A stretch of 64,000 bases of DNA from Xenophilus sp. Marseille-Q4582. GTDB taxonomy: Bacteria; Pseudomonadota; Gammaproteobacteria; Burkholderiales; Burkholderiaceae_C. The position numbers were made by a program, and so were the translations under genes. Of the stretch, positions 1 to 64,000 are shown one piece after another (the first letter of the stretch is position 1; every line of letters begins with the position of its first letter). The DNA lies in the NCBI RefSeq assembly GCF_916700565.1, contig NZ_CAKAKO010000004.1, positions 682,001 through 746,000 on the forward strand, in the 5' to 3' direction. A model generated the notes under the pieces. That model was not told where the DNA came from, made no database searches, and saw nothing but the letters and a program-made list of their open reading frames with translations.

Positions 1-399
1 TGCGGCGCGGGCAGCCCAGCCGCAAGGCGGGGCCCACGCAACCCGCCAGGGCGGCGAGCGGACACGAGGAAGTCAGCGAAGACATGGCGTGCAAGTCTAG
101 GCCGCCACGCGCCGAAAAGCCATGAAGCCCCCAAGGGCTCTGCCAGATTGGAAAGTGCGCGAGCAGCCTCGGGCGCATGGGGGCAGCAGCGGCTCAACGT
201 GGGGCGAACCGGTTTTTGGGGCTTGGCGTTGCGCAGAGTGGCAAGGCGGATTCCGACGACGAAGCACGTCTCGGAATCGCTGAAGAGATTCACCGCTCCA
301 ACCGCTCCAACCGCTCAAGCAGGCGGCCCCCACGCGCGCCCATCGGCCTGGCCATGCGCTGCGCAAGGCCCGGGCCGCAGGCGGATCGGCGCGCAACGG
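1..399. other. No supported gene
   Basis: No reading frame here has convincing protein character; the open frames are GC-rich shadows with arginine/alanine/proline-biased translations. One small tandem repeat is visible, three copies of a CAACCGCTC-like 9-mer at about 291-318. The stretch lies downstream of the leftward gene that ends at 400. Confidence 0.5.
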
Positions 400-702
400 T
401 CAGAGCGCGACGCGATGCGGCGCTGCCGGCGGGGTGCGCGGCGGCGCGAAGCCGTCGCTGTCGTTGACTGCGGCGCGCTGCACGAGCGGACGCGGGCGGC
501 GCGCCGGTGGCGGGCCGGGGTGGGAAATGAGCGCGAGCCGGTTGTTGGCCGCGCGGCGCAGCGCCACCACGGCGGCGATGGCGCCCGGCGCAGGCGCCAG
601 CCGGCCGCCCTGCGTGCTCTGGTGCAGGCGGTGCACGGCCTCGTAGGCGCTGCGTTCGGCCTCGATCCAGGCTGCGAAGTTCGGGTCTCTGACGTCGTCC
701 AT
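400..702 (-). CDS. Small hypothetical protein
   Basis: A 100-residue protein of unknown function. The start at 702 is chosen because it gives a normal N-terminus (MDDVRDPNFAAWIEAE) and has a GAGGA-like ribosome site just upstream. The longer frame from 795 adds a basic, atypical extension. Residues 1-60 look like a compact helical domain; the tail is proline/arginine-rich and low in complexity. It is divergent from the glycosidase gene at 1003. No family is recognised, and the low-complexity tail leaves some doubt about the true C-terminus. Confidence 0.45.
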   Translation of the reverse strand: MDDVRDPNFAAWIEAERSAYEAVHRLHQSTQGGRLAPAPGAIAAVVALRRAANNRLALISHPGPPPARRPRPLVQRAAVNDSDGFAPPRTPPAAPHRVAL

Positions 703-1002
703 GGCCGGTCCTCGGATGCAATCGCGCGGACGACATGAAGGAAGGAAGAGAGGGCGTCGGCCGGCAATATGCACACTAGAAACACTTGCTTTCACAGCGT
801 GTAGGAGGGCATGACCCCGCCCGGTCGGACGCGCGGCGCCGCGCAGGGGCGTGTTCCCGTCCCGAATGATCCGGCGCCACCGCAGGGCGGTGGGCTTTCG
901 TGTCGGCGCCTATCATGGGTCGGCATTGCACGCGCTGCCGGGGCTGGATGTCGGCCATGACAGGCCGGCGGTGCATGCCCTTCTCGGCCCCGACCCGCCC
1001 CG

Positions 1003-2208
1003 ATGACAGACCGACAGCCTGCACCCGCTCCTGCGCCCGCCCGCCTTTCCCTGGTCGATGCCTGCGCCGATGCGTCCCTCCATCTGCTCGAACGCAACCT
1101 GAGCCGCCACGGCATCCTCGCGGCCTCGCCCACCGAAGCCGCGGCCGCGCGGCGCTATACGCGCATCTTCGGGCGCGACGCGGCCATCTGCGTGATGGCC
1201 ATGTGCGGCAGCGGCAGCGCGGCGCTGGAGGCGGGGGCGGTGGCCAGCCTCGACGCGCTGGCGGCGCAGCAGGCGGACAACGGCCAGATTCCCAAGTACG
1301 TGGACCCGCACGGGCAGGACGCCGATTTCTGGTACCTGGGCTGCATCGACGCCACGCTGTGGTGGCTGATCGCGGTCGATCACGTGCGCGCGAGCGGGCG
1401 GGTCGAAGCCGGCCGCTGGGGTGCGCAGGTGGCGCTGGCACTGCAGTGGCTGCACGCGCAGGAGCACCAGCATTTCCGGCTGCTGCAGCAGAACGAGGCC
1501 AGCGACTGGGCCGACATCATGCCGCGCTCGGGCTTCGTGCTCTACACCAACGCGCTGTGGTTCGAGGTCAAGCGCCGCTTCGGACTGCCGCATGCCGAGG
1601 CCACGCGGCACCATTTCAATCACCTGTTCAACCCTTTCCAGCGCGACCTGCCCGAGTACCACCGCGGCCGCTTGCTGCGCCACTATGCGCGCCGCGGCCG
1701 CCGCGACCCGGGCATGTACCTGAGCTTCGTGAACCTGTCGTTCGTGGGGGACGAGGGCGACGTGTTCGGCAATTTGCTGGCGCTGCTGTTCGGCCTGGCC
1801 GACGAGGCGATGGCCCACCGCATCGTGCACACCGTCGAGCGCGCCCAGGCGGCCGAGCCCTGGCCCGTGCGCGTCGCGCTGCATCCGTTGTCGCCGGGGC
1901 ATCCGCTGTGGCGGGCCTACATGGGCCGCCATCAGCAGAACCTGGCGCACCAGTACCACAACGGCGGTCTCTGGCCTTTCGTGGGCGGCTACTGGGTGAT
2001 GGCCCTGGCGCGCCTGGGCCGCGTGCAGGCCGCGCGCGCGGCGCTGGAGCAGCTGGCCGCCGCCAACGCGCAGGCCGATTGGCGCTTCACCGAATGGTTC
2101 CACGGCCGCACGCTGGCGCCCATGGGCATGGCGGGGCAGAGCTGGAATGCGGCCACCTTTCTGCTGGCGCGGGAAGCGGTCGCGCAGGCGGCAGGCGAAG
2201 AGGGCTGA
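1003..2208 (+). CDS. GH100-like / amylo-alpha-1,6-glucosidase-like six-hairpin glycosidase
   Basis: A 401-residue protein of the (alpha/alpha)6-toroid glycosidase type. Visible blocks are YTRIFGRDAA near residue 55, NGQIPKYVDPHGQDADFWY near 95 followed by CIDATLWWL, GLWPFVGGYWV near 325, and a C-terminal EWFHGR...GQSWNAATFLLA block. The IFGRD and D-x-LWW blocks resemble the catalytic regions of neutral/alkaline invertases (GH100) and debranching glucosidases. It has no signal peptide, so it should be cytoplasmic. Its position beside the glycogen/trehalose operon suggests glucan or sucrose turnover, but the exact substrate cannot be read from the sequence. The ribosome site at this start is weak. 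Confidence 0.7.
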   Translation: MTDRQPAPAPAPARLSLVDACADASLHLLERNLSRHGILAASPTEAAAARRYTRIFGRDAAICVMAMCGSGSAALEAGAVASLDALAAQQADNGQIPKYVDPHGQDADFWYLGCIDATLWWLIAVDHVRASGRVEAGRWGAQVALALQWLHAQEHQHFRLLQQNEASDWADIMPRSGFVLYTNALWFEVKRRFGLPHAEATRHHFNHLFNPFQRDLPEYHRGRLLRHYARRGRRDPGMYLSFVNLSFVGDEGDVFGNLLALLFGLADEAMAHRIVHTVERAQAAEPWPVRVALHPLSPGHPLWRAYMGRHQQNLAHQYHNGGLWPFVGGYWVMALARLGRVQAARAALEQLAAANAQADWRFTEWFHGRTLAPMGMAGQSWNAATFLLAREAVAQAAGEEG

Positions 2209-2293
2209 TCCAGCCTCACGAGGGTGGGCCAAGGAGGGCGGCGCCCAACCCGTGGTCGCCTCACGCGCGGGCGGCGCGCGGGGGTGCCGTATT

Positions 2294-2381
2294 GCGCATG
2301 ACGATCCCGGGCTGGGCGGCGTGAGGGTGGCGCCCCGCGCATGACGATCCCGGGACGGGCGGCGCGAGGGGTGGCGCCCCG
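2294..2381 (+). repeat. Tandem 43/44-bp partial copies of the structured repeat's end
   Basis: Two successive units begin GCGCATGACGATCCCGGG at 2294 and 2337 and both end in GGTGGCGCCCC. A third, diverged start at 2381 (GCGCATGGCGGCCCCGGG) is the left end of the 250-bp element. The units look like iterated copies of that element's terminus. Confidence 0.75.
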
Positions 2382-2631
2382 CGCATGGCGGCCCCGGGCG
2401 GGCGGCGCGGGCTCCTACAGGGACGGTCGGCGCTGCGCGCCGACTTCGCTGCGATGCGCGCGCGGCCGGCGGCATCGCGAACTCACTTCGCGCCGCTGCG
2501 CGGCGCTGCGTTCAGACAGGCGCGATGAGTCAGATCACGAAGCCCGCGCGACTTCGCGCGGCCCGCCGCCCGCGCTGTGCTTCTCGCCGCCCCTGAAGTC
2601 GCCCGCGCCGCCCGCCCGGGGCCGCCATGCG
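2382..2631. repeat. 250-bp structured repeat with 31-bp terminal inverted repeats (copy 1)
   Basis: The first 31 bases (2382-2412) are the exact reverse complement of the last 31 (2601-2631). Inside are two short hairpins with three-base loops: GTCGGCGC-TGC-GCGCCGAC at 2426-2444 and GCGCCGC-TGC-GCGGCGC at 2490-2506. A near-identical copy lies in the same orientation at 19406-19658, and the similarity runs about 30 bp further right (to about 2666 here, 19692 there). It has no coding sequence. It looks like a MITE-like or REP-type intergenic element, with no transposase in the window. Confidence 0.8.
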
Positions 2632-3052
2632 TTTTGCACGTCGGTGGCTCACGAGCCGGCCCAGGCACGCTCTTGCCTCACTGGTCGTAGCGCGACGCAG
2701 GCCAAGGCCCTTGGGCCGGGGGAGGGGCGCGCCTGTGAAGCGCCGAGGAGCACAGCGAAGCCGGCCGCGCGCCTGCCGAAGGACAGGCGCGCTTCGTGAA
2801 CTGACTGGCGGCAGCTGTTCGAGCGAAGCGGTGCGAAGCAGCGCGCAGCGAGTTCTGCCGCGGGCCGGCTTCGCGCGCACCGCAGGGCAGTCGGCGTGCA
2901 GCGTCGACCGCTTCGCTTGAAGCGCCCCGGCCCCGGCCCAGGGGCCTTGGCCGGGCCACAAGCTGCAACCCAGAAGCCTCAAGCCCTGGCCTGCTTCCCG
3001 CCGAGGCCTCTCGCAGCGGCCGGCTTCGCAACCCGGGTGCGACGGCCGGCGC
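2632..3052. other. Intergenic region with repeat-like GC-rich sequence
   Basis: About 420 bp without a credible gene. The first 35 bases continue the homology with the sequence after the second structured repeat. The rest is rich in short CG-rich inverted motifs, with no clear terminator or promoter. It separates the GH100-like gene from the end of the leftward storage-sugar operon. Confidence 0.5.
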
Positions 3053-3766
3053 TCAGCCCTGTGTATCCAGCCAGCGTGCCACCGTGTCCCGGAAGTCGTC
3101 CCCCGGCTCCGCCGTCGTCACGCCCGCTGGCGCGCGGCCCAGCGTCGCCAGGTTGCGGTCGCGTGCGCGCGAGAAGGCGTGGAAGTAATCCACGTGCAGG
3201 CTGTGGTGCGCGAGGTCTTCGCCCGGGCTGTCCACGATCCACACCTGGCCCAGGTACTGGCCGGCGGCACACAGCGCGAGGTTGTCGTTGGGCGCCAGGC
3301 GGAACGGGCTGGGCGAACGCGCGAGGCGGTCGTCCAGCTGCGCCTTGGGCAGGTCCCAGCCAGCGTCGGGGTAGACGCGCGGCGAGCGCAGCAGCATGCG
3401 GTCGATGGCGCGGCGCTGGCTCAGCAGCGTGGCGAGATAGGCGCCGTAGCCCGAGGCGATCACCCAGACCGGGGGCTCCACCGGTGCGTGCAGGGCGCAG
3501 GCCCGCGCGCGCAGGCGGTCGTATTCGTCGGCCAGCGCGCGCAGGTGTTCGCGGCGCGTGCGCTCGTCGCCCGAATGCCCCCGGCAGACGCTGACGGTGC
3601 CGCAGCCGTGCGCGGTTGCGAGATCGGCAATGGCGTCGATGTCGTCGGCCTGCGGCGCGTCGCGGTCGCCGACCAGCAGCAGGCAGGGCGCGAGCGCCGC
3701 CGTCGCCTGCGCCAGCGGGTAGATGGACCAGGAAGCGGCAGGTGCGGCGGCGGCAAGGGCAGGCAT
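3053..3766 (-). CDS. Alpha/beta-hydrolase-fold protein, atypical nucleophile elbow
   Basis: A 237-residue protein, last in the leftward storage-sugar cluster, 124 bp after the malQ-treY stop. The start at 3766 (MPALAAAAP) gives a clean N-terminus; upstream codons in the frame are arginine/cysteine-rich and unlikely. The pattern CLLLVGDRDAP, VWVIASGYGAYLATLL, then VWIVDSPGEDLAHHSLH near the end follows an alpha/beta hydrolase core. The position expected to hold the GxSxG serine reads as SGYGAY, with glycine where serine is usual. A histidine pair (HHSLH) sits near the expected catalytic histidine. It may be a non-enzymatic member or use other residues. Its role in sugar storage is unknown. Confidence 0.6.
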   Translation of the reverse strand: MPALAAAAPAASWSIYPLAQATAALAPCLLLVGDRDAPQADDIDAIADLATAHGCGTVSVCRGHSGDERTRREHLRALADEYDRLRARACALHAPVEPPVWVIASGYGAYLATLLSQRRAIDRMLLRSPRVYPDAGWDLPKAQLDDRLARSPSPFRLAPNDNLALCAAGQYLGQVWIVDSPGEDLAHHSLHVDYFHAFSRARDRNLATLGRAPAGVTTAEPGDDFRDTVARWLDTQG

Positions 3767-3890
3767 GGTCGTCTCGTGTGCGGTGCGGAGTGACTGCTTA
3801 TGGCGCGCCGTATCTGACACGCGTGTCGGACGAGGCGCCGCGAGGGCGCCGGTGTCCGGCGGCGTGCGCCCACCGCGCGGTGGTGCGCCT

Positions 3891-6800
3891 TTACACGGCC
3901 TCCAGCACCGCGCACGGCAGCGCCGCGAGCAGCGTGCGCACCGGCAGCCGCTCGCCGGCCGCATGCGTGCGGCCGGTCAGCACGTCGCGCCAGCGCTGCC
4001 CCTGGCTCACCTCCAGGGCCGGCAGGCGCACGCTGGCTTCCCGCCAGGGCGAGGCGTCCCAGGGGCCGGCCGGGGCGGCGGCCGACCAGGGATCGCCCGC
4101 CGCGCCGCTCTGGCGCGCGAAGAAGCGGCCGCCGAGCACCAGCACGCGGCCCGCCTCGCTGCGGCGCTGGAAGGCGATGCAGGCGTCCGCGGCCGGGCCG
4201 TCCACCGCCCAGGGTTCGTGCCCGCCGTCGCGGAACACGGGCCAGGCGCGCGCGCGCAAGTCCAGCAGCCGGGACGTGATCCACAGCTTGGCATCGTCCA
4301 GCGCGGCGGCGCCCAGCACCGCGCCTTCGGCCGTGAAGGGCGCCTCGCTGTCCAGCGCCTGCAGGCGCGCCGCGCGCGCGGCATAGTCCACCGGGCGTCG
4401 GTTGTCGGGGTCCACCAGGCTGAAGTCGAAGACCTCGTTGCCCTGGTACAGGTCGGGCACGCCCACGCTGGTGTACTTGAGCATCACCAGCACCAGGCTG
4501 TTGAGCCCGCCGTACCAGCGCACGGTGCGCGCGAGCGCCTCGAAGTCGGTCCAGAAGGCGGCATTGCCCTGCCGGTCCAGCACGCCGCGCACGAAATGCT
4601 CGAGCGCCTCTTCGTAGGCGGCCTGCGGCTGCAGCCAGCTGGTGTGCACCTTGGCCTCGCGCGCGGCCTTGCGCGCATAGGCGGCGATGCGGTCGGCGTA
4701 GGTGGCCGCGTCTTGCGCGGGCTGCCACGAACCGACGAGCGTCTGGTACAGCAGGAATTCGTCGGCGCGCGCGGGCGCGACGCCGAAGCGCTCGGCCGCC
4801 CCGGACCGCAGCCCGGCATGGAAGGCGCGCCAGCGGCGCAGCGCCAGGCGCCAGGCAGCCGGCATCTCCGACAGCACGTCGATGCGCGTGCGCACGTCCT
4901 CCGACCGCTTGTTGTCGTGCGTGGAGGTGGCCAGCATCGTGTGCGGCCAGTGCCGCGCGCGTTCCTGGCTCGCGGTGTGGAACTGCGCGAGCGTCAGGCC
5001 GAACTGCGCCGGCTCGCCGCCCACCTCGTTCAGGGCGACCAGCGGGAAGTAGCGGTAGAAGGCCGCATCCTCCACGCCCTTGGCCGCCACCGGCGCGGTG
5101 AACTGCTGGAAGCGGGCCGCGAAGCGCTCGGCCAGCGCGCGCACCTCGCGCGCCTGGGCCGGGTCGGCCGGCAGCGGCGTGCGGCACAGCATCGCGTCCT
5201 GCAGGAAGTCGAACACCGTGGTGTCCGCCAGCTCGCTGCGCGCGCGGGCCGCGTTCACGGCTTCGGTGACGAAGCGCTCGTCCTGCGGCGTGAAGCCGGC
5301 GCCGGTCACGTAGCTGCGGTACACGCTCATGTGCGCCGCCACGTCGGCCAGCGCGCGGCGCAGGTTGCCCAGCGTGTAGTCGCGCGTGGCGCGGTCGGCG
5401 CGCGCCAGCCGCAGCAGCAGGGCGCCGAGCACCTGCAGGTCCGAGGCCAGTGCGTTGTGGGCCACCGCGCGCTTGCTGCGCAGCACCGTCTCCTCGTAGG
5501 GCTCGCGCAGGCCCGTGAAGGTCTGCCAGGCCCGGCCGAAGGCGGCCTCGGCCGTGGTGTCGATCAGCACGCCGTTGGCCACGTTGGCGAAGCGGTAGCC
5601 CGTGGTGCCATGCACGCACCAGCTCAGCGGCACTTCCTCGTGGCCGGCGGCGATTTTCTCGGCCACCACGTACAGCGGCCGCTCGGGCCGGCCGTCCGCC
5701 GCCGGGCCCGGCGGCGGCAGGCCCACGCGGCGCGCATAGCCGGCCTGCAGGCGGGCGAAGTAGGTGGCGGGGTCGCGCAGGCCGTCGGGGTGGTCGATGC
5801 GCAGCCCTTCCACCCAGCCGCGCGCGGCCAGGTCCAGCGCCAGGCCCTGCGTGGCTTCGAACACCTCGGGTTCTTCCACGCGCAAGGCGGCCAGCTCGTT
5901 GATGTCGAAGAAGCGGCGGTAGTTGATCTCGTCCGAGGCCACGCACCAGAAGGCCAGGCGGTAATGCTGGCGCTCCAGCAGGCCGTGCAGCGCGTCGCGC
6001 GCGCGCGGCCGGTTCCAGGCGCGCAGGGCCTCGTCCAGCGCTTGGTGCCCCGCCGGGGCGGCGGCCAGCGCGGCCAGGCGCGCGAAGGCCGCCTGCTTCT
6101 CGCGCTGGCGCGCGCCCGCCTCCGCGCGGCCGGGCAGGTGCGCCAGCGCGTGGCCGATGCCGTCCAGCTCGGCCTGCACGGCGGCGTCGTCGGTCAGGCC
6201 CGCGGCCCAGCGCAGCACCTCAGCATAGCTGTCCGGCGCCAGCGGGAAGCGGTGGGCGTGGTAGTGCACGGCCAGCCGGCCGCCGCCGGGCTCCAGCGCC
6301 AGCACCAGCTGGCCGTCGTCGAGCACGCGGCCGTAGGCCTCGCCCAGCACCGGGATCAGCACCTTGCCCGTGAGGGCCGGGTCCAGCGCCTCCCAGTCGA
6401 TGTCGAAGTAATGCGCGAAGGCCGATTCGGCGCCGTTTTCCAGCACGTCCATCCACCACGGGTTGTCCGCGCCCAGCACGCCCATGTGGTTGGGCACCAG
6501 GTCCAGCAACTGCCCGAGGCCGTGCTGGCGCAGCGCCTCGGAGAAGCGCGCGAAGCCGTCGAAGCCGCCCAGCTCCGGGTTGATCTCGCCATGGGCCACC
6601 ACGTCATAGCCGTGCATGCTGCCGGGCCGCGCGCGCTGGATGGGCGAGCAGTACACGTGGCTGATGCCCAGCCGGGCGAGGTAGGGCAGGATCCCGGCCG
6701 CGTCGTCGAAGGTGAAGCCCTTGTGGAACTGCAACCGGTAGGTCGCGCGCGGGATGACCGCGGTGGCGCCGGCGCTGCCGCGGCGTGGCGCGGGCCGCTC

Positions 6801-8993
6801 GCGCAGCACCGCCTCGGCGATGGCGCGCACGCGCGCGTCGGCCTGCCATCCCGCGCCGTCGGCGGCGGCCAGCGGCAGGCGGCGGCGCCAGTTGGGGTGG
6901 CCGTCCACGGTGCCGGGCAGGTTGGCCTGCTCGGCCACGTCCAGCAGGTCCTCGGCCTGCACCATCATCAGCCGCGCGGGCGAGCGCGCCAGCCAGGCAT
7001 GCACGGCGGCCACGGCGGCCGCATCCAGGTGCGGGCTGGCCAGGGCCTGCGCGACCACGTCGCGCGCCAGCAGTCCGGCGTCCTGCAGCGCGAAGAGCAG
7101 CTGCACGCGTTCTTCGGCGCGCCCCGCGAGCTGGCGGCGCGCGAGCGCCTCGTTGGGGAACAGGTCCAGCCGCACGCGTTCGGCCAGGTCGGTGCCGCGC
7201 CACCAGCCCTGCAGGGTGGCCAGGTCGTGCGTGCTCACGGCCACCAGCGCGTCCTGCGGGTAGCGGGCCGTGTCCCTGAAGGTGCCGCCCTCGCGCTCGA
7301 AGTACAGCAGGCGGTACGACAGCAGGCCGTGGCGCTGCAGCAGCGCGCGCGTGGCGTCGGCCACGGTGCCCAGGTCCTCGCCGATCACCATGCAGTGGTG
7401 GCGCTGGCTTTCCAGCGCCACGATGGCCAGCATCTCCTCGGCGTCGCAATGCAGGTAGGCGCCGTCGGCCGGGCTGCCGCCGGGCGGAATGCAGAACAGG
7501 CGCACCAGCCCCATCACGTGGTCGATGCGCAGGGCGCCCGCGCCGCGCATGTTGGCGCGCAGCGTGTCGATGAACAGGCGGTAGCCCGTCTCGCGCAGGC
7601 GCGCCGGGCGCAGCGGCGGCAGGCCCCAGTCCTGGCCCAGCGGGTTGAATTCGTCGGGCGGCGCGCCCACGCTCACCTGCGTGGCGAGCACGTCGCCCGC
7701 GCTCCAGGCGTCGGCCCCGTAGCGGTCCACCGACACCGCCTGGTCCAGGTACAGGCCGATGGCCATGCCTTCGGCGCGGCAGCGCTGGGCGGCGGCCTGC
7801 AATTGCGCATCGGCCAGCCACTGCAGCCACTGGTGGAACTCGACCTGCACCTCCTGCGCGCGGGCGAAGGCGGCGGTCCCGGGGCTGTCGGGCGCGCGCA
7901 GCGCCTCGGGCCAGCAGGGCCAGCCCCAGGCCAGCGCGTCCAGGCCGCGGTGATGGGCCTGCAGGGCGTCGAAGAGGGCCTGGCGCTGCAGCGCCTCGCC
8001 GCGCAGGCGCACGAAGGCCTCGAACTCCGCGCGTTCCTCGGCGTCGGCACCGGCACCGTCCTCGGCCGCGCGTTGCCGCCATTGCGCGTGCACCAGCCGC
8101 AGCACTTCCAGCTTGGCCTGCGCCACGCCGGCCAGGTCCACCAGCGGCGCGGCGCGCAGCGCGGCCAGGCGGGCCTGGAAGGCCGGCGTGCCGACGCGGC
8201 GGCGCGCGGCCTCGCAGCGCCGGTAGGCCGGCACGGCTTCCACGTCGATGTACAGCGGGTTCAGGTGCTGGCGCGAGGACGGGCTGTAGGGGCTGCACTT
8301 GGACGCATCCTCGGCGAACAGCGCATGCAGCGGGTTCAGGCCGATGGCCTGCGCCCCCAGGCGCGCGGCGGTGCCGGCCAGCTCGGCGAGGTCAGTGAAG
8401 TCGCCGATGCCCCATTGCCTGTCGGAGCGCAGTGCATACAGCTGCGCGGCCACGCCCCACTGGCGCGCCACGCCCCCATCGGGCGGCAGACCGGCATCCT
8501 CGGGCAACCAGCAGCGCGCCGGCGCGGCGATGACCAGGGTCTCGCCGGCCTGGCCGGCCAGGCGCAGGCGGTGGTAGCCCAGCGGCAGGGGGCTGTCCAC
8601 CTGCGCATCCACATACGCCGGCATACCGGCCTCGCCCGGCTCGCGTAACTGCAGCACCGCCCGGCCGGCATGTTGCGTGCCTTGCTCGTCCACCAGCGTC
8701 CAGTCCAGCGCGGCCGGCAGCGGCTGCGCCAGGCGCAGCGGCACGGTCCACGGCCCCGCGTCGGCCGCCACGCGCACCACGGGCGGCAAGGCGCGGCGTG
8801 CCTGCGCCTCGTCGAAGGCGCGCACCTCGGCCGCCCAGGCGGCTTCGTCCCCCGGCGCGTGCGCCCCCATGCCGAACTGCGCCAGCAAGGCGGCCAGGTG
8901 CGCGGGCTTCACCTCGATGCGCCGTCCCCAGACATCGTCATACGCCGTGGCGAGGCCCATGCGCGCGCAGGCGCGGTGAAGGGCCTCATGCAT
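3891..8993 (-). CDS. malQ-treY: Fused 4-alpha-glucanotransferase (MalQ) and maltooligosyl-trehalose synthase (TreY)
   Basis: One uninterrupted 1700-codon frame holds two GH enzymes. Residues 1 to about 735 are MalQ (GH77): RQWGIGDF and SPYSPSSR blocks, with nucleophile D491 (LRIDH), acid/base E539 (IGEDLG) and D590 (STHDL). Residues from about 745 are TreY (GH13): TYRLQF and PNHMG blocks, nucleophile D1067 (GLRIDHPDG), E1112 (VAEKIA) and D1360 (STHDNKRSED). Both catalytic sets are present. MalQ disproportionates maltodextrins; TreY isomerises the reducing-end linkage to form a maltooligosyl-trehalose. The fusion would feed rearranged chains straight to TreY. The start overlaps the treZ stop by 8 bp. 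Both enzymes act in the cytoplasm. Confidence 0.95.
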   Translation of the reverse strand: MHEALHRACARMGLATAYDDVWGRRIEVKPAHLAALLAQFGMGAHAPGDEAAWAAEVRAFDEAQARRALPPVVRVAADAGPWTVPLRLAQPLPAALDWTLVDEQGTQHAGRAVLQLREPGEAGMPAYVDAQVDSPLPLGYHRLRLAGQAGETLVIAAPARCWLPEDAGLPPDGGVARQWGVAAQLYALRSDRQWGIGDFTDLAELAGTAARLGAQAIGLNPLHALFAEDASKCSPYSPSSRQHLNPLYIDVEAVPAYRRCEAARRRVGTPAFQARLAALRAAPLVDLAGVAQAKLEVLRLVHAQWRQRAAEDGAGADAEERAEFEAFVRLRGEALQRQALFDALQAHHRGLDALAWGWPCWPEALRAPDSPGTAAFARAQEVQVEFHQWLQWLADAQLQAAAQRCRAEGMAIGLYLDQAVSVDRYGADAWSAGDVLATQVSVGAPPDEFNPLGQDWGLPPLRPARLRETGYRLFIDTLRANMRGAGALRIDHVMGLVRLFCIPPGGSPADGAYLHCDAEEMLAIVALESQRHHCMVIGEDLGTVADATRALLQRHGLLSYRLLYFEREGGTFRDTARYPQDALVAVSTHDLATLQGWWRGTDLAERVRLDLFPNEALARRQLAGRAEERVQLLFALQDAGLLARDVVAQALASPHLDAAAVAAVHAWLARSPARLMMVQAEDLLDVAEQANLPGTVDGHPNWRRRLPLAAADGAGWQADARVRAIAEAVLRERPAPRRGSAGATAVIPRATYRLQFHKGFTFDDAAGILPYLARLGISHVYCSPIQRARPGSMHGYDVVAHGEINPELGGFDGFARFSEALRQHGLGQLLDLVPNHMGVLGADNPWWMDVLENGAESAFAHYFDIDWEALDPALTGKVLIPVLGEAYGRVLDDGQLVLALEPGGGRLAVHYHAHRFPLAPDSYAEVLRWAAGLTDDAAVQAELDGIGHALAHLPGRAEAGARQREKQAAFARLAALAAAPAGHQALDEALRAWNRPRARDALHGLLERQHYRLAFWCVASDEINYRRFFDINELAALRVEEPEVFEATQGLALDLAARGWVEGLRIDHPDGLRDPATYFARLQAGYARRVGLPPPGPAADGRPERPLYVVAEKIAAGHEEVPLSWCVHGTTGYRFANVANGVLIDTTAEAAFGRAWQTFTGLREPYEETVLRSKRAVAHNALASDLQVLGALLLRLARADRATRDYTLGNLRRALADVAAHMSVYRSYVTGAGFTPQDERFVTEAVNAARARSELADTTVFDFLQDAMLCRTPLPADPAQAREVRALAERFAARFQQFTAPVAAKGVEDAAFYRYFPLVALNEVGGEPAQFGLTLAQFHTASQERARHWPHTMLATSTHDNKRSEDVRTRIDVLSEMPAAWRLALRRWRAFHAGLRSGAAERFGVAPARADEFLLYQTLVGSWQPAQDAATYADRIAAYARKAAREAKVHTSWLQPQAAYEEALEHFVRGVLDRQGNAAFWTDFEALARTVRWYGGLNSLVLVMLKYTSVGVPDLYQGNEVFDFSLVDPDNRRPVDYAARAARLQALDSEAPFTAEGAVLGAAALDDAKLWITSRLLDLRARAWPVFRDGGHEPWAVDGPAADACIAFQRRSEAGRVLVLGGRFFARQSGAAGDPWSAAAPAGPWDASPWREASVRLPALEVSQGQRWRDVLTGRTHAAGERLPVRTLLAALPCAVLEAV

Positions 8994-10911
8994 CGCGGCC
9001 TTCCTCCTGCAGGGCCACGCACAGGCCGCCGGGGGCCAGCAGCAGCGCGCTGCGCTCCTGCCCGGGGTGCTGCGGCTGCACGCCGTGGCGGTGGATCACG
9101 CGCCCCGGCGGGCGCGCCGCACGCGCGTCCTCGAGGCCGAGGTTGATCACCATCTGCAGCAGGGCGGCGCGCGGGCCGCCGCCGCGGCCCCTCCGGCCCG
9201 GGCCCGCTTTGCCGGCGTCCAGCGTCCATTGCAGGTACAGCAGCGTCCCTTCCACGTGCCACCGGCCGCTGCCGGGGCGCGAGGGCAGGTGCGGCACGAT
9301 CTCGCGCTGGCGCAGCGCCAGCGCCTGGCGCACCTCGTACAGCGCCTGGGCATGGCTGGCGCGGTCGCGCTCCTCGCGGTCCAGCCGCGAGGCTTCGAAG
9401 GTGGCCGCGTCATTGGGATCGGGAATGCGCGCCCGCGCGGCCTCGTCCTTGAAGGCCGCGAAATGGCCGAACTCCGCGCGCCGGCCGCCGGACACGGCCT
9501 GCGCCAGGTCGGGCCCGAAGTCGCAGAAGAACTGGAAGGGCGTGACAGAAGCCCATTCCTCGCCCATGAACAGCAGGGGCGCATGGGGCGACAGCAGCAG
9601 CGCCAGCCGCAGCCCGCGCACCCGCGCCGGGTCGGCCAGGGCGTCGATGCGGTCGCCGAAGGCGCGGTTGCCGATCTGGTCGTGCGTCTGCAGGTAGCTC
9701 ACGAAGGCGCCGCAGGGCAGGTGGTCGGTGGGCTCGCCCCGCGCCTCGCCCTCGCGGAAGGGCGAGGGCTGGCCCCGGTAGACGTAGCCTCCCGCGAAGG
9801 CGCGGCCCAGGCCCGCCAGCGGCTGCTGCGCATAGTCGAGGTAGTAGCCGTCCTGTTCGCCCGTGAGGCTCACATGCGCCGCATGGTGCAGGTCGTCGTT
9901 CCACTGCGCGGTGGCCAGGCGCGGGCGCCGCTGCGCGTCGCGCTCGAGCAGGCGGGCCTGGTTGAGGTCATTCTCCAGCACCACGTGCACCTGGCGCGCG
10001 CGGCCCGGGCCGCGCTGCAGCGCCTCGCAGATCTCGGCCACGATGTGGCGCGCGGAATCGTCGCGGATCGCATGCACCGCATCGAGCCGCAGGCCGTCGA
10101 AATGGAATTCCTCCACCCAGTACAGCGCGTTGTGCACGAAGAAGGCGCGCACGTCGGCCGCCCCCTCGCCGTCGAAGTTGATGGCCGCGCCCCAGGGCGT
10201 CTGGTGCGCCGGGTTGAAGAAGGCCGGGCAGTAGGCATGCAGGTAGTTGCCTTCGGGGCCGAAGTGGTTGTAGACCACGTCCAGCAGCACCATGAGCCCC
10301 AGCTCGTGCGCCGCGTTCACCAGCGCCTTGAGCGACTCCGGCGTGCCGTAGGAGGCTTCGGGCGCGAAAGGCAGCACGCCGTCGTAGCCCCAGCCGCGCG
10401 CGCCGGGGAATTCCGCCACCGGCATCAGTTCCACGGCCGTGATGCCGAGTTCCACCAGTTCCGGCAGGCGCAGGCGTGCGGCGTCGAAACTGCCTTCGGA
10501 CGTGAAGGTGCCCACGTGCAGTTCGTAGACCACGGCTTCCTCCCAGGGCCGGCCGCGCCAGCGCTGGTCGGTCCAGACGAAGGCGTCGGGGTCCGTGACC
10601 TCGCTCGGGCCGTGCACGTCATGCGGATTGCGGCGCGAGGCCGGGTCGGGCACCGTCAGCCCATCGGGCAGGGCGAAGCGGTACAGGTCGCCGGGGCCGG
10701 CCCCGGGCACCTCGGCGATGTACCGGCCGGGGGCCTCGGCCTGCATGGGCAGCCGCGTCCAGTCGGCGGTGTCCGGGTGGCGCCATTCCAGATGGACCGG
10801 GTCGGCGGCCGGGGCCCACAGCCGGAAGCGGGTGCCGCCGGTGGGCAGCGGGGTGGTGCCGAAGGGCATGTCGTGCGAAGGGCTCATGGTCGAGGGCGGG
10901 GCAAGCGGCAT
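8986..10911 (-). CDS. treZ: Malto-oligosyltrehalose trehalohydrolase
   Basis: A 641-residue GH13 enzyme that cleaves free trehalose from the maltooligosyl-trehalose made by TreY. An N-terminal CBM48-like beta domain (FRLWAPAADPVHLEW) precedes the barrel. The catalytic residues are D277 (GLRLDAVHAI), E313 (VVLENDL) and D411 (LQTHDQIGN). The YELHVGTFT and GWGYDGVLPFAPE blocks are typical of TreZ/GlgX-type enzymes, and the pairing with TreY decides for TreZ. Alternative in-frame starts at 10887 (MSPSH) and 10869 (MPFGTT) cannot be excluded. It overlaps malQ-treY by 8 bp, which suggests translational coupling. Confidence 0.92.
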   Translation of the reverse strand: MPLAPPSTMSPSHDMPFGTTPLPTGGTRFRLWAPAADPVHLEWRHPDTADWTRLPMQAEAPGRYIAEVPGAGPGDLYRFALPDGLTVPDPASRRNPHDVHGPSEVTDPDAFVWTDQRWRGRPWEEAVVYELHVGTFTSEGSFDAARLRLPELVELGITAVELMPVAEFPGARGWGYDGVLPFAPEASYGTPESLKALVNAAHELGLMVLLDVVYNHFGPEGNYLHAYCPAFFNPAHQTPWGAAINFDGEGAADVRAFFVHNALYWVEEFHFDGLRLDAVHAIRDDSARHIVAEICEALQRGPGRARQVHVVLENDLNQARLLERDAQRRPRLATAQWNDDLHHAAHVSLTGEQDGYYLDYAQQPLAGLGRAFAGGYVYRGQPSPFREGEARGEPTDHLPCGAFVSYLQTHDQIGNRAFGDRIDALADPARVRGLRLALLLSPHAPLLFMGEEWASVTPFQFFCDFGPDLAQAVSGGRRAEFGHFAAFKDEAARARIPDPNDAATFEASRLDREERDRASHAQALYEVRQALALRQREIVPHLPSRPGSGRWHVEGTLLYLQWTLDAGKAGPGRRGRGGGPRAALLQMVINLGLEDARAARPPGRVIHRHGVQPQHPGQERSALLLAPGGLCVALQEEGRDA

Positions 10912-10968
10912 GCCCGGGTGCGGGGCTGGGCTGGAATGCGCGGGCGGACACCTCCGTCCACGCGCGCC

Positions 10969-11915
10969 TCAGATGGGCGGCGGCGGATCGCCGACGCGGC
11001 GGGGGATCAGCGGCTCGTCGGGCTCGCGCCGGTCGGCGGGGCCGGCCTCCGGGGCCTGCGGGGCGCCGGCCGGCGCGGCATGCGGGTAGGTCTGCGTGTC
11101 GGGCGGGGGCTCGCTGCCGGCGCTGGCCGCAGGGCCGGCCATCGCGCCCGGGGCGCCCGTGCCGCTTGTGGCCGCGGAAGGCGGTGCCCCGTCTTCGGGC
11201 CGCAGCGACGGGGCGGCGCGCGGGCCGCCGCCCGTTCCGTCGGCCGGTGGCAGGCCATCGCGCGGGAGCCATTCGTCGATGCGGCGCGCGGCCCAGTCCT
11301 TGCCGGCGAGGCCGAAGGCCAGGGCGACGGCGAACACGAAGCCGGCGAGGATCACGAGGAAGCTCTGGCGCACGATGTCGCCGCCCACCTTCACCTGGTC
11401 CAGCGCGATCAGCACCACGAAGATCAGGATGCCGTACTGCGCCAGGCGCGAGAAGAAGTAGGCGTCGCGCAGTCCCACGTTGCGCCCGTAGGCCAGCACG
11501 GCCTCGGCCACGAAGCGCGCGAAGTACGCGCCGAAGGCCAGCACCAGCAGGGCCACGAAGATGTTGGGCACGAACCAGACCACGCGGCCCAGCAGGTCGG
11601 TGACGTAGCTCAGGCCGAGCCCGTTGAAGGCGACGATCAGCGCGGCCAGGATCACGACCCAGTAGGCCAGCACGCCCACCACGCCCGTGGTGTCCAGGGC
11701 CATGCCGCCCTGGCGCAGGAAGCCGTCCAGCCCGGCGCGCTCGGTCAGCACCGGGAAGTTGATGGCCCGCAGCGCCCGGGTGACGGCGAAGCGCACCACC
11801 TTGGCCACCAGCCAGCCCACCACCAGCACGGCGGCCGCGATGAGCAGGCGCGGAATGAAGGCGCCGATCTGGAAGAGCATGGCCCGCGCGGGCCCGAGCT
11901 CGATGCCGAATTCGT

Positions 11916-11919
<4 letters not shown>
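10969..11919 (-). CDS. TM_helix (mechanosensitive-channel-like) membrane protein
   Basis: A 316-residue integral membrane protein whose start overlaps the treS stop by 4 bp (ATGA). It has about five hydrophobic segments. Two of them repeat the conserved TM-helix pattern: [19 protein letters not shown] near residue 20 and [19 protein letters not shown] near 115. A short cytoplasmic helix ([13 protein letters not shown]) follows the last segment, then a roughly 90-residue proline/alanine/glycine-rich tail from about residue 225. There is no MscS beta domain, so it belongs to the small TM_helix group rather than canonical MscS. Its place inside a trehalose operon suggests an osmotic role, which is inference. 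Confidence 0.8.
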
Positions 11920-15272
<3,353 letters not shown>

Positions 15273-15288
15273 GGGCTGCCCTCCGTCC

Positions 15289-17335
15289 TCATTGGAAGTA
15301 GTCGAAGTCGCGCTCGCTGCGCACGTGGCGGCGCAACTGCATCACGTGCGCCGGCGCCTCCCAGGGGTTGAGCTGGATGTAGTGGCGCGCGCCCTGCCAG
15401 CGCCAGCGCTGCCCGCCCAGCAGGTCGTGCATCTGGAAGGGCTGGTCCGGCGGCAGGCCCAGCGTGTGCGGCTCCAGCGTCAGCCAGCCGATCTGCGTGT
15501 TCCATGGGTCCAGGTTCACCACCGTGACCACGATGTCCTGGTTGTCGGCGCTGCGCTTGAGGTAGGCCAGCAGCTGGTCGTTGTCGATGTCCAGGAATTC
15601 CAGCGTGTCGTTGCGCTGCAGCGCCGGATGCGCATGGCGGATCGCGTTGACGTGCGCGATGAAGCCTTCCAGGCTGTGGGCCTGGTCCAGATTCCAGTGG
15701 CGCAGCTGGTATTTCTCGGAATCGAGGTATTCCTCGCTGCCGGCATGGCGCGGCCGGTGCTCCAGCAGCTCGTAGGCGGGGCCATAGATGCCGTAGCTCG
15801 CGCTCAGCGTGGCGGCCAGCACCAGCCGGGCGCGGAACTGCGCCGGGCTGCCGCTTTGCAGCGACTCGTGCAGGATGTCCGGGGTGTTCGGCCAGACGTT
15901 GGGGCGGAAGTAGTCCAGGCCGGGCCGCGTGCTCAGCTCGGTGAAGTACTTCGTGAGCTCTTCCTTGCCGTTGCGCCAGGTGAAGTAGGTGTACGACTGC
16001 GTGAAGCCCAGCTTGGCCAGCCGGTGCATGACCTTGGGGCGCGTGAAGGCCTCGGCCAGGAAGATCGCCTCGGGATGCGTGCGCTTGACCTCGGTGATGG
16101 CCCATTCCCAGAACGGGAAGGCCTTGGTGTGCGGGTTGTCCACACGGAACACCGTCACGCCCTGCGCGATCCAGTGGTCCAGCACGCTCTTGAGCTCGGC
16201 CCACAGGGCGGCCCACTGATCGCTCTCGAAGTTGAAGGGGTAGATGTCCTGGTACTTCTTGGGCGGGTTCTCGGCGTACTGCACCGTGCCGTCGGGCCGC
16301 CACTTGAACCAGGCCGGATGCTGCTTCACGTAGGGGTGGTCGGGCGCGCACTGGAAAGCGATGTCCAGCGCGATCTCCAGGCCCTGCTCGCGCGCGGCCT
16401 GCACCAGCCGGCGGAAGTCCTCGTGCGTGCCCAGTTCAGGCAGGATGCTCTTGTGCCCGCCTTCCTCGGCACCGATGGCCCAGGGGCTGCCCACGTCGCC
16501 GGGCTCGGCGCGCAGCGCGTTGTTGCGGCCCTTGCGCTGCTGGCGGCCGATGGGGTGGATGGGCGGGAAGTACAGCACGTCGAAGCCCATGCGCCGGATG
16601 CGCGGCAACTGCGCCTGCACGTCGCGGAAGGTGCCGTGCCGGCCCGGCTCGGGCGCGGCCGAGCGCGGGAAGAGCTCGTACCAGGTCGAGAAGCGCGCGA
16701 GCGGCCGGTCGGCCACCAGCGGGAAGCCGGGCGCCAGCGTGCTCGCATGCGTGCGGTCGGGGTAGCGCGCGGCGCATTCGGCCTGGTGCGCATCGAGCGC
16801 CCGGGCCTTGAGTTCGGCCGCGTCCAGCGTGCGGTCGGCCGCGCCGCGCTCCAGCGCCTCGGCCCATTCCTGCAGCAGCTGCGCATCGGCCGCGCTGGCG
16901 TTGGCGGCGCGCGCCGCGGCGGCCGCGATCTCGGCCGCGCCCACGCGCGCCGCGACGCGGATGTCCTCGGCGTCCACGCGGCGTTCCAGCTCATGGCGCC
17001 AGGACGCGAAGTTGTCGACCCACGCGCACACGGTGTAGCGGTAGCGGCCCGGCGTGGGGGGCGTGAACTGCGCGTGCCATTCGTCGTTCCACTTGAGCGT
17101 CATCGGCACTTCGGTGACGCGCTCGTCGCCTTCGCGGCGCCATTGCAGCATCACGCGCAGCACGTCGTGGCCTTCGGCGAAGCAGTGGGCCTCGACCGCG
17201 AGGGGCTCGCCGGCCACGCATTTGGCGGCGAAGCGGCCGCCGTCCACGCTGGGCAGCACGGCGTCGATCACGGCGCGCTGGCGGCCTTCGGTCACGCCGA
17301 TGGGCTGGATGAAGGGCGCGCAGGAGGGGGAGGAC

Positions 17336-17352
<17 letters not shown>
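15289..17352 (-). CDS. glgE: Alpha-1,4-glucan:maltose-1-phosphate maltosyltransferase
   Basis: A 687-residue GH13 enzyme that adds maltosyl units from maltose-1-phosphate to alpha-1,4-glucan. An N-terminal beta domain (residues 15 to about 120) carries the donor-side fold. The catalytic barrel shows [21 protein letters not shown] and [13 protein letters not shown], all diagnostic of GlgE, with nucleophile D405 ([10 protein letters not shown]) and E434 (FLAEAFTRP). Length matches the family. Its start overlaps the glgB stop by 17 bp, and treS-mak follows directly, so donor synthesis, elongation and branching are expressed together. Confidence 0.96.
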
Positions 17353-19228
<1,876 letters not shown>

Positions 19229-19405
19229 GCTGGTTCCGTTGGCGATCCCGCATGCTCGGTGGATTCGGGGGGCACGCTGCCCCGGGATTGAACGCGTCAG
19301 GCTGTCGGACGGGTGCTTGCGCGCGGAGCGGCTGCTGCTTGGAACCAGCGCGAGGTGACCGACAGGAGGGGCGTTTGGCGCGGCTGGCGTGCGGGTGGCG
19401 CCCCG

Positions 19406-19658
19406 CGCAGGGCGGCCCCGGGCGGGCGGCGCGGGCTCCTACAGGGACGGTCGGCGCTGCGCGCCGACTTCGCTGCAATGCGCGAGCGGCCGGCGGCATC
19501 GCGAACTCACTTCGCACCGCTGCGCGGCGCTGCGTTCAAACGAGCGCGATGAGCCGGATCACGGAGCCCGCGCGACTTCACGCGCGGGCCCGCCGGCCGC
19601 GCTGTGCTTCTCGCCGCCCCTGAAGTCGCCCGCGCCGCCCGCCCGGGGCCGCCATGCG
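19406..19658. repeat. 253-bp structured repeat with terminal inverted repeats (copy 2)
   Basis: The second copy of the element at 2382-2631, in the same orientation. The left terminus (19406-19436) matches the reverse complement of the right terminus (19628-19658) with one mismatch. The internal hairpins are conserved. It lies upstream of the glgB promoter region, so the two copies bracket the storage-sugar operon. The gap it sits in (19229-19800) holds no gene. Confidence 0.8.
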
Positions 19659-19800
19659 CCCGCACGTCGGTGGCTCACGAGCCGGCCCAGGCGGCTTCTT
19701 CCTCGCTGGCTCTGGTGCGCCGGCCAAGGCGCCTGGGGGGCCCGGGCCCTGGCGCGCGTCTCCAGGCCGGCCGCGGCCGGGCCGGCGCGGGGACAGGATC

Positions 19801-20658
19801 TCAGCGCCCGACCGTGCGGTCCAGGAAGGCCAGCAGATCGGCCGTCACTTCATCGCGGTTGGTTTCGTTCAGCAGCTCATGCCGCGCCTGCGGGTACAGG
19901 TGCAGTTGCACGTCCTGCAGGCCCGCATCGCGGTAACGCTGGCCGACCAGTTGCAAGGCCGCCCCGCCCGGGCCAGCCACGGGGTCGGCGTCGCCGGAGA
20001 GGATCAAGAGCGGCAGGTCCTTGCGCACCTGCGCGATGGCGGCGGGGTCGGCGGCCCGGCGCAGCGTGTCCATGCCCTTGAAGGGCTGCGGCAGGAAGCC
20101 GCAGGCGGGGTCGGCCACGTAGCGGTCCACCTCGGCGGCGTCGCGGCTGAGCCATTCGTAGCCGGTGCGGTGCTCGAAGCCCTGGTTCAGCACGCTCAGG
20201 TCGGTCGGGCCTTCGGCGCTCAGCATGTCGGCAATGGCGGCCGGATCGCCGCTGCCCAGCAGCACGGCCGCGTCCACGCTGGCCGAATGCGCCAGCAGGT
20301 ACTGCTGCGTGGCGAAGGAGCCCATGCTGTGGCCGATCAGCGCCAGCTTGAGGCCCGGGTGCTCGGTGCGGATGCGGCGGTTGAGCTGGCCCACGTCGTC
20401 GACCCAGCCGGGCCAGTTGTCGGGGCCCCAGTCGCCGTAGCGGCCGGCGGCGCTGCGGCCCGAGCCGCGCGCGTCGGGCGCATAGACCAGGTAGCCCGCG
20501 GCCGTGAGCGCTTCGCCGAAGCGGCGGTAGCGCGCGCCATGCTCGGCCAGCCCGTGCTGGATCTGCACGACCGCGCGCGGTGCGCCTTCGGGCGCCCAGC
20601 GCCAGGCATGCAGGGTGAGTCCGTCGCGCGAGGGGAAGGTGATGCTGCTTTCGTTCAT
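19801..20658 (-). CDS. Alpha/beta hydrolase, monoacylglycerol-lipase/lysophospholipase type
   Basis: A 285-residue protein of the serine hydrolase family that includes monoacylglycerol lipases. The motifs are QIQHGLAEHGARY (oxyanion region), the nucleophile elbow GHSMGS near residue 107, an acidic SGDADPV near 235, and the catalytic histidine in ARHELLNE near 265. The start at 20658 (MNESSITFPS) is preferred over the longer frame to 20712. There is no signal peptide. It is a single-gene unit between the structured repeat and a non-coding stretch. The exact ester substrate is unknown. Confidence 0.85.
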   Translation of the reverse strand: MNESSITFPSRDGLTLHAWRWAPEGAPRAVVQIQHGLAEHGARYRRFGEALTAAGYLVYAPDARGSGRSAAGRYGDWGPDNWPGWVDDVGQLNRRIRTEHPGLKLALIGHSMGSFATQQYLLAHSASVDAAVLLGSGDPAAIADMLSAEGPTDLSVLNQGFEHRTGYEWLSRDAAEVDRYVADPACGFLPQPFKGMDTLRRAADPAAIAQVRKDLPLLILSGDADPVAGPGGAALQLVGQRYRDAGLQDVQLHLYPQARHELLNETNRDEVTADLLAFLDRTVGR

Positions 20659-21042
20659 GCGTGTCTCTTGGGAGTGAGGAAAGAAACCTCTGCGTTCACG
20701 GGGAGCCAACAACCAAGGTCAATGGGCAAGCCGACGGGCGACCCCCGGCGACCAGGAAGATCGCCAAGGTCCGGCAAAGACCTTCCCTGCCAGCGCCTGC
20801 CTGGCGCAATGCGTACATCGGCTCTCGCAAGATGAACGGGAGTCTAGTGGCCACGGCCACCGCTCCTCGTGCGCCCGGCAGGCCGATCATGGGCCGGGCT
20901 TCGCCCGATGACTGCCGGCGCCGGGGCCGAGGGGTGCGAGCGTCATGCGTGTGGCCGATCCCGCGCACGAGACCGGCGAGGCAGCCCGATCCGCTCTCGC
21001 CGGCATGCGTCGCGCCAATCGCTCGCCACGCCGGCGGGAGGC
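20659..21042. other. Intergenic stretch without a recognised element
   Basis: 384 bp between two leftward genes. The frames open here give low-complexity translations. No clear terminator, riboswitch or repeat was recognised. It should hold the promoter of the leftward hydrolase gene. Confidence 0.5.
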
Positions 21043-22140
<1,098 letters not shown>

Positions 22141-22297
22141 CGGCAAAGGCGGCGGTAGGAGCGGACGAGGCGGCGGGGCATGCACAGGACGGCGCGGCGC
22201 GCCGGGCGGCCCGCGCGGCCGTTCGACGGACTGTACAAGGCCCGGTTCCCGGCGGCGGCCGCGGGCCCCGCCGCCTTCGGCCGGCACAATCGCCGCC

Positions 22298-23803
22298 ATG
22301 TCTCGTGTCCTGCGCTCCCTGCTCCCCTGGCTGCTGGCCTGGGCGGCGGTCGCGCTGGCGGGCGGCGCCTGGCTGGCGCGGCTGGAGCTGCAGCGCCTGC
22401 ATGCCAACTTCGACACCGAGGGCCGCATCGCCCACCGGCTGCTGAGCCAGCAGGTGGTGCAGTACGACGCGGTGCTGTCCACGCTGGCATTGCTGGGCGG
22501 CGACCGGGAGGCGGGGCTCGCCGACCGGCCCGAGCAGCGCCTGGGCGCCGTGCACCCGGCCATCCTCCAGGTGCAGTGGCGCGCGCCCGGCGCGGCCTGG
22601 CCCGACGCGCGGCTGACGGCGGCCGAGGTGCAGTCGCGGACGCGCAAGGCGGCCGTGCTGGCGCGCATGGACCTCGCGGCCGGCCGCTACCAGCTGCTGA
22701 TGGCGGCCGAGCCGGCCAGCTACGCGCTGGACATCGACCTGGCGGCCGCCGTGCCGTGGCAGGAATGGCCCGCCGATCCGCACGAGGCGCGGGCGCGCAC
22801 CGTGCTCGCGCTGGACGGCCAGCAGCATGTGCTGCAGCCCGGCCGCGACGCCGGTCGCCCCGGCGGCTGGCATTTCAGCTTCCGCAAGACTCTGGCGTCG
22901 GCCAGCCAGCCTTTCGAGGTGATTTCCGAGCGGCGGGTGGGCTGGGCCGAGCTGCCCTGGGGCGCGATGGCGCTGTGGGCCGCCGGCGCCGGCGCGGCGC
23001 TGGCCGGCCTGCGCGCGTGGCAGCGCCAGCGCACGGCCCGCCGCCGGGCCGAGGAACTGCTGCGCCTGGGCCAGGTGGGCCGGCTCAATGCGCTGGGCGA
23101 ACTGGCCGCCGGCATGGCCCACGAGCTGAACCAGCCGCTGACGGCGGTGCTGGCCAATGCGCAGGCGGCCCGGCGCCTGCTGGACGAGGAGCCGCCCGAC
23201 ACGGCCACCGCCCGCACGGCGATGGCGCAGGCGGCCGAGCAGGCGCGGCGCGCCGCGGCCGTGGTGGCCCGGCTGCGCCGCGCCATCGAGCGGCCCGAGG
23301 CGGGCGGCCCTGGCCGTCGTGCGATCGTCGCGCTGCAGGACGTGGCGCGCGACGCGCTGCACCTGCTGGAGCCCGAATGCGCGCGCCGCCAGGTGGGGGT
23401 GGAGACGGCGGGCGAGGCCGAGCCGGTGCACGTGCTGGCCGATCCGGTGGCGGTGGAGCAGATCGTGCACAACCTGCTGCTCAATGCCCTGCAGGCGCTG
23501 GAAACCCTGCCGCCCGAGGCGCCGCGCCGGGTGCGGCTGGAGGTGCGGCGCGCGGCCGGGCAGGGCCTGCTCGTGATCCACGACAGCGGCCCGGGCATCG
23601 CGCCCGACCTGTTGCCGAAGATCTTCCTGCCCTTCGTGAGCACGCGCGAGGGCGGCCTGGGCCTGGGGCTGAGCCTGAGCGAAACGCTGGCCGCGGGGCA
23701 GGGCGGCAGCCTGGGCGCCGACAGCCCGCCCGGCGGCGGCGCGCGCTTCACGCTGGCGCTGCCGCTGGCGCCCGCCGCTGGCGCTTCGCCGGGCGACGCC
23801 TGA
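22298..23803 (+). CDS. Membrane sensor histidine kinase
   Basis: A 501-residue kinase. TM1 is at residues 7-25, a periplasmic sensor region of about 200 residues follows, and TM2 is near 230-245 (WGAMALWAAGAGAALAGL). The HisKA helix has phospho-acceptor H275 in GMAHELNQPL. The HATPase domain has an N box (IVHNLLLNALQAL), a G1 box (HDSGPGIAPD) and a GLGLGLS G2 box. The NQPLTA sequence after the histidine is typical of FixL/DctB-type kinases. It is followed 23 bp later by a FixJ-type regulator, its probable partner. The signal is unknown. Confidence 0.92.
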   Translation: MSRVLRSLLPWLLAWAAVALAGGAWLARLELQRLHANFDTEGRIAHRLLSQQVVQYDAVLSTLALLGGDREAGLADRPEQRLGAVHPAILQVQWRAPGAAWPDARLTAAEVQSRTRKAAVLARMDLAAGRYQLLMAAEPASYALDIDLAAAVPWQEWPADPHEARARTVLALDGQQHVLQPGRDAGRPGGWHFSFRKTLASASQPFEVISERRVGWAELPWGAMALWAAGAGAALAGLRAWQRQRTARRRAEELLRLGQVGRLNALGELAAGMAHELNQPLTAVLANAQAARRLLDEEPPDTATARTAMAQAAEQARRAAAVVARLRRAIERPEAGGPGRRAIVALQDVARDALHLLEPECARRQVGVETAGEAEPVHVLADPVAVEQIVHNLLLNALQALETLPPEAPRRVRLEVRRAAGQGLLVIHDSGPGIAPDLLPKIFLPFVSTREGGLGLGLSLSETLAAGQGGSLGADSPPGGGARFTLALPLAPAAGASPGDA

Positions 23804-23826
23804 ACCTTCCTTCCCCCACGCTGCGC

Positions 23827-24483
23827 ATGAACGCCTCGCCCCAATCCCCGCTGATCCATTTGATCGACGACGACGCCGCCGTGCGCGACGGCCTGGCGCT
23901 GCTCATCGGCACCGTGGGCCTGCGCGTGCAGACCTGGGACGATCCGCAGGCCTTCCTCGCGCAGTTCGACCGCCGCGGGATCGGCGCCATCGTGCTCGAC
24001 GTGCGCATGCCCGGCATCAGCGGCCTGGCCGTGCTCGAGAACCTGGTCGCGCAGGGCGTGGACCAGCCGGTGCTGATGCTCACGGGCCATGGCACGGTGG
24101 AGCTGTGCCGCCGCGCCTTCAAGGCGGGCGCGGCCGAGTTCCTGGAAAAGCCGGTGGACGACGAGCAGCTGATCGAGGCGCTGCAGGCCGCCGTGCGCCA
24201 GCACGTGCGCTCGCGCGAGCGCGTGCACGGCGACCAGGCGGCGCGCGAGCGCTTCGCCCAGCTCTCGGTGCGCGAGCGCGAGGTGCTGGCCTTCATCGTC
24301 GAGGGCCTCACCAACAAGGCGATCGCGCGCCGGCTCGACCTGTCGCCCCGCACCGTGGAGACGCACCGCGCCCACCTGTTCGCCAAGCTCGAATGCGAGT
24401 CCCTGGCGCAGCTGATCCGGGGCTATGCGGCGCTGGTGGAAGCACTGCCGCTGCCACTGCCTTCGGGCGGCGCGGGGCGCTGA
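23827..24483 (+). CDS. FixJ-family response regulator
   Basis: A 218-residue two-domain regulator. The receiver domain (about 8-125) has an acidic DDD pocket, phospho-acceptor D58 (IVLDVRMPG), the switch residue in LTGHG and a conserved lysine in EKPVDD. The LuxR-type HTH (about 145-210) shows LSVREREVLAFIVEGLTNK and RRLDLSPRTVETHR. It is cotranscribed with the upstream kinase. The 30-bp palindrome at 25339-25368 is a plausible nearby target, but that link is inference. Confidence 0.93.
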   Translation: MNASPQSPLIHLIDDDAAVRDGLALLIGTVGLRVQTWDDPQAFLAQFDRRGIGAIVLDVRMPGISGLAVLENLVAQGVDQPVLMLTGHGTVELCRRAFKAGAAEFLEKPVDDEQLIEALQAAVRQHVRSRERVHGDQAARERFAQLSVREREVLAFIVEGLTNKAIARRLDLSPRTVETHRAHLFAKLECESLAQLIRGYAALVEALPLPLPSGGAGR

Positions 24484-24534
24484 GGCTCCAGGCCGCGCCC
24501 GCCGGTCACGCGGCCGCGCCGGGCAGGCAGGGGC

Positions 24535-25107
24535 TCAGGCCAGTTCCACGTCCGCGCCGGTGGCGCTGCCGTCGGCCTGCGCCAGCAGGCGCGCCGCGGC
24601 GCCGGCCGCCACCTCCAGCCGCTTCACGTCGCGCGCGTCCAGCGGCGCCGCGCTCTCGCGCAGGTTGAAGCCGCACAGCATGCCGTAGAGCCGGCCGTCG
24701 GGCAGGTGCACCGGCACGCCCACGTGCGTGCCCAGCGCCTGCAGCGCGTCCGGCAGGCCGTGCTGGCGCACCACCGCGCGCACGCTCGGGATCAGGGCCG
24801 GCAGCCGCCCGTCGAGGATGCGCTGGCAGAGCGTGTCTTCCAGCGCGTGCGAGCCGCCGACCTCGATGGGCGCGGGCGACATCGCGCTGCTGACGTGGCG
24901 GAAGTGGCGGCGCCCGCCCGTGATCTGGCCGACGAAGACCACCTCCAGGTCCAGCGACTCGCGCACCACCTGCAGCAGCTCGCCCACGGCGCGCGCGACG
25001 GACACCTCTTCGGCGGGGAAGGGCTGGTCCGCGCTGACCACCTGCACCTCGCGGTCGCCGGGCAGGCCAGAGGACGGGCGGGGGCGAACGGCGTGCGGGG
25101 CAGTCAT
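24535..25107 (-). CDS. GAF-domain protein
   Basis: A 190-residue cytoplasmic protein that is almost entirely one GAF domain (about residues 30-175), with TLCQRILDGRLPALIPSVR and HVGVPVHLPDGRLYGMLCGF as the characteristic strands. GAF domains bind small molecules or chromophores in signalling. There is no output domain, so it would act through a partner or as a free sensor. It converges on the response regulator gene, with 51 bp between the stops. The ligand cannot be predicted. Confidence 0.8.
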   Translation of the reverse strand: MTAPHAVRPRPSSGLPGDREVQVVSADQPFPAEEVSVARAVGELLQVVRESLDLEVVFVGQITGGRRHFRHVSSAMSPAPIEVGGSHALEDTLCQRILDGRLPALIPSVRAVVRQHGLPDALQALGTHVGVPVHLPDGRLYGMLCGFNLRESAAPLDARDVKRLEVAAGAAARLLAQADGSATGADVELA

Positions 25108-25463
25108 CGGGGCAGCAGAGCTCGTCGGCCGGGCAGGGAGCGTTCGAAAGCGCGGCCGAGGCGCCTCCGTCCCGCAGGCATTGCCAGCGCTGGCAATGTG
25201 AAGAATTGTAAATTCTAGCCGCGAATGGCGACGGCCCGCGCGAGCGCCGTCTTGCGTCCCGTCCGCTGGGTCTCAAGACCTGCCGGCCCTGGCGAGGAGC
25301 CGCCCGCGCGGCGGGGACAGCGGCCTTTGCTGCAGCCCGCGCCGCTGCGTAGTTCTACGCAGCGGCGCGCGTAGCCGCACGAATGGGATTGGCGCGCCCG
25401 GATTCCTACAGTGCCTGCACCGCCCGCGCCGGGCGGCTTCCACTCAGAACCCCGGAGATTTCC
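25108..25463. other. Regulatory intergenic region upstream of the GlcG/HbpS-like gene
   Basis: 356 bp between divergent genes. It holds the 30-bp palindrome (25339-25368), a candidate -10 box TACAGT at 25407-25412 for the rightward gene, and a lower-GC patch at about 25185-25220 (AATGTGAAGAATTGTAAATTC) that may serve the leftward GAF gene. Confidence 0.55.
25339..25368. promoter_or_regulatory. Perfect 30-bp palindrome, probable regulator-binding site
   Basis: Arms GCGCCGCTGCGTAG and CTACGCAGCGGCGC are separated by TT. The centre lies about 53 bp before the candidate -10 box at 25407, near -65 relative to a likely start of transcription. That is where an upstream-bound activator typically sits. 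It has no T-run, so it is not a classical terminator. Confidence 0.65.
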
Positions 25464-26015
25464 ATGAGCTTCTCGGCCCTTTCGCTGCCCCGCATGGGCG
25501 CTTCCCTGGCGCTGTGCGCCGCTGCCCTGGCCGTGCAGGGCGGCGCGCTGGCCCAGCCGACCGCCCCGGCACCCGCCGCCAGTGCTGCGCTGCGCACCGA
25601 GCGCGCGATGAGCCTGCCGCTGGCGAACCAGATCGCCGCCGCCACCGTGGCCGCCTGCGCCGCCAACGGCTATGCCGTGACCGCCACCGTGGTGGACCGC
25701 GCCGGCACCGTGCGTGCCGTGCAGCGCGCCGACAACGCCGGCCCGCACACGGTGGGCGCCGCCGAGCGCAAGGCATTCACTTCCGCCTCGGCCAAGGCCC
25801 CCACGCAGGCCATGATGGAGAACGCCCAGAAGAACCCGGGCGCCGCCAACCTCGTGCACATCCCCGGCTTCCTGCTGCTGGGCGGCGGCGTGCCGGTCAA
25901 GGTGGGCAACGACGTGATCGGCGCCGTGGGCGTGGGCGGTGCGCCCGGCGGCCACCTGGACGAGCAATGCGCCAACGCCGGCCTGGAAGCGGTCAAGGCG
26001 CAACTGGGCGCCTGA
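25464..26015 (+). CDS. Secreted GlcG/HbpS-family heme-binding-like protein
   Basis: A 183-residue exported protein. A signal peptide (about residues 1-30, ending GGALAQ) precedes a GlcG/HbpS domain: NGYAVTATVVDRAGTVRAVQRADNAGPHTVGAAERKAF and IPGFLLLGGGVPVK. Relatives bind heme or small ligands, and some neighbour oxidoreductase or two-component genes. The Shine-Dalgarno GGAG lies 6 bp before the ATG. It is first in a rightward pair with the ankyrin gene, behind the 30-bp palindrome. The ligand is not determined by the sequence. Confidence 0.85.
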   Translation: MSFSALSLPRMGASLALCAAALAVQGGALAQPTAPAPAASAALRTERAMSLPLANQIAAATVAACAANGYAVTATVVDRAGTVRAVQRADNAGPHTVGAAERKAFTSASAKAPTQAMMENAQKNPGAANLVHIPGFLLLGGGVPVKVGNDVIGAVGVGGAPGGHLDEQCANAGLEAVKAQLGA

Positions 26016-26040
26016 GCCGCCGGCCGCTGACGGGGTTCGC

Positions 26041-26775
26041 ATGACTGGCATCCACGCAGACAGCGCCGGACCGTCGGCCCTGCGGCGGCGCGTGCTGGCC
26101 GGCTGGGCCGCCGTGGGCCTGGTCGGCCTCGTGGGCGCTGCCCCGGCATTCGCACAGGTGCCGCCGTCGGCGGCCGAGGCGGCGGCGTACACCGGGCTGT
26201 TCCAGGCCGCGCAGCGGGGCGACCTGGCTGCCCTGCAGGGCGCGCTGCGGCAGGGCGCGCCCGTCGACGCACGCGACGCGCGCGGCCGCACGCCGCTGCA
26301 TGTGGCCACGCACGCCCGCCAGGGCGAGGCCATCCGCGCGCTGGTGGCGGCCGGTGCCCGGCTCGACGCGCTGGATGCCGACCGCTACGACGCCGTGACC
26401 ATCGCCGCGGTGGCCGACGACCTGCCCACGCTGTCGCTGCTGCTGGACCTGGGCGCGTCGGCGCGCCTGACCACCAGCCGCTACGACGGCACGGCGCTGA
26501 TCGCCGCCGCGCACCTGGGGCATGACACCGTGGTGCAGCGGCTGATCCGCGCCGGCGCCCCGTTGGACCATGTGAACAACCTGCACTGGACGGCCGCCAT
26601 CGAGGCCGTGGTGCTGGGCGACGGCGGCCCGCGCCACCAGCGCACGCTGGCGGCGCTGATCGCCGCCGGCGCCGACCTGCGCCTGGCCGACCGCCAGGGC
26701 CGCACGCCGCTGGACCTGGCGCGTGCGCGCGGCTACCGCGAGATGGTGCGCCTGCTCGAGGCCGCGCCGCGCTGA
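26041..26775 (+). CDS. Exported ankyrin-repeat protein
   Basis: A 244-residue protein with a signal peptide (about 1-38; AAPAFAQ) and about five ankyrin repeats, including GRTPLHVATHARQGEAIRALVAAGARLDA, a central region with weaker repeats, and GRTPLDLARARGYREMVRLLE at the C-terminus. It should be periplasmic and mediate protein contacts. It starts 25 bp after the GlcG/HbpS-like gene and is likely cotranscribed. Bacterial ankyrin proteins beside catalase or heme genes are known to stabilise partners; whether this one does so is inference. Confidence 0.85.
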   Translation: MTGIHADSAGPSALRRRVLAGWAAVGLVGLVGAAPAFAQVPPSAAEAAAYTGLFQAAQRGDLAALQGALRQGAPVDARDARGRTPLHVATHARQGEAIRALVAAGARLDALDADRYDAVTIAAVADDLPTLSLLLDLGASARLTTSRYDGTALIAAAHLGHDTVVQRLIRAGAPLDHVNNLHWTAAIEAVVLGDGGPRHQRTLAALIAAGADLRLADRQGRTPLDLARARGYREMVRLLEAAPR

Positions 26776-26861
26776 TGCCGTGATGCCGTGCAGCGGTGCT
26801 CCGCACGCCCGCGATCAGGCTTTCGCGAGGTGCGCGCGCCGCGCGCGGGGCCGGCGGTCCA

Positions 26862-27962
26862 TCACCTGAGGCCGCGCCACCACAGCCGGTTCTCGCGCGG
26901 CTGGCCGATGGTCATCACCTCGCCGATCACCGGCGTGGCCAGCTCGACCTTCTTCTGCGCGCTCAGCGCGGCAATGCGCTCCAGCGGGTCCTGCCAGGTG
27001 TGGAAGGCCAGGTCGAAGGTGCTGTTGTGCACGCTGTAGAGCACGCGTGCGCGCAGGTCCTGCACGGCCTGCACGCTCTCCTCGGGTGCCATGTGCACCG
27101 AGGGCCAGTAGTCGTCGTAGGCGCCGTTCTCGATCAGGGCGATGTCGAAGCCGCCGAAGCGCTCGCCGATCTGCGCGAAGCCCGGGAAGTAGCCCGAGTC
27201 GCCGCTGTAGAAGATGCGCTGGCCGCCGCTCTCGATCACCCACGAGGCCCACAGCGTGCGGTCGCGGTCCCACAGCGTGCGGCCCGAGAAGTGCTGCGAG
27301 GGCGTGGCCGTGAGCTTCACGCCCGACTGCTCGGCGCCCTGCCACCAGTCGAGCTCCTGGATGCGCGCGGGCGCCACGTCCATGCCCTGCAGGCGCGCCC
27401 CCACGCCCAGCGGCACGAAATAGCGCTGCACGCGCTCGCGCAGGTATTCGATGGTGGGCACGTCCAGGTGGTCGTAGTGGTCGTGCGAAAGGATCAGGCC
27501 CTCGATGGGCGGCAGGTCTTCGAGCCTGAGCGGCGGCGCGTGGAAGCGCCTGGGGCCGATGAAGCTGAAGGGCGAGGCGCGCTCGCCGAACACCGGGTCG
27601 ATGAGCCAGAACTTGCCACGCAGCTTGAGCAAATGCGAGGAGTGGCCCAGGCGCACGAGGTGGTTGGCGTCATGGGGCAGCGCGTCCAGCTGCGCGCGCG
27701 TGAGCGGCTGCACGGGAATCGGGTCCACGGGCACCGTGCCCTGCTTGGACTGCAGGAAAAAGCGCGCCCAGATGCGCAGCGCGCCCTGCGAGGCGCGAGC
27801 GCCCGGATTGGGCGGGTTGTGGTAGTTGCCGTCGCTGCCCAGCTGCGGCGAGGGCGCGGCCCTGGCCGCAGGTTGGGCCGTGGCGCAACCGGCCAGGTTC
27901 AGGCCCAGCAACAGGCACAGGGCGGCGCCGCAGGCGCGCAGGCGGGAGGGAAGGGGCGGCAT
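26862..27962 (-). CDS. Metallo-beta-lactamase-fold lipoprotein (NAPE-PLD/RomA-like)
   Basis: A 366-residue protein with a lipoprotein signal (LNLAGC lipobox near residue 26) and a metallo-beta-lactamase domain. Metal ligands are visible in LSHDHYDHLD (HxHxDH), IFYSGDSGYF and a later histidine. The QLGSDGNYHNPPNP and GHSSHLLKLRG blocks resemble the UlaG/RomA/NAPE-phospholipase D group. It is probably anchored at the outer or inner membrane facing the periplasm. It stands alone, 85 bp from the convergent ankyrin gene. The substrate is unknown; a lipid phosphodiester is one possibility. Confidence 0.85.
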   Translation of the reverse strand: MPPLPSRLRACGAALCLLLGLNLAGCATAQPAARAAPSPQLGSDGNYHNPPNPGARASQGALRIWARFFLQSKQGTVPVDPIPVQPLTRAQLDALPHDANHLVRLGHSSHLLKLRGKFWLIDPVFGERASPFSFIGPRRFHAPPLRLEDLPPIEGLILSHDHYDHLDVPTIEYLRERVQRYFVPLGVGARLQGMDVAPARIQELDWWQGAEQSGVKLTATPSQHFSGRTLWDRDRTLWASWVIESGGQRIFYSGDSGYFPGFAQIGERFGGFDIALIENGAYDDYWPSVHMAPEESVQAVQDLRARVLYSVHNSTFDLAFHTWQDPLERIAALSAQKKVELATPVIGEVMTIGQPRENRLWWRGLR

Positions 27963-28134
27963 GAGGAAGGCGCTGGAACGAGGGTGCGCCGAGCTTAGTT
28001 GCTTTGCGCCAGCGCATGGGTTTCAGCGCAGTGATGCCGGCTCGCGCACGACGACGAGGCGCGCTGCACCGCCTTCGCGCAAATAAAGGAGATGGGAATG
28101 CCCTGAGATCAGGGGAATCCCTGATGTGGTGCGC

Positions 28135-28148
28135 TGAAACCGGTTTCA
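28135..28148. promoter_or_regulatory. PtxS operator, perfect palindrome TGAAACCGGTTTCA
   Basis: A perfect 14-bp palindrome directly before a TACAAT -10 box (28149-28154), 52 bp ahead of the first ABC-transporter gene. In Pseudomonas the 2-ketogluconate repressor PtxS is reported to bind this same 14-mer. The last gene of this operon encodes a PtxS-like LacI regulator. A site abutting the -10 box would block RNA polymerase. Confidence 0.88.
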
Positions 28149-28199
28149 TACAATGATCCCATTGCACGCCCATGACAGCGCCTCGCGCTTCTTCGCTCC

Positions 28200-28871
28200 G
28201 TGAATTACCAATTCCAGTTCGACGCGGTCTTCGCGGCCTGGCCCCTCTTGCTCAAGGGGACCTGGATCACCATCCAGCTGTCGCTCACGGCGACGCTGCT
28301 GGGGCTGCTCGTGGCCGTGCTGTGCGCCTGGGGCAAGACCTCGGGCCCGGCCGTGCTGCGCTTCGTGATCAATGCCTACATCGAACTGATCCGCAACACG
28401 CCGTTCCTGGTCCAGCTCTTTTTCTTCTTCTTCGCGCTGCCGGCCGTCGGCCTGCGCTGGTCGCCCTACACGGCCGCGCTGGTGGCCATGGTGGTCAACC
28501 TGGGCGCCTATGCGACCGAGATCATCCGCGCCGGCATCGAGTCCATCCCCAAGGGCCAGATCGAGGCCGGCCGCGCGCTGAACCTCAAGGGCTGGGAGAT
28601 CTTCCGCTTCATCATCATCAAGCCCGCGCTGAAGGCCATCTACCCGGCGCTGACCAGCCAGTTCATCCTGCTGATGCTGAGTTCGGCCGTGGTGTCGGTG
28701 ATCTCGGCCGACGACCTGACCTCGGTGGCGGCCAACCTGCAATCGCAGACCTTCCGCAGCTTCGAGATCTACATCGTGGTCACGGCCATCTACCTGGCGC
28801 TGGCGCTGGCGTTCTCGGCCCTGTTCAAGCTGATGTACCGCCAGTTCCTGCACTACCCCGACAAGCGATAA
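28200..28871 (+). CDS. Polar-amino-acid-type ABC transporter permease 1
   Basis: A 223-residue inner-membrane permease of the HisM/GlnP class, starting at GTG. Several hydrophobic segments surround the PAAT motif IELIRNTPFLVQLFFFFFALP and the EAA loop (EIIRAGIESIPKGQIEAGRALNLKG) that contacts the ATPase. It is the first gene of the putative 2-ketogluconate operon and follows the PtxS operator. It pairs with the next gene to form the heterodimeric channel. The family normally moves amino acids; the context points to a sugar acid instead. Confidence 0.9.
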   Translation: MNYQFQFDAVFAAWPLLLKGTWITIQLSLTATLLGLLVAVLCAWGKTSGPAVLRFVINAYIELIRNTPFLVQLFFFFFALPAVGLRWSPYTAALVAMVVNLGAYATEIIRAGIESIPKGQIEAGRALNLKGWEIFRFIIIKPALKAIYPALTSQFILLMLSSAVVSVISADDLTSVAANLQSQTFRSFEIYIVVTAIYLALALAFSALFKLMYRQFLHYPDKR

Positions 28872-28887
28872 GGGCCCGGAGACCGAC

Positions 28888-29541
28888 ATGCGTACCTTCG
28901 GCTTTTCCGAATTCCTCTTCATCCTCGAAGCCGCCCAGTGGACGCTGGCGCTGTCGGCCATAGCCTTCGTGGGTGGGGCCCTGCTGGGCCTGGTCATCGC
29001 GCTGGCGCGCACCAGCGACAACCGCGCGGCGCAGTGGCTGTCGGCGGGCTTCATCCAGGTCTTCCAGGGCACGCCGCTGCTGCTGCAGCTGTTCCTGATC
29101 TTCTTCGGCGCGCCCGTGCTGGGCCTGGACATCAACCCCTGGCTCGCCGCCGGCATCGCGCTCATCCTCAACAGCGCCGCCTTCCTGGGCGAGATCTGGC
29201 GCGGGTGCATCCAGGCCATTCCGGGCGGGCAGCGCGAAGCGGCGCTGGCGCTGAACCTGTCGTATGTGGACCGCATGCGCGACGTGATCCTGCCGCAGGC
29301 CTTCAAGATCGCACTGCCGCCCACGGTGGGCTACGTGGTGCAGATCATCAAGGGCACCTCGCTGGCCGCCATCATCGGCTTCACCGAGATCACGCGCGCC
29401 GGCCAGATCATCAACAACGCCACCTTCCAGCCGCTGCACGTGTTCACCACCGTGGCCGCGATCTACTTCGTGATCTGCTGGCCGCTGTCGCTGCTGGCCG
29501 CGCGCATGGAGCGCAGGCGCGCCCGGGCCCTCGCGCGCTGA
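28888..29541 (+). CDS. Polar-amino-acid-type ABC transporter permease 2
   Basis: A 217-residue permease homologous to the preceding one, with FIQVFQGTPLLLQLFLIFFG and an EAA loop (EIWRGCIQAIPGGQREAALALNLSY). It starts 16 bp after permease 1, preceded by a GGAG ribosome site. Together the two form the transmembrane part of one importer. Confidence 0.9.
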   Translation: MRTFGFSEFLFILEAAQWTLALSAIAFVGGALLGLVIALARTSDNRAAQWLSAGFIQVFQGTPLLLQLFLIFFGAPVLGLDINPWLAAGIALILNSAAFLGEIWRGCIQAIPGGQREAALALNLSYVDRMRDVILPQAFKIALPPTVGYVVQIIKGTSLAAIIGFTEITRAGQIINNATFQPLHVFTTVAAIYFVICWPLSLLAARMERRRARALAR

Positions 29542-29610
29542 GCCGCCTTCGCAGTCCGTCCGTCCGCTGCCTTTTTTCGTGTCCGTTCCCTCAATCAAGG
29601 AGACCCCGAG

Positions 29611-30396
29611 ATGAACCCCACCCGCCGCACCGCCATCGCCCTCGGCCTGGGCGCCGCACTGAGCACCCTGGCCCCCTTCGCCTTTGCGCAAAGCGTGGCG
29701 GACATCAAGAAGAAGGGCGAACTGACCATCGGCATGCTGGTGGACTTCCCGCCCTACGGCACCACCGACGCGAGGAACCAGCCCGACGGCTATGACGCCG
29801 ACGTGGCCAAGCTGCTGGCCAAGGAACTGGGCGTGAAGGCGAACATCGTGCCCGTCACCGGCCCCAACCGCATTCCCTTCCTGCTGACCAACAAGGTCGA
29901 CGTGCTGGTGGCATCGCTGGCCGTCACGCCCGAGCGCGCCAAGCAGGTGGACTTCTCCAAGCCCTATGCGGCCGCCACCATCGTGCTGTACGGCAAGAAG
30001 AGCGCCAACATCAAGAGCGCGGCCGACCTGAAGGGCGTGCGCGTGGGCGTGGCCCGTGCCAGCACGCAGGACGTGGCGGTGACCAAGGCCGCGCCGGAAG
30101 GCACCGAGATCCGCCGCTTCGACGACGACGCCTCGGCCATGCAGGCGCTGATGTCGGGCCAGGTCGATGCGATCGGCTGCTCGGTCACGGTGGCGGCGCA
30201 GATCGCCAAGCGCGTGCCGGCCGACACCTTCGAGAACAAGTTCAACCTGCTGCAGCAGGGCATGGGCATCGCGCTGCGCCCGGGCCAGCAGGAGCTGCTC
30301 GCGGCCGTGAATGCCTTCATCGACAAGAACACCGCCAATGGCGAGCTGAACAAGCTCTACCAGAAGTGGCTGGGCACGGATTTCCCGAAATTCTGA
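29611..30396 (+). CDS. Periplasmic solute-binding protein of the ABC importer
   Basis: A 261-residue type-II binding protein of the amino-acid cluster with a Sec/Tat-like signal (residues 1-26, preceded by TRR, ending AFA). R109 in VTPER matches the arginine that holds the ligand carboxylate in HisJ/GlnH-type proteins. The position of the aspartate that normally binds the alpha-amino group (as in the Q-D-E-V or H-D-T-P contexts) is S191 here (DAIGCSVTVA). A keto acid has no amino group, so this fits a 2-ketogluconate ligand. The alignment was made by eye. Confidence 0.88.
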   Translation: MNPTRRTAIALGLGAALSTLAPFAFAQSVADIKKKGELTIGMLVDFPPYGTTDARNQPDGYDADVAKLLAKELGVKANIVPVTGPNRIPFLLTNKVDVLVASLAVTPERAKQVDFSKPYAAATIVLYGKKSANIKSAADLKGVRVGVARASTQDVAVTKAAPEGTEIRRFDDDASAMQALMSGQVDAIGCSVTVAAQIAKRVPADTFENKFNLLQQGMGIALRPGQQELLAAVNAFIDKNTANGELNKLYQKWLGTDFPKF

Positions 30397-30534
30397 GGCA
30401 ACCCCCAGGCCGCTTCGCGGCTCCCCCTTCTGCTGCGCGAAGGGGGCGCACCCAGAGGACTGGCAGAGCCAGATCCTCGGGTGCCCTGAGTTTGATGAGA
30501 ACCCGCGCTTCTTCCGTTTTTCAGCCCCACCGCC
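30397..30534 (+). repeat. Intergenic hairpin, Burkholderiales-type repeat
   Basis: The gap between the binding-protein and ATPase genes holds the stem CCCCCTTC-N8-GAAGGGGG at 30423-30446, next to GGCCGCTTCGCGGC. Such CCCAGGCCGCTTCGCGG-type sequences recur between genes in Comamonadaceae. It may act as a partial terminator or mRNA stabiliser that raises binding protein over ATPase. Confidence 0.6.
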
Positions 30535-31299
30535 ATGACGCCAGCCTCCAACAGCTCCACCGATCCGATCATCCGCATGCAAGGGGTGAACAAGTGGTAC
30601 GGCGAATTCCAGGTGCTCACCGACATCGACCTGTCGGTGCGCCCCGGTGAGCGCATCGTGATCTGCGGGCCTTCGGGCTCGGGCAAGTCCACGCTGATCC
30701 GCTGCATCAACCGGCTGGAGACGGTGCAGAAGGGCCAGATCGTCGTCGACGGCATCGAGCTCACGGCCGGTGGCAGGAACGTGGACGCCGTGCGCGCCGA
30801 GGTGGGCATGGTGTTCCAGCAGTTCAACCTGTTCCCGCACCTCACGATCCTGCAGAACTGCACGCTGGCGCCGATGCGCTCGCGCGGCATGAGCCGTGCG
30901 GAAGCGGAAGCGGTGGCGATGAAGTACCTCGCGCGGGTGCGCATTCCCGAGCAGGCGAACAAATACCCGAGCCAGCTTTCGGGTGGGCAGCAGCAGCGCG
31001 TGGCCATTGCGCGTGCACTGTGCATGGCGCCGCGCATTATGCTGTTCGACGAGCCCACGTCCGCGCTCGACCCGGAGATGGTCAAGGAAGTGCTCGACAC
31101 CATGATCGGCCTGGCCGAAGACGGCATGACCATGCTGTGCGTGACGCACGAGATGGGCTTTGCCCGCAGCGTGGCCGACCGCGTGATCTTCATGGCCGAG
31201 GGCCGCATCATCGAGCAGGGCCCGCCCGCCGAATTCTTCGGGAACCCGCGGCACGAGAAGACGCGCCAGTTCCTGGGCCAGATCCTGTCGCAACACTGA
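30535..31299 (+). CDS. ABC transporter ATP-binding protein, amino-acid family
   Basis: A 254-residue ATPase with Walker [10 protein letters not shown] (near residue 45), Q-loop FQQFNLFPH, signature LSGGQQQR, Walker [15 protein letters not shown] and an H-loop (THEMGFAR). It is of the GlnQ/HisP type and pairs with the two PAAT permeases upstream. Its stop and the kguE start share one base (TGATG), which puts transporter and catabolic genes in a single transcript. Confidence 0.94.
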
Positions 31300-32069
31300 T
31301 GTTCCGCACGCTCATCTCCCTGTCGTCCTTTGGTGCGGCGGAACTGTTGCGCCACGGCCAGGCCTGGTGCACCGCGCTGGCGCTGGAGGCTGGCGCCGAC
31401 AGCGTGGAAGTGCGCGGCGAACTGCTGCGCAACGCCGCGCGCGAGCTGCCCGAACTGCGCGGCCGCGCCGCCGTCTATTCGAGCCCCGACGGTCTCTGGC
31501 GCGCAGACGGCACGCTGGACGCCGAGGCCCTCGCGCTGGGCCTGTCGCGCGCCGCCGCGCTGGAGGCGCCGCGCCTGAAGATGGCGATCGGCGGCTTCGA
31601 CGCGCGCCGCTCTCGTGCCTCGCTGGCCGAGCTGCGTGCGCGCCTGGCTGCGCAGCCGGTCGAGCTGCTGATCGAGAACGACCAGACCGTGAGCGCCGGC
31701 ACGCTGGCAGCCGTGCAGCGCTTCCTGGCCGCGCAGGCCGAGGCCGGGCTCGACCTGGGCCTGACCTTCGACATGGGCAACTGGCACTGGCTGGGCGAAT
31801 GCCCGCTGCAGGCGGCCCGTGCGCTGGCGCCGCAGGTGCGCTACGTGCATTGCAAGGGCGTGCACCGCCGTCCCGACAAATGGGTGGCCGTGCCGCTGGC
31901 GCAATCGAGCGCCCCCTGGCGCGCCGTGCTGCGCGAGCTGCCGGCCGACGTGCCGCACGCCCTCGAATACCCGCTGGTGGGCGACGACCTGCTGGCCGTG
32001 ACACGCGCCGAGCTGACGCAGCTGCGCGCCCTGCATGCCGAACGGAGCCTTGCGCATGACCTCGCCTGA
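31299..32069 (+). CDS. kguE: KguE-like sugar phosphate isomerase/epimerase
   Basis: A 256-residue TIM-barrel protein of the xylose-isomerase-like family. Candidate metal and substrate ligands lie in LLIENDQT, TFDMGNWHW, YVHCKGV and ALEYPLVGDD. In Pseudomonas a protein of this type (kguE) is cotranscribed with kguK, kguT and kguD; its reaction is not firmly established. It overlaps the ATPase gene by one base and kguK by 14 bp. The identification relies on family plus context. Confidence 0.78.
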   Translation: MFRTLISLSSFGAAELLRHGQAWCTALALEAGADSVEVRGELLRNAARELPELRGRAAVYSSPDGLWRADGTLDAEALALGLSRAAALEAPRLKMAIGGFDARRSRASLAELRARLAAQPVELLIENDQTVSAGTLAAVQRFLAAQAEAGLDLGLTFDMGNWHWLGECPLQAARALAPQVRYVHCKGVHRRPDKWVAVPLAQSSAPWRAVLRELPADVPHALEYPLVGDDLLAVTRAELTQLRALHAERSLAHDLA

Positions 32070-33015
32070 GCCCACCTTCTTCGACGTCGCCACCTTCGGC
32101 GAGGCCATGCTGCTGCTGGTGGCCGACGAGCCGGGGCCGCTCGAACACGCCACGCTGTTCCACAAGCGCACGGCGGGTGCCGAGACCAACGTCGCCATCG
32201 GCCTCGCGCGGCTGGGCCTGAAGGTGGGCTGGGCCAGCCGCCTGGGCACCGATTCGATGGGCCGCGCGCTGCTGGCGGCCATGCAGGGCGAGGGCATCGA
32301 CTGCTCGCACGTGGTGTGCGATGCGTCGCAGAAGACCGGCTTCCAGTTCAAGGGCCGCGTCACCGACGGCAGCGATCCGCCGGTCGAATACCACCGCAAG
32401 GGCTCGGCCGCGAGCCAGATGCGGCCCGGGGACATCGACGAGGCCTGGCTGCGCTCGGCGCGCCACCTGCATGCCACGGGCGTGTTCGCCGCCGTGTCCG
32501 ACAGCACGCTGGCCACGTCCATCCGCACGCTGGAGATTGCGCGCGCCGCGGGCCGCACCATCTCCTTCGACACCAACCTGCGGCCCCAGCTCTGGGGCAG
32601 CGCGCAGCGCATGCGCGAATGCATCAACGATCTGGCGGCGCGCGCGGACTGGGTGCTGCCGGGCATCGAGGAGGGCCGCCTGCTCACGGGCGAAGACACG
32701 CCCGAGGGCGTGGCCCGCTTCTACCGCGCGCGTGGCGCCAAGCTGGTGGTGGTCAAGCTGGGTCCCGAAGGCGCGTACTACGACAGCGACACCGAAGGCA
32801 CGGGCCACGTCGCGGGCTTTCCGGTGAAGGAAGTCATCGACACCGTGGGCGCGGGCGACGGCTTCGCGGCCGGTGTGATCAGCGCGCTGCTGGAAGGCCG
32901 CAGCGTGGCCGACGCCGTGCGACGCGGCGCCTGGATCGGCGCGCGCGCCGTCCAGGTGCTGGGCGACACCGAGGGCCTGCCCACGCGCGCCGAGCTGGAA
33001 GCGGCCGGGCTCTGA
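32056..33015 (+). CDS. kguK: 2-ketogluconate kinase
   Basis: A 319-residue PfkB-family sugar kinase. The N-terminal GEAMLLLVADEPG and KRTAGAETNVAIGLARLG blocks bind the sugar acid. The C-terminal DTVGAGDGFAAG holds the catalytic aspartate and anion hole. The family includes 2-keto-3-deoxygluconate and 2-ketogluconate kinases; the KguE/KguD/PtxS neighbours favour 2-ketogluconate, giving 2-keto-6-phosphogluconate. The start at 32056 (MTSPEP) is preferred; an earlier ATG at 32035 is possible. Confidence 0.85.
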   Translation: MTSPEPTFFDVATFGEAMLLLVADEPGPLEHATLFHKRTAGAETNVAIGLARLGLKVGWASRLGTDSMGRALLAAMQGEGIDCSHVVCDASQKTGFQFKGRVTDGSDPPVEYHRKGSAASQMRPGDIDEAWLRSARHLHATGVFAAVSDSTLATSIRTLEIARAAGRTISFDTNLRPQLWGSAQRMRECINDLAARADWVLPGIEEGRLLTGEDTPEGVARFYRARGAKLVVVKLGPEGAYYDSDTEGTGHVAGFPVKEVIDTVGAGDGFAAGVISALLEGRSVADAVRRGAWIGARAVQVLGDTEGLPTRAELEAAGL

Positions 33016-33103
33016 GCCGCGGCCCGGTGGCGCGGCACAGGCTTCGCGCCACACGACAGACAATGCGCCAACTCGCGCGACAGCGCCGGACCGAACCCGA
33101 GAC

Positions 33104-34084
33104 ATGACACGCCAGAACATCCTCGTTTTCCGCGAACTCCCGCCCGACCAGCTGGCCCGCCTGCAGGCCGCGCACGCGGTCACGGTGGCCGACCCCAAGA
33201 CCCACCGCGCGGCCTTCGACGCCGCGCTGCCCACGGCCCATGGGCTGATCGGGTCCAGCTTTCCCATCGACAAGGCGGTGCTGGACCGCGCACCCGCGTT
33301 GAAGGTGGTGTCCAGCGTCTCGGTCGGCGTGGACAACTACGCGCTGGCCGAACTGCATCGCCGCGGCATCCTGCTGTGCCACACGCCCGGCGTGCTCGAC
33401 GAGACGGTGGCCGACACCGTCTTCGCACTGCTGATGGCCACGAGCCGCCGCGTGGTGGAGCTGTCCAACCTCGTGCGCGAAGGCCGATGGACGAAGAACA
33501 TCGGCGAGGAGTTCTTCGGCTTCGACGTGCACGGCAAGACGCTGGGCCTGCTGGGCTTCGGGCGCATCGGGCAGGCCATCGCGCGCCGCGCGGCGCTGGG
33601 CTTTGGCATGCCGGTGCGCTACCACACGCGCCGGCCGGTGGATCTGGCCGCGCAGGCGCCCGCGCTGGTGGGCCATGCCGAGCATCGCTCGATGGACACG
33701 CTGCTGGCCGAGTCCGATTTCGTAGTCGCCATGCTGCCGCTGTCGGACAGCACGCGCGGCCTCGCGGATGCCGGCTTCTTCGCGCGCATGAAGCGCGGCG
33801 CCATCTTCATCAATGGCGGGCGCGGCGCGACGGTGGATGAGGCCGCGTTGCTGGCCGCGCTGGACAGCGGCCATCTGCGCGCGGCGGGCCTGGACGTGTT
33901 CGCGAAGGAGCCGCTGCCGGCCGACTCGCCGCTGCGCACGCATCCGCGCGTCACGCCGCTGCCGCACATCGGCTCGGCCACGCACGAGACGCGCTACGCC
34001 ATGAACCGCCTGGCCGTCGACAACCTGCTGGCCGCGCTGGCCGGCCAGCGGCCCGCGGCGGTCTACGACACGGCGGCGTTGTGA
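33104..34084 (+). CDS. kguD: 2-ketogluconate-6-phosphate reductase (D-2-hydroxyacid dehydrogenase family)
   Basis: A 326-residue NAD(P)-dependent dehydrogenase of the GhrB/gluconate-2-dehydrogenase type. The Rossmann motif is GLLGFGRIGQAIARR near residue 147. Catalytic elements are the substrate loop SSVSVGVDNY, NGGRGATVDEAAL, and the histidine in LPHIGSATHETR. In kgu pathways it reduces 2-keto-6-phosphogluconate to 6-phosphogluconate, which enters the Entner-Doudoroff or pentose phosphate routes. It follows kguK by 88 bp and overlaps ptxS by 4 bp (GTGA). Confidence 0.85.
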   Translation: MTRQNILVFRELPPDQLARLQAAHAVTVADPKTHRAAFDAALPTAHGLIGSSFPIDKAVLDRAPALKVVSSVSVGVDNYALAELHRRGILLCHTPGVLDETVADTVFALLMATSRRVVELSNLVREGRWTKNIGEEFFGFDVHGKTLGLLGFGRIGQAIARRAALGFGMPVRYHTRRPVDLAAQAPALVGHAEHRSMDTLLAESDFVVAMLPLSDSTRGLADAGFFARMKRGAIFINGGRGATVDEAALLAALDSGHLRAAGLDVFAKEPLPADSPLRTHPRVTPLPHIGSATHETRYAMNRLAVDNLLAALAGQRPAAVYDTAAL

Positions 34085-35115
34085 ACGCGCCGCGCCGCGC
34101 CACCATCGCCGACGTGGCCACGGCCGCCGGCGTTTCCAAGGCCACGGTCTCGCGCTTCCTCAACCACCGCGAGAAGCTGCTCAGCCCCGACATCGCCGCG
34201 CGCGTGGAGGCGGCCATCCAGCGGCTGGGCTACTCGCCCAGCCCGATGGCGCAGGCGCTGAGCCGCGGGCGCTCGCGCCTCATCGGCCTGATCGTGGCCG
34301 ACATCACCAACCCCTACTCGGTGGCCGTGCTGCGCGGCGCCGAGAAGGCCTGCCAGGACGCCGGCTACCTCGTGATGCTGTTCAACCTGGGCAACGAGCC
34401 TGGGCGCGAGCAGGAGGCCATCCAGGCGCTGGCCGGCTACCAGGTCGATGGCTTCATCCTCAACACGCTGGGCCGCGGCAGTGGCGTGGTCGACGCCATG
34501 GCCACCCAGGGCAAGCCCGCGGTGCTGGTGGACCGCCGCCATACGGGCATGCATGCCGACTTCGTGTCGCTGGACAACCGGGCGGCCGTGCAGCAGGCCT
34601 GCGAGCACCTGCTCGAAGGCGGCTGGCGCGAACTGCTCTACGTGAGCGAGCCGCTCAAGGGCGTGAGCACGCGGCGCGAGCGCGCGGGCGCCTTCACGGC
34701 CTGCATGGACGCACACGCGAAGACGGCGCGCGGCGAAGTCTTCGAGAGCGAAGAGGGTGACGACGCAGGCCTGCAGGCCGCGTTGCAGGCCTTGCACAAG
34801 CGCGCCCAGCGCCGCAGGGGCGTGCGCGCCGCAGTGCTGGCCGGCAATGCCGTGGTCACGCTGCGCGTGGCGCAGGCCGTGGCGCGCCTGGGCTGGCAGT
34901 TCGGCCAGGAGCTGGGCTTCGTCGGCTTCGACGATCCCGAATGGGCCTCGCTGATCGGCCCCGGCCTGTCCACCATCGCGCAGCCCACCGACGAGATCGG
35001 CCGCACGGCCGCCCGCTGCCTGATCGAGCGGCTGCACGGGCTGGAGGGCCCGCCGCGGCAGTCGCTGCTGCCGGGCGAGCTCAAGCCCCGTGGGTCGTCC
35101 GCCGCCCGCGCCTGA
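34081..35115 (+). CDS. ptxS: PtxS-like LacI-family repressor
   Basis: A 344-residue LacI-family regulator starting at GTG within the kguD stop. The HTH is at residues 6-30 (ATIADVATAAGVSKATVSRF) with the hinge near 50-60. The periplasmic-binding-like domain follows (LIGLIVADITNPYSVAVLRGAE; FVGFDDPEWASLI; TTIAQPTDEIG-like end). Its place at the end of a kgu operon with a TGAAACCGGTTTCA operator supports PtxS, which responds to 2-ketogluconate in Pseudomonas. Since it is in the operon it should repress its own synthesis. Confidence 0.85.
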   Translation: MNAPRRATIADVATAAGVSKATVSRFLNHREKLLSPDIAARVEAAIQRLGYSPSPMAQALSRGRSRLIGLIVADITNPYSVAVLRGAEKACQDAGYLVMLFNLGNEPGREQEAIQALAGYQVDGFILNTLGRGSGVVDAMATQGKPAVLVDRRHTGMHADFVSLDNRAAVQQACEHLLEGGWRELLYVSEPLKGVSTRRERAGAFTACMDAHAKTARGEVFESEEGDDAGLQAALQALHKRAQRRRGVRAAVLAGNAVVTLRVAQAVARLGWQFGQELGFVGFDDPEWASLIGPGLSTIAQPTDEIGRTAARCLIERLHGLEGPPRQSLLPGELKPRGSSAARA

Positions 35116-35124
35116 GCGCTGCCT

Positions 35125-36132
35125 TCAGAAGCCCTCCAGCACCACCTTCCCCCGCGCGCGTCCGCTTTCGATGAGCGCATGCGCGCGCCGCAGGTTGGCG
35201 GCGTTGATCGTGCCGAAGGTTTCGGCCAGCGTGGTGCGCAGCGTGCCGGCGTCCACCAGTTGCGCCACGCGCGTGAGCAGTTCGTGCTGGCGGATCATGT
35301 CGGGCGTCTCGTAGAGCGGGCGCGTGAACATCAGCTCCCAGTGCAGCGACAGGCTCTTGCTTTTGAGCGCCCGCGCATCCAGCGCGGCGGGGTCGTCGAT
35401 CAGCGCCAGCTGGCCCTGTGGCCGCAGCGCGCCGATCAGCTGCGCGAAATGGCGGTCGGTCTGCGTGAGGCTGGCCACGCGGTCCACCTGCGGGATGCCG
35501 ATGGCTTCGAGTTCGGCGAGCAGCGGCTTCGAATGGTCGATCACATGGTGCGCGCCCAGGTCCTTGGCCCATTGCGCGGTCTCCGGCCGCGAGGCGGTGC
35601 CGATCACGGTGAGACGGGTGAGCTGCCGCGCCAGCTGCACGAGCATGGAGCCCACGCCGCCGGCCGCGCCCACGATGAGCAGGCTCTGGCCTTCGCCGCC
35701 GCCTTCGGGCACGCCCAGGCGGTCGAACAGCAGCTCCCACGCAGTGATGGCGGTGAGGGGCAGAGCCGCCGCTTGCGCCGCGCCGAGGCTGCGCGGCTTG
35801 GGGCCGGCGATGCGCTCGTCGACCAGGTGGTACTCGCTGTTGCTGCCGGGCCGGTTGATGGCGCCGGCGTAGAAAACCTCGTCGCCGGGCTTGAACAGCG
35901 TCACCGCGCTGCCCACGGCCTGCACCATGCCCACGGCGTCCCAGCCGAGCACGCGCGGCTCCTTCACGGCCGAGTTCATGCGCACCTTGGTGTCCACCGG
36001 GTTGACCGACACGGCCTGCACCTGCACCAGCAGGTCGCGCGGGCCGGGCGTGGGCGTGGGCAGTTCGAGGTCGACCAGCGCGGCGGGGTCGTCGATGGGC
36101 AGGCCGTGCTGGGTGTAGGCGATGGCTTTCAT
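35125..36132 (-). CDS. Zinc-type alcohol dehydrogenase / quinone oxidoreductase family protein
   Basis: A 335-residue MDR-family NADPH oxidoreductase. An N-terminal GroES-like domain (DLLVQVQAVSVNPVDTKVR, VLGWDAVGMVQAVG) is followed by a Rossmann domain (LLIVGAAGGVGSMLVQLARQL). It lacks the cysteine ligands of structural zinc, as in quinone reductases. The start at 36132 gives the canonical MKAIAYTQ. It converges on ptxS with a 9-bp gap and is divergent from the LysR gene, whose product probably regulates it. Confidence 0.88.
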   Translation of the reverse strand: MKAIAYTQHGLPIDDPAALVDLELPTPTPGPRDLLVQVQAVSVNPVDTKVRMNSAVKEPRVLGWDAVGMVQAVGSAVTLFKPGDEVFYAGAINRPGSNSEYHLVDERIAGPKPRSLGAAQAAALPLTAITAWELLFDRLGVPEGGGEGQSLLIVGAAGGVGSMLVQLARQLTRLTVIGTASRPETAQWAKDLGAHHVIDHSKPLLAELEAIGIPQVDRVASLTQTDRHFAQLIGALRPQGQLALIDDPAALDARALKSKSLSLHWELMFTRPLYETPDMIRQHELLTRVAQLVDAGTLRTTLAETFGTINAANLRRAHALIESGRARGKVVLEGF

Positions 36133-36245
36133 GGCGGAATCCAGGAAGAAGTGAGGCGAAGCAAAGGGATGGACGTGATGGTGCCCGGGGATCATCTGTC
36201 CGGAAAGCGGCAGAATGCAGCAAGACTTTCACTGCTGGCGTGAAG

Positions 36246-37175
36246 ATGATCCGGCTCGACGACCTGGCCCTGTTCGTGCGTTCCGCCGCGCTGGGCGCCT
36301 TTTCGGCCGCTGCGCGCGAGGCCGACCTGCTGCCCGGGCAGGCCAGCGCCGCCATCCAGCGGCTGGAGCGCGAACTGGGCGTGCGGCTGTTCGCGCGCTC
36401 CACGCGCAGCCTGCGGCTCACGGCCGAGGGCGAGCGCTACCTGCCACATGCACAGGCGGCGCTCGACCACCTGCACGCGGGCCGCGGACAACTGCAGGAC
36501 GAGGCGCGCGAACTCAGCGGCGTGCTGCAGCTGGCCATGCCTTCCGACCTGGGCCGGCAGGTGCTGCTGCCCTGGCTGGCCGAGTTCCGGCTGGCGCATC
36601 CGCGGCTGCGGCTGCGCCTGTCCTTCTCCGACCGCGTGTCGGACGTGTTCCGCGAACCGGTGGATGCGGCCGTGCGCTACAGTCCGCCCGCCGACGCCAG
36701 CTTCGTCGCCCTGCCGTTGGCGCCGGACAACCGGCGCGTGCTGGTGGCCGCGCCCGGCTACGTGGCGCGCCACGGTGCTCCGCAGACGGTGGCGGAACTG
36801 GCTGCGCACGACTGCCTGTGCTTTGCGCTGAGCGGCCGCGTGCATGACCGCTGGACCTTCTTCGAGGGGGCGCAGCGCCAGGTGGCCACGGTGCGCGGCC
36901 CCATCCAGTGCGACGACGGCGAGGCGGTGCACCGGCTGGCGCTGGCCGGGGAAGGTCTGGCCTACAAGTCATGGCTGGACGTGGCGCACGACGTGCGCGA
37001 CGGCCGCCTCGTGCCGCTGCTCACGCAATGCCTGGGCGAGCCGGCGCCGCTGCACGTGGTGTGCCCGCATCGCGGGCAATACGCCGCCGCCGTGCAGCGG
37101 CTGCACCAGGCCCTGCGTCCGCGCTTCGAGGCGCTGTCGGCCCTGCGGCCGGCGCCGGGGGCCGCGCAGGGCTGA
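36246..37175 (+). CDS. LysR-family transcriptional regulator
   Basis: A 309-residue regulator with a winged HTH at residues 3-62 (LFVRSAALGAFSAAAREADLLPGQASAAIQ, LGVRLFARSTRSLRLT) and a periplasmic-binding-like effector domain from about 90. It lies 113 bp from the divergent oxidoreductase gene, the usual LysR-target arrangement. The ATG at 36246 is preferred to the GTG at 36240. The inducer is unknown. Confidence 0.9.
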   Translation: MIRLDDLALFVRSAALGAFSAAAREADLLPGQASAAIQRLERELGVRLFARSTRSLRLTAEGERYLPHAQAALDHLHAGRGQLQDEARELSGVLQLAMPSDLGRQVLLPWLAEFRLAHPRLRLRLSFSDRVSDVFREPVDAAVRYSPPADASFVALPLAPDNRRVLVAAPGYVARHGAPQTVAELAAHDCLCFALSGRVHDRWTFFEGAQRQVATVRGPIQCDDGEAVHRLALAGEGLAYKSWLDVAHDVRDGRLVPLLTQCLGEPAPLHVVCPHRGQYAAAVQRLHQALRPRFEALSALRPAPGAAQG

Positions 37176-37195
37176 GTGACTGGCGCCACGGCGCA

Positions 37196-37229
37196 AAAGA
37201 AAAACCCGGCACGCTGGGCGCGCCGGGTT
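37196..37229 (-). terminator. Rho-independent terminator of the DUF4148 gene
   Basis: The stem AACCCGGC / GCCGGGTT (37203-37210 and 37222-37229) is followed leftward by a T-rich run on the minus strand. It lies about 40 bp after the DUF4148 stop and may also stop the LysR transcript. Confidence 0.85.
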
Positions 37230-37268
37230 CTGCATTCAGGCCCCTGGGCCGGAGCCGTGCATGAGGCC

Positions 37269-37625
37269 TTACAGGCCTGCGTTCTGCGTGGTGAACGCGC
37301 CGGTGTGCAGGTTCGTCGGGATCTGGCTGTCGGCGAAGGCACCGGCTTCCAGGTTCTGCGCGCCGTCGTGGGCGGCGGCCACGGCCTCGGCTTGCACCGA
37401 AGCGCGGTCACGCGGGTTCTGCAGCGCGCCCATCGAACGGGCATGCAGCGGGATGTTCTGGTCCTTGGCGTGGGCAGCGGCCACGGCCTGTTGCTGCACT
37501 TCGGCGCGGCTGAGTTGGCCCTGGAAGTCCAGCACGCCTTGGTATTCCTCGGCGTGGACGGCGCCGGTCAGGGCGGCGAAGGACAGGGCGGCAACGGCAA
37601 AAATCTTCGAGGTCTTCACGATCAT
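37269..37625 (-). CDS. DUF4148 small secreted protein
   Basis: A 118-residue exported protein with a signal peptide (IFAVAALSFAALTGAVHA, cleavage near residue 25). The DUF4148 pattern EYQGVLDFQGQLSRAEVQQQAVAAAHA follows, and a similar half-repeat (RASVQAEAVAAAHDGA) comes near residue 78. DUF4148 proteins are abundant in Burkholderiales and of unknown function. It has its own terminator. The start at 37625 follows an AGGAG-like site. Confidence 0.9.
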   Translation of the reverse strand: MIVKTSKIFAVAALSFAALTGAVHAEEYQGVLDFQGQLSRAEVQQQAVAAAHAKDQNIPLHARSMGALQNPRDRASVQAEAVAAAHDGAQNLEAGAFADSQIPTNLHTGAFTTQNAGL

Positions 37626-37888
37626 TCTCCTGGCTTGTAGCGGTTTGAACGGAAAGCGGGGCGGCGGAATTGCCAGCCACTTCGCTTCGGGTCGGCGTTC
37701 AAGGTGTCGCTGGCCCGTGAGATGAATTTTGCGCCGGGAGATAGGTGGAAACCCTTGGTTCTCCAGAACAGGGCGTTCACGGAATCGAAACAATGGGCAG
37801 GGCCCGGGTGGACGGGCCCCCGGCGGGTCATCCTCGACGGCGCGAGAATCGGCGGTTTCCCTGCGCATCCGAAACTGGAGACCCTCGC

Positions 37889-38782
37889 ATGCAAGCAAGC
37901 GCCATCGGCATGATCGGCATCGGCCTCATGGGCCACGGCATCGCCACCAACATCGTCAAGCACGGCCATGCGCTCACGGTGCTCGAACATCCGGGCAACC
38001 AGCCGCTGGACGCGCTCAAGGCCGCGGGCGCGAAGAGCGTCGACAGCATTGCCGCGCTGGCCCAGGCGTCGGAGGTCGTGATCCTGTGCGTCACCGGCTC
38101 GCCCCAGGTCGAGGCCATCCTCGGCGCGGACGGCGATCCGGGCGGACTGATCGCCGCCCTGCGCCCCGGCACCGTCGTCATCGACTGCTCCACCGCCATT
38201 CCCACGTCCACGCAGAAGATGGCCGAGGCCGTGCAGCGCGCGGGCGGGCGTTTCCTCGATGCGCCGATGACGCGCACGCCCAAGGAGGCCGCCGAGGGCC
38301 GGCTGAACCTGCTGGTGGGTGGCGACGCCGACCTGTTCGCGCAGTGCCAGCCGCTCCTGGCCTGCTTCGCCGAGAACATCACCCACACCGGCGCCGTGAG
38401 CACGGGCCACAGCATGAAGCTCTTGCACAACTACGTGTCGCTGGGCTCGGTGGCGCTGATCGCCGAAGCCGCGGCCTGCGCACGGCGCGCGGGGGTGCCG
38501 GGCGACGTGTTCGTCGAGGTGCTGGCCAAGGGCGGCGGCGGCGGCGTGGCGCTGGAGCGCCTCAAGCCCTTCATCACGCAGCAGGACGCGAGCGGCCTGC
38601 GCTTCGCCATGAGCAACGCCCAGAAGGACCTGGGCTACTACACCGAGATGGCCGAAGGCATGCAGGCCGCGCAGGCGATCGCCGATGCCGTGCTGGCCAC
38701 TTATGCGGGCGCCGTGGCGCAGGGCGGCGCGCAGCGCTACGTGCCCGAACTGGTGGGGCTGCTGGCCGAGAAGGGGCGCTGA
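37889..38782 (+). CDS. NAD(P)-dependent beta-hydroxyacid dehydrogenase (3-hydroxyisobutyrate dehydrogenase family)
   Basis: A 297-residue enzyme. The dinucleotide motif is GMIGIGLMGHGIATN at residues 7-21. The substrate and catalytic blocks are DCSTAIPTSTQ, DAPMTRTPKEAAEGRLN and GHSMKLLHNY, which holds the catalytic lysine. The family includes tartronate semialdehyde reductase and 3-hydroxyisobutyrate dehydrogenase. The specific substrate is not clear. It has a single-gene context with an upstream CTGGAG ribosome site. Confidence 0.88.
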   Translation: MQASAIGMIGIGLMGHGIATNIVKHGHALTVLEHPGNQPLDALKAAGAKSVDSIAALAQASEVVILCVTGSPQVEAILGADGDPGGLIAALRPGTVVIDCSTAIPTSTQKMAEAVQRAGGRFLDAPMTRTPKEAAEGRLNLLVGGDADLFAQCQPLLACFAENITHTGAVSTGHSMKLLHNYVSLGSVALIAEAAACARRAGVPGDVFVEVLAKGGGGGVALERLKPFITQQDASGLRFAMSNAQKDLGYYTEMAEGMQAAQAIADAVLATYAGAVAQGGAQRYVPELVGLLAEKGR

Positions 38783-38988
38783 GCGCGGGCATCGCCGGGC
38801 GCGGGGCGCTCCGGTTGCGCTCCTCGGCCGTCAACAGTTGGGGGCGCGCCGTGTGCCGTGCGGGCGCACGGCCTGTCCGCGTGGCCTATGAACTTTGTTC
38901 GATGGTGAGGCGCTGCGGCGCGGGCCATGATGGCAGCTTTCGAGGGCGGTCCTGTGACCGCTCCCTTCCATCAATCCCACGATTCGCC

Positions 38989-39522
38989 ATGCTGCACTCA
39001 GGATATGTCAAGGCCGCTCAGGACGCCATTGCCCACGTGAAGTCCGCCGTCCGCTACCGCGGCTTGAACACGGCCGGTGGATGGATCCGCCATCCGCTGG
39101 AGATCCCGCAGAAGTTCGATGCCCGCATCTGGAGCCTTCAGGAGGGCGGGCGCCGCAACGCCGCTCGCAGCAACGAGGCTTTCGATGTGCAGGTTTTCAT
39201 CGACGAGATGGCGAGCCTGGGCCGGCTGAGCCAGACGGGCAACTGCGGCGAGCTGTCCGCCATCGCGTTCCTGTACCTCAAGTCCCGGGGCATCGCGCCC
39301 ATCGACTACTTCGCGCTGTGGCGCGGTGACTGGAACCACGCCTTCGTGGTCCTGAATCGGGATGCCTCGATTCCGGTGCAGGACTTCGGCCGCTGGAGCT
39401 ACTCGGCGGTCGTCTGCGACCCGCTGTACGACCGCTCTGCCGACGCGGGACACCTGGCGGTCTGGTATCCGAAGCGGTTTCCGCTGCAGCGATCCGACGT
39501 CTGGCAGCGCTGGGAGGGTTGA
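38989..39522 (+). CDS. Orphan papain/transglutaminase-like protein
   Basis: A 177-residue protein not assigned to a named family. It shows a candidate cysteine-histidine-aspartate triad in the order and spacing of transglutaminase/papain-like folds: C86 (TGNCGELSAIAFLYL), H117 (DWNHAFVVLN) and D144 (VVCDPLYDR). There is no signal peptide. It stands alone between two unrelated genes and is slightly lower in GC. Similar small proteins occur as secreted effectors or toxin domains in plant- or host-associated bacteria; whether this is one is inference. Confidence 0.75.
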   Translation: MLHSGYVKAAQDAIAHVKSAVRYRGLNTAGGWIRHPLEIPQKFDARIWSLQEGGRRNAARSNEAFDVQVFIDEMASLGRLSQTGNCGELSAIAFLYLKSRGIAPIDYFALWRGDWNHAFVVLNRDASIPVQDFGRWSYSAVVCDPLYDRSADAGHLAVWYPKRFPLQRSDVWQRWEG

Positions 39523-39542
39523 GCGCGCGCGGCGACGGCCGG

Positions 39543-40265
39543 TCAGACCGAGCGCGTGATCCCGCCGTCGATGCGGATGTTCTGGCCCGTGATGTAGCTG
39601 GACTTGTCGCTGGCCAGGAACACGATCAGCTCGGCCACCTCGGCCGAGGTGCCGTAGCGGCCCATGGGGATGCGCGCGCGGCGCTCTTCCTTTTCGGGCA
39701 GGCTGTCGATGTAGCCGGGCAGCACGTTGTTCATGCGGATGCCCTCGGCCGCATAGCGGTCGGCGTACAGCTTGGTGAAGGCGGCCAGGCCCGCGCGGAA
39801 CACACCCGAGGTCGGGAAGGCCGCTTCAGGCTCGAAGGTGGCATAGGTGCTGATGTTGACGACGGCGCCGTGCTTTTGCTGCTGGAAGATGGGCGTGACC
39901 TTGCGCGCGATGCGCACCACGTTCATCAGGTAGAAGTCCATGCCGGAGTGCCACGCCTCGTCGCTGATCGCGAGCAGGTCGCCCTTGGGGCCGTGGCCGG
40001 CGCTGTTGACCACCGCGTCGATGCGGCCCCAGCGCGCCATCGCGCCGTCGACCAGGCGCTGCAGGTCGGCGTCGGACTGGTTGGAACCGGTGATGCCCAG
40101 CCCGCCCAGTTCAGCGGCCAATGCCTCGCCCTTGCCGGACGAGGACAGCACGGCGACCTGGAAGCCGGCCGCATGCAGGGCGCGCGCGGCGGCCGCGCCC
40201 ATGCCGCTGCCGCCGGCCGTCACCAGCGCCACGCGCGGGTTGGACGGGGCGCTCGCCTCGCTCAC
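39543..40265 (-). CDS. SDR-family oxidoreductase with altered catalytic motif
   Basis: A 240-residue short-chain dehydrogenase-like protein starting at GTG. The cofactor motif is VTAGGSGMGAAAARAL and the NAG strand is VVNSAGHG. Where YxxxK is expected the sequence reads S153-GVF-R157 (FPTSGVFRAGLAAF), so tyrosine and lysine are serine and arginine. This SSVFR-type motif seems to mark a subfamily of SDRs. Its GTG overlaps the stop of the upstream RidA gene (GTGA), so the two are coupled. The reaction is unknown. Confidence 0.85.
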   Translation of the reverse strand: MSEASAPSNPRVALVTAGGSGMGAAAARALHAAGFQVAVLSSSGKGEALAAELGGLGITGSNQSDADLQRLVDGAMARWGRIDAVVNSAGHGPKGDLLAISDEAWHSGMDFYLMNVVRIARKVTPIFQQQKHGAVVNISTYATFEPEAAFPTSGVFRAGLAAFTKLYADRYAAEGIRMNNVLPGYIDSLPEKEERRARIPMGRYGTSAEVAELIVFLASDKSSYITGQNIRIDGGITRSV

Positions 40266-40723
40266 GCCGCCACTTCCGCGATCAGTTCGATCTCGACGCA
40301 GGCCCCCAGCGGGATCTGCGCCACGCCGAAGGCGCTGCGCGCATGCGCGCCCTTGTCGGCGCCGAAGACCTGCGCGAACAGTTCGCTGGCCCCGTTGGTG
40401 ACCAAGTGCTGCTCGGTGTAGCTGGGGCCGGAATTGACCAGGCTCATCACCTTGACGATGCGCGTGACCTTGTTCAGATCGCCCACGGCCGCGTGCAGCG
40501 TGCCCAGCAGGTCGATGGCAATGGCACGCGCAGCCGCCTGGCCTTCTTCGGTGCCGATGTTCACGCCCAGCTGGCCGACCCAGGGCTTGCCGTCCTTCTT
40601 GGCGATGTGGCCGGACAGGAAGACCAGGTTGCCGGTGCGCACGAAAGGCACGTAGGCCGCGGCAGGCACGGCGACGGGGGGCAGTTCGATGCCCAGCTGC
40701 TGGAGCTGCTCGTAGACGCTCAT
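40262..40723 (-). CDS. RidA-family protein
   Basis: A 153-residue member of the RidA/YjgF superfamily (GNLVFLSGHIAKKDGKPWVGQLG, AAARAIAIDLLGTLHAAVGDLNKV, ACVEIELIAEVA). Canonical members deaminate reactive enamines and imines; this longer form lacks an obvious catalytic arginine in the usual position, as in several RidA subfamilies. It is cotranscribed with the atypical SDR downstream. The start at 40723 has an AGGAG site. Confidence 0.9.
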   Translation of the reverse strand: MSVYEQLQQLGIELPPVAVPAAAYVPFVRTGNLVFLSGHIAKKDGKPWVGQLGVNIGTEEGQAAARAIAIDLLGTLHAAVGDLNKVTRIVKVMSLVNSGPSYTEQHLVTNGASELFAQVFGADKGAHARSAFGVAQIPLGACVEIELIAEVAA

Positions 40724-40844
40724 GGATTCGACTCCTGGAGAAAGAAGAGGGCGAGAAAAGGGGGCGCGGCGCGGGATGCGCGATGCCGCGGCCATCGGCC
40801 GCAGCCCGCCAGCGGCACCTTCGCGCCCCGCGGCGTCCCCGAGC

Positions 40845-41927
40845 CTAACCCAGTTGGCCCTGGCCGGGCGTGGTCGGGCCTTGCTGGCCGAACTGGGGCT
40901 GCCCCACTTCCAGCGGGTGCCGGGCGGCCGCGGCCGTGACGGCCGGGCGGGGCCAGGGCCGCACGCGGGGCAGCCACTGCTGCTGTTGCGCGGGGCTCAT
41001 CTCGTCGAAAGGCATGACCGTGACGCCCACGTCCAGCGCATGGCCCGCGCCGCCGTGCAGGATGCCTCGGATGGGCGACACGTCCGCGAAGTCCCGGCCC
41101 ACGGCCAGCTTCACGTAGTCTTCGCCGGGCTGGCGGCCGTTGGTGGGGCAAAAGCCCACCCACGCGCCCTCGCCGGCGGGGCCCTCGGGCCGCTCCGTGC
41201 CGTCGCCGCCAGCCACGGGCGGCAGGTACAGCTCCACCCACGCATGCGAGGCATCGGCGCCGATCAGCCGCGGCTGGCCGGGCGGTGGCTGCGTGAGCAG
41301 GTAGCCGCTCACGTAGCGCGCGGGCAGGCCCAGATTGCGCAGGCAGGCGATGAGGATGTGCGCGAAGTCCTGGCACACGCCGCGGCGCTGGGCCAGCGCC
41401 TGCACGGCGGGCGTGTTGATCTCGGTGCTGCCGCTGTCGTAGTCGAAGTCCGCGTACATGCGCTGCGTCAGCGCCAGCGCGGCATCGAACAGCGCGCGGC
41501 CGGGCGTGAAGCTGGCGCGTGCATAGGCGACGAAGTCGTCGTGCAGCGGCACGTGCTCCGACGGGAAGATGAACTCCGAGGCCGCATCGTCCTGCATGCC
41601 CTTGTGGTAGCGAAAGCCCTCGCGCACGGCTTCCCAGGCCTGCTCGCGCAGGGGCGCGGGCGGCAGGGCCGGCGCCTGCGTCTGGACCAGGCTCTCGGCC
41701 GTCACCACCAGCTGCTCGTGCGTGGACTCGAAGGCGAAGAAGGTGCGCGTGTTGCCGAACACGTCCAGCGACTCGCTGCGCTGCGCCGGCTCGGGCACGA
41801 TGCGCAGCGCATGCCGCAGCAGCTTCTGCGTGTGCGTCTCCAGCGGCTGGAGGTGCGCCAGGTGCTGCGCGGTCGCCACCGGCGGCGCGTAGTCGTAGCG
41901 GGTTTCGTGGGTGACGAGCAGCAGCAT
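40845..41927 (-). CDS. Transglutaminase-like protein
   Basis: A 360-residue protein with an N-terminal beta domain (MLLLVTHETRYDYAPPV) and a transglutaminase core. The cysteine is C185 (RRGVCQDFAH) and the histidine H228 (DASHAWVEL). The third position, normally aspartate in a WxxxDPTN block, reads WVGFCPTNG with C260. It is the last gene of a leftward set with the ATP-grasp/alpha-E gene and resembles the clusters predicted to modify peptides. The lysine/glutamine substrate is unknown. Confidence 0.88.
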   Translation of the reverse strand: MLLLVTHETRYDYAPPVATAQHLAHLQPLETHTQKLLRHALRIVPEPAQRSESLDVFGNTRTFFAFESTHEQLVVTAESLVQTQAPALPPAPLREQAWEAVREGFRYHKGMQDDAASEFIFPSEHVPLHDDFVAYARASFTPGRALFDAALALTQRMYADFDYDSGSTEINTPAVQALAQRRGVCQDFAHILIACLRNLGLPARYVSGYLLTQPPPGQPRLIGADASHAWVELYLPPVAGGDGTERPEGPAGEGAWVGFCPTNGRQPGEDYVKLAVGRDFADVSPIRGILHGGAGHALDVGVTVMPFDEMSPAQQQQWLPRVRPWPRPAVTAAAARHPLEVGQPQFGQQGPTTPGQGQLG

Positions 41928-41969
41928 CGCGGGTGCCGGGGAATCTTCTGGGGCGGGTCGGGTGCCGGG

Positions 41970-44711
41970 TCAGATGCCGACCGGGCGCAGCGACTCGAAG
42001 GTGAGCGTGAAATAGCGCGTGCCGATCGCGTCCGACACCTGCCAGGCCGCCTGCTGGCAGCGCTGCAGCAGCGCCAGCAGGGCGGCGCGCGCCTCGGCCT
42101 CGTCGCCGCCGCACAGCGTGTCCAGCGACCACTGCGCGGGGTCGGGCAGTTCGTGCGACAGCGCCGTCAGTTCGCCCGGCGCGCTGCCGGCCAGCCTGGC
42201 GATGCGCCCGCGCAGCGTCTGCGTGACCCAGGCCAGCGAGCGCGGGTTGTCGCCGTCGAGCACCAGCAGGTCCACCAGCGGCACCCGGTCGCGGCGCTGC
42301 TGGTAGCGGCCGTGGAAGGTGATGGTGCTGTCGAACAGCGCGAGCACGGCTTCGAAGCCGCTGCGCTCGGCCAGCACGCCGTGCGTCACGGCCTCGGCCA
42401 GCGCATGCGCGAGGAAGCCCAGCCGCTCGATGTGCCGGCCGATGGACAGCAGGCGCCAGGCGTCGTCGCGCGTCATGCGGTCGGTCTGCGCGCCGGTGAT
42501 CGCGGCCAGCAGGGTGCCTGCGGCTTCCAGCGTGCGCTGCGTGGCGCCCAGGGCGTAGCGGGCCTCTCCGCTTTCGCCGGCCTGGGCCGCGGTGCGGCGC
42601 AGGAATTCGCTCTCGGCCCGTTCGATGTGCGTCCAGTGCTCCTGCGACAGCCGTTCGCGCACGGCGGCCGCCGCTTCGCGCAGGCAGCGCAGGTTGAAGC
42701 CCACGCTGCGCCCGCGCTTCACGTCGCCCAGCTCGGCGATCAGCGCGCGCTCGAACACGCGGCGCGACTGCAGCGCATGCGGGCCTTCCTGCAGCAAGGG
42801 TGCGTCGGGCACGGCTTCGGGCACCAGCGAATTGCGCTGCGCCAGGCCGTGCAGCCAGCCGACCAGCGCGGGCGAGGCCTGTTCCTCGCCGCTGAGCCAG
42901 TCCAGCGTCATGCGCGCCAGGCGCAGCGTGTTCTCGGCGCGTTCGGTGTAGCGGCCCAGCCAGAACATGTTCTCGGCGGCGCGGCTGGTGACGGGCGCGC
43001 GGTGGCGCGCCAGCGAGGCCGGCGTGGCCGGCGCGCCGATCAGCGTGGTGCGGTCGATCTCGCCATGGGTGCGCACCCACACGTCGGCGCTGCTGCCGCC
43101 ACGCTGCATCGAGGCGATCTGCGCGTCGGCGCCGGCCAGCCGCGCCAGCCCGCCGGGCAGCACGTGCCAGGACTGCGGTCCGTCGTTGACGGCGAACACG
43201 CGCAGCATCACCGAGCGCGGCACGATGCGGCCGGCGCCGTCCAGGTCGGGGGCCCAGGTGGGCATCTGCGACAGCGGCAGGTAGCGCTGCACGGTGTGCG
43301 CGTCGCTGCGCCGCATGATGCGGCCGGCCCATTCGTCGAGCTGGCGCCGGTCCAGCTGCGTGCCCAGCGCGGCCTCGAAGCTCGGGTGCACGGCCGAGCC
43401 CGGGTAGGTGGGCTTGATCGCGCATTCGGCCAGTTGCGGCAGCGCGGCCTCCATCGCCGCGCGCTCGCCGCACCACCAGGTGGGCAGGGCGGGCAGCTCC
43501 AGCTCCTCGCCCAGCAAGGCGCGCGACAGCGCGGGCAGGAAGCCCAGCAGCGCCGGCGATTCGAGAAAGGCCGAGCCCGGCGTGTTGGCCACCAGCACGT
43601 TGCCCGCGCGGATGGCCTGCAGCAGGCCGGGCACGCCCAGCGTGGAATCGGGCCGCAGCTCGAGCGGGTCGAGGAACTGGTCGTCCAGCCGCTTGATGAG
43701 GCCGTGCACGGGCCGCAGGCCCTGCAGCGTCTTGAGGAACAGGCGGTCGCCGCGCACCGTCAGGTCGCTGCCTTCGACCAGCGTGATGCCCAGGTAGCGC
43801 GCCAGGTAGGCGTGCTCGAAATAGGTTTCGTTGTAGGGGCCGGGCGTGAGCAGCGCGATGTGCGGCGGCCCGCCCGCAGGCGCGGGGCACATGGCCTGCA
43901 GCCCCTGCATCATGGCGCTGTAGGTGGCGGCCAGGCGCTGCACCTGCAGCGATTCGAAGGCTTCGGGGAACTGGCGCGACACGGCCAGCCGGTTTTCCAG
44001 CAGGTAGCCCAGCCCTGAAGGCGCCTGCGTGCGCTGCGACACCACCCACCAGTGGCCGTCGGGCCCGCGCGCGAGGTCGAAGGCGGCGATGCGCAGCCAG
44101 GTGTCGCCGGGCGGACGCACGCCGTGCAGGGCGCGCAGGTAGCCCGGATGGCCGCGCACCAGCGCGGCGGGCAGCAGGCCGCCGGCCAGCAGGCGCTGCG
44201 GGCCGTACACGTCGGCCATCACGCGGTCCAGCAGGCGCGTGCGCTGCAGCACGCCCCGTTCGATGCGGGTCCAGCTCTCGGGCGAGATGATCAGCGGGAA
44301 CAGGTCCAGCGCCCAGGGGCGCTGCGGGCCGTGGCTGTCGGCGTAGACGTTGTAGGTCACGCCGTTGTCGCGCACCTGCCGCTCCAGGCTCACGGCGCGG
44401 CGCGGCAGGTCGGCGAAGCCTTCGGGGCCCAGCGTGTCGAAGAACGCGGCCCAGGCGGGGGCGAGCGGTGCCGGCGCGGCTTCGGGCGCGGGCTCCGGCA
44501 CGCCGGCGGCCGACGCGGGACGGCCGGCCTCCTGCAACGCGGGGGCCGCGGACGGCGGGAGCGGCACGCGCGCCGGCGGCGGCACGGGCGTGGCCACGCC
44601 GCGCAGCTCGTCGAAATGCCCCGGCCGCGCTGCCGGGGCGAGCGCGGACGCGAAGGCCGCCGGCGATTCGGCGGCCTGGGCATCGAAGAGGGAGTTGTTC
44701 AGGGCATCCAC
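41970..44711 (-). CDS. Circularly permuted ATP-grasp fused to alpha-E domain
   Basis: A 913-residue two-domain protein. Residues up to about 530 are a circularly permuted ATP-grasp (YADSHGPQRPWALDLFPLIISP, LTPGPYNETYFEHAYLARYLG, DQFLDPLELRPDSTLGVPGLL). From about 580 an all-helical alpha-E domain follows (AAENMFWLGRYTERAENTLRL). In many bacteria the two are separate adjacent genes; here they are one. Comparative genomics places these domains with transglutaminases in systems predicted to form amide bonds on peptides. It lies 42 bp before the transglutaminase gene. Confidence 0.92.
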   Translation of the reverse strand: MDALNNSLFDAQAAESPAAFASALAPAARPGHFDELRGVATPVPPPARVPLPPSAAPALQEAGRPASAAGVPEPAPEAAPAPLAPAWAAFFDTLGPEGFADLPRRAVSLERQVRDNGVTYNVYADSHGPQRPWALDLFPLIISPESWTRIERGVLQRTRLLDRVMADVYGPQRLLAGGLLPAALVRGHPGYLRALHGVRPPGDTWLRIAAFDLARGPDGHWWVVSQRTQAPSGLGYLLENRLAVSRQFPEAFESLQVQRLAATYSAMMQGLQAMCPAPAGGPPHIALLTPGPYNETYFEHAYLARYLGITLVEGSDLTVRGDRLFLKTLQGLRPVHGLIKRLDDQFLDPLELRPDSTLGVPGLLQAIRAGNVLVANTPGSAFLESPALLGFLPALSRALLGEELELPALPTWWCGERAAMEAALPQLAECAIKPTYPGSAVHPSFEAALGTQLDRRQLDEWAGRIMRRSDAHTVQRYLPLSQMPTWAPDLDGAGRIVPRSVMLRVFAVNDGPQSWHVLPGGLARLAGADAQIASMQRGGSSADVWVRTHGEIDRTTLIGAPATPASLARHRAPVTSRAAENMFWLGRYTERAENTLRLARMTLDWLSGEEQASPALVGWLHGLAQRNSLVPEAVPDAPLLQEGPHALQSRRVFERALIAELGDVKRGRSVGFNLRCLREAAAAVRERLSQEHWTHIERAESEFLRRTAAQAGESGEARYALGATQRTLEAAGTLLAAITGAQTDRMTRDDAWRLLSIGRHIERLGFLAHALAEAVTHGVLAERSGFEAVLALFDSTITFHGRYQQRRDRVPLVDLLVLDGDNPRSLAWVTQTLRGRIARLAGSAPGELTALSHELPDPAQWSLDTLCGGDEAEARAALLALLQRCQQAAWQVSDAIGTRYFTLTFESLRPVGI

Positions 44712-44849
44712 GGGGCCGACATTGTCACACCGCCGTCATGCCCGGGCCGCACGCCGCGCCGCGGCCGGGCGCCAGGGCGAGGGCCGGTGACGGATCCGCC
44801 ACGCCGGGGCCGCCTGCTGGCCTGCCTGCCGTGGGGGCCGCGCCACGCC

Positions 44850-47800
44850 TCAGCGCCGCAGGTCCAGCGTGAACGGGAACTCGCGGCTGCCGACCACCTC
44901 GATGTTGGCCGGCGGCGTGCGCAGCAGGCCCGGCGTGTGGCCCATGCGCGAGAAGCGCGCCAGGCGGCGGCTCTCGGCCTCGTAGGCATTGACCGGGAAG
45001 GTGGTGTAGTTGCGCCCGCCCGGGTGCGCCACGTGGTACTGGCAGCCGCCCAGCGACCGCTTCATCCAGGTGTCGACGATGTCGAAGGTCAGCGGCGCAT
45101 GCGGGGCGATGCTGGGGTGCAGGGCCGACGGCGGGTTCCAGGCCTTGTAGCGCACGCCGGCCACGTACTCGCCGGCCACGCCGGTGGGCTGCAGGGGCAG
45201 CACCCGGCCGTTGACGGTGACCACGTAGCGGCTCTGGTTCAGGCCGGTCACGCGCACTTCGATGCGCTCCAGCGAGGAATCGACGTAGCGCACGGTGCCG
45301 CCGATCGCGCCTTCCTCGCCCATCACGTGCCAGGGCTCCAGCGCGTTGCGCAGGCTGAGTTCGACGCCCATGGCCTGCACCTCGCCGACCAGCGGGAAAC
45401 GGAACTCGAAATGCGGCGCGAACCATTCGCGCTGGAAACCGAAGCCGGCCTGCCGCATCTCGGCGATCACGTCCTCGAAGTCCATCTGGATGAAGGTGGG
45501 CAGCAGGAAGCGGTCGTGCAGCTCGGTGCCCCAGCGCGTGGCGGGGGCGGCGTAGGGCGCCTCCCAGAAGCGGGCCACCAGCGCGCGCAGCAGCAGCTGC
45601 TGCACGATGCTCATGCGCGCATGCGGCGGCATCTCGAAGGCGCGCAGCTCCAGCAGTCCCAGGCGGCCGGTGGTGCTGTCGGGCGAATAGAGCTTGTCGA
45701 TGCTGAATTCGCTGCGGTGCGTGTTGCCCGTGACGTCGATCAGGATGTTGCGCAGGCTGCGGTCCACCAGCCAGGCCGGCATGGCCTGGCCGTGGATCTC
45801 GCGGTTCTTCGCGATCTCCTTGAGCGCGATCTCCAGCTCGTAGACCTGGTCGTTGCGCGCCTCGTCCACGCGCGGGGCCTGGCTGGTGGGGCCGATGAAC
45901 AGGCCCGAGAACAGGTACGACAGGGAAGGGTGGTTGTGCCAGTACAGCAGCAGGCTGGCCAGCAGCTCGGGCTTGCGCAGGAAGGGGCTGTCGGCCGGCG
46001 TGGCGCCGCCCATCACGAAATGGTTGCCGCCGCCGGTGCCGGTGTGGCGGCCGTCGGTCATGAACTTCTCGGCCGTCAGGCGCGTGCGGAAGGCCGCGTC
46101 GTACAGGAACTCGGTGTGCTCGACCAGTTCCCCCCAGCTGTGGGCCGGGTGGATGTTGACCTCGATTACGCCGGGGTCGGGCGTGACGGCCAGCGTCTTC
46201 AGGCGCGTGTCGCGCGGCGGCGGGTAGCCTTCCAGCACGATCTGCATGCCCGTTTCCTCGGCCGTGGCCTCGACGGCGGACAGCAGGTCCAGGTAGTCCT
46301 CCAGGAAGGCCAGCGGCGGCATGAAGACGTAGAGGATGCCGGAGGCGCTGCCCACCTTCTCGGCCTTCGGGCCGTTGGCGCGCCGCGGATCGCGCGCCTC
46401 CACGCACAGCGCGGTGCGCGTGATCCAGTGCGCGGACTGGAAGCGGCTCGGGAAGCGCGTGTTCTCGTCGGCCGGCGGCAAGGGCGGGCTGCTCGTCTGG
46501 CCCGGCTGCTGCATGCGCAGCGCCGCGGCCGGATGGGCCGACGCACCGAAGGCGTAGGGCACGTCGCCGGCCCGCCCGGCTTGCCCGCGCTGCCCGGCCA
46601 GGCCCGCGCCCAGGCCGGCCTGCGCCGCATAGCGCGCACGCAGGTCGTCGGCCGCCGGCAGTGGGGTTTGCGGCGCATTCGGATCGCGGTCGATCAGGTA
46701 GGGAAAGTCGCCCTTGGCCGTCCAGGGCTGCGAATCGAGCGGCAGGCGGTAGCCCATGGGCGAATCGCCGGGCACCAGGTACAGCCGGTCGTCGCGCAGG
46801 AACCAGGGGCCGGTCTTCCAGCGCGGGCCGTCCAGATCCGGGTTGCCGGTGGCGTTGGAGGCGGGCTCCAGCGGCAGCACGTAGCCGATCACCGAATCGA
46901 GCTTCTGCGTGAACACGCGGCGCAGGCGGGCGCGTTCCAGCTCGTCGTCCAGGCGCGAATCGAAGGGGTCGACGTTGACCGGCAGCCGGCGCTCGCGCCA
47001 GAGGTAGTAGTAGACGTCCTCGTAGCCGGGCTGCACGAACTCGTCCGTCAGGCCCAGCTTGCGCGCCAGGTGCGCCGTGAAGCGCTGCGCATCGGCCGCG
47101 GTGTAGTTCGCAGGCCGGGACTCGTCGGCGAACAGGACCGGGTTGTGCCAGACGGGCTGGCCGTCGGCGCGCCAGAAAATCGACAGCGCCCAGCGCGGCA
47201 ACTGCTCGCCCGGGTACCACTTGCCCTGGCCGAAGTGCAGGAAGCCGCCCTGGCCGTAGCGTTCGCGCAGGCGGTGCACCAGCTCGGTCGCGTAGTTGCG
47301 CTTGGTGGGCCCGAGGGCATCGGTGTTCCATTCGGGCGCGTCGCGGTCGCTGCTGGCCACGTAGGTCGGCTCGCCGCCCATCGTCAGGCGCACGTCGCCC
47401 GCGGCCAGGCGCGCATCCACCGCCTCGCCCAGGGCCAGCACCTCGGCCCATTGGTCCTCGGTGTAGGGCTTGGTGACGCGCGGAGATTCATAGATGCGCG
47501 TGACCTTCATTTCGTGGCCGAACGCCACTTCGGCCTCGTCCACCAGGCCTTCGATGGGTGCGGCGCTGCCCGGGGTGGGCGTGCAGGCCAGCGGGATGTG
47601 GCCTTCGCCCGCGAGCAGGCCCGAGGTTGCGTCGAGGCCGATCCAGCCGGCGCCGGGCAGGTAGACCTCGCACCAGGCGTGCAGGTCGGTGAAGTCCACT
47701 TCCGTGCCGCTCGGGCCGTCCAGCGACTTCACGTCGGGCGCGAGCTGGATCAGGTAGCCCGACACGAAGCGCGCCGCCAGCCCCAGGTGGCGCAGCAGCT

Positions 47801-48365
47801 GCACCAGCAGCCAGCCCGAGTCGCGGCAGGAGCCGCTGGCCTTTTCCAGCGTCTGCTCGGGCGTCTGCACGCCGGGCTCCATGCGGATCAGGTACTTCAC
47901 GTCCTGCTGCACCTGCTGGTTCAGCCGGACCAGGAAGTCGATGGTGCGCTGCTCGTGGCGATCGATCTTGTCGAGGTAGGCCTGCACCAACGGCGTGGCG
48001 CGCTCGGCGACGAGGTAGGGCGCCAGTTCCTCGGCCTGTTCCTTCGAGTACTTGAACGGGAAGTTCTCGGCATGCGGCTCGAGGAAGAAGTCGAAGGGGT
48101 TGTAGACCGCCATCTCGACCACCAGGTCCACCGTCACCTTGAAGGCCGTGGTCTTCTTCGGGAACACCAGCCGCGCCTGGTAGTTGGCGAAAGGGTCCTG
48201 CTGCCAGTTGACGAAGTGCTCGGCGGGTTCCACGCGCAGCGAGTACGAGATGACGTTGCTGCGGCAATGCGGCGCCGGACGCAGGCGGACCACCTGCGGG
48301 CCGAGTTGCACCGGACGGTCGTACTGGTAATGGGTGACGTGGTGGAGGGCGGCGTGGATGGACAT
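44850..48365 (-). CDS. Large transglutaminase-DUF2126 protein
   Basis: A 1171-residue protein. The N-terminal part holds a beta domain and a transglutaminase core with triad C180 (GSCRDSGW), H229 (DLHAWCEVYL) and D245 (WIGLDATSG). The remaining 850 residues match DUF2126 (LTMGGEPTYVASSDRDAPEWN, GQGKWYPGEQLPRWALSIFWR, TGTGGGNHFVMGG). The start at 48365 (MSIHAAL) gives the family N-terminus. It is the first gene of the leftward transglutaminase/ATP-grasp group and is divergent from comEC. Confidence 0.93.
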   Translation of the reverse strand: MSIHAALHHVTHYQYDRPVQLGPQVVRLRPAPHCRSNVISYSLRVEPAEHFVNWQQDPFANYQARLVFPKKTTAFKVTVDLVVEMAVYNPFDFFLEPHAENFPFKYSKEQAEELAPYLVAERATPLVQAYLDKIDRHEQRTIDFLVRLNQQVQQDVKYLIRMEPGVQTPEQTLEKASGSCRDSGWLLVQLLRHLGLAARFVSGYLIQLAPDVKSLDGPSGTEVDFTDLHAWCEVYLPGAGWIGLDATSGLLAGEGHIPLACTPTPGSAAPIEGLVDEAEVAFGHEMKVTRIYESPRVTKPYTEDQWAEVLALGEAVDARLAAGDVRLTMGGEPTYVASSDRDAPEWNTDALGPTKRNYATELVHRLRERYGQGGFLHFGQGKWYPGEQLPRWALSIFWRADGQPVWHNPVLFADESRPANYTAADAQRFTAHLARKLGLTDEFVQPGYEDVYYYLWRERRLPVNVDPFDSRLDDELERARLRRVFTQKLDSVIGYVLPLEPASNATGNPDLDGPRWKTGPWFLRDDRLYLVPGDSPMGYRLPLDSQPWTAKGDFPYLIDRDPNAPQTPLPAADDLRARYAAQAGLGAGLAGQRGQAGRAGDVPYAFGASAHPAAALRMQQPGQTSSPPLPPADENTRFPSRFQSAHWITRTALCVEARDPRRANGPKAEKVGSASGILYVFMPPLAFLEDYLDLLSAVEATAEETGMQIVLEGYPPPRDTRLKTLAVTPDPGVIEVNIHPAHSWGELVEHTEFLYDAAFRTRLTAEKFMTDGRHTGTGGGNHFVMGGATPADSPFLRKPELLASLLLYWHNHPSLSYLFSGLFIGPTSQAPRVDEARNDQVYELEIALKEIAKNREIHGQAMPAWLVDRSLRNILIDVTGNTHRSEFSIDKLYSPDSTTGRLGLLELRAFEMPPHARMSIVQQLLLRALVARFWEAPYAAPATRWGTELHDRFLLPTFIQMDFEDVIAEMRQAGFGFQREWFAPHFEFRFPLVGEVQAMGVELSLRNALEPWHVMGEEGAIGGTVRYVDSSLERIEVRVTGLNQSRYVVTVNGRVLPLQPTGVAGEYVAGVRYKAWNPPSALHPSIAPHAPLTFDIVDTWMKRSLGGCQYHVAHPGGRNYTTFPVNAYEAESRRLARFSRMGHTPGLLRTPPANIEVVGSREFPFTLDLRR

Positions 48366-48511
48366 GGTCGATGGGCGTCGGATCTTCCGGGGCGGCAGAG
48401 GCGGATTCCCGGCCTCTGTTGGCCTCATACTAGCCGAGAGGAAAAGCAAGGAATGCGCCATCACGCCGTCATCGGCGCGTGCTGGCGCCTGCCGCGCGAG
48501 GGAGCCCAGCG

Positions 48512-50845
48512 ATGAGCGAGACGCAGCCACGGACCGCGGCGCAGCCGGTCCATCGGTGGCCCGACGGCGGGGAGGCCGCGCCCTGGCCGGAGGGCAGCAC
48601 CACGGCGCGCGGGCTCGCGGCCTGCGCGGGCAGCCTGGCCGGCACGGCGCTGCAGCTCCTGCAGGGCCAGCTCTGGCCGGTGGCGGCCTACCTGGCGCTG
48701 GCGGCGGGCGCACTGGGCCTGGCCGGCCTGCTGCGCAGGCCGCGCGGGCGATGGGCGGCAGGGCTGCTGCTGGCCGCGGCGGCGGGTGCGCTCGCCGGCG
48801 CCGCGCAGACGGGCCTGCGCGCCAGCGTCTTCACGGCCCGGGCCCTGTCTCCGGCGATCGAGGGCCGCGACCTGCGCGTGACCGGCGTGGTGGCGCAGAT
48901 GCCGCAACGCAACGACCTCGGGCTGCGCTTCCTGTTCGACGTGGAGGCCGTGCAGGACGCGGAGCCGGGCGCGGCGGCCGGCGCCGCCCCCGTGCTGCCG
49001 CCGCGGCTGGCGCTGAGCTGGTATGCCCAGGGCGGTGGCCTCTGGGCGCGCGAGGCCGGCCGGCCGCCGGACGATGCCGCGGCCGCCGCCCCGCCGCCGC
49101 TGCACGCGGGCGAGCGCTGGCAGTTCACGGTGCGGCTGAAGGCGCCGCACGGCAATCGCAACCCGCATGGCTTCGACTACGAGCTCTGGCTGTGGGAGCA
49201 GGGCGTGCAGGCCACGGGCTACGTGCGCACGGGCGGCCGGCATGCGCCGCCGCAGCGCATCGGCGGCACCGCACGGCACCCGGTCGAGCGCGCGCGCGAG
49301 GCGGTGCGCGACGCCATCCTGGCGCGCGCCGCGCAGGCGCCCGGCGACGCCGCGCATGCGCGCGCCGTGGGCGTGGTAGCGGCGCTGGTGACGGGCGACC
49401 AGGCGGCCATCGAACGCGCCGACTGGGACGTGTTCCGCGCGACCGGCGTGGCGCACCTGATGAGCATCTCGGGCCTGCACATCACGCTCTTCGCCTGGCT
49501 GGCGGCGGCGGTGCTCGGCGCGCTGTGGCGCTGCAGCCCGCGGCTGATGCTGTGGCGGCCAGCGCCGCAGGCTGCGCTGGCGGGCGGCGTGCTGCTGGCC
49601 ACCGCCTACGCCGTGTTCAGCGGCTGGGGCGTGCCGGCGCAGCGCACCGTCTGCATGCTGGCGCTGGTGGCCCTGCTGCGCGGCGGCGCCCGCCACTGGC
49701 CCTGGCCCTGCGTGTGGCTGCTGGTGTGTGCCTTCGTGGTGGCGCTGGACCCGTGGGCGCTGCTGCAGCCGGGCTTCTGGCTCAGCTTCGTGGCCGTGGG
49801 CGTGCTCTTCGCCAGCGACGCCGGGCTGGCCGGCCATCTGCACGACGCCCGCCCCGCCGCGGCGGCCCGCCTGGGCGGCCAGGCACTGCGCCTGCTGCGT
49901 GAGCAGGGCGTGGTGACGGTGGCGCTCACGCCGCTCAGCCTGCTGCTGTTCCAGCAGGTGTCGCTGGTGGGTTTCGTCGCCAACCTGGCGGCCATCCCGT
50001 GGGTGACGCTGGTGGTCACGCCGCTGGCCATGCTGGGCGTGCTGGCGCCGCCGCTGTGGGACCTGGCGGCCGGGGCCGTCCAGGCCCTGGGCGCGGCCCT
50101 GGCCTGGCTGGCTTCCTGGCCGCTGGCCACCTGGAGCGTGGCCGCCGCGCCACTGTGGGCCGGCGTTGCGGGTGTGGGGGGCGGGCTGCTGCTGGCCATG
50201 CGCCTGCCGATCGCGCTGCGCCTGATGGGCCTGCCGCTGCTGCTGCCCGTGCTGCTGTGGCAGCCGCCGCGTCCGCCGGACGGCGAGTTCGACCTGCTGG
50301 CGGCCGACGTGGGCCAGGGCAATGCCGTGCTCGTGCGCACGGCGCGCCACAGCCTGCTGTACGACGCCGGGCCGCGCTACAGCCTGGAAAGCGACGCCGG
50401 CCACCGCGTGCTGGTGCCGCTGCTGCGCGCGCTGGGCGAGCGGCCCGACCTGCTGGTGCTGAGCCACCGCGACAGCGACCACACGGGCGGCGCGGCGGCC
50501 GTGCTGGGCATGCAGCCGCGGATGCAGGTGCGCGGCTCGCTCGAGCCCTCGCATCCGCTGCAGGCCTTGCGCCCGCAGGCGCGCTGCGAGGCCGGGCAGA
50601 GCTGGACATGGGACGGCGTGCGCTTCGAATTCCTGCATCCGGCGGCCGAGGACTACGCGCGCTTCGCGGTGCGGCCCAATGCACTGTCCTGCGTGCTGCG
50701 CGTGAGCAATGGCCGCAGCGCCGTGCTGCTGCCCGGCGACATCGAGCGTGTGCAGGAAGCCGCGCTGGTCGCCCGCAGCCGTGAGGCCGGCGTGCCGCTG
50801 CAGGCCGAGGTGCTGCTGGTGCCGCACCATGGCACGAGGATCTAG
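48512..50845 (+). pseudogene. comEC: comEC (DNA uptake channel), truncated by prophage insertion
   Basis: A 777-residue ComEC/Rec2. It contains an N-terminal DUF4131 region, a ComEC membrane core with the conserved HLMSISGLHITLFAW segment, and a C-terminal metallo-beta-lactamase domain (AADVGQGNAVLVRT, LSHRDSDHTGG, PGDIERVQEAAL). It stops right after LVPHHGTRI. Intact ComEC proteins run on some 50-80 residues past HHGS/HHGT. The frame ends within a few bases of where phage-like sequence begins, so the end is replaced by prophage DNA. Natural transformation would be expected to be lost or impaired while the element is in place. The start at 48512 follows GGGAG. Confidence 0.9.
50823..50845. 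other. Probable attL, prophage-comEC junction
   Basis: Host comEC sequence coding HHGT ends about here and the following bases are non-host. The core repeat is presumably within GCACCATGGCACGAG, but the matching attR is outside the window, so the exact crossover cannot be set. Confidence 0.6.
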
Positions 50846-50848
50846 TAT

Positions 50849-51067
50849 TCATGCGGGTTGCAGGCCGTTGTGCGGGATCTGTGCGGGACGTTGCGGCTTA
50901 CGATGAATGAACGCGCGCACCTCGGACCGCAGCCAGAGCCGATTTCTGGGGGTGCTCGTGGGGGCTTCTGCGGGGAATCCCGGTAGTTTCACCAGCACAT
51001 CCCGCGCATGGCGAACCCCGCACTTGTGCATCTCGGCGATGTCCATCAGGGTCATCAGGTCGTTCAT
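50849..51067 (-). CDS. Small HTH protein, excisionase-like
   Basis: A 72-residue phage protein. Its N-terminal half (LMDIAEMHKCGVRHARDVLVKLPGFP) fits a MerR/excisionase-type winged HTH that bends DNA, and it lies right beside the attachment junction. The stop is within a few bases of attL. The start overlaps the upstream gene by 4 bp. An integrase would be expected close by but is not at this end. Confidence 0.65.
   Translation of the reverse strand: MNDLMTLMDIAEMHKCGVRHARDVLVKLPGFPAEAPTSTPRNRLWLRSEVRAFIHRKPQRPAQIPHNGLQPA
50852..50889. repeat. Direct repeats next to attL, possible integrase arm sites
   Basis: TGTGCGGGA occurs at 50869-50877 and 50880-50888, with a shorter TGCGGG at 50852. 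The 11-bp spacing beside the junction resembles arm-type sites of tyrosine integrases. Confidence 0.4.
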
Positions 51068-51396
51068 CTCGCCTCCGCATCCACGACGCCAGCGCGCCGC
51101 TCATGATCACGCAGCGCCTTCGTCAGCATCTTCACAGCCTGCCGGACGTATGCCGGCACCTGGTTGATCTGCTCAGCCCGACGTGCAACCTCGGCGGTCG
51201 CGTACTCGTCGCTGATGTCTCCGGAGGCGTGCATCGTCTCCAGCGCATTCATCATCCCACGCTGCATGTCGGGGTCGAGCATCCATTCACAGCGCATCCA
51301 GGCAAGCAGGCGGCGCAGGTGGTTCACTTGGGCGTCCGTCATCGGCATGTCGGGCACGTTCAGGTCGCCAGTGAGGGTCATGGGTGCCTCGCTCAT
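51064..51396 (-). CDS. Phage hypothetical protein
   Basis: A 110-residue protein with helical character (DAQVNHLRRLLAWMRCEWMLDPDMQRGMMNALETM). The start at 51396 (MSEAPMTLTGD) overlaps the upstream winged-helix gene by 4 bp, so the genes are coupled. No family is recognised. Confidence 0.7.
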   Translation of the reverse strand: MSEAPMTLTGDLNVPDMPMTDAQVNHLRRLLAWMRCEWMLDPDMQRGMMNALETMHASGDISDEYATAEVARRAEQINQVPAYVRQAVKMLTKALRDHERRAGVVDAEAR

Positions 51397-51683
51397 CGCC
51401 CACCCCCTCCCGCACCGGGCGCCACACTTGCCATCGCAGCGGCTGCGCGGCCAGCGTCGGTGATGACCCACTTGATGGGCGGGCCGTAGACCTCGCGCTT
51501 GACCAGCTTGAGCGCCTCCAGGTTGCACAGCAGGCCCAGCACGTAGGCCGAGTGCTTGCGGTTGGACTCCTTGCCCGGCTGGCGGCCGATCAGGAATGCC
51601 ATGTCAGCGGTAGCGACCGGCGCATGCATCTTGCCAAGCCATTCCAGGATTCGGCTGTCTTGAGCGGTCAGTAGTTCATCCAC
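51393..51683 (-). CDS. Winged-helix-like phage protein
   Basis: A 96-residue protein. DSRILEWLGKMHAPVATADMAFLIG and LCNLEALKLVKREVYGPPIKWVITDAGR resemble a winged helix of the MarR/PadR kind, with the last strand pair forming the wing. It may be a small regulator. It overlaps its neighbours by 4 and 8 bp. Confidence 0.7.
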   Translation of the reverse strand: MDELLTAQDSRILEWLGKMHAPVATADMAFLIGRQPGKESNRKHSAYVLGLLCNLEALKLVKREVYGPPIKWVITDAGRAAAAMASVAPGAGGGGR

Positions 51684-52086
51684 GGCTTCCCTCCTTTGCG
51701 CGCAGTGCGACGTCGATTGCGGCGTCCAGGCTTTCGGGATCGGTGTCCCAGCCGTCGTCTCTACTGACCAGGTACACGGACTCGCATCGCGTGCCGTCGT
51801 ATGTCTCGCTCACATATCCCCAGTTGTCCCGCAGCCAGTCGTAGCGCGCCGCCTTCTTGCGCAGCGCTTCCACTTCGGCCAGCAGGGCGCGGATGGTGTC
51901 GGGATTTGCCTCGGCGATGTACCGGGCCAGCTTGGGCGCTATCAGCTTGTTCGCGCGCACCTCGACGTGGATGGCCGCCCATTCGTCGGTCTCTGCAACC
52001 TGAACCGTGCGGCCGGATTTGCTGAACGTGCCTGCGTGTTCGACGCCAGCCAGCGCATCCCGCAGCGCCTTGAACTTGTCCGTCAT
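51676..52086 (-). CDS. Ead/Ea22-like phage protein
   Basis: A 136-residue protein. The block ANKLIAPKLARYIAEANPDTIRALLAEVEALRKK, ending in a short coiled coil, is characteristic of the Ead/Ea22 family of temperate phage early proteins, whose function is unknown. The C-terminal part (YDWLRDNWGY) is a motif shared by many small phage proteins. It overlaps both neighbours. Confidence 0.75.
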   Translation of the reverse strand: MTDKFKALRDALAGVEHAGTFSKSGRTVQVAETDEWAAIHVEVRANKLIAPKLARYIAEANPDTIRALLAEVEALRKKAARYDWLRDNWGYVSETYDGTRCESVYLVSRDDGWDTDPESLDAAIDVALRAKEGSRG

Positions 52087-52814
52087 CTCGTCTCCTTGGC
52101 GGCGCCGATGCCGTGGATCTCCTCAGCAGCGCGGATGATTCCCTCCACGGTCGAAAACCCGAACGCGGGGCGGTCCTTCTTGAGTCCGTCGCTTTCCTTC
52201 AAGAGAACTTTCAGGCCGATGGCCTCAATCTGCTCATCCGTCAGCGGCGCCTGCTGGGGCGCGGCCTCGTAGAGCGCCACGGCCCCATCGTCTGTCGCGG
52301 CGCAGTCCGTCCAGCCGAACGAATCCGCGCGGAAGTACCCAAAGGGCTCGGCTGTGGAGTGCTGGGGCGCGGCGAACAGCTTTGTGCCTGCTGGCAGCCT
52401 CGTAGTAATGCGCGAGGACATGCCGTCGGCGTTGTAGTCGTTCTCGACTTCGGCCACCGGCTCCTGTGCCTGCGTGGTGGCAGGCGCCATGGCGAGCACT
52501 GCATGCACGAAGTTGCGTATCTGATCGAATGCCCGGATGCCGCGACCACTGGATGTGATGCCGTGCTTGTCGCGCAGGGCGGCGATCTGCTCATCACTGA
52601 TCCCCGACCCCGCAGCGTTGCGTGAGGCGGCAATCCAGTCGTCGTCTTCCATGAGGCCCCACACGAAGTCCTCGATCAGGAGCCGCTCGGTCTCGTTCGG
52701 CCTGTAACAGCCTTCGCGGCCATCGTCATCCTCGCCGCGCAGTTCGTAGTCGGCCATGAACGCCTGGAAGGCGCGCATCAAAGGGCTGGGCTCAGGGTAG
52801 GCTTTGTCGGTCAT
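52083..52814 (-). CDS. Phage hypothetical protein
   Basis: A 243-residue protein with an acidic N-terminal domain (DYELRGEDDDGREGCYRPNETERLLIEDFVWGLME), a middle part with FRADSFGWTDCAA and a C-terminal PLTDEQIEAIGLKVL segment. LTDEQI-type segments occur often in modular early proteins of proteobacterial phages. No function is known. The start at 52814 overlaps the upstream stop by 4 bp. Confidence 0.65.
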   Translation of the reverse strand: MTDKAYPEPSPLMRAFQAFMADYELRGEDDDGREGCYRPNETERLLIEDFVWGLMEDDDWIAASRNAAGSGISDEQIAALRDKHGITSSGRGIRAFDQIRNFVHAVLAMAPATTQAQEPVAEVENDYNADGMSSRITTRLPAGTKLFAAPQHSTAEPFGYFRADSFGWTDCAATDDGAVALYEAAPQQAPLTDEQIEAIGLKVLLKESDGLKKDRPAFGFSTVEGIIRAAEEIHGIGAAKETR

Positions 52815-53731
52815 GGCTGGCTCTCGTTGTCTGCGCGGTAGCTGTTCGGCCACGGCGTGAATGGTTCGGCGGGCTTGGTCGCACAGGGCGCAGGAGCGGC
52901 TGGCGAGGCGGCGACATCGGCCCGCACGTACTCGATGCCGTGGCCTGTCGCGTTGTCTGCGCTCCACGTCACCTCTGCCAGCTTGTCCCACGGCAGCGTG
53001 CCATCCTGCACGCGCTCCAGCGCAAACCGGTCGCCGATGTCGAGGTAGATTCGGGCCGGGGCAGTGCTCATGTTCGCTTCCGGCGCTTTCTTTGACACGT
53101 CGCCCGGCTCATGTTCGATGGAGGGAGGGGCGGATGGGGTGGCCGCAGCTTCTTCGCACACCTGATCCAGGATGCGCAGGCTGTGCAGCAACTCTTCCTT
53201 GGTGGGCCTGTACGCTTGGTTGCCGCCCGATGCGTTCCAGGCTTCCTGGATCGTGATGGACTCTGCCGCCTCGGGCTGCTCGGTCTGGGCCAGTGCACGC
53301 TCGAAGTTCTGCCGCACGGTCTTCAGGGCCGCAGCGATGCCGTTGTGCTCGCCGAGTGCGTAGGTGCCAGCGGCGGGCGGGCGCAGCGGGTCGATCATCT
53401 GCCACGTCTGCTTCATCGCCGCCTCGAAGGCATCGCTCACGCCAGCTTGCGTGGCGCGGGCCTTGCGGTCGGCGTCAGCGTAGGCGCGCATCTGGTCAGC
53501 GGTGTAGAAGGCGTAGGGCACCATCTTCCACCCGGCAACTGCCTCGGATTGCTCGGCAGTTGCATGGGGCGCGGCGAGACGCTCCAGCCGCTCGATCTGC
53601 CGAGACAGGAGGCCTTCGGCGATTCGCTTGGCCTGTGCGCCGTCCTTGACCGCACCATTCACCATGTTGGCGTAGAGGTGGCGAAGCTCGGCAATGACGC
53701 TTGGCAGCGCCTCGGCGTGTTGGGGGTTCAT
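52811..53731 (-). CDS. Phage hypothetical protein
   Basis: A 306-residue modular protein. WKMVPYAFYTADQMRAYADADRKAR resembles the short modules swapped among phage early proteins, and a C-terminal block GDRFALERVQDGTLPWDKLAEVTWSADNATGHGIEYVRAD follows a predicted loop. The start at 53731 overlaps the upstream gene. No function can be assigned. Confidence 0.65.
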   Translation of the reverse strand: MNPQHAEALPSVIAELRHLYANMVNGAVKDGAQAKRIAEGLLSRQIERLERLAAPHATAEQSEAVAGWKMVPYAFYTADQMRAYADADRKARATQAGVSDAFEAAMKQTWQMIDPLRPPAAGTYALGEHNGIAAALKTVRQNFERALAQTEQPEAAESITIQEAWNASGGNQAYRPTKEELLHSLRILDQVCEEAAATPSAPPSIEHEPGDVSKKAPEANMSTAPARIYLDIGDRFALERVQDGTLPWDKLAEVTWSADNATGHGIEYVRADVAASPAAPAPCATKPAEPFTPWPNSYRADNESQP

Positions 53732-54150
53732 GCGGGTGCTCCTGCGGCTGGCGAGGGAGGGAGAGGCGACTTGCGCAGCATCCAGTGCGTCACGCGCTGC
53801 AGGGTGTCGCCGGCAAACCATTCGCCAGTGCGCAACCAGCCACCAACGGCGGGGCCTGCGGGCTGCTCATAGGCAGGCATGAACTCGTCTTCCGTGACGA
53901 ATGAGCCGTCCCAGGTCCAGACCTTCACGCCATCGTCTTCGGCGTCAGTAGGCAGGTCAGGCAGCCGCTCATCCACGCTGACCCACCCGCCCGTCTGCGT
54001 GAGGGCGTGCAGCAGTGCCGTGTACAGCGCGTTGCGCGCTTCCATCGTGTGCGCGTTGTACTCGGGTGCTCCGTGCTCGTGCCGGGCGTCGGCGTACGCT
54101 TCGATCAGCCGCATCAGCGCTTCATGTTCGGGGGCGGTCAGCATGGTCAT
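53728..54150 (-). CDS. DUF551-like phage protein
   Basis: A 140-residue protein whose second half (GGWVSVDERLPDLPTDAEDDGVKVWTWDGSF ... VTHWMLRKSPLPP) fits the DUF551 pattern found in many temperate phages. Two in-frame ATGs are close (54150, 54144). A hairpin with a T-run on the minus strand lies just before its start. Confidence 0.75.
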   Translation of the reverse strand: MTMLTAPEHEALMRLIEAYADARHEHGAPEYNAHTMEARNALYTALLHALTQTGGWVSVDERLPDLPTDAEDDGVKVWTWDGSFVTEDEFMPAYEQPAGPAVGGWLRTGEWFAGDTLQRVTHWMLRKSPLPPSPAAGAPA

Positions 54151-54162
54151 CTCCAGAAATGG

Positions 54163-54182
54163 AAAAGCCCGACTAGCGGGCT
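54163..54182 (-). terminator. Intra-operon hairpin, terminator-like
   Basis: The stem AGCCCG / CGGGCT (54166-54171, 54177-54182) is followed on the minus strand by TTTT. It lies between two leftward phage genes, 13 bp before the next start, and is one of several such hairpins in this operon. Confidence 0.65.
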
Positions 54183-54203
54183 GTTGTCGGGGGAGGGCGG
54201 GGG

Positions 54204-54470
54204 TCAGAACGGCGGGTCCTCGAAATCGGCGTCTTGGCGCCGGTTCTGCGGCTTGCTCTGTTGACGTTGCTGCGGCTGCCCGCCCTCGCGCTCCTTGGGC
54301 TCGTTGAGGTAGGCCCAGCCATCCCAGCCCACAGGCACGCCCTCCAGCTTGAGCATGGGGCCGTTGCGCGTCTCGATGATTGCGCCGATGGTCATGTAGC
54401 GGCTCTTCTCGTTGCCGTCACGGTCGGTGTATTTGCCGGTCACGGCGGTCACGTCGTACTTCTTGCTCAT
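54204..54470 (-). CDS. Phage protein with SSB-like C-terminal tip
   Basis: An 88-residue protein. The first 60 residues (YDVTAVTGKYTDRDGNEKSRYMTIGAIIETRNGPMLKLEGVPVGWDGWAYL) look like a small beta-barrel. The tail is Q/R-rich and ends DADFEDPPF, like the acidic DDDIPF tip by which SSB recruits repair proteins. It sits directly after the exonuclease gene (4-bp overlap), where phages often encode an SSB. It may be a divergent single-strand-binding protein; this is inference. Confidence 0.7.
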   Translation of the reverse strand: MSKKYDVTAVTGKYTDRDGNEKSRYMTIGAIIETRNGPMLKLEGVPVGWDGWAYLNEPKEREGGQPQQRQQSKPQNRRQDADFEDPPF

Positions 54471-55117
54471 GCTGGTTCCAGTTGGTTGTGTTCGTTCGCT
54501 GCCAGAGCCATGCTCAGCGCGAACTCGTACTCATCGACCTTCTTGGCGAAGGCGAGCATGTCGGACTCGAGCGCTTCGATGGCTTCTTCGTCGCGTTCGA
54601 TCCGGTGGATGACCATGTGCTTCAGGTCGGGGCACCACAGCACCAGATCGACCCACTTGCGGCCAAGCAACCAGAGATAGCCCAGGCACTGGTCCCGGTA
54701 TGCACTCAAGTCGTGCTCGGCGACGGCTGTGAACAGCGTGTCGCTGCTGACCATTGTTTTGATCTCCAGCACGCCGTCTTCGTCGATCAGGCCGTCAACC
54801 GATCCGCCGAAGAGACCGTCGGCCGTTGAGAAGAAGCCGACCTCTTCGACCATGTAGCCCGTTTTCGCTTCGTATCGCGCGCGCGCGACGGGCTCCTGTT
54901 CTGTCCCAACACGCATTGCGGCGCTCTGTGGCTTGCTTGGAGCGCTGCCGCCCAGCCGTTCACGTGCTAGGTCCCGGGCATAGTCGAGGCATGCTTTGCT
55001 CGGGTGGCCGCTCTTCAGCTTGTCGCGAGCGTCGCGGAACCGGCTTCCCGTGATGACACCGCGTCGCGCCTCATGCCATTCGTCAGAACCCTGCGGATGA
55101 TTGAAGAAGTTGACCAT
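54467..55117 (-). CDS. YqaJ/lambda-exonuclease-type phage recombinase
   Basis: A 216-residue PD-(D/E)XK nuclease. The motifs are GSDEWHEARRGVITGSRFRDA, GTEQEPVARARYEAKTG, the catalytic GGSVDGLIDEDGVLEIKT (D...ExK) and YRDQCLGYLWLLG (QxxxxY). It degrades dsDNA 5' to 3' to expose ssDNA for a RecT-type annealer. Two ATGs are adjacent; the second (55117) has better spacing from GGGGGA. Its start overlaps the HNH gene's stop. Its partner recT is broken. Confidence 0.88.
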   Translation of the reverse strand: MVNFFNHPQGSDEWHEARRGVITGSRFRDARDKLKSGHPSKACLDYARDLARERLGGSAPSKPQSAAMRVGTEQEPVARARYEAKTGYMVEEVGFFSTADGLFGGSVDGLIDEDGVLEIKTMVSSDTLFTAVAEHDLSAYRDQCLGYLWLLGRKWVDLVLWCPDLKHMVIHRIERDEEAIEALESDMLAFAKKVDEYEFALSMALAANEHNQLEPA

Positions 55118-55638
55118 CATTTCCCCCAGCCTCTGGTTTGCAGCTCCGAGATGTAAGGCACAGAGACGCCAAATTTCGCCGCAAGCTCCGCGGCCACACC
55201 TTTTCTTAACTGCTTTATTCCAGGCCCTCGGTACGACCTGATTTCTGAGACCGCTGCTGCTGTCAGCCTTGCGCCTCCGCGCTTCTCGCCTGTCGCCTGT
55301 CTTCGCTTCGCAACCTTGTCGTCGTTGTTTTGCTTGTGGGTGGCGACAAACAAGTGACTGGGGTTGCAACATGCTGGGTTGTCACAGCGATGGCAGACCG
55401 CCATCCCAGCGGGAACATCGATGCCGGAGAGAAGCAAGGCAACCCGATTGGAGGGCTGGTGTCTCCCGTCCAGCCAGAACGCGCCATAACCCTCTTCTTT
55501 GCGACGTACAGAGGCGGTCCCGGGCCAGCATTCGTCGGCGCCTCGTCTATCTACCCTGGACCAGAATCGGTCCGAGAGAGGAGGTGTCTTTGCGGCTTTG
55601 GCCGCGCGAGCGATACGTGCAGCTTCCGCCCGGTTCAT
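55117..55638 (-). CDS. Free-standing HNH endonuclease (homing-type)
   Basis: A 173-residue HNH nuclease with CHRCDNPACCNPSHLFVATHKQNNDD, the zinc-binding and catalytic His/Asn core of the HNH_3 family, and a C-terminal HTH-like region (VAAELAAKFGVSVPYISEL) for DNA binding. It lies between recT and the exonuclease gene with 4-bp and 3-bp overlaps, so it is fully integrated into the operon. Such nucleases are often selfish invaders of phage replication genes. Confidence 0.85.
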   Translation of the reverse strand: MNRAEAARIARAAKAAKTPPLSDRFWSRVDRRGADECWPGTASVRRKEEGYGAFWLDGRHQPSNRVALLLSGIDVPAGMAVCHRCDNPACCNPSHLFVATHKQNNDDKVAKRRQATGEKRGGARLTAAAVSEIRSYRGPGIKQLRKGVAAELAAKFGVSVPYISELQTRGWGK

Positions 55639-56018
55639 TGCGCCACCTCCACGGCATCTTCTTTCACCTCTACGTCGGTTGCCTCATCCTTAGCCCGCTG
55701 CGCTTGCAGGCGAGCCTTGTGCGCCTTGCATGCGGCCTTCAGCGCGTCGTGAGCGGGCAGGTTGTTCGCCAGCTTGCCGTTGTGCTCGGCCCAGTAGGCG
55801 TTCAGTTCCTCGACCGTCTTGGTGTTGCGCGCGCCGTCAATGATGGGCTGAGGGTCAATCGTGGCCGGCTTGGCAACCACTGCCAGCCCTTCGCCGCCTT
55901 CGGTGTTCAGGTGGTGGATCGCCTCATCCAGACGATCTGACTTCGGCCAGTACTTGTAGGCGCGCTGAACCGCCCCGGTTTTCGCGGAGGCTCCCTCGTT
56001 TGAGAAGATGGAGCCATC

Positions 56019-57244
<1,226 letters not shown>

Positions 57245-57885
57245 CTCAAGCCAACCAGCCTCCGCGAAAACCGGGGCGGTTCACGCTTCACGACCGTCTT
57301 CTTCGCCATCTCGCCGTAGTCGGTGTCCCAGGGTGACGACTTGCCGGCCTTCACCGACTCGGAGCGGTTCTTGATGGCGTCGATGTCTTCGCGGCTCATG
57401 CACTCGGTCAGGTAGTCGCCGCTGTGCGTCTTCACGACCACGTAGGCGCCGACGATGTCGCCCCGGTCCTTGGAGAACGGGTTGAATGAGTGGGTGGGTG
57501 GCTTGTCGAAACCGTTCAGGGTGAACGCATCGCTGGAGTAGACCAGGTCCGCCTGCGCCCACATGATCGAGCCCGACTGGATGGCCAGGTCGATCAGGCC
57601 CATGTAGCTGATGTCAAGGCAAATCTTGCCCTTGCGCGGCACCAGGTAGGCCTGCTTTTTGGCAGGGTTCAGGCTGATGCCGATGGCGGCAATGTTGGTC
57701 ACTGCGTTGACCACGGACTGCCGGTCGTTCGCGGCCAGCTTTGCCACGTAGTCATTCGCGGTGAGGATCTGGATGGCGAACCCGGCCTCGCGCTCGAAGT
57801 TCATCGAGCGGTCGGCCAGCACGTTCTGGAAGCTGTCCTCGGCTCCGTAGACGTAGTTGGAGATCGTCTGGATGGCGTTCATGCA

Positions 57886-58104
57886 TCACCTCGCAAACGG
57901 GTTGAAAACGATGTGGCCCAGCACAAGCCCGATGGCCAAGCTGATGCCGAAAGCCACCATGACGATGACGGCGAAGGTGACCCAGGACACGGGCTCGTAC
58001 GCCGCCTGCAACATCGCTGTGTGCCGCTCGTGCCGCGCGTTGTGGTCCTGCTGGCTGCCGATCTCAAGCTCGGCCAGGGCGGTTGGGGAGAGATCGCGTC
58101 TCAC
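57886..58104 (-). CDS. Small single-span membrane protein
   Basis: A 72-residue phage protein with one strong transmembrane helix (VTFAVIVMVAFGISLAIGLVLG, residues 44-65) and a polar N-terminus with HNARHERHTAM. Possible roles include host takeover or superinfection control. It begins 3 bp before recT ends its leader, in the same operon. No family is recognised. Confidence 0.65.
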   Translation of the reverse strand: MRRDLSPTALAELEIGSQQDHNARHERHTAMLQAAYEPVSWVTFAVIVMVAFGISLAIGLVLGHIVFNPFAR

Positions 58105-58265
58105 ATCGTCCTCGCTTGCTTGGCCTGCTGTTCACGGATGCGCTCAAAGGTGGCGCGGATGTTGGTAGCCGCTGCGGGCACGTACTGGAAGCGCGGATCC
58201 ATCAGTCCGCCGATGGGCTTCGGCTCGGGCTTGGTCACTGCGCGCAGGCGTCGGGCGGGCTTCAT
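58101..58265 (-). CDS. Small basic phage protein
   Basis: A 54-residue protein starting at MKPARRLRAV, rich in arginine and with a helical C-terminus (ATFERIREQQAKQA). It overlaps both neighbours by 4 bp, which favours it being real. Function is unknown. Confidence 0.6.
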   Translation of the reverse strand: MKPARRLRAVTKPEPKPIGGLMDPRFQYVPAAATNIRATFERIREQQAKQARTM

Positions 58266-58339
58266 GCAAACCTCCAGATGACGAACAGGGCAAGAGGGGC
58301 GCATGCGAACAGCGCCCAGTCGTGGGCTTGGTAGTTCAC
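58262..58339 (-). CDS. 25-residue membrane peptide
   Basis: A very short gene starting at GTG and reading MNYQAHDWALFACAPLALFV then IWRFA. Its start overlaps the stop of the upstream gene (GTGA) and its stop overlaps the next ATG (ATGA), the spacing pattern of every other gene here. The central part is a single hydrophobic helix. It may be a leader or a regulatory membrane peptide. Confidence 0.6.
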   Translation of the reverse strand: MNYQAHDWALFACAPLALFVIWRFA

Positions 58340-58611
58340 GGTTGCGCCTCCCCGGTGGCTTTGGCGATCAGGTTCTCCAGATCGATCACGTCTTCGTGAT
58401 CCAGCAAAACCTGTCCACGGTGTTTGCGCTTGATCTGGCGGATAGCGAAGGCCAGCAGCTCAGGCGCGGCGGCGATCAGGCGGGCGTCATCAATCACCGA
58501 AGGAATGCGCTTGTCATCGTGAAAGATGGTCTCGTTATTGGCAGCGACAACGCTGATGGACGTCGCCGATTCTTGGACGCGCCACGGCGCTGGAGAGTGC
58601 TTCTCGGTCAT
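58336..58611 (-). CDS. Phage hypothetical protein
   Basis: A 91-residue protein beginning MTEKHSPAPWRVQE and containing DDARLIAAAPELLAFA, a pattern very common in short proteins of temperate phages of proteobacteria (no known function). It overlaps its neighbours by 1 and 4 bp. Confidence 0.7.
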   Translation of the reverse strand: MTEKHSPAPWRVQESATSISVVAANNETIFHDDKRIPSVIDDARLIAAAPELLAFAIRQIKRKHRGQVLLDHEDVIDLENLIAKATGEAQP

Positions 58612-59078
58612 CAGCAAGCCTCCGAAGGGATGCGGTTGTCCGTGCGGGCGCGCGCAGCCTCGATGCGGTGGTGCCGCTCGGCCGCTTCCTCGATCTGCTT
58701 CTTGATGGGGAAGACCAGCTCGGTCACGTCGAACGGGCCCAGGTAGGCGCGCTCGAGGTACATGCCGCCCACGTCGTCCACCTCCATGAAGCACAGCAGG
58801 TCCGCCGGCGCCTCCGCGTCGTAGCGGTACTCGTACAGGCCGCGGCGCTCGGGCTCGTCCTTGCGCCACTGCGAAGCCGCGAAGTGCAGCGCGTCGGCCA
58901 CGTACTCGCGGTACGACAGGTCGGCGCTGAACGCGTCATCCGTCGCGCCCACTGCGAGGCACATCTTCTGGTCGATCAGCGCGCGGCGCTTGTTCTGCAG
59001 CGGGGCCTGTGCACTGCGCAGCGCCGCCAGCTGCTCGCCCATCGCGTCGAACGCGGGCAGAGGGAGGGCGGCGGTCAT
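58611..59078 (-). CDS. Phage hypothetical protein
   Basis: A 155-residue protein, mostly helical at the N-terminus (FDAMGEQLAALRSAQAPLQNKRRALIDQK) with a central acidic beta segment (ADLLCFMEVDDVGGMYLERAYL) and a C-terminal ELVFPIKKQIEEAAERHHRIEAAR helix. No family is recognised. It is coupled to its neighbours. Confidence 0.6.
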   Translation of the reverse strand: MTAALPLPAFDAMGEQLAALRSAQAPLQNKRRALIDQKMCLAVGATDDAFSADLSYREYVADALHFAASQWRKDEPERRGLYEYRYDAEAPADLLCFMEVDDVGGMYLERAYLGPFDVTELVFPIKKQIEEAAERHHRIEAARARTDNRIPSEAC

Positions 59079-59524
59079 GCGGCACTCCCGAGAGCCTTCG
59101 CGATGGCGGCGCGACGTTTGTAATGGCTGTCACCGCGTGCAACACGATTGGAGTGATTGCTCGACTTGATTGCATTGCTGTGCGACGCACCGCGTGAAGT
59201 TCTTCCATGCCGTTCGCGGTCATCGGCGTTTTCTTTCCGCGTGCCCCATGCCAAGTTGTCGGCGTGGGGGTTCAACTTGTTTCCATCAAGATGGCGGACC
59301 TCATGCTCTTCGCTGGGCCTTGGTGGGAGGTGATGAATCGCCACCAGTTTGTGAACCGCATAGCGCGTCCTCTTTCCGCCTATGGTCAGTCGAACGGATG
59401 GATAGCCGTCATCGTTCAAGTCTTGGCTCAGTTCTCTTCGCCCCAACCCTCTCCAGTTGGACGATACCGAGAATACGCGGCCATCGCGCTCCACTTCGTA
59501 GCCCGGCGTGTGCTTTGCTTCCAT
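59075..59524 (-). CDS. HNH endonuclease (NUMOD4-type, homing-like)
   Basis: A 149-residue nuclease starting at MEAKHTPGYE. An N-terminal NUMOD4-like part (YEVERDGRVFSVSSNWRG) is followed by the HNH core VHKLVAIHHLPPRPSEEHEVRHLDGNKLNPHADNLAWGT. Residues 115-145 are a basic, serine-rich tail. It is the second homing-type nuclease in this region. A terminator-like hairpin lies just before its start. Confidence 0.82.
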   Translation of the reverse strand: MEAKHTPGYEVERDGRVFSVSSNWRGLGRRELSQDLNDDGYPSVRLTIGGKRTRYAVHKLVAIHHLPPRPSEEHEVRHLDGNKLNPHADNLAWGTRKENADDRERHGRTSRGASHSNAIKSSNHSNRVARGDSHYKRRAAIAKALGSAA

Positions 59525-59811
59525 GCTCTGCTCCAGAAAAGACGAAGCCCGCGACGGCGGGCTAGTTGATTGATCGGCCACTTCCCCCAAATCGCGCTAT
59601 CTCTTGCTGCCAGCGCGCGCGTAAGCACCACACCCCTTGTGCTCGGGAAGGGCGTGGGCTCATTCAGGGGCTTGTTGCCGCGCGGGTCCGGGGTCGCGGC
59701 TGGAGGAGTTGCTGGCTCCCGTGAAGATGAATGCCTAATCGCTGCGGCTGGTGCGCTCCCCCGGAAAAGCCAGAGGCCAGCTATCCGCTTTCGGCAATTC
59801 GGTGAGGTCAT
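59428..59811 (-). CDS. Uncertain proline-rich frame
   Basis: A 127-residue frame starting at MTSPNCRKR, coupled to the preceding small gene by ATGA. It overlaps the HNH gene start by 97 bp in another frame and the composition is low-complexity. It may be a short real gene truncated by the HNH insertion, or not coding. Otherwise 59525-59807 shows only a terminator-like hairpin. Confidence 0.25.
   Translation of the reverse strand: MTSPNCRKRIAGLWLFRGSAPAAAIRHSSSREPATPPAATPDPRGNKPLNEPTPFPSTRGVVLTRALAARDSAIWGKWPINQLARRRGLRLFWSRAWKQSTRRATKWSAMAAYSRYRPTGEGWGEEN
59535..59563 (-). terminator. Intra-operon hairpin, terminator-like
   Basis: The stem AGCCCGC / GCGGGCT (59546-59552, 59557-59563) with loop GACG is followed on the minus strand by a TTTTC run. 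It precedes the HNH gene start by 20 bp. Confidence 0.65.
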
Positions 59812-59936
59812 GCGTAGATGACCCAGATCGCGCACAGAAGCGCGAGGCAGACGGTGATACATGCGCCGTAGATTGGGCGCAGGTGCGGCGCGATGAAGAT
59901 CAGCGCCGCAAGCAAAAGGAACTCGCCCGTTTTCAT
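59808..59936 (-). CDS. Small membrane peptide
   Basis: A 42-residue peptide starting at MKTGEFLLLAALIF with two hydrophobic stretches (FLLLAALIFIAPHL and ACITVCLALLCAIWVIY). It resembles a small holin-like or membrane regulator peptide. The stop overlaps the next frame's ATG. Function is unknown. Confidence 0.6.
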   Translation of the reverse strand: MKTGEFLLLAALIFIAPHLRPIYGACITVCLALLCAIWVIYA

Positions 59937-59959
59937 GCTTGCTTTGCAGGGCGGTGGGG

Positions 59960-60220
59960 TTAGGCGATCAGCCTCTGTTGACCGCGCCGTTCCAGTTCTT
60001 CGGGGCTTGGTTCGGTCTTGCCGGCGCGCACGGGCCGCATAGACTGAGGCCGGAAGTAGGTGCGCATCGCCTTGAGCCAAGCTTTGTAGGCCCAGCCACG
60101 TCGCTCGCAGAACGGGTAGTTCTTGCGGCAGTGCTTTTCCAGTTCGGCCTTGCTCATATCGGGATGAGCCTTGACCTGCTCAGCTATCCATGCGGCGCTG
60201 TCGTCTGTCCAGCTCATCAC
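59960..60220 (-). CDS. Phage hypothetical protein
   Basis: An 86-residue protein (SWTDDSAAWIAEQVKAHPDMSKAELEKHCRKNYPF, then a basic RGWAYKAWLKAMRTYFRPQS segment). The tail is rich in charged residues. It may bind nucleic acid. A GAGAG-like ribosome site lies upstream. Confidence 0.65.
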   Translation of the reverse strand: MMSWTDDSAAWIAEQVKAHPDMSKAELEKHCRKNYPFCERRGWAYKAWLKAMRTYFRPQSMRPVRAGKTEPSPEELERRGQQRLIA

Positions 60221-60265
60221 TCTCTCCTATAAACAGAGGGACCGAGATTGGTCCTGGTTGGGGCG

Positions 60266-60532
60266 TCAGACTTCCTGACTCCATGTCTCGCGGCTCAGCA
60301 CCTTCTCGACGGTGCGAACGTGGACGTTGAACTGCTTAGCCAGGGCCTCGTTACTCAACTTTTCCCGGATGTGCTGGCGCAGCGATTCGCGCTGGCGGGC
60401 GGCCGACCGGATCGCTGCGATGTCCAACGGGATCAGCTTCGACTGCGGCAGCTCCAGGCCGCGCGCGACAAACTCGGTGCGGCGCTGCTGCCACTCGTCG
60501 CGGTGCAGGCCGTGCTTTGATCCGCGGCCCAT
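60266..60532 (-). CDS. HTH phage protein
   Basis: An 88-residue protein starting MGRGSKHGLHRDEW. The C-terminus (LRQHIREKLSNEALAKQFNVHVRTVEKVL) is a good helix-turn-helix, so it is likely a DNA-binding regulator or terminase-like adaptor. It begins 1 bp after the stop of the zinc-binding gene. Confidence 0.7.
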   Translation of the reverse strand: MGRGSKHGLHRDEWQQRRTEFVARGLELPQSKLIPLDIAAIRSAARQRESLRQHIREKLSNEALAKQFNVHVRTVEKVLSRETWSQEV

Positions 60533-60533
60533 G

Positions 60534-60959
60534 TCAGTGATTGACGCAGGCGGCGACGGCGTCGGGCCAGGGCGTGCCGGACTCAACCAGCCGCGCCACT
60601 TCCTGCCTGCCCAGCGCGCTCATGGTGGGGTGCGTGTGCAGGCAGCAGTCGGCAGCGTCCTCGTAGCTTTCCGCGCCTTCACAGCACACCGGACACTGGC
60701 GAGGCTGTCCGGCTGCAGCGCCAGGGCAGCACTTTTCAGCATCGTCTTCTCGACGGTGAGTGGTCTTGCAGACCGGGCATTTGTAGCGGTGGTACACCTC
60801 GGGAGGGCAGCACTCAAGGGCAGAGTCCTCGTCCTCATGTTCCGAGTCGCACATGCTGCACACGTAGATCTCGGTAATTTCCTGTGTCGCAGGGATCATG
60901 TTCGGCCCGAGCGCATTTGTCGCGATGATCCGCGTGAAGAAGTCATGCGTCTGCATCAT
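60534..60959 (-). CDS. Cysteine-rich zinc-ribbon phage protein
   Basis: A 141-residue protein with three cysteine clusters: VCSMCDSEHEDEDSALECC, KCPVCKTTHRREDDAEKCC and QCPVCCEGAESYEDAADCC. They look like repeated CxxC...CC zinc ribbons, suggesting tandem duplication. Two ATGs start it (60959, 60956) after an AAGGAG site. Function is unknown. Confidence 0.75.
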   Translation of the reverse strand: MMQTHDFFTRIIATNALGPNMIPATQEITEIYVCSMCDSEHEDEDSALECCPPEVYHRYKCPVCKTTHRREDDAEKCCPGAAAGQPRQCPVCCEGAESYEDAADCCLHTHPTMSALGRQEVARLVESGTPWPDAVAACVNH

Positions 60960-60970
60960 TGCTCCTTGTG

Positions 60971-60999
60971 AAAACAGAAACGCCCTCGGTGTGAGGGCG
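60971..60999. terminator. Bidirectional terminator-like hairpin
   Basis: The stem CGCCCTC / GAGGGCG (60981-60987, 60993-60999) has T-rich tracts on both strands. It lies between two leftward genes and is one of the recurrent hairpins of this operon. Confidence 0.6.
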
Positions 61000-61036
61000 C
61001 TTTTGATTTGCCACTCTTGCGAATGGCTCGCAGGGA

Positions 61037-61357
61037 TCAGATCAGCGCCCACTCCCGGCGGCGCTTGGCCAGCTTCGGTCCCTGGGTTGCAACGTCCACC
61101 GTGTCCCATGCGTCTTCGGCGAGTGTTTGCACATAGCCGTTCAGGGCCTCGCCCCACGAAGGCACGCGCTCGGCATTGCTGGCCGCCGTAGTGACGGCCG
61201 TCAGCACATTCCCCCACATCGCGTTGAGCTTGTGGATCGCCTCTTCCAACGTGAATCCACGATTGACGAAGATGCTCAGTCCGATCACGTAATCCTCGAC
61301 CTCCGAGGGCTTGCGGCCCATCAGCTCGGCCAGGGCGGCGATCTTTTCTGCGTCCAT
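61037..61357 (-). CDS. Phage hypothetical protein
   Basis: A 106-residue protein starting MDAEKIAALAELMG, with RKPSEVEDYVIGLSIFVNRGFTLEEAIHKLNAMWGN and a helical C-terminus. It is the first gene of the leftward early block after a long leader. A start 78 bp upstream (61435) is open in frame but has weaker codon bias. Function is unknown. Confidence 0.65.
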   Translation of the reverse strand: MDAEKIAALAELMGRKPSEVEDYVIGLSIFVNRGFTLEEAIHKLNAMWGNVLTAVTTAASNAERVPSWGEALNGYVQTLAEDAWDTVDVATQGPKLAKRRREWALI

Positions 61358-61435
61358 GCTGTTCTCATGTAAACCTGAGAGCACTCCGCGAATGCGCTCA
61401 GATTTCGCCCCTGTTGCCAAGGGCTGTGCGGACAT

Positions 61436-61765
61436 CTCCCCGGCGTACCGGGCTCCCGCTGCGATCTGGCATCGCTTTGCTGATCAACATCAGCGCCGTG
61501 CACACGCGACTTCCGATCCCTACACAGGGCAATCGCGTTCCACCGGCTTTCTGTTCTAGGACGCCGGCCCCATCAACCGCTGCTCTCGTCGCGGTCTACG
61601 CCCTGCCATCAGAGGCCCGGGAAATACGTTGTGAACGATCTGTTGGCGCCCGGCCGATCCCTGGTGCCCATCGACTGCGCCCTTCCGGACTAGCCCCGCC
61701 TCTCCGTCCTGTCGGCTTAGCCCTCGTATCGGTCGGGCTGGGGTTTGTGTGTCGATGGGTGAATA
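61436..61765. other. Long leader/regulatory region of the phage early operon
   Basis: 330 bp with no supported gene on either strand. It separates the repeat cluster at 61766-61826 from the first leftward gene, so it is probably the 5' untranslated leader of the early transcript and may hold an antitermination site. Confidence 0.45.
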
Positions 61766-61826
61766 TTAGGCGCGGCCTTATCGCCTGTCAATAGGCGAAG
61801 CCTTATTCGATGAGGCGATGCCGCAT
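61766..61826. promoter_or_regulatory. Repeated operator-like sites
   Basis: The core AGGCGNNGCC followed by TTAT/GCAT occurs three times, at about 61768, 61793 and 61813. A palindrome TCGCCT-N6-AGGCGA spans 61781-61798. The A/T-rich gap (GAATATTAGG) before it fits a promoter. Spacings are 25 and 20 bp. This looks like the operator/promoter region controlling the early genes. Confidence 0.6.
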
Positions 61827-61877
61827 CCCGCCGGTCATTAGTGCCACAATCCCCCCCACCGCTCGATGTCCGGGCGA

Positions 61878-61902
61878 AGAAAAAAGGCCGCTCGTGGCGG
61901 CC
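61878..61902 (-). terminator. Strong leftward terminator
   Basis: The stem GGCCGC / GCGGCC (61886-61891, 61897-61902) is followed on the minus strand by TTTTTT. It would stop transcripts reading leftward from the gene at 62030-62245. Confidence 0.75.
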
Positions 61903-61914
61903 GTGGAGATACAG

Positions 61915-62079
61915 ATGTTGAAGTTCCTACTGCCGCTGATCGCGGCGCTGAAGTTCAAGCACCAAGGCCAGACCGGCGAAGATCTGGGCCTGGGCGTGGT
62001 GGCCGCTTATGAGGCGGCGCGGGGCGAGGTCAATCGTCCTCGGGAAGATCGGGCAGGGGCTGCTGCAGCAGGTTATTGA
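61915..62079 (+). CDS. Small phage protein, uncertain
   Basis: A 54-residue frame starting MLKFLLPLIAALKFKHQG with a good GGAGA ribosome site 5 bp upstream. It is hydrophobic at the N-terminus and charged afterwards. Its 3' end overlaps the convergent gene at 62030 by 50 bp, which weakens the call. Confidence 0.45.
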   Translation: MLKFLLPLIAALKFKHQGQTGEDLGLGVVAAYEAARGEVNRPREDRAGAAAAGY

Positions 62080-62245
62080 TGACCTGCTGGCGGAAGTCGG
62101 TCAACTTCTGGGCGTAGCGCGGTATCTCTTCCAGCTTTGCGCCCGCCACGCCGTAGACCAGCAGTTCCGGCTTCGTAGACAGGATGATCTCGATGTATCG
62201 ATCCGCAAGCTCTGCGGCGGCGTTGATCTTGGCTTCGTCTGACAT
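62030..62245 (-). CDS. Small phage hypothetical protein
   Basis: A 71-residue protein starting MSDEAKINAAAELADRYIEI with a GGAGGGG ribosome site. It is an all-helical, acidic protein with no recognised family. A strong terminator lies 130 bp downstream. Confidence 0.7.
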   Translation of the reverse strand: MSDEAKINAAAELADRYIEIILSTKPELLVYGVAGAKLEEIPRYAQKLTDFRQQVINNLLQQPLPDLPEDD

Positions 62246-62338
62246 ATCCCCTCCAGGGTGGTTGTGGACCAGCCATCCTAGTCAGCGCCTTGCGGATTGA
62301 CCATGACCAATCGCCCCATGCCCTCCAACCTCAAGACG

Positions 62339-62362
62339 AAAAAAAGCCCGCCGAAGCGGGCT
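62339..62362 (-). terminator. Terminator for an unassigned leftward transcript
   Basis: AGCCCGC-CGAA-GCGGGCT (62345-62362) preceded by seven A's on the plus strand, so on the minus strand a T-run follows the hairpin. No leftward gene ends just upstream, which raises the possibility of a short RNA transcribed from 62363-62530. Confidence 0.6.
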
Positions 62363-62469
62363 GTGTGGGGCATGGCTGGACGAACGATCAGTTGTATTTG
62401 CCGCAGCGCAGCACGGTTGTTCGGGTAGGTCCTACGTTCGGGCCTACCGAATGGGGCAAAATCAGGTGT

Positions 62470-62484
62470 TTACAGGCACTGTAA
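62470..62484. promoter_or_regulatory. Palindrome TTACAG-N3-CTGTAA upstream of hicB
   Basis: A perfect 6+3+6 palindrome, 70 bp before hicB. A TTTACA -35-like box overlaps it. It may be an operator of HicB or of another phage regulator. Confidence 0.5.
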
Positions 62485-62521
62485 GCACACGCTGTGAAGC
62501 GTCCTGAGACTGTCTTTCAAA

Positions 62522-62537
62522 CGACTCGTGAGAGTCG
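62522..62537. promoter_or_regulatory. Palindrome CGACTC-N4-GAGTCG, probable HicB operator
   Basis: A perfect 6+4+6 palindrome 17 bp before hicB. HicB antitoxins usually bind palindromes near their own promoter. Confidence 0.55.
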
Positions 62538-62553
62538 AGAACAGGAGTCTGAT

Positions 62554-62823
62554 ATGTATCGAGTTGGGTTTCCGGGATGGAAGCTGGCGGCTCGCTTTGG
62601 TAGGCCGCTCGTTTTCAACATTGAAGTGTTGAAGGATGAAGAGGCAGGGGTCTTTGTGGCGACTAGCCCTGATTTGCGGGGCCTTGTGGCCGAAGCAGCC
62701 ACCCTTGAAGAACTGTTCCATGAGGTGCGCCTAGGCGCTGACGCGCTTATCACCGAACAAGTGCACGGGCGTGCCAAATCCGAGGCCAGGCTGGCTTGGA
62801 GTGGAGAGTTCTGCCCCGCATGA
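62554..62823 (+). CDS. hicB: HicB-like antitoxin (DUF1902 type)
   Basis: An 89-residue protein starting MYRVGFPGWKLAARFG behind an AGGAG site. The fold is the partially degraded RNase-H-like HicB (VLKDEEAGVFVATSPDLRGLVAEAATLEELFHEV). It lacks an obvious ribbon-helix-helix DNA-binding tail. It overlaps hicA by 4 bp and is first in the pair. It would neutralise HicA and repress the operon. Confidence 0.85.
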   Translation: MYRVGFPGWKLAARFGRPLVFNIEVLKDEEAGVFVATSPDLRGLVAEAATLEELFHEVRLGADALITEQVHGRAKSEARLAWSGEFCPA

Positions 62824-63008
62824 GGAGCTACTACCCTCAAGTTATAGCCATGCTCAAGGAGCATGGCTTTTCTTTTGATGGGGCAGGCAAAGGCTCCCAC
62901 GAGTTCTATCGCAAGGGCGCAATCAGGGTGATGGTTTCATACAACTGCTACTCTCGCCACACCGCCAACGGCATCATGAGAGACGCGGGCATCACGCACA
63001 AGTTCTAA
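62820..63008 (+). CDS. hicA: HicA-family mRNA interferase toxin
   Basis: A 62-residue toxin starting MRSYYPQVIAMLKEHGF. The dsRBD-like fold contains the catalytic histidine motif KGSHEFYRKG and a final SRHTANGIMRDAGI. The stop is followed by a short terminator. As part of a prophage it may stabilise the element or block phage superinfection. Confidence 0.88.
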   Translation: MRSYYPQVIAMLKEHGFSFDGAGKGSHEFYRKGAIRVMVSYNCYSRHTANGIMRDAGITHKF

Positions 63009-63031
63009 GGCCTCCTAGGGGCCTTTTCTTT
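63007..63031 (+). terminator. Terminator of hicBA
   Basis: The stem AAGGCC / GGCCTT (63007-63012, 63020-63025) is followed by TTCTTT. It overlaps the hicA stop codon. Confidence 0.75.
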
Positions 63032-63165
63032 GCCTACCTAAACGACTCCGGCACAACCAGCCTCACCCCGCCACCTTCCCGCCCTTGGGGTAGCTCACGC
63101 GCTGCCTCAATCCGTCTCGCAGTCGAAGCCGCCGCGGACTCGGCGGCAGGAGGTTGTGTGGCCGG

Positions 63166-63714
63166 TCATAGGATCGTCTTCCCGTCCAGCGTCAGCGAGG
63201 TGATGCGCTTCTGGGACTTGCTCACGGTACAGGATGCGGTGGTGGCGACGTCCAGGCCCAGGCCGTTGCGCATCCTTGCCATCTTGGTCGAGTTGCCCCA
63301 GGCGAAGTAGGCTTCATCGCCTGACCCGTGATCGACAACGTAAGGGATTTCGGCCTTGTCCGGATCGCGGGCTATCCGCTTGAGCGCCATCTGGCACATG
63401 ACCAGCGCGTCTGAAGAATCGAACGCACGCGGCGCACTGGGGCCGGAGTTCTTTCCGCTGCCGGCACTGCATGAGCCGATGATGATCGCGGCCAGGAATG
63501 CCATCCCGATCCAGAAGTTTCTCTTGGTCTTCTTCTGCTCTGCTGCGTACTTTTTCAGGGCGGCACCATGCTCAGCCATGTCCGGGAATGTGCCCGCATA
63601 GGCCTCACCATCGCCCGCGGGCGGGGGAGTCTCAACTGGCGCACCGCAACGCGGACACGCCGCCGCCTTATCGCTGACCTGCTTGCCGCACTCGGTGCAG
63701 TTGATCAGTGCCAT
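63166..63714 (-). CDS. Zinc-ribbon membrane protein of the prophage
   Basis: A 182-residue protein. An N-terminal zinc ribbon (INCTECGKQVSDKAAACPRCGAP) is followed by a linker, one transmembrane helix (FWIGMAFLAAIIIGSCSA, about residues 67-84) and a C-terminal domain (DALVMCQMALKRIARDP ... ITSLTLDGKTIL). Zinc-ribbon plus membrane-helix proteins occur in many genomes and temperate phages; the role is unknown. It may be a moron gene. Confidence 0.75.
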   Translation of the reverse strand: MALINCTECGKQVSDKAAACPRCGAPVETPPPAGDGEAYAGTFPDMAEHGAALKKYAAEQKKTKRNFWIGMAFLAAIIIGSCSAGSGKNSGPSAPRAFDSSDALVMCQMALKRIARDPDKAEIPYVVDHGSGDEAYFAWGNSTKMARMRNGLGLDVATTASCTVSKSQKRITSLTLDGKTIL

Positions 63715-63721
63715 GTCAAGC

Positions 63722-63955
63722 TTACTCAGGCTTGCAGTTCATGCCGGTGGTCGTGTGGTAGCTGCAGAAGTGGCGCTTACCCTTGCAGACCGCCTCGAAG
63801 GTGTGCGTTCCGGACAAGGTCGCCTCCTCATTGACGATCTGGATTTCTCTGGCCGGACACCCAATCACGCCCGACGACAGGTCCTGCGAAATACGCGTAC
63901 TGGTGCAGCCTGCCAGGACTGCCATTGCAGCGGCGGCCAAAGCCAATCGAATCAT
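63722..63955 (-). CDS. Small lipoprotein of the prophage
   Basis: A 77-residue lipoprotein. A signal segment (MIRLALAAAAMAVLAGC) with cysteine near residue 17 is followed by a short cysteine-containing domain (VCKGKRHFCSYHTTTGMNC) that may form disulphides. The start at 63955 is preferred because GGAG lies 6 bp before it; 63961 is an alternative. It may be an exclusion lipoprotein, which is only a guess. Confidence 0.7.
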   Translation of the reverse strand: MIRLALAAAAMAVLAGCTSTRISQDLSSGVIGCPAREIQIVNEEATLSGTHTFEAVCKGKRHFCSYHTTTGMNCKPE

Positions 63956-64000
63956 TCCCATCTCCGTTGGTTGAAACTCGATGTTACGCATTCGTCGGGG

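Follow-up and report, generated by a model that had tools for sequence, protein, structure and literature searches.

A PtxS-type 2-ketogluconate operon of Xenophilus probably served by a PAAT-type ABC importer in place of KguT

Introduction

The kgu operon of Pseudomonas, as given in PMC5902321 and PMC6237876, comprises kguE-kguK-kguT-kguD together with ptxS. Its carrier KguT is an MFS permease, and PMC6237876 reports that P. aeruginosa lacking KguT fails to grow on 2-ketogluconate (2KG). PMC5902321 gives TGAAACCGGTTTCA as the operator of P. aeruginosa PtxS and 2-ketogluconate as its effector, with Lys-25 and Ala-26 of the protein modelled as DNA contacts. A second group of systems to be considered is the PAAT family of ABC importers, which includes GlnHPQ, HisJQMP and ArgT as well as the opine importers SocA, OccJ and NocT. 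Here we describe a locus of Xenophilus sp. Marseille-Q4582 in which the two kinds of system meet, located in a stretch of 64,000 nucleotides (the window).

Results

Gene content of the operon

The operator and eight genes run head to tail on the plus strand from position 28135 to 35115 (Table 1), and this single rightward run is flanked by two long reading frames, both on the opposite strand. The first-pass annotation had read the run as four PAAT-type ABC genes joined to kguE, kguK, kguD and a PtxS-like LacI gene; all eight are placed as it described, and the overlaps that it listed are present at ATPase/kguE (1 nt), kguE/kguK (14 nt) and kguD/ptxS (4 nt). By profiles and fold, the importer consists of an SBP_bac_3 solute-binding protein (SBP), two permeases of the family type and a GlnQ-like ATPase. 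The RNA of the spacer between the SBP and ATPase genes has a predicted folding energy of -61.9 kcal/mol (z -3.04), equally low in 1 of 200 shuffles.

Table 1. Features of the predicted 2-ketogluconate operon, in window positions.
Feature	Position	Strand	Basis
PtxS operator TGAAACCGGTTTCA (predicted)	28135-28148	.	exact match to the P. aeruginosa site in PMC5902321
-10-like hexamer TACAAT, abutting the operator	28149-28154	+	from sequence
permA, PAAT-type permease subunit A	28200-28871	+	GTG start; BPD_transp_1; HEQRo_perm_3TM 98.8 bits (cut-off 42.2)
permB, PAAT-type permease subunit B	28888-29541	+	BPD_transp_1; HEQRo_perm_3TM 101.6 bits (cut-off 42.2)
SBP, periplasmic solute-binding protein	29611-30396	+	SBP_bac_3 133.5 bits
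SBP-ATPase spacer, strong predicted RNA hairpins	30397-30534	+	folding energy
ABC ATPase, GlnQ-like	30535-31299	+	ABC_tran; GlnQ 323 bits, under equivalog cut-off 379
kguE, TIM-barrel epimerase/isomerase-like	31299-32069	+	AP_endonuc_2 24.5 bits, under cut-off 31.1
kguK, PfkB-family 2-ketogluconate kinase	32056-33015	+	PfkB 195.8 bits
kguD, 2-keto-6-phosphogluconate reductase, GhrB-like	33104-34084	+	2-Hacid_dh_C; GhrB 358 bits, under cut-off 492
ptxS, LacI-family repressor	34081-35115	+	GTG start; LacI HTH + Peripla_BP_3

In the profile search KguE, KguK and KguD reached no NCBIfam equivalog cut-off; their names are taken from synteny and from PMC5902321. Other kgu clusters were collected by KguE and KguK profile searches of class, order and phylum samples. 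Eighteen of them, from three families (f212, 3; f161, 6; f232, 9), encode an MFS protein between kguK and kguD. The three f212 MFS proteins that were profile-scanned are MFS_1 members and the others are at least 68% identical to these; for two f212 proteins the best NCBIfam match is a D-galactonate-transporter subfamily, under its cut-off. The f161 clusters, which we take to be Pseudomonas from their gene order and operator, carry TGAAACCGGTTTCA twice each, before kguE and before ptxS. The window's kguE, in the same position, is 35-45% identical to the kguE genes of the 18 clusters, kguK is 54-57% and kguD 50-54% identical to theirs, and orthologues of kguK and kguD thus occur together here.

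In five further clusters (four of f172 and one of f236) ptxS-kguK-kguD has neither importer adjoining, so that the earlier statement that the kgu operons known so far rely on an MFS permease holds for the 18 clusters and fails for these five. In one of the f172 clusters (L241) a TRAP permease gene lies nearby. Partial sets, with kguE and kguD in L101 (f172) and kguE and kguK in L113 (f186), were left out of the cluster count together with several KguK matches without kguD.

Operator and regulator

The exact copy of TGAAACCGGTTTCA upstream of permA is the sole match at three or fewer mismatches in the 64 kb of the window; shuffled sequence gives a mean of 0.59 such matches. Of 104 distinct relatives, 87 carry the exact site within 300 nt upstream of permA; a further 10 show one mismatch and 1 shows two, and in 6 no site was found. 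When 20,000 stretches of 300 nt were drawn at random from these loci for comparison, 361 contained the site, the true operators being counted in. Chance occurrence is ruled out by a site that is both exact and conserved. The first-pass annotation had placed a perfect PtxS site against the -10 box of a promoter. The perfect site does abut TACAAT; the promoter itself fared less well, as a simple consensus scan found no sigma-70 promoter, which indicates a poor -35 box.

PtxS helix and operator co-vary. The comparison covered 116 distinct PtxS proteins, with identical ones counted once, whose loci had matches of at least 35% to ptxS and at least 47% to kguK. A Lys-Ala recognition helix goes with TGAAACCGGTTTCA, the TGAAACC operator, in 86 of the 116, and Lys-Thr goes with TGGAACCGGTTCCA in 12. 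In all, 98 pairs are concordant and none is crossed, pairs that are not independent events as the 116 rows are related to each other; the remaining 18 are without an exact site (12 Lys-Ala and 6 Lys-Thr). The window's operon therefore has a PtxS-type regulator along with its own operator.

Conservation of the importer-kgu linkage

A genome scan with the window SBP retrieved 539 relatives, of which the best 80 were analysed. kguK lies downstream on the same strand in all 75 of these 80 loci that have enough contig, the other 5 ending with the contig; kguE is present in 70 of the 75, kguD in 74, ptxS in 68 and KguT in none. Of 250 genomes sampled from the family, 42 matched the SBP profile at E<=1e-60, and 32 of these passed E<=4.0e-130. 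Apart from the window itself, which is the thirtieth, and two at contig ends (G731 and G724), this left 29 loci for comparison. One ends with the contig and the 28 testable ones all have kguK downstream, with kguE in 21, kguD in 26, ptxS in 25 and KguT in none. Both linkage counts used SBPs at least 70% identical, and the two genome sets overlap and must not be summed. The first-pass annotation had suggested looking for the ABC-kgu-ptxS order in related genomes, and these counts bear it out: the genes for 2-ketogluconate use travel with a PAAT-type pump in soil bacteria related to Xenophilus and Variovorax. The position of ptxS varies, being last in the run here and upstream of the importer in other relatives of the window.

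A few loci count against the 2KG reading. In L059 the ATPase and kguD are absent between the other genes, and two plasmid copies break the link to kguK, one (L277) with an SBP 78% identical to the window's that stands alone. The other (L270, a Variovorax plasmid) lacks kguK and has the importer (SBP 80%) and kguD (73%) beside a dihydroxy-acid dehydratase; this company of importer and kguD speaks for the 2KG reading.

KguT is found neither among the eight genes of the window's operon nor in the loci of its relatives. A match to it at E<=1e-60 occurs in 1 of 250 family genomes, with 32% identity and no kgu gene in the stretch. A KguT elsewhere in the Xenophilus genome was rejected as the carrier, since a search of that genome gave no close KguT, the best match being only 22% identical (48.6 bits).

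Importer exchange

Within the window's family, one locus (L155) carries ptxS, kguE, kguK and kguD that are 63-66% identical to the window's, together with a PAAT importer that is 44-51% identical and has its SBP gene first. The same arrangement, a PAAT importer before kgu, is found in another family (L109), and the SBPs of these two loci are 68% identical. The tree of KguK and KguD, which included 14 of the 18 clusters of MFS type, places L155 next to the window-type cluster L165 (100/100) and within the clade of window-type loci (100/100), and the SBP tree groups L155 with L109 (99/88). (L234, discussed below, is not kgu-linked, contrary to its label in the SBP tree.) As its kgu genes are window-type and its SBP is L109-type, the slot in L155 has been refilled by another PAAT importer.

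Altogether, the conservation of the linkage, the MFS-type sister clusters, the lack of a close KguT and the second importer in the slot support the kgu assignment and the earlier proposal that a PAAT-type ABC importer replaces KguT. We consider it very improbable that the substrate of the importer is an ordinary amino acid, with the ABC genes merely co-transcribed with kgu and 2KG entering by another, unrecognised carrier. The PAAT family profile and the amino-acid-binding structural neighbours favour this explanation, and the carrier search of the Xenophilus genome covered KguT alone; however, it has to contend with kguK linkage at every testable locus of both overlapping sets, with importer exchange within the slot, with the lack of a close KguT and with the altered binding site described next.

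The solute-binding protein

In alignments the SBP has Ser191 in place of the Asp that contacts the ligand alpha-amine in PAAT proteins, a role that we take to be that of Asp161 in HisJ/LAO, and it retains the carboxylate Arg109. The pair Arg5-Arg6 is invariant across 14 aligned relatives. Among 98 operon SBPs (100 rows minus L058_1 and L066_1, canonical paralogues whose only tie to kgu is a common locus) the Asp column holds 96 Ser, 2 Pro and no Asp. Asp occupies this column in 4 canonical paralogues and also in 4 solved relatives out of the 5 shown; the remaining one, TmArgBP, has a one-residue gap there. Another SBP of the same genome (L086), with Ile in this column and an Asp adjoining, was left out of the count because its alignment is unsure. 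Relatives beside non-sugar genes (L153 and L082) are without this Asp as well, and its loss was therefore rejected as a mark specific to 2KG.

The AF2 model of the SBP has a pLDDT of 83.5. Among the nearest solved structures listed, most bind amino acids or opines and the others are cyclohexadienyl dehydratases and a sensor domain, which counts against the 2KG reading. Against the NCBIfam lysine/arginine/ornithine SBP model TIGR01096 the protein scores 163.5 bits, under the curated cut-off of 256.35.

Related importers beside other sugar-acid genes

More distant relatives of the importer are found in a variety of contexts. One (L151, SBP 55%) adjoins an SDR gene and a gene like 2,4-didehydro-3-deoxy-L-rhamnonate hydrolase (431 bits, cut-off of 500 unmet); a TRAP set also lies nearby. 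Another (L160) is divergent from a D-mannonate dehydratase (760 bits, above the cut-off of 550), a KDG-kinase-like gene and a GntR-type gene, and at a greater distance lies a fructuronate-reductase-like gene (302 bits, under the cut-off of 603). L234 adjoins, on the same strand, an altronate/galactarate dehydratase (386 bits, cut-off 731) and tagaturonate-reductase-like (197 bits, cut-off 359), Zn-dehydrogenase and kinase genes. Counter-examples are L153, beside MaoC and CoA-transferase genes, and L152 and L157, beside general oxidoreductases. The paralogue in the Xenophilus genome adjoins RuBisCO-like and glyoxalase-like genes.

A plasmid search gave 108 records at E<=1e-60, of which 14 regions were chosen for inspection. 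In 11 of the 14 the ATPase gene is followed by a KguD-like one, 73% identical to KguD in L270 and 35-41% in the other ten, and L268, L274 and L277 are without it; in L267 and L278 it is unannotated and was recognised by protein match, in two pieces in L267. Ketogulonicigenium, a vitamin C producer, and two Paracoccus plasmids carry in addition a sugar kinase (29% identical to KguK) and an FAA hydrolase. Related importers on alphaproteobacterial plasmids stand beside a 2-hydroxyacid dehydrogenase, with or without a kinase.

These neighbours, of L-rhamnonate, D-mannonate, altronate and 2-hydroxyacid dehydrogenase type, suggest a sugar-acid branch of the PAAT family. We lean towards a branch devoted to sugar acids in Beta- and Alphaproteobacteria, taken into use for 2-ketogluconate on two or more occasions and also serving L-rhamnonate, D-mannonate, altronate/galactonate and the 2-ketoaldonates of Sinorhizobium and Ketogulonicigenium, with loss of the amine Asp and retention of the carboxylate Arg as the shared trait.

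The same neighbours could mean that importer and enzymes of the window's operon have shifted together to a different substrate, either another 2-ketoaldonate or a related sugar acid (2-keto-L-gulonate, glucosaminate or gluconate, for example). For glucosaminate, a PAAT importer is reportedly listed in the Fitness Browser and GapMind; here the missing amine-contact Asp speaks against that substrate. We regard such a shift as quite improbable, since kguE, kguK, kguD and ptxS are the same set as in the MFS-type clusters, and the operator is identical to that of P. aeruginosa PtxS, whose effector is 2KG (PMC5902321). An importer that scavenges sugar acids and opines broadly, with 2KG one of several ligands, would suit the diverse contexts of its relatives and the binding of sugar-amino conjugates by the related SocA. 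This too we think unlikely, given that window-type SBPs are tied to kgu in the genome sets, the two plasmid copies excepted.

Discussion

Taken together, the gene set, operator and linkage make it highly probable that the locus is a PtxS-controlled 2-ketogluconate operon with uptake by a PAAT-type ABC importer, and 2-ketogluconate is the likely substrate of that importer as judged from sequence. We infer substrate, ligand geometry and induction as follows. The SBP would capture 2KG in the periplasm, the retained Arg holding the carboxylate and Ser, in place of the amine-binding Asp, fitting the 2-keto or anomeric-hydroxyl group. Import would be the task of the two permeases together with the ATPase; inside, KguK would phosphorylate 2KG and KguD would then reduce the product to 6-phosphogluconate. 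The Entner-Doudoroff pathway, for which edd is present in the genome (904.6 bits), would take this onward, and internal 2KG would release PtxS from its operator.

As to the origin of 2KG, the genome encodes a PQQ membrane dehydrogenase of the glucose/quinate type (967 bits), and a profile search of it did not find Gluconate_2-dh3. Periplasmic production by the cell's own FAD gluconate dehydrogenase was rejected for that reason, so 2KG should come from outside or from another enzyme. Most simply, the organism would scavenge 2-ketogluconate from its surroundings by means of a pump of presumably high affinity. The locus would also illustrate the replacement, in an operon, of an MFS carrier by an ABC pump that costs more to run, as one would expect where 2-ketogluconate released by neighbours is scavenged.

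The results suggest that the PAAT family also carries sugar acids. Public records name the pumps described here amino acid transporters. If such pumps do carry sugar acids, many predictions of transporter function for bacteria of soils and roots would be wrong, and a simple rule, Asp lost and Arg kept, would flag candidates. A search of the open-licence PMC literature on ketogluconate and glucosaminate, including passages of PMC5902321, PMC6237876, PMC2842291, PMC7284689 and PMC12684718, with subscription papers outside its scope, found no report of a PAAT-type importer for 2-ketogluconate; a term search of Ravcheev 2014 and Price 2022 likewise gave no hit.

Compared with the kgu operon of Pseudomonas as described in PMC5902321 and PMC6237876, the window has in common kguE, kguK, kguD, a PtxS-type LacI gene and TGAAACCGGTTTCA near the -10 hexamer, and differs in the four-gene PAAT-type ABC importer at the operon head instead of the MFS KguT and in ptxS being last in the run. 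Unlike GlnHPQ, HisJQMP and ArgT, its importer is linked to sugar-acid catabolism and its SBP has Ser for the amine-contact Asp. With SocA, OccJ and NocT it shares the PAAT fold and, probably, non-standard ligands, which are partly sugar-derived; however, opines retain an amino-acid part, whereas the ligand expected here is without an amine. The genome evidence gives good support to the first-pass reading, and the locus is a known operon in what would be a new form and a probable extension of a known transporter family, for which the opine importers are a partial precedent.

Possible export signal and intergenic structure

Two arginines lie near the start of the solute-binding protein (SBP; window 29611-29690) and are invariant across 14 aligned relatives; this pair may direct Tat export. 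The hairpins between the SBP and ATPase genes perhaps hold SBP expression higher than that of the remaining genes.

Features within and outside the window
Feature	Location	Description
Strong RNA hairpins	window 30397-30534	SBP/ATPase spacer; z -3.04
Variant operon	L059:7001-9505	ATPase and kguD absent from among remaining genes
Second PAAT importer	L266:3855-10021 = G000:C1:282854-289020	own genome
L270	Variovorax paradoxus plasmid CP063168.1	importer of the window type, KguD (73%)
L271	Ketogulonicigenium vulgare plasmid NZ_CP103999.1	gene cluster in the order LacI, PAAT, 2-hydroxyacid dehydrogenase, sugar kinase, FAA hydrolase
L277	Variovorax paradoxus plasmid CP063167.1	orphan SBP of the window type, 78%

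Related clusters and importers

Five loci (L240, L241, L243, L254 and L260) carry ptxS-kguK-kguD without an adjacent KguT or ABC importer, and a TRAP DctM gene lies near the cluster of L241. The second importer of the own genome, whose SBP is 44% identical to that of the window and has Thr at the Asp position, lies beside LacI, glyoxalase-like and RuBisCO-like genes. PAAT importers also adjoin L-rhamnonate-type genes (L151), D-mannonate genes (L160) and altronate/galactarate-type genes (L234).

Plasmid-borne loci

In L270 the importer and KguD adjoin a dihydroxy-acid dehydratase gene and a YncE-family gene, without kguK, a gene set that possibly constitutes a non-phosphorylating 2-ketogluconate route. 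The SBP of L277 is accompanied by an RraA-family gene, without permeases. The host of L271, Ketogulonicigenium vulgare, is a producer of 2-keto-L-gulonate.
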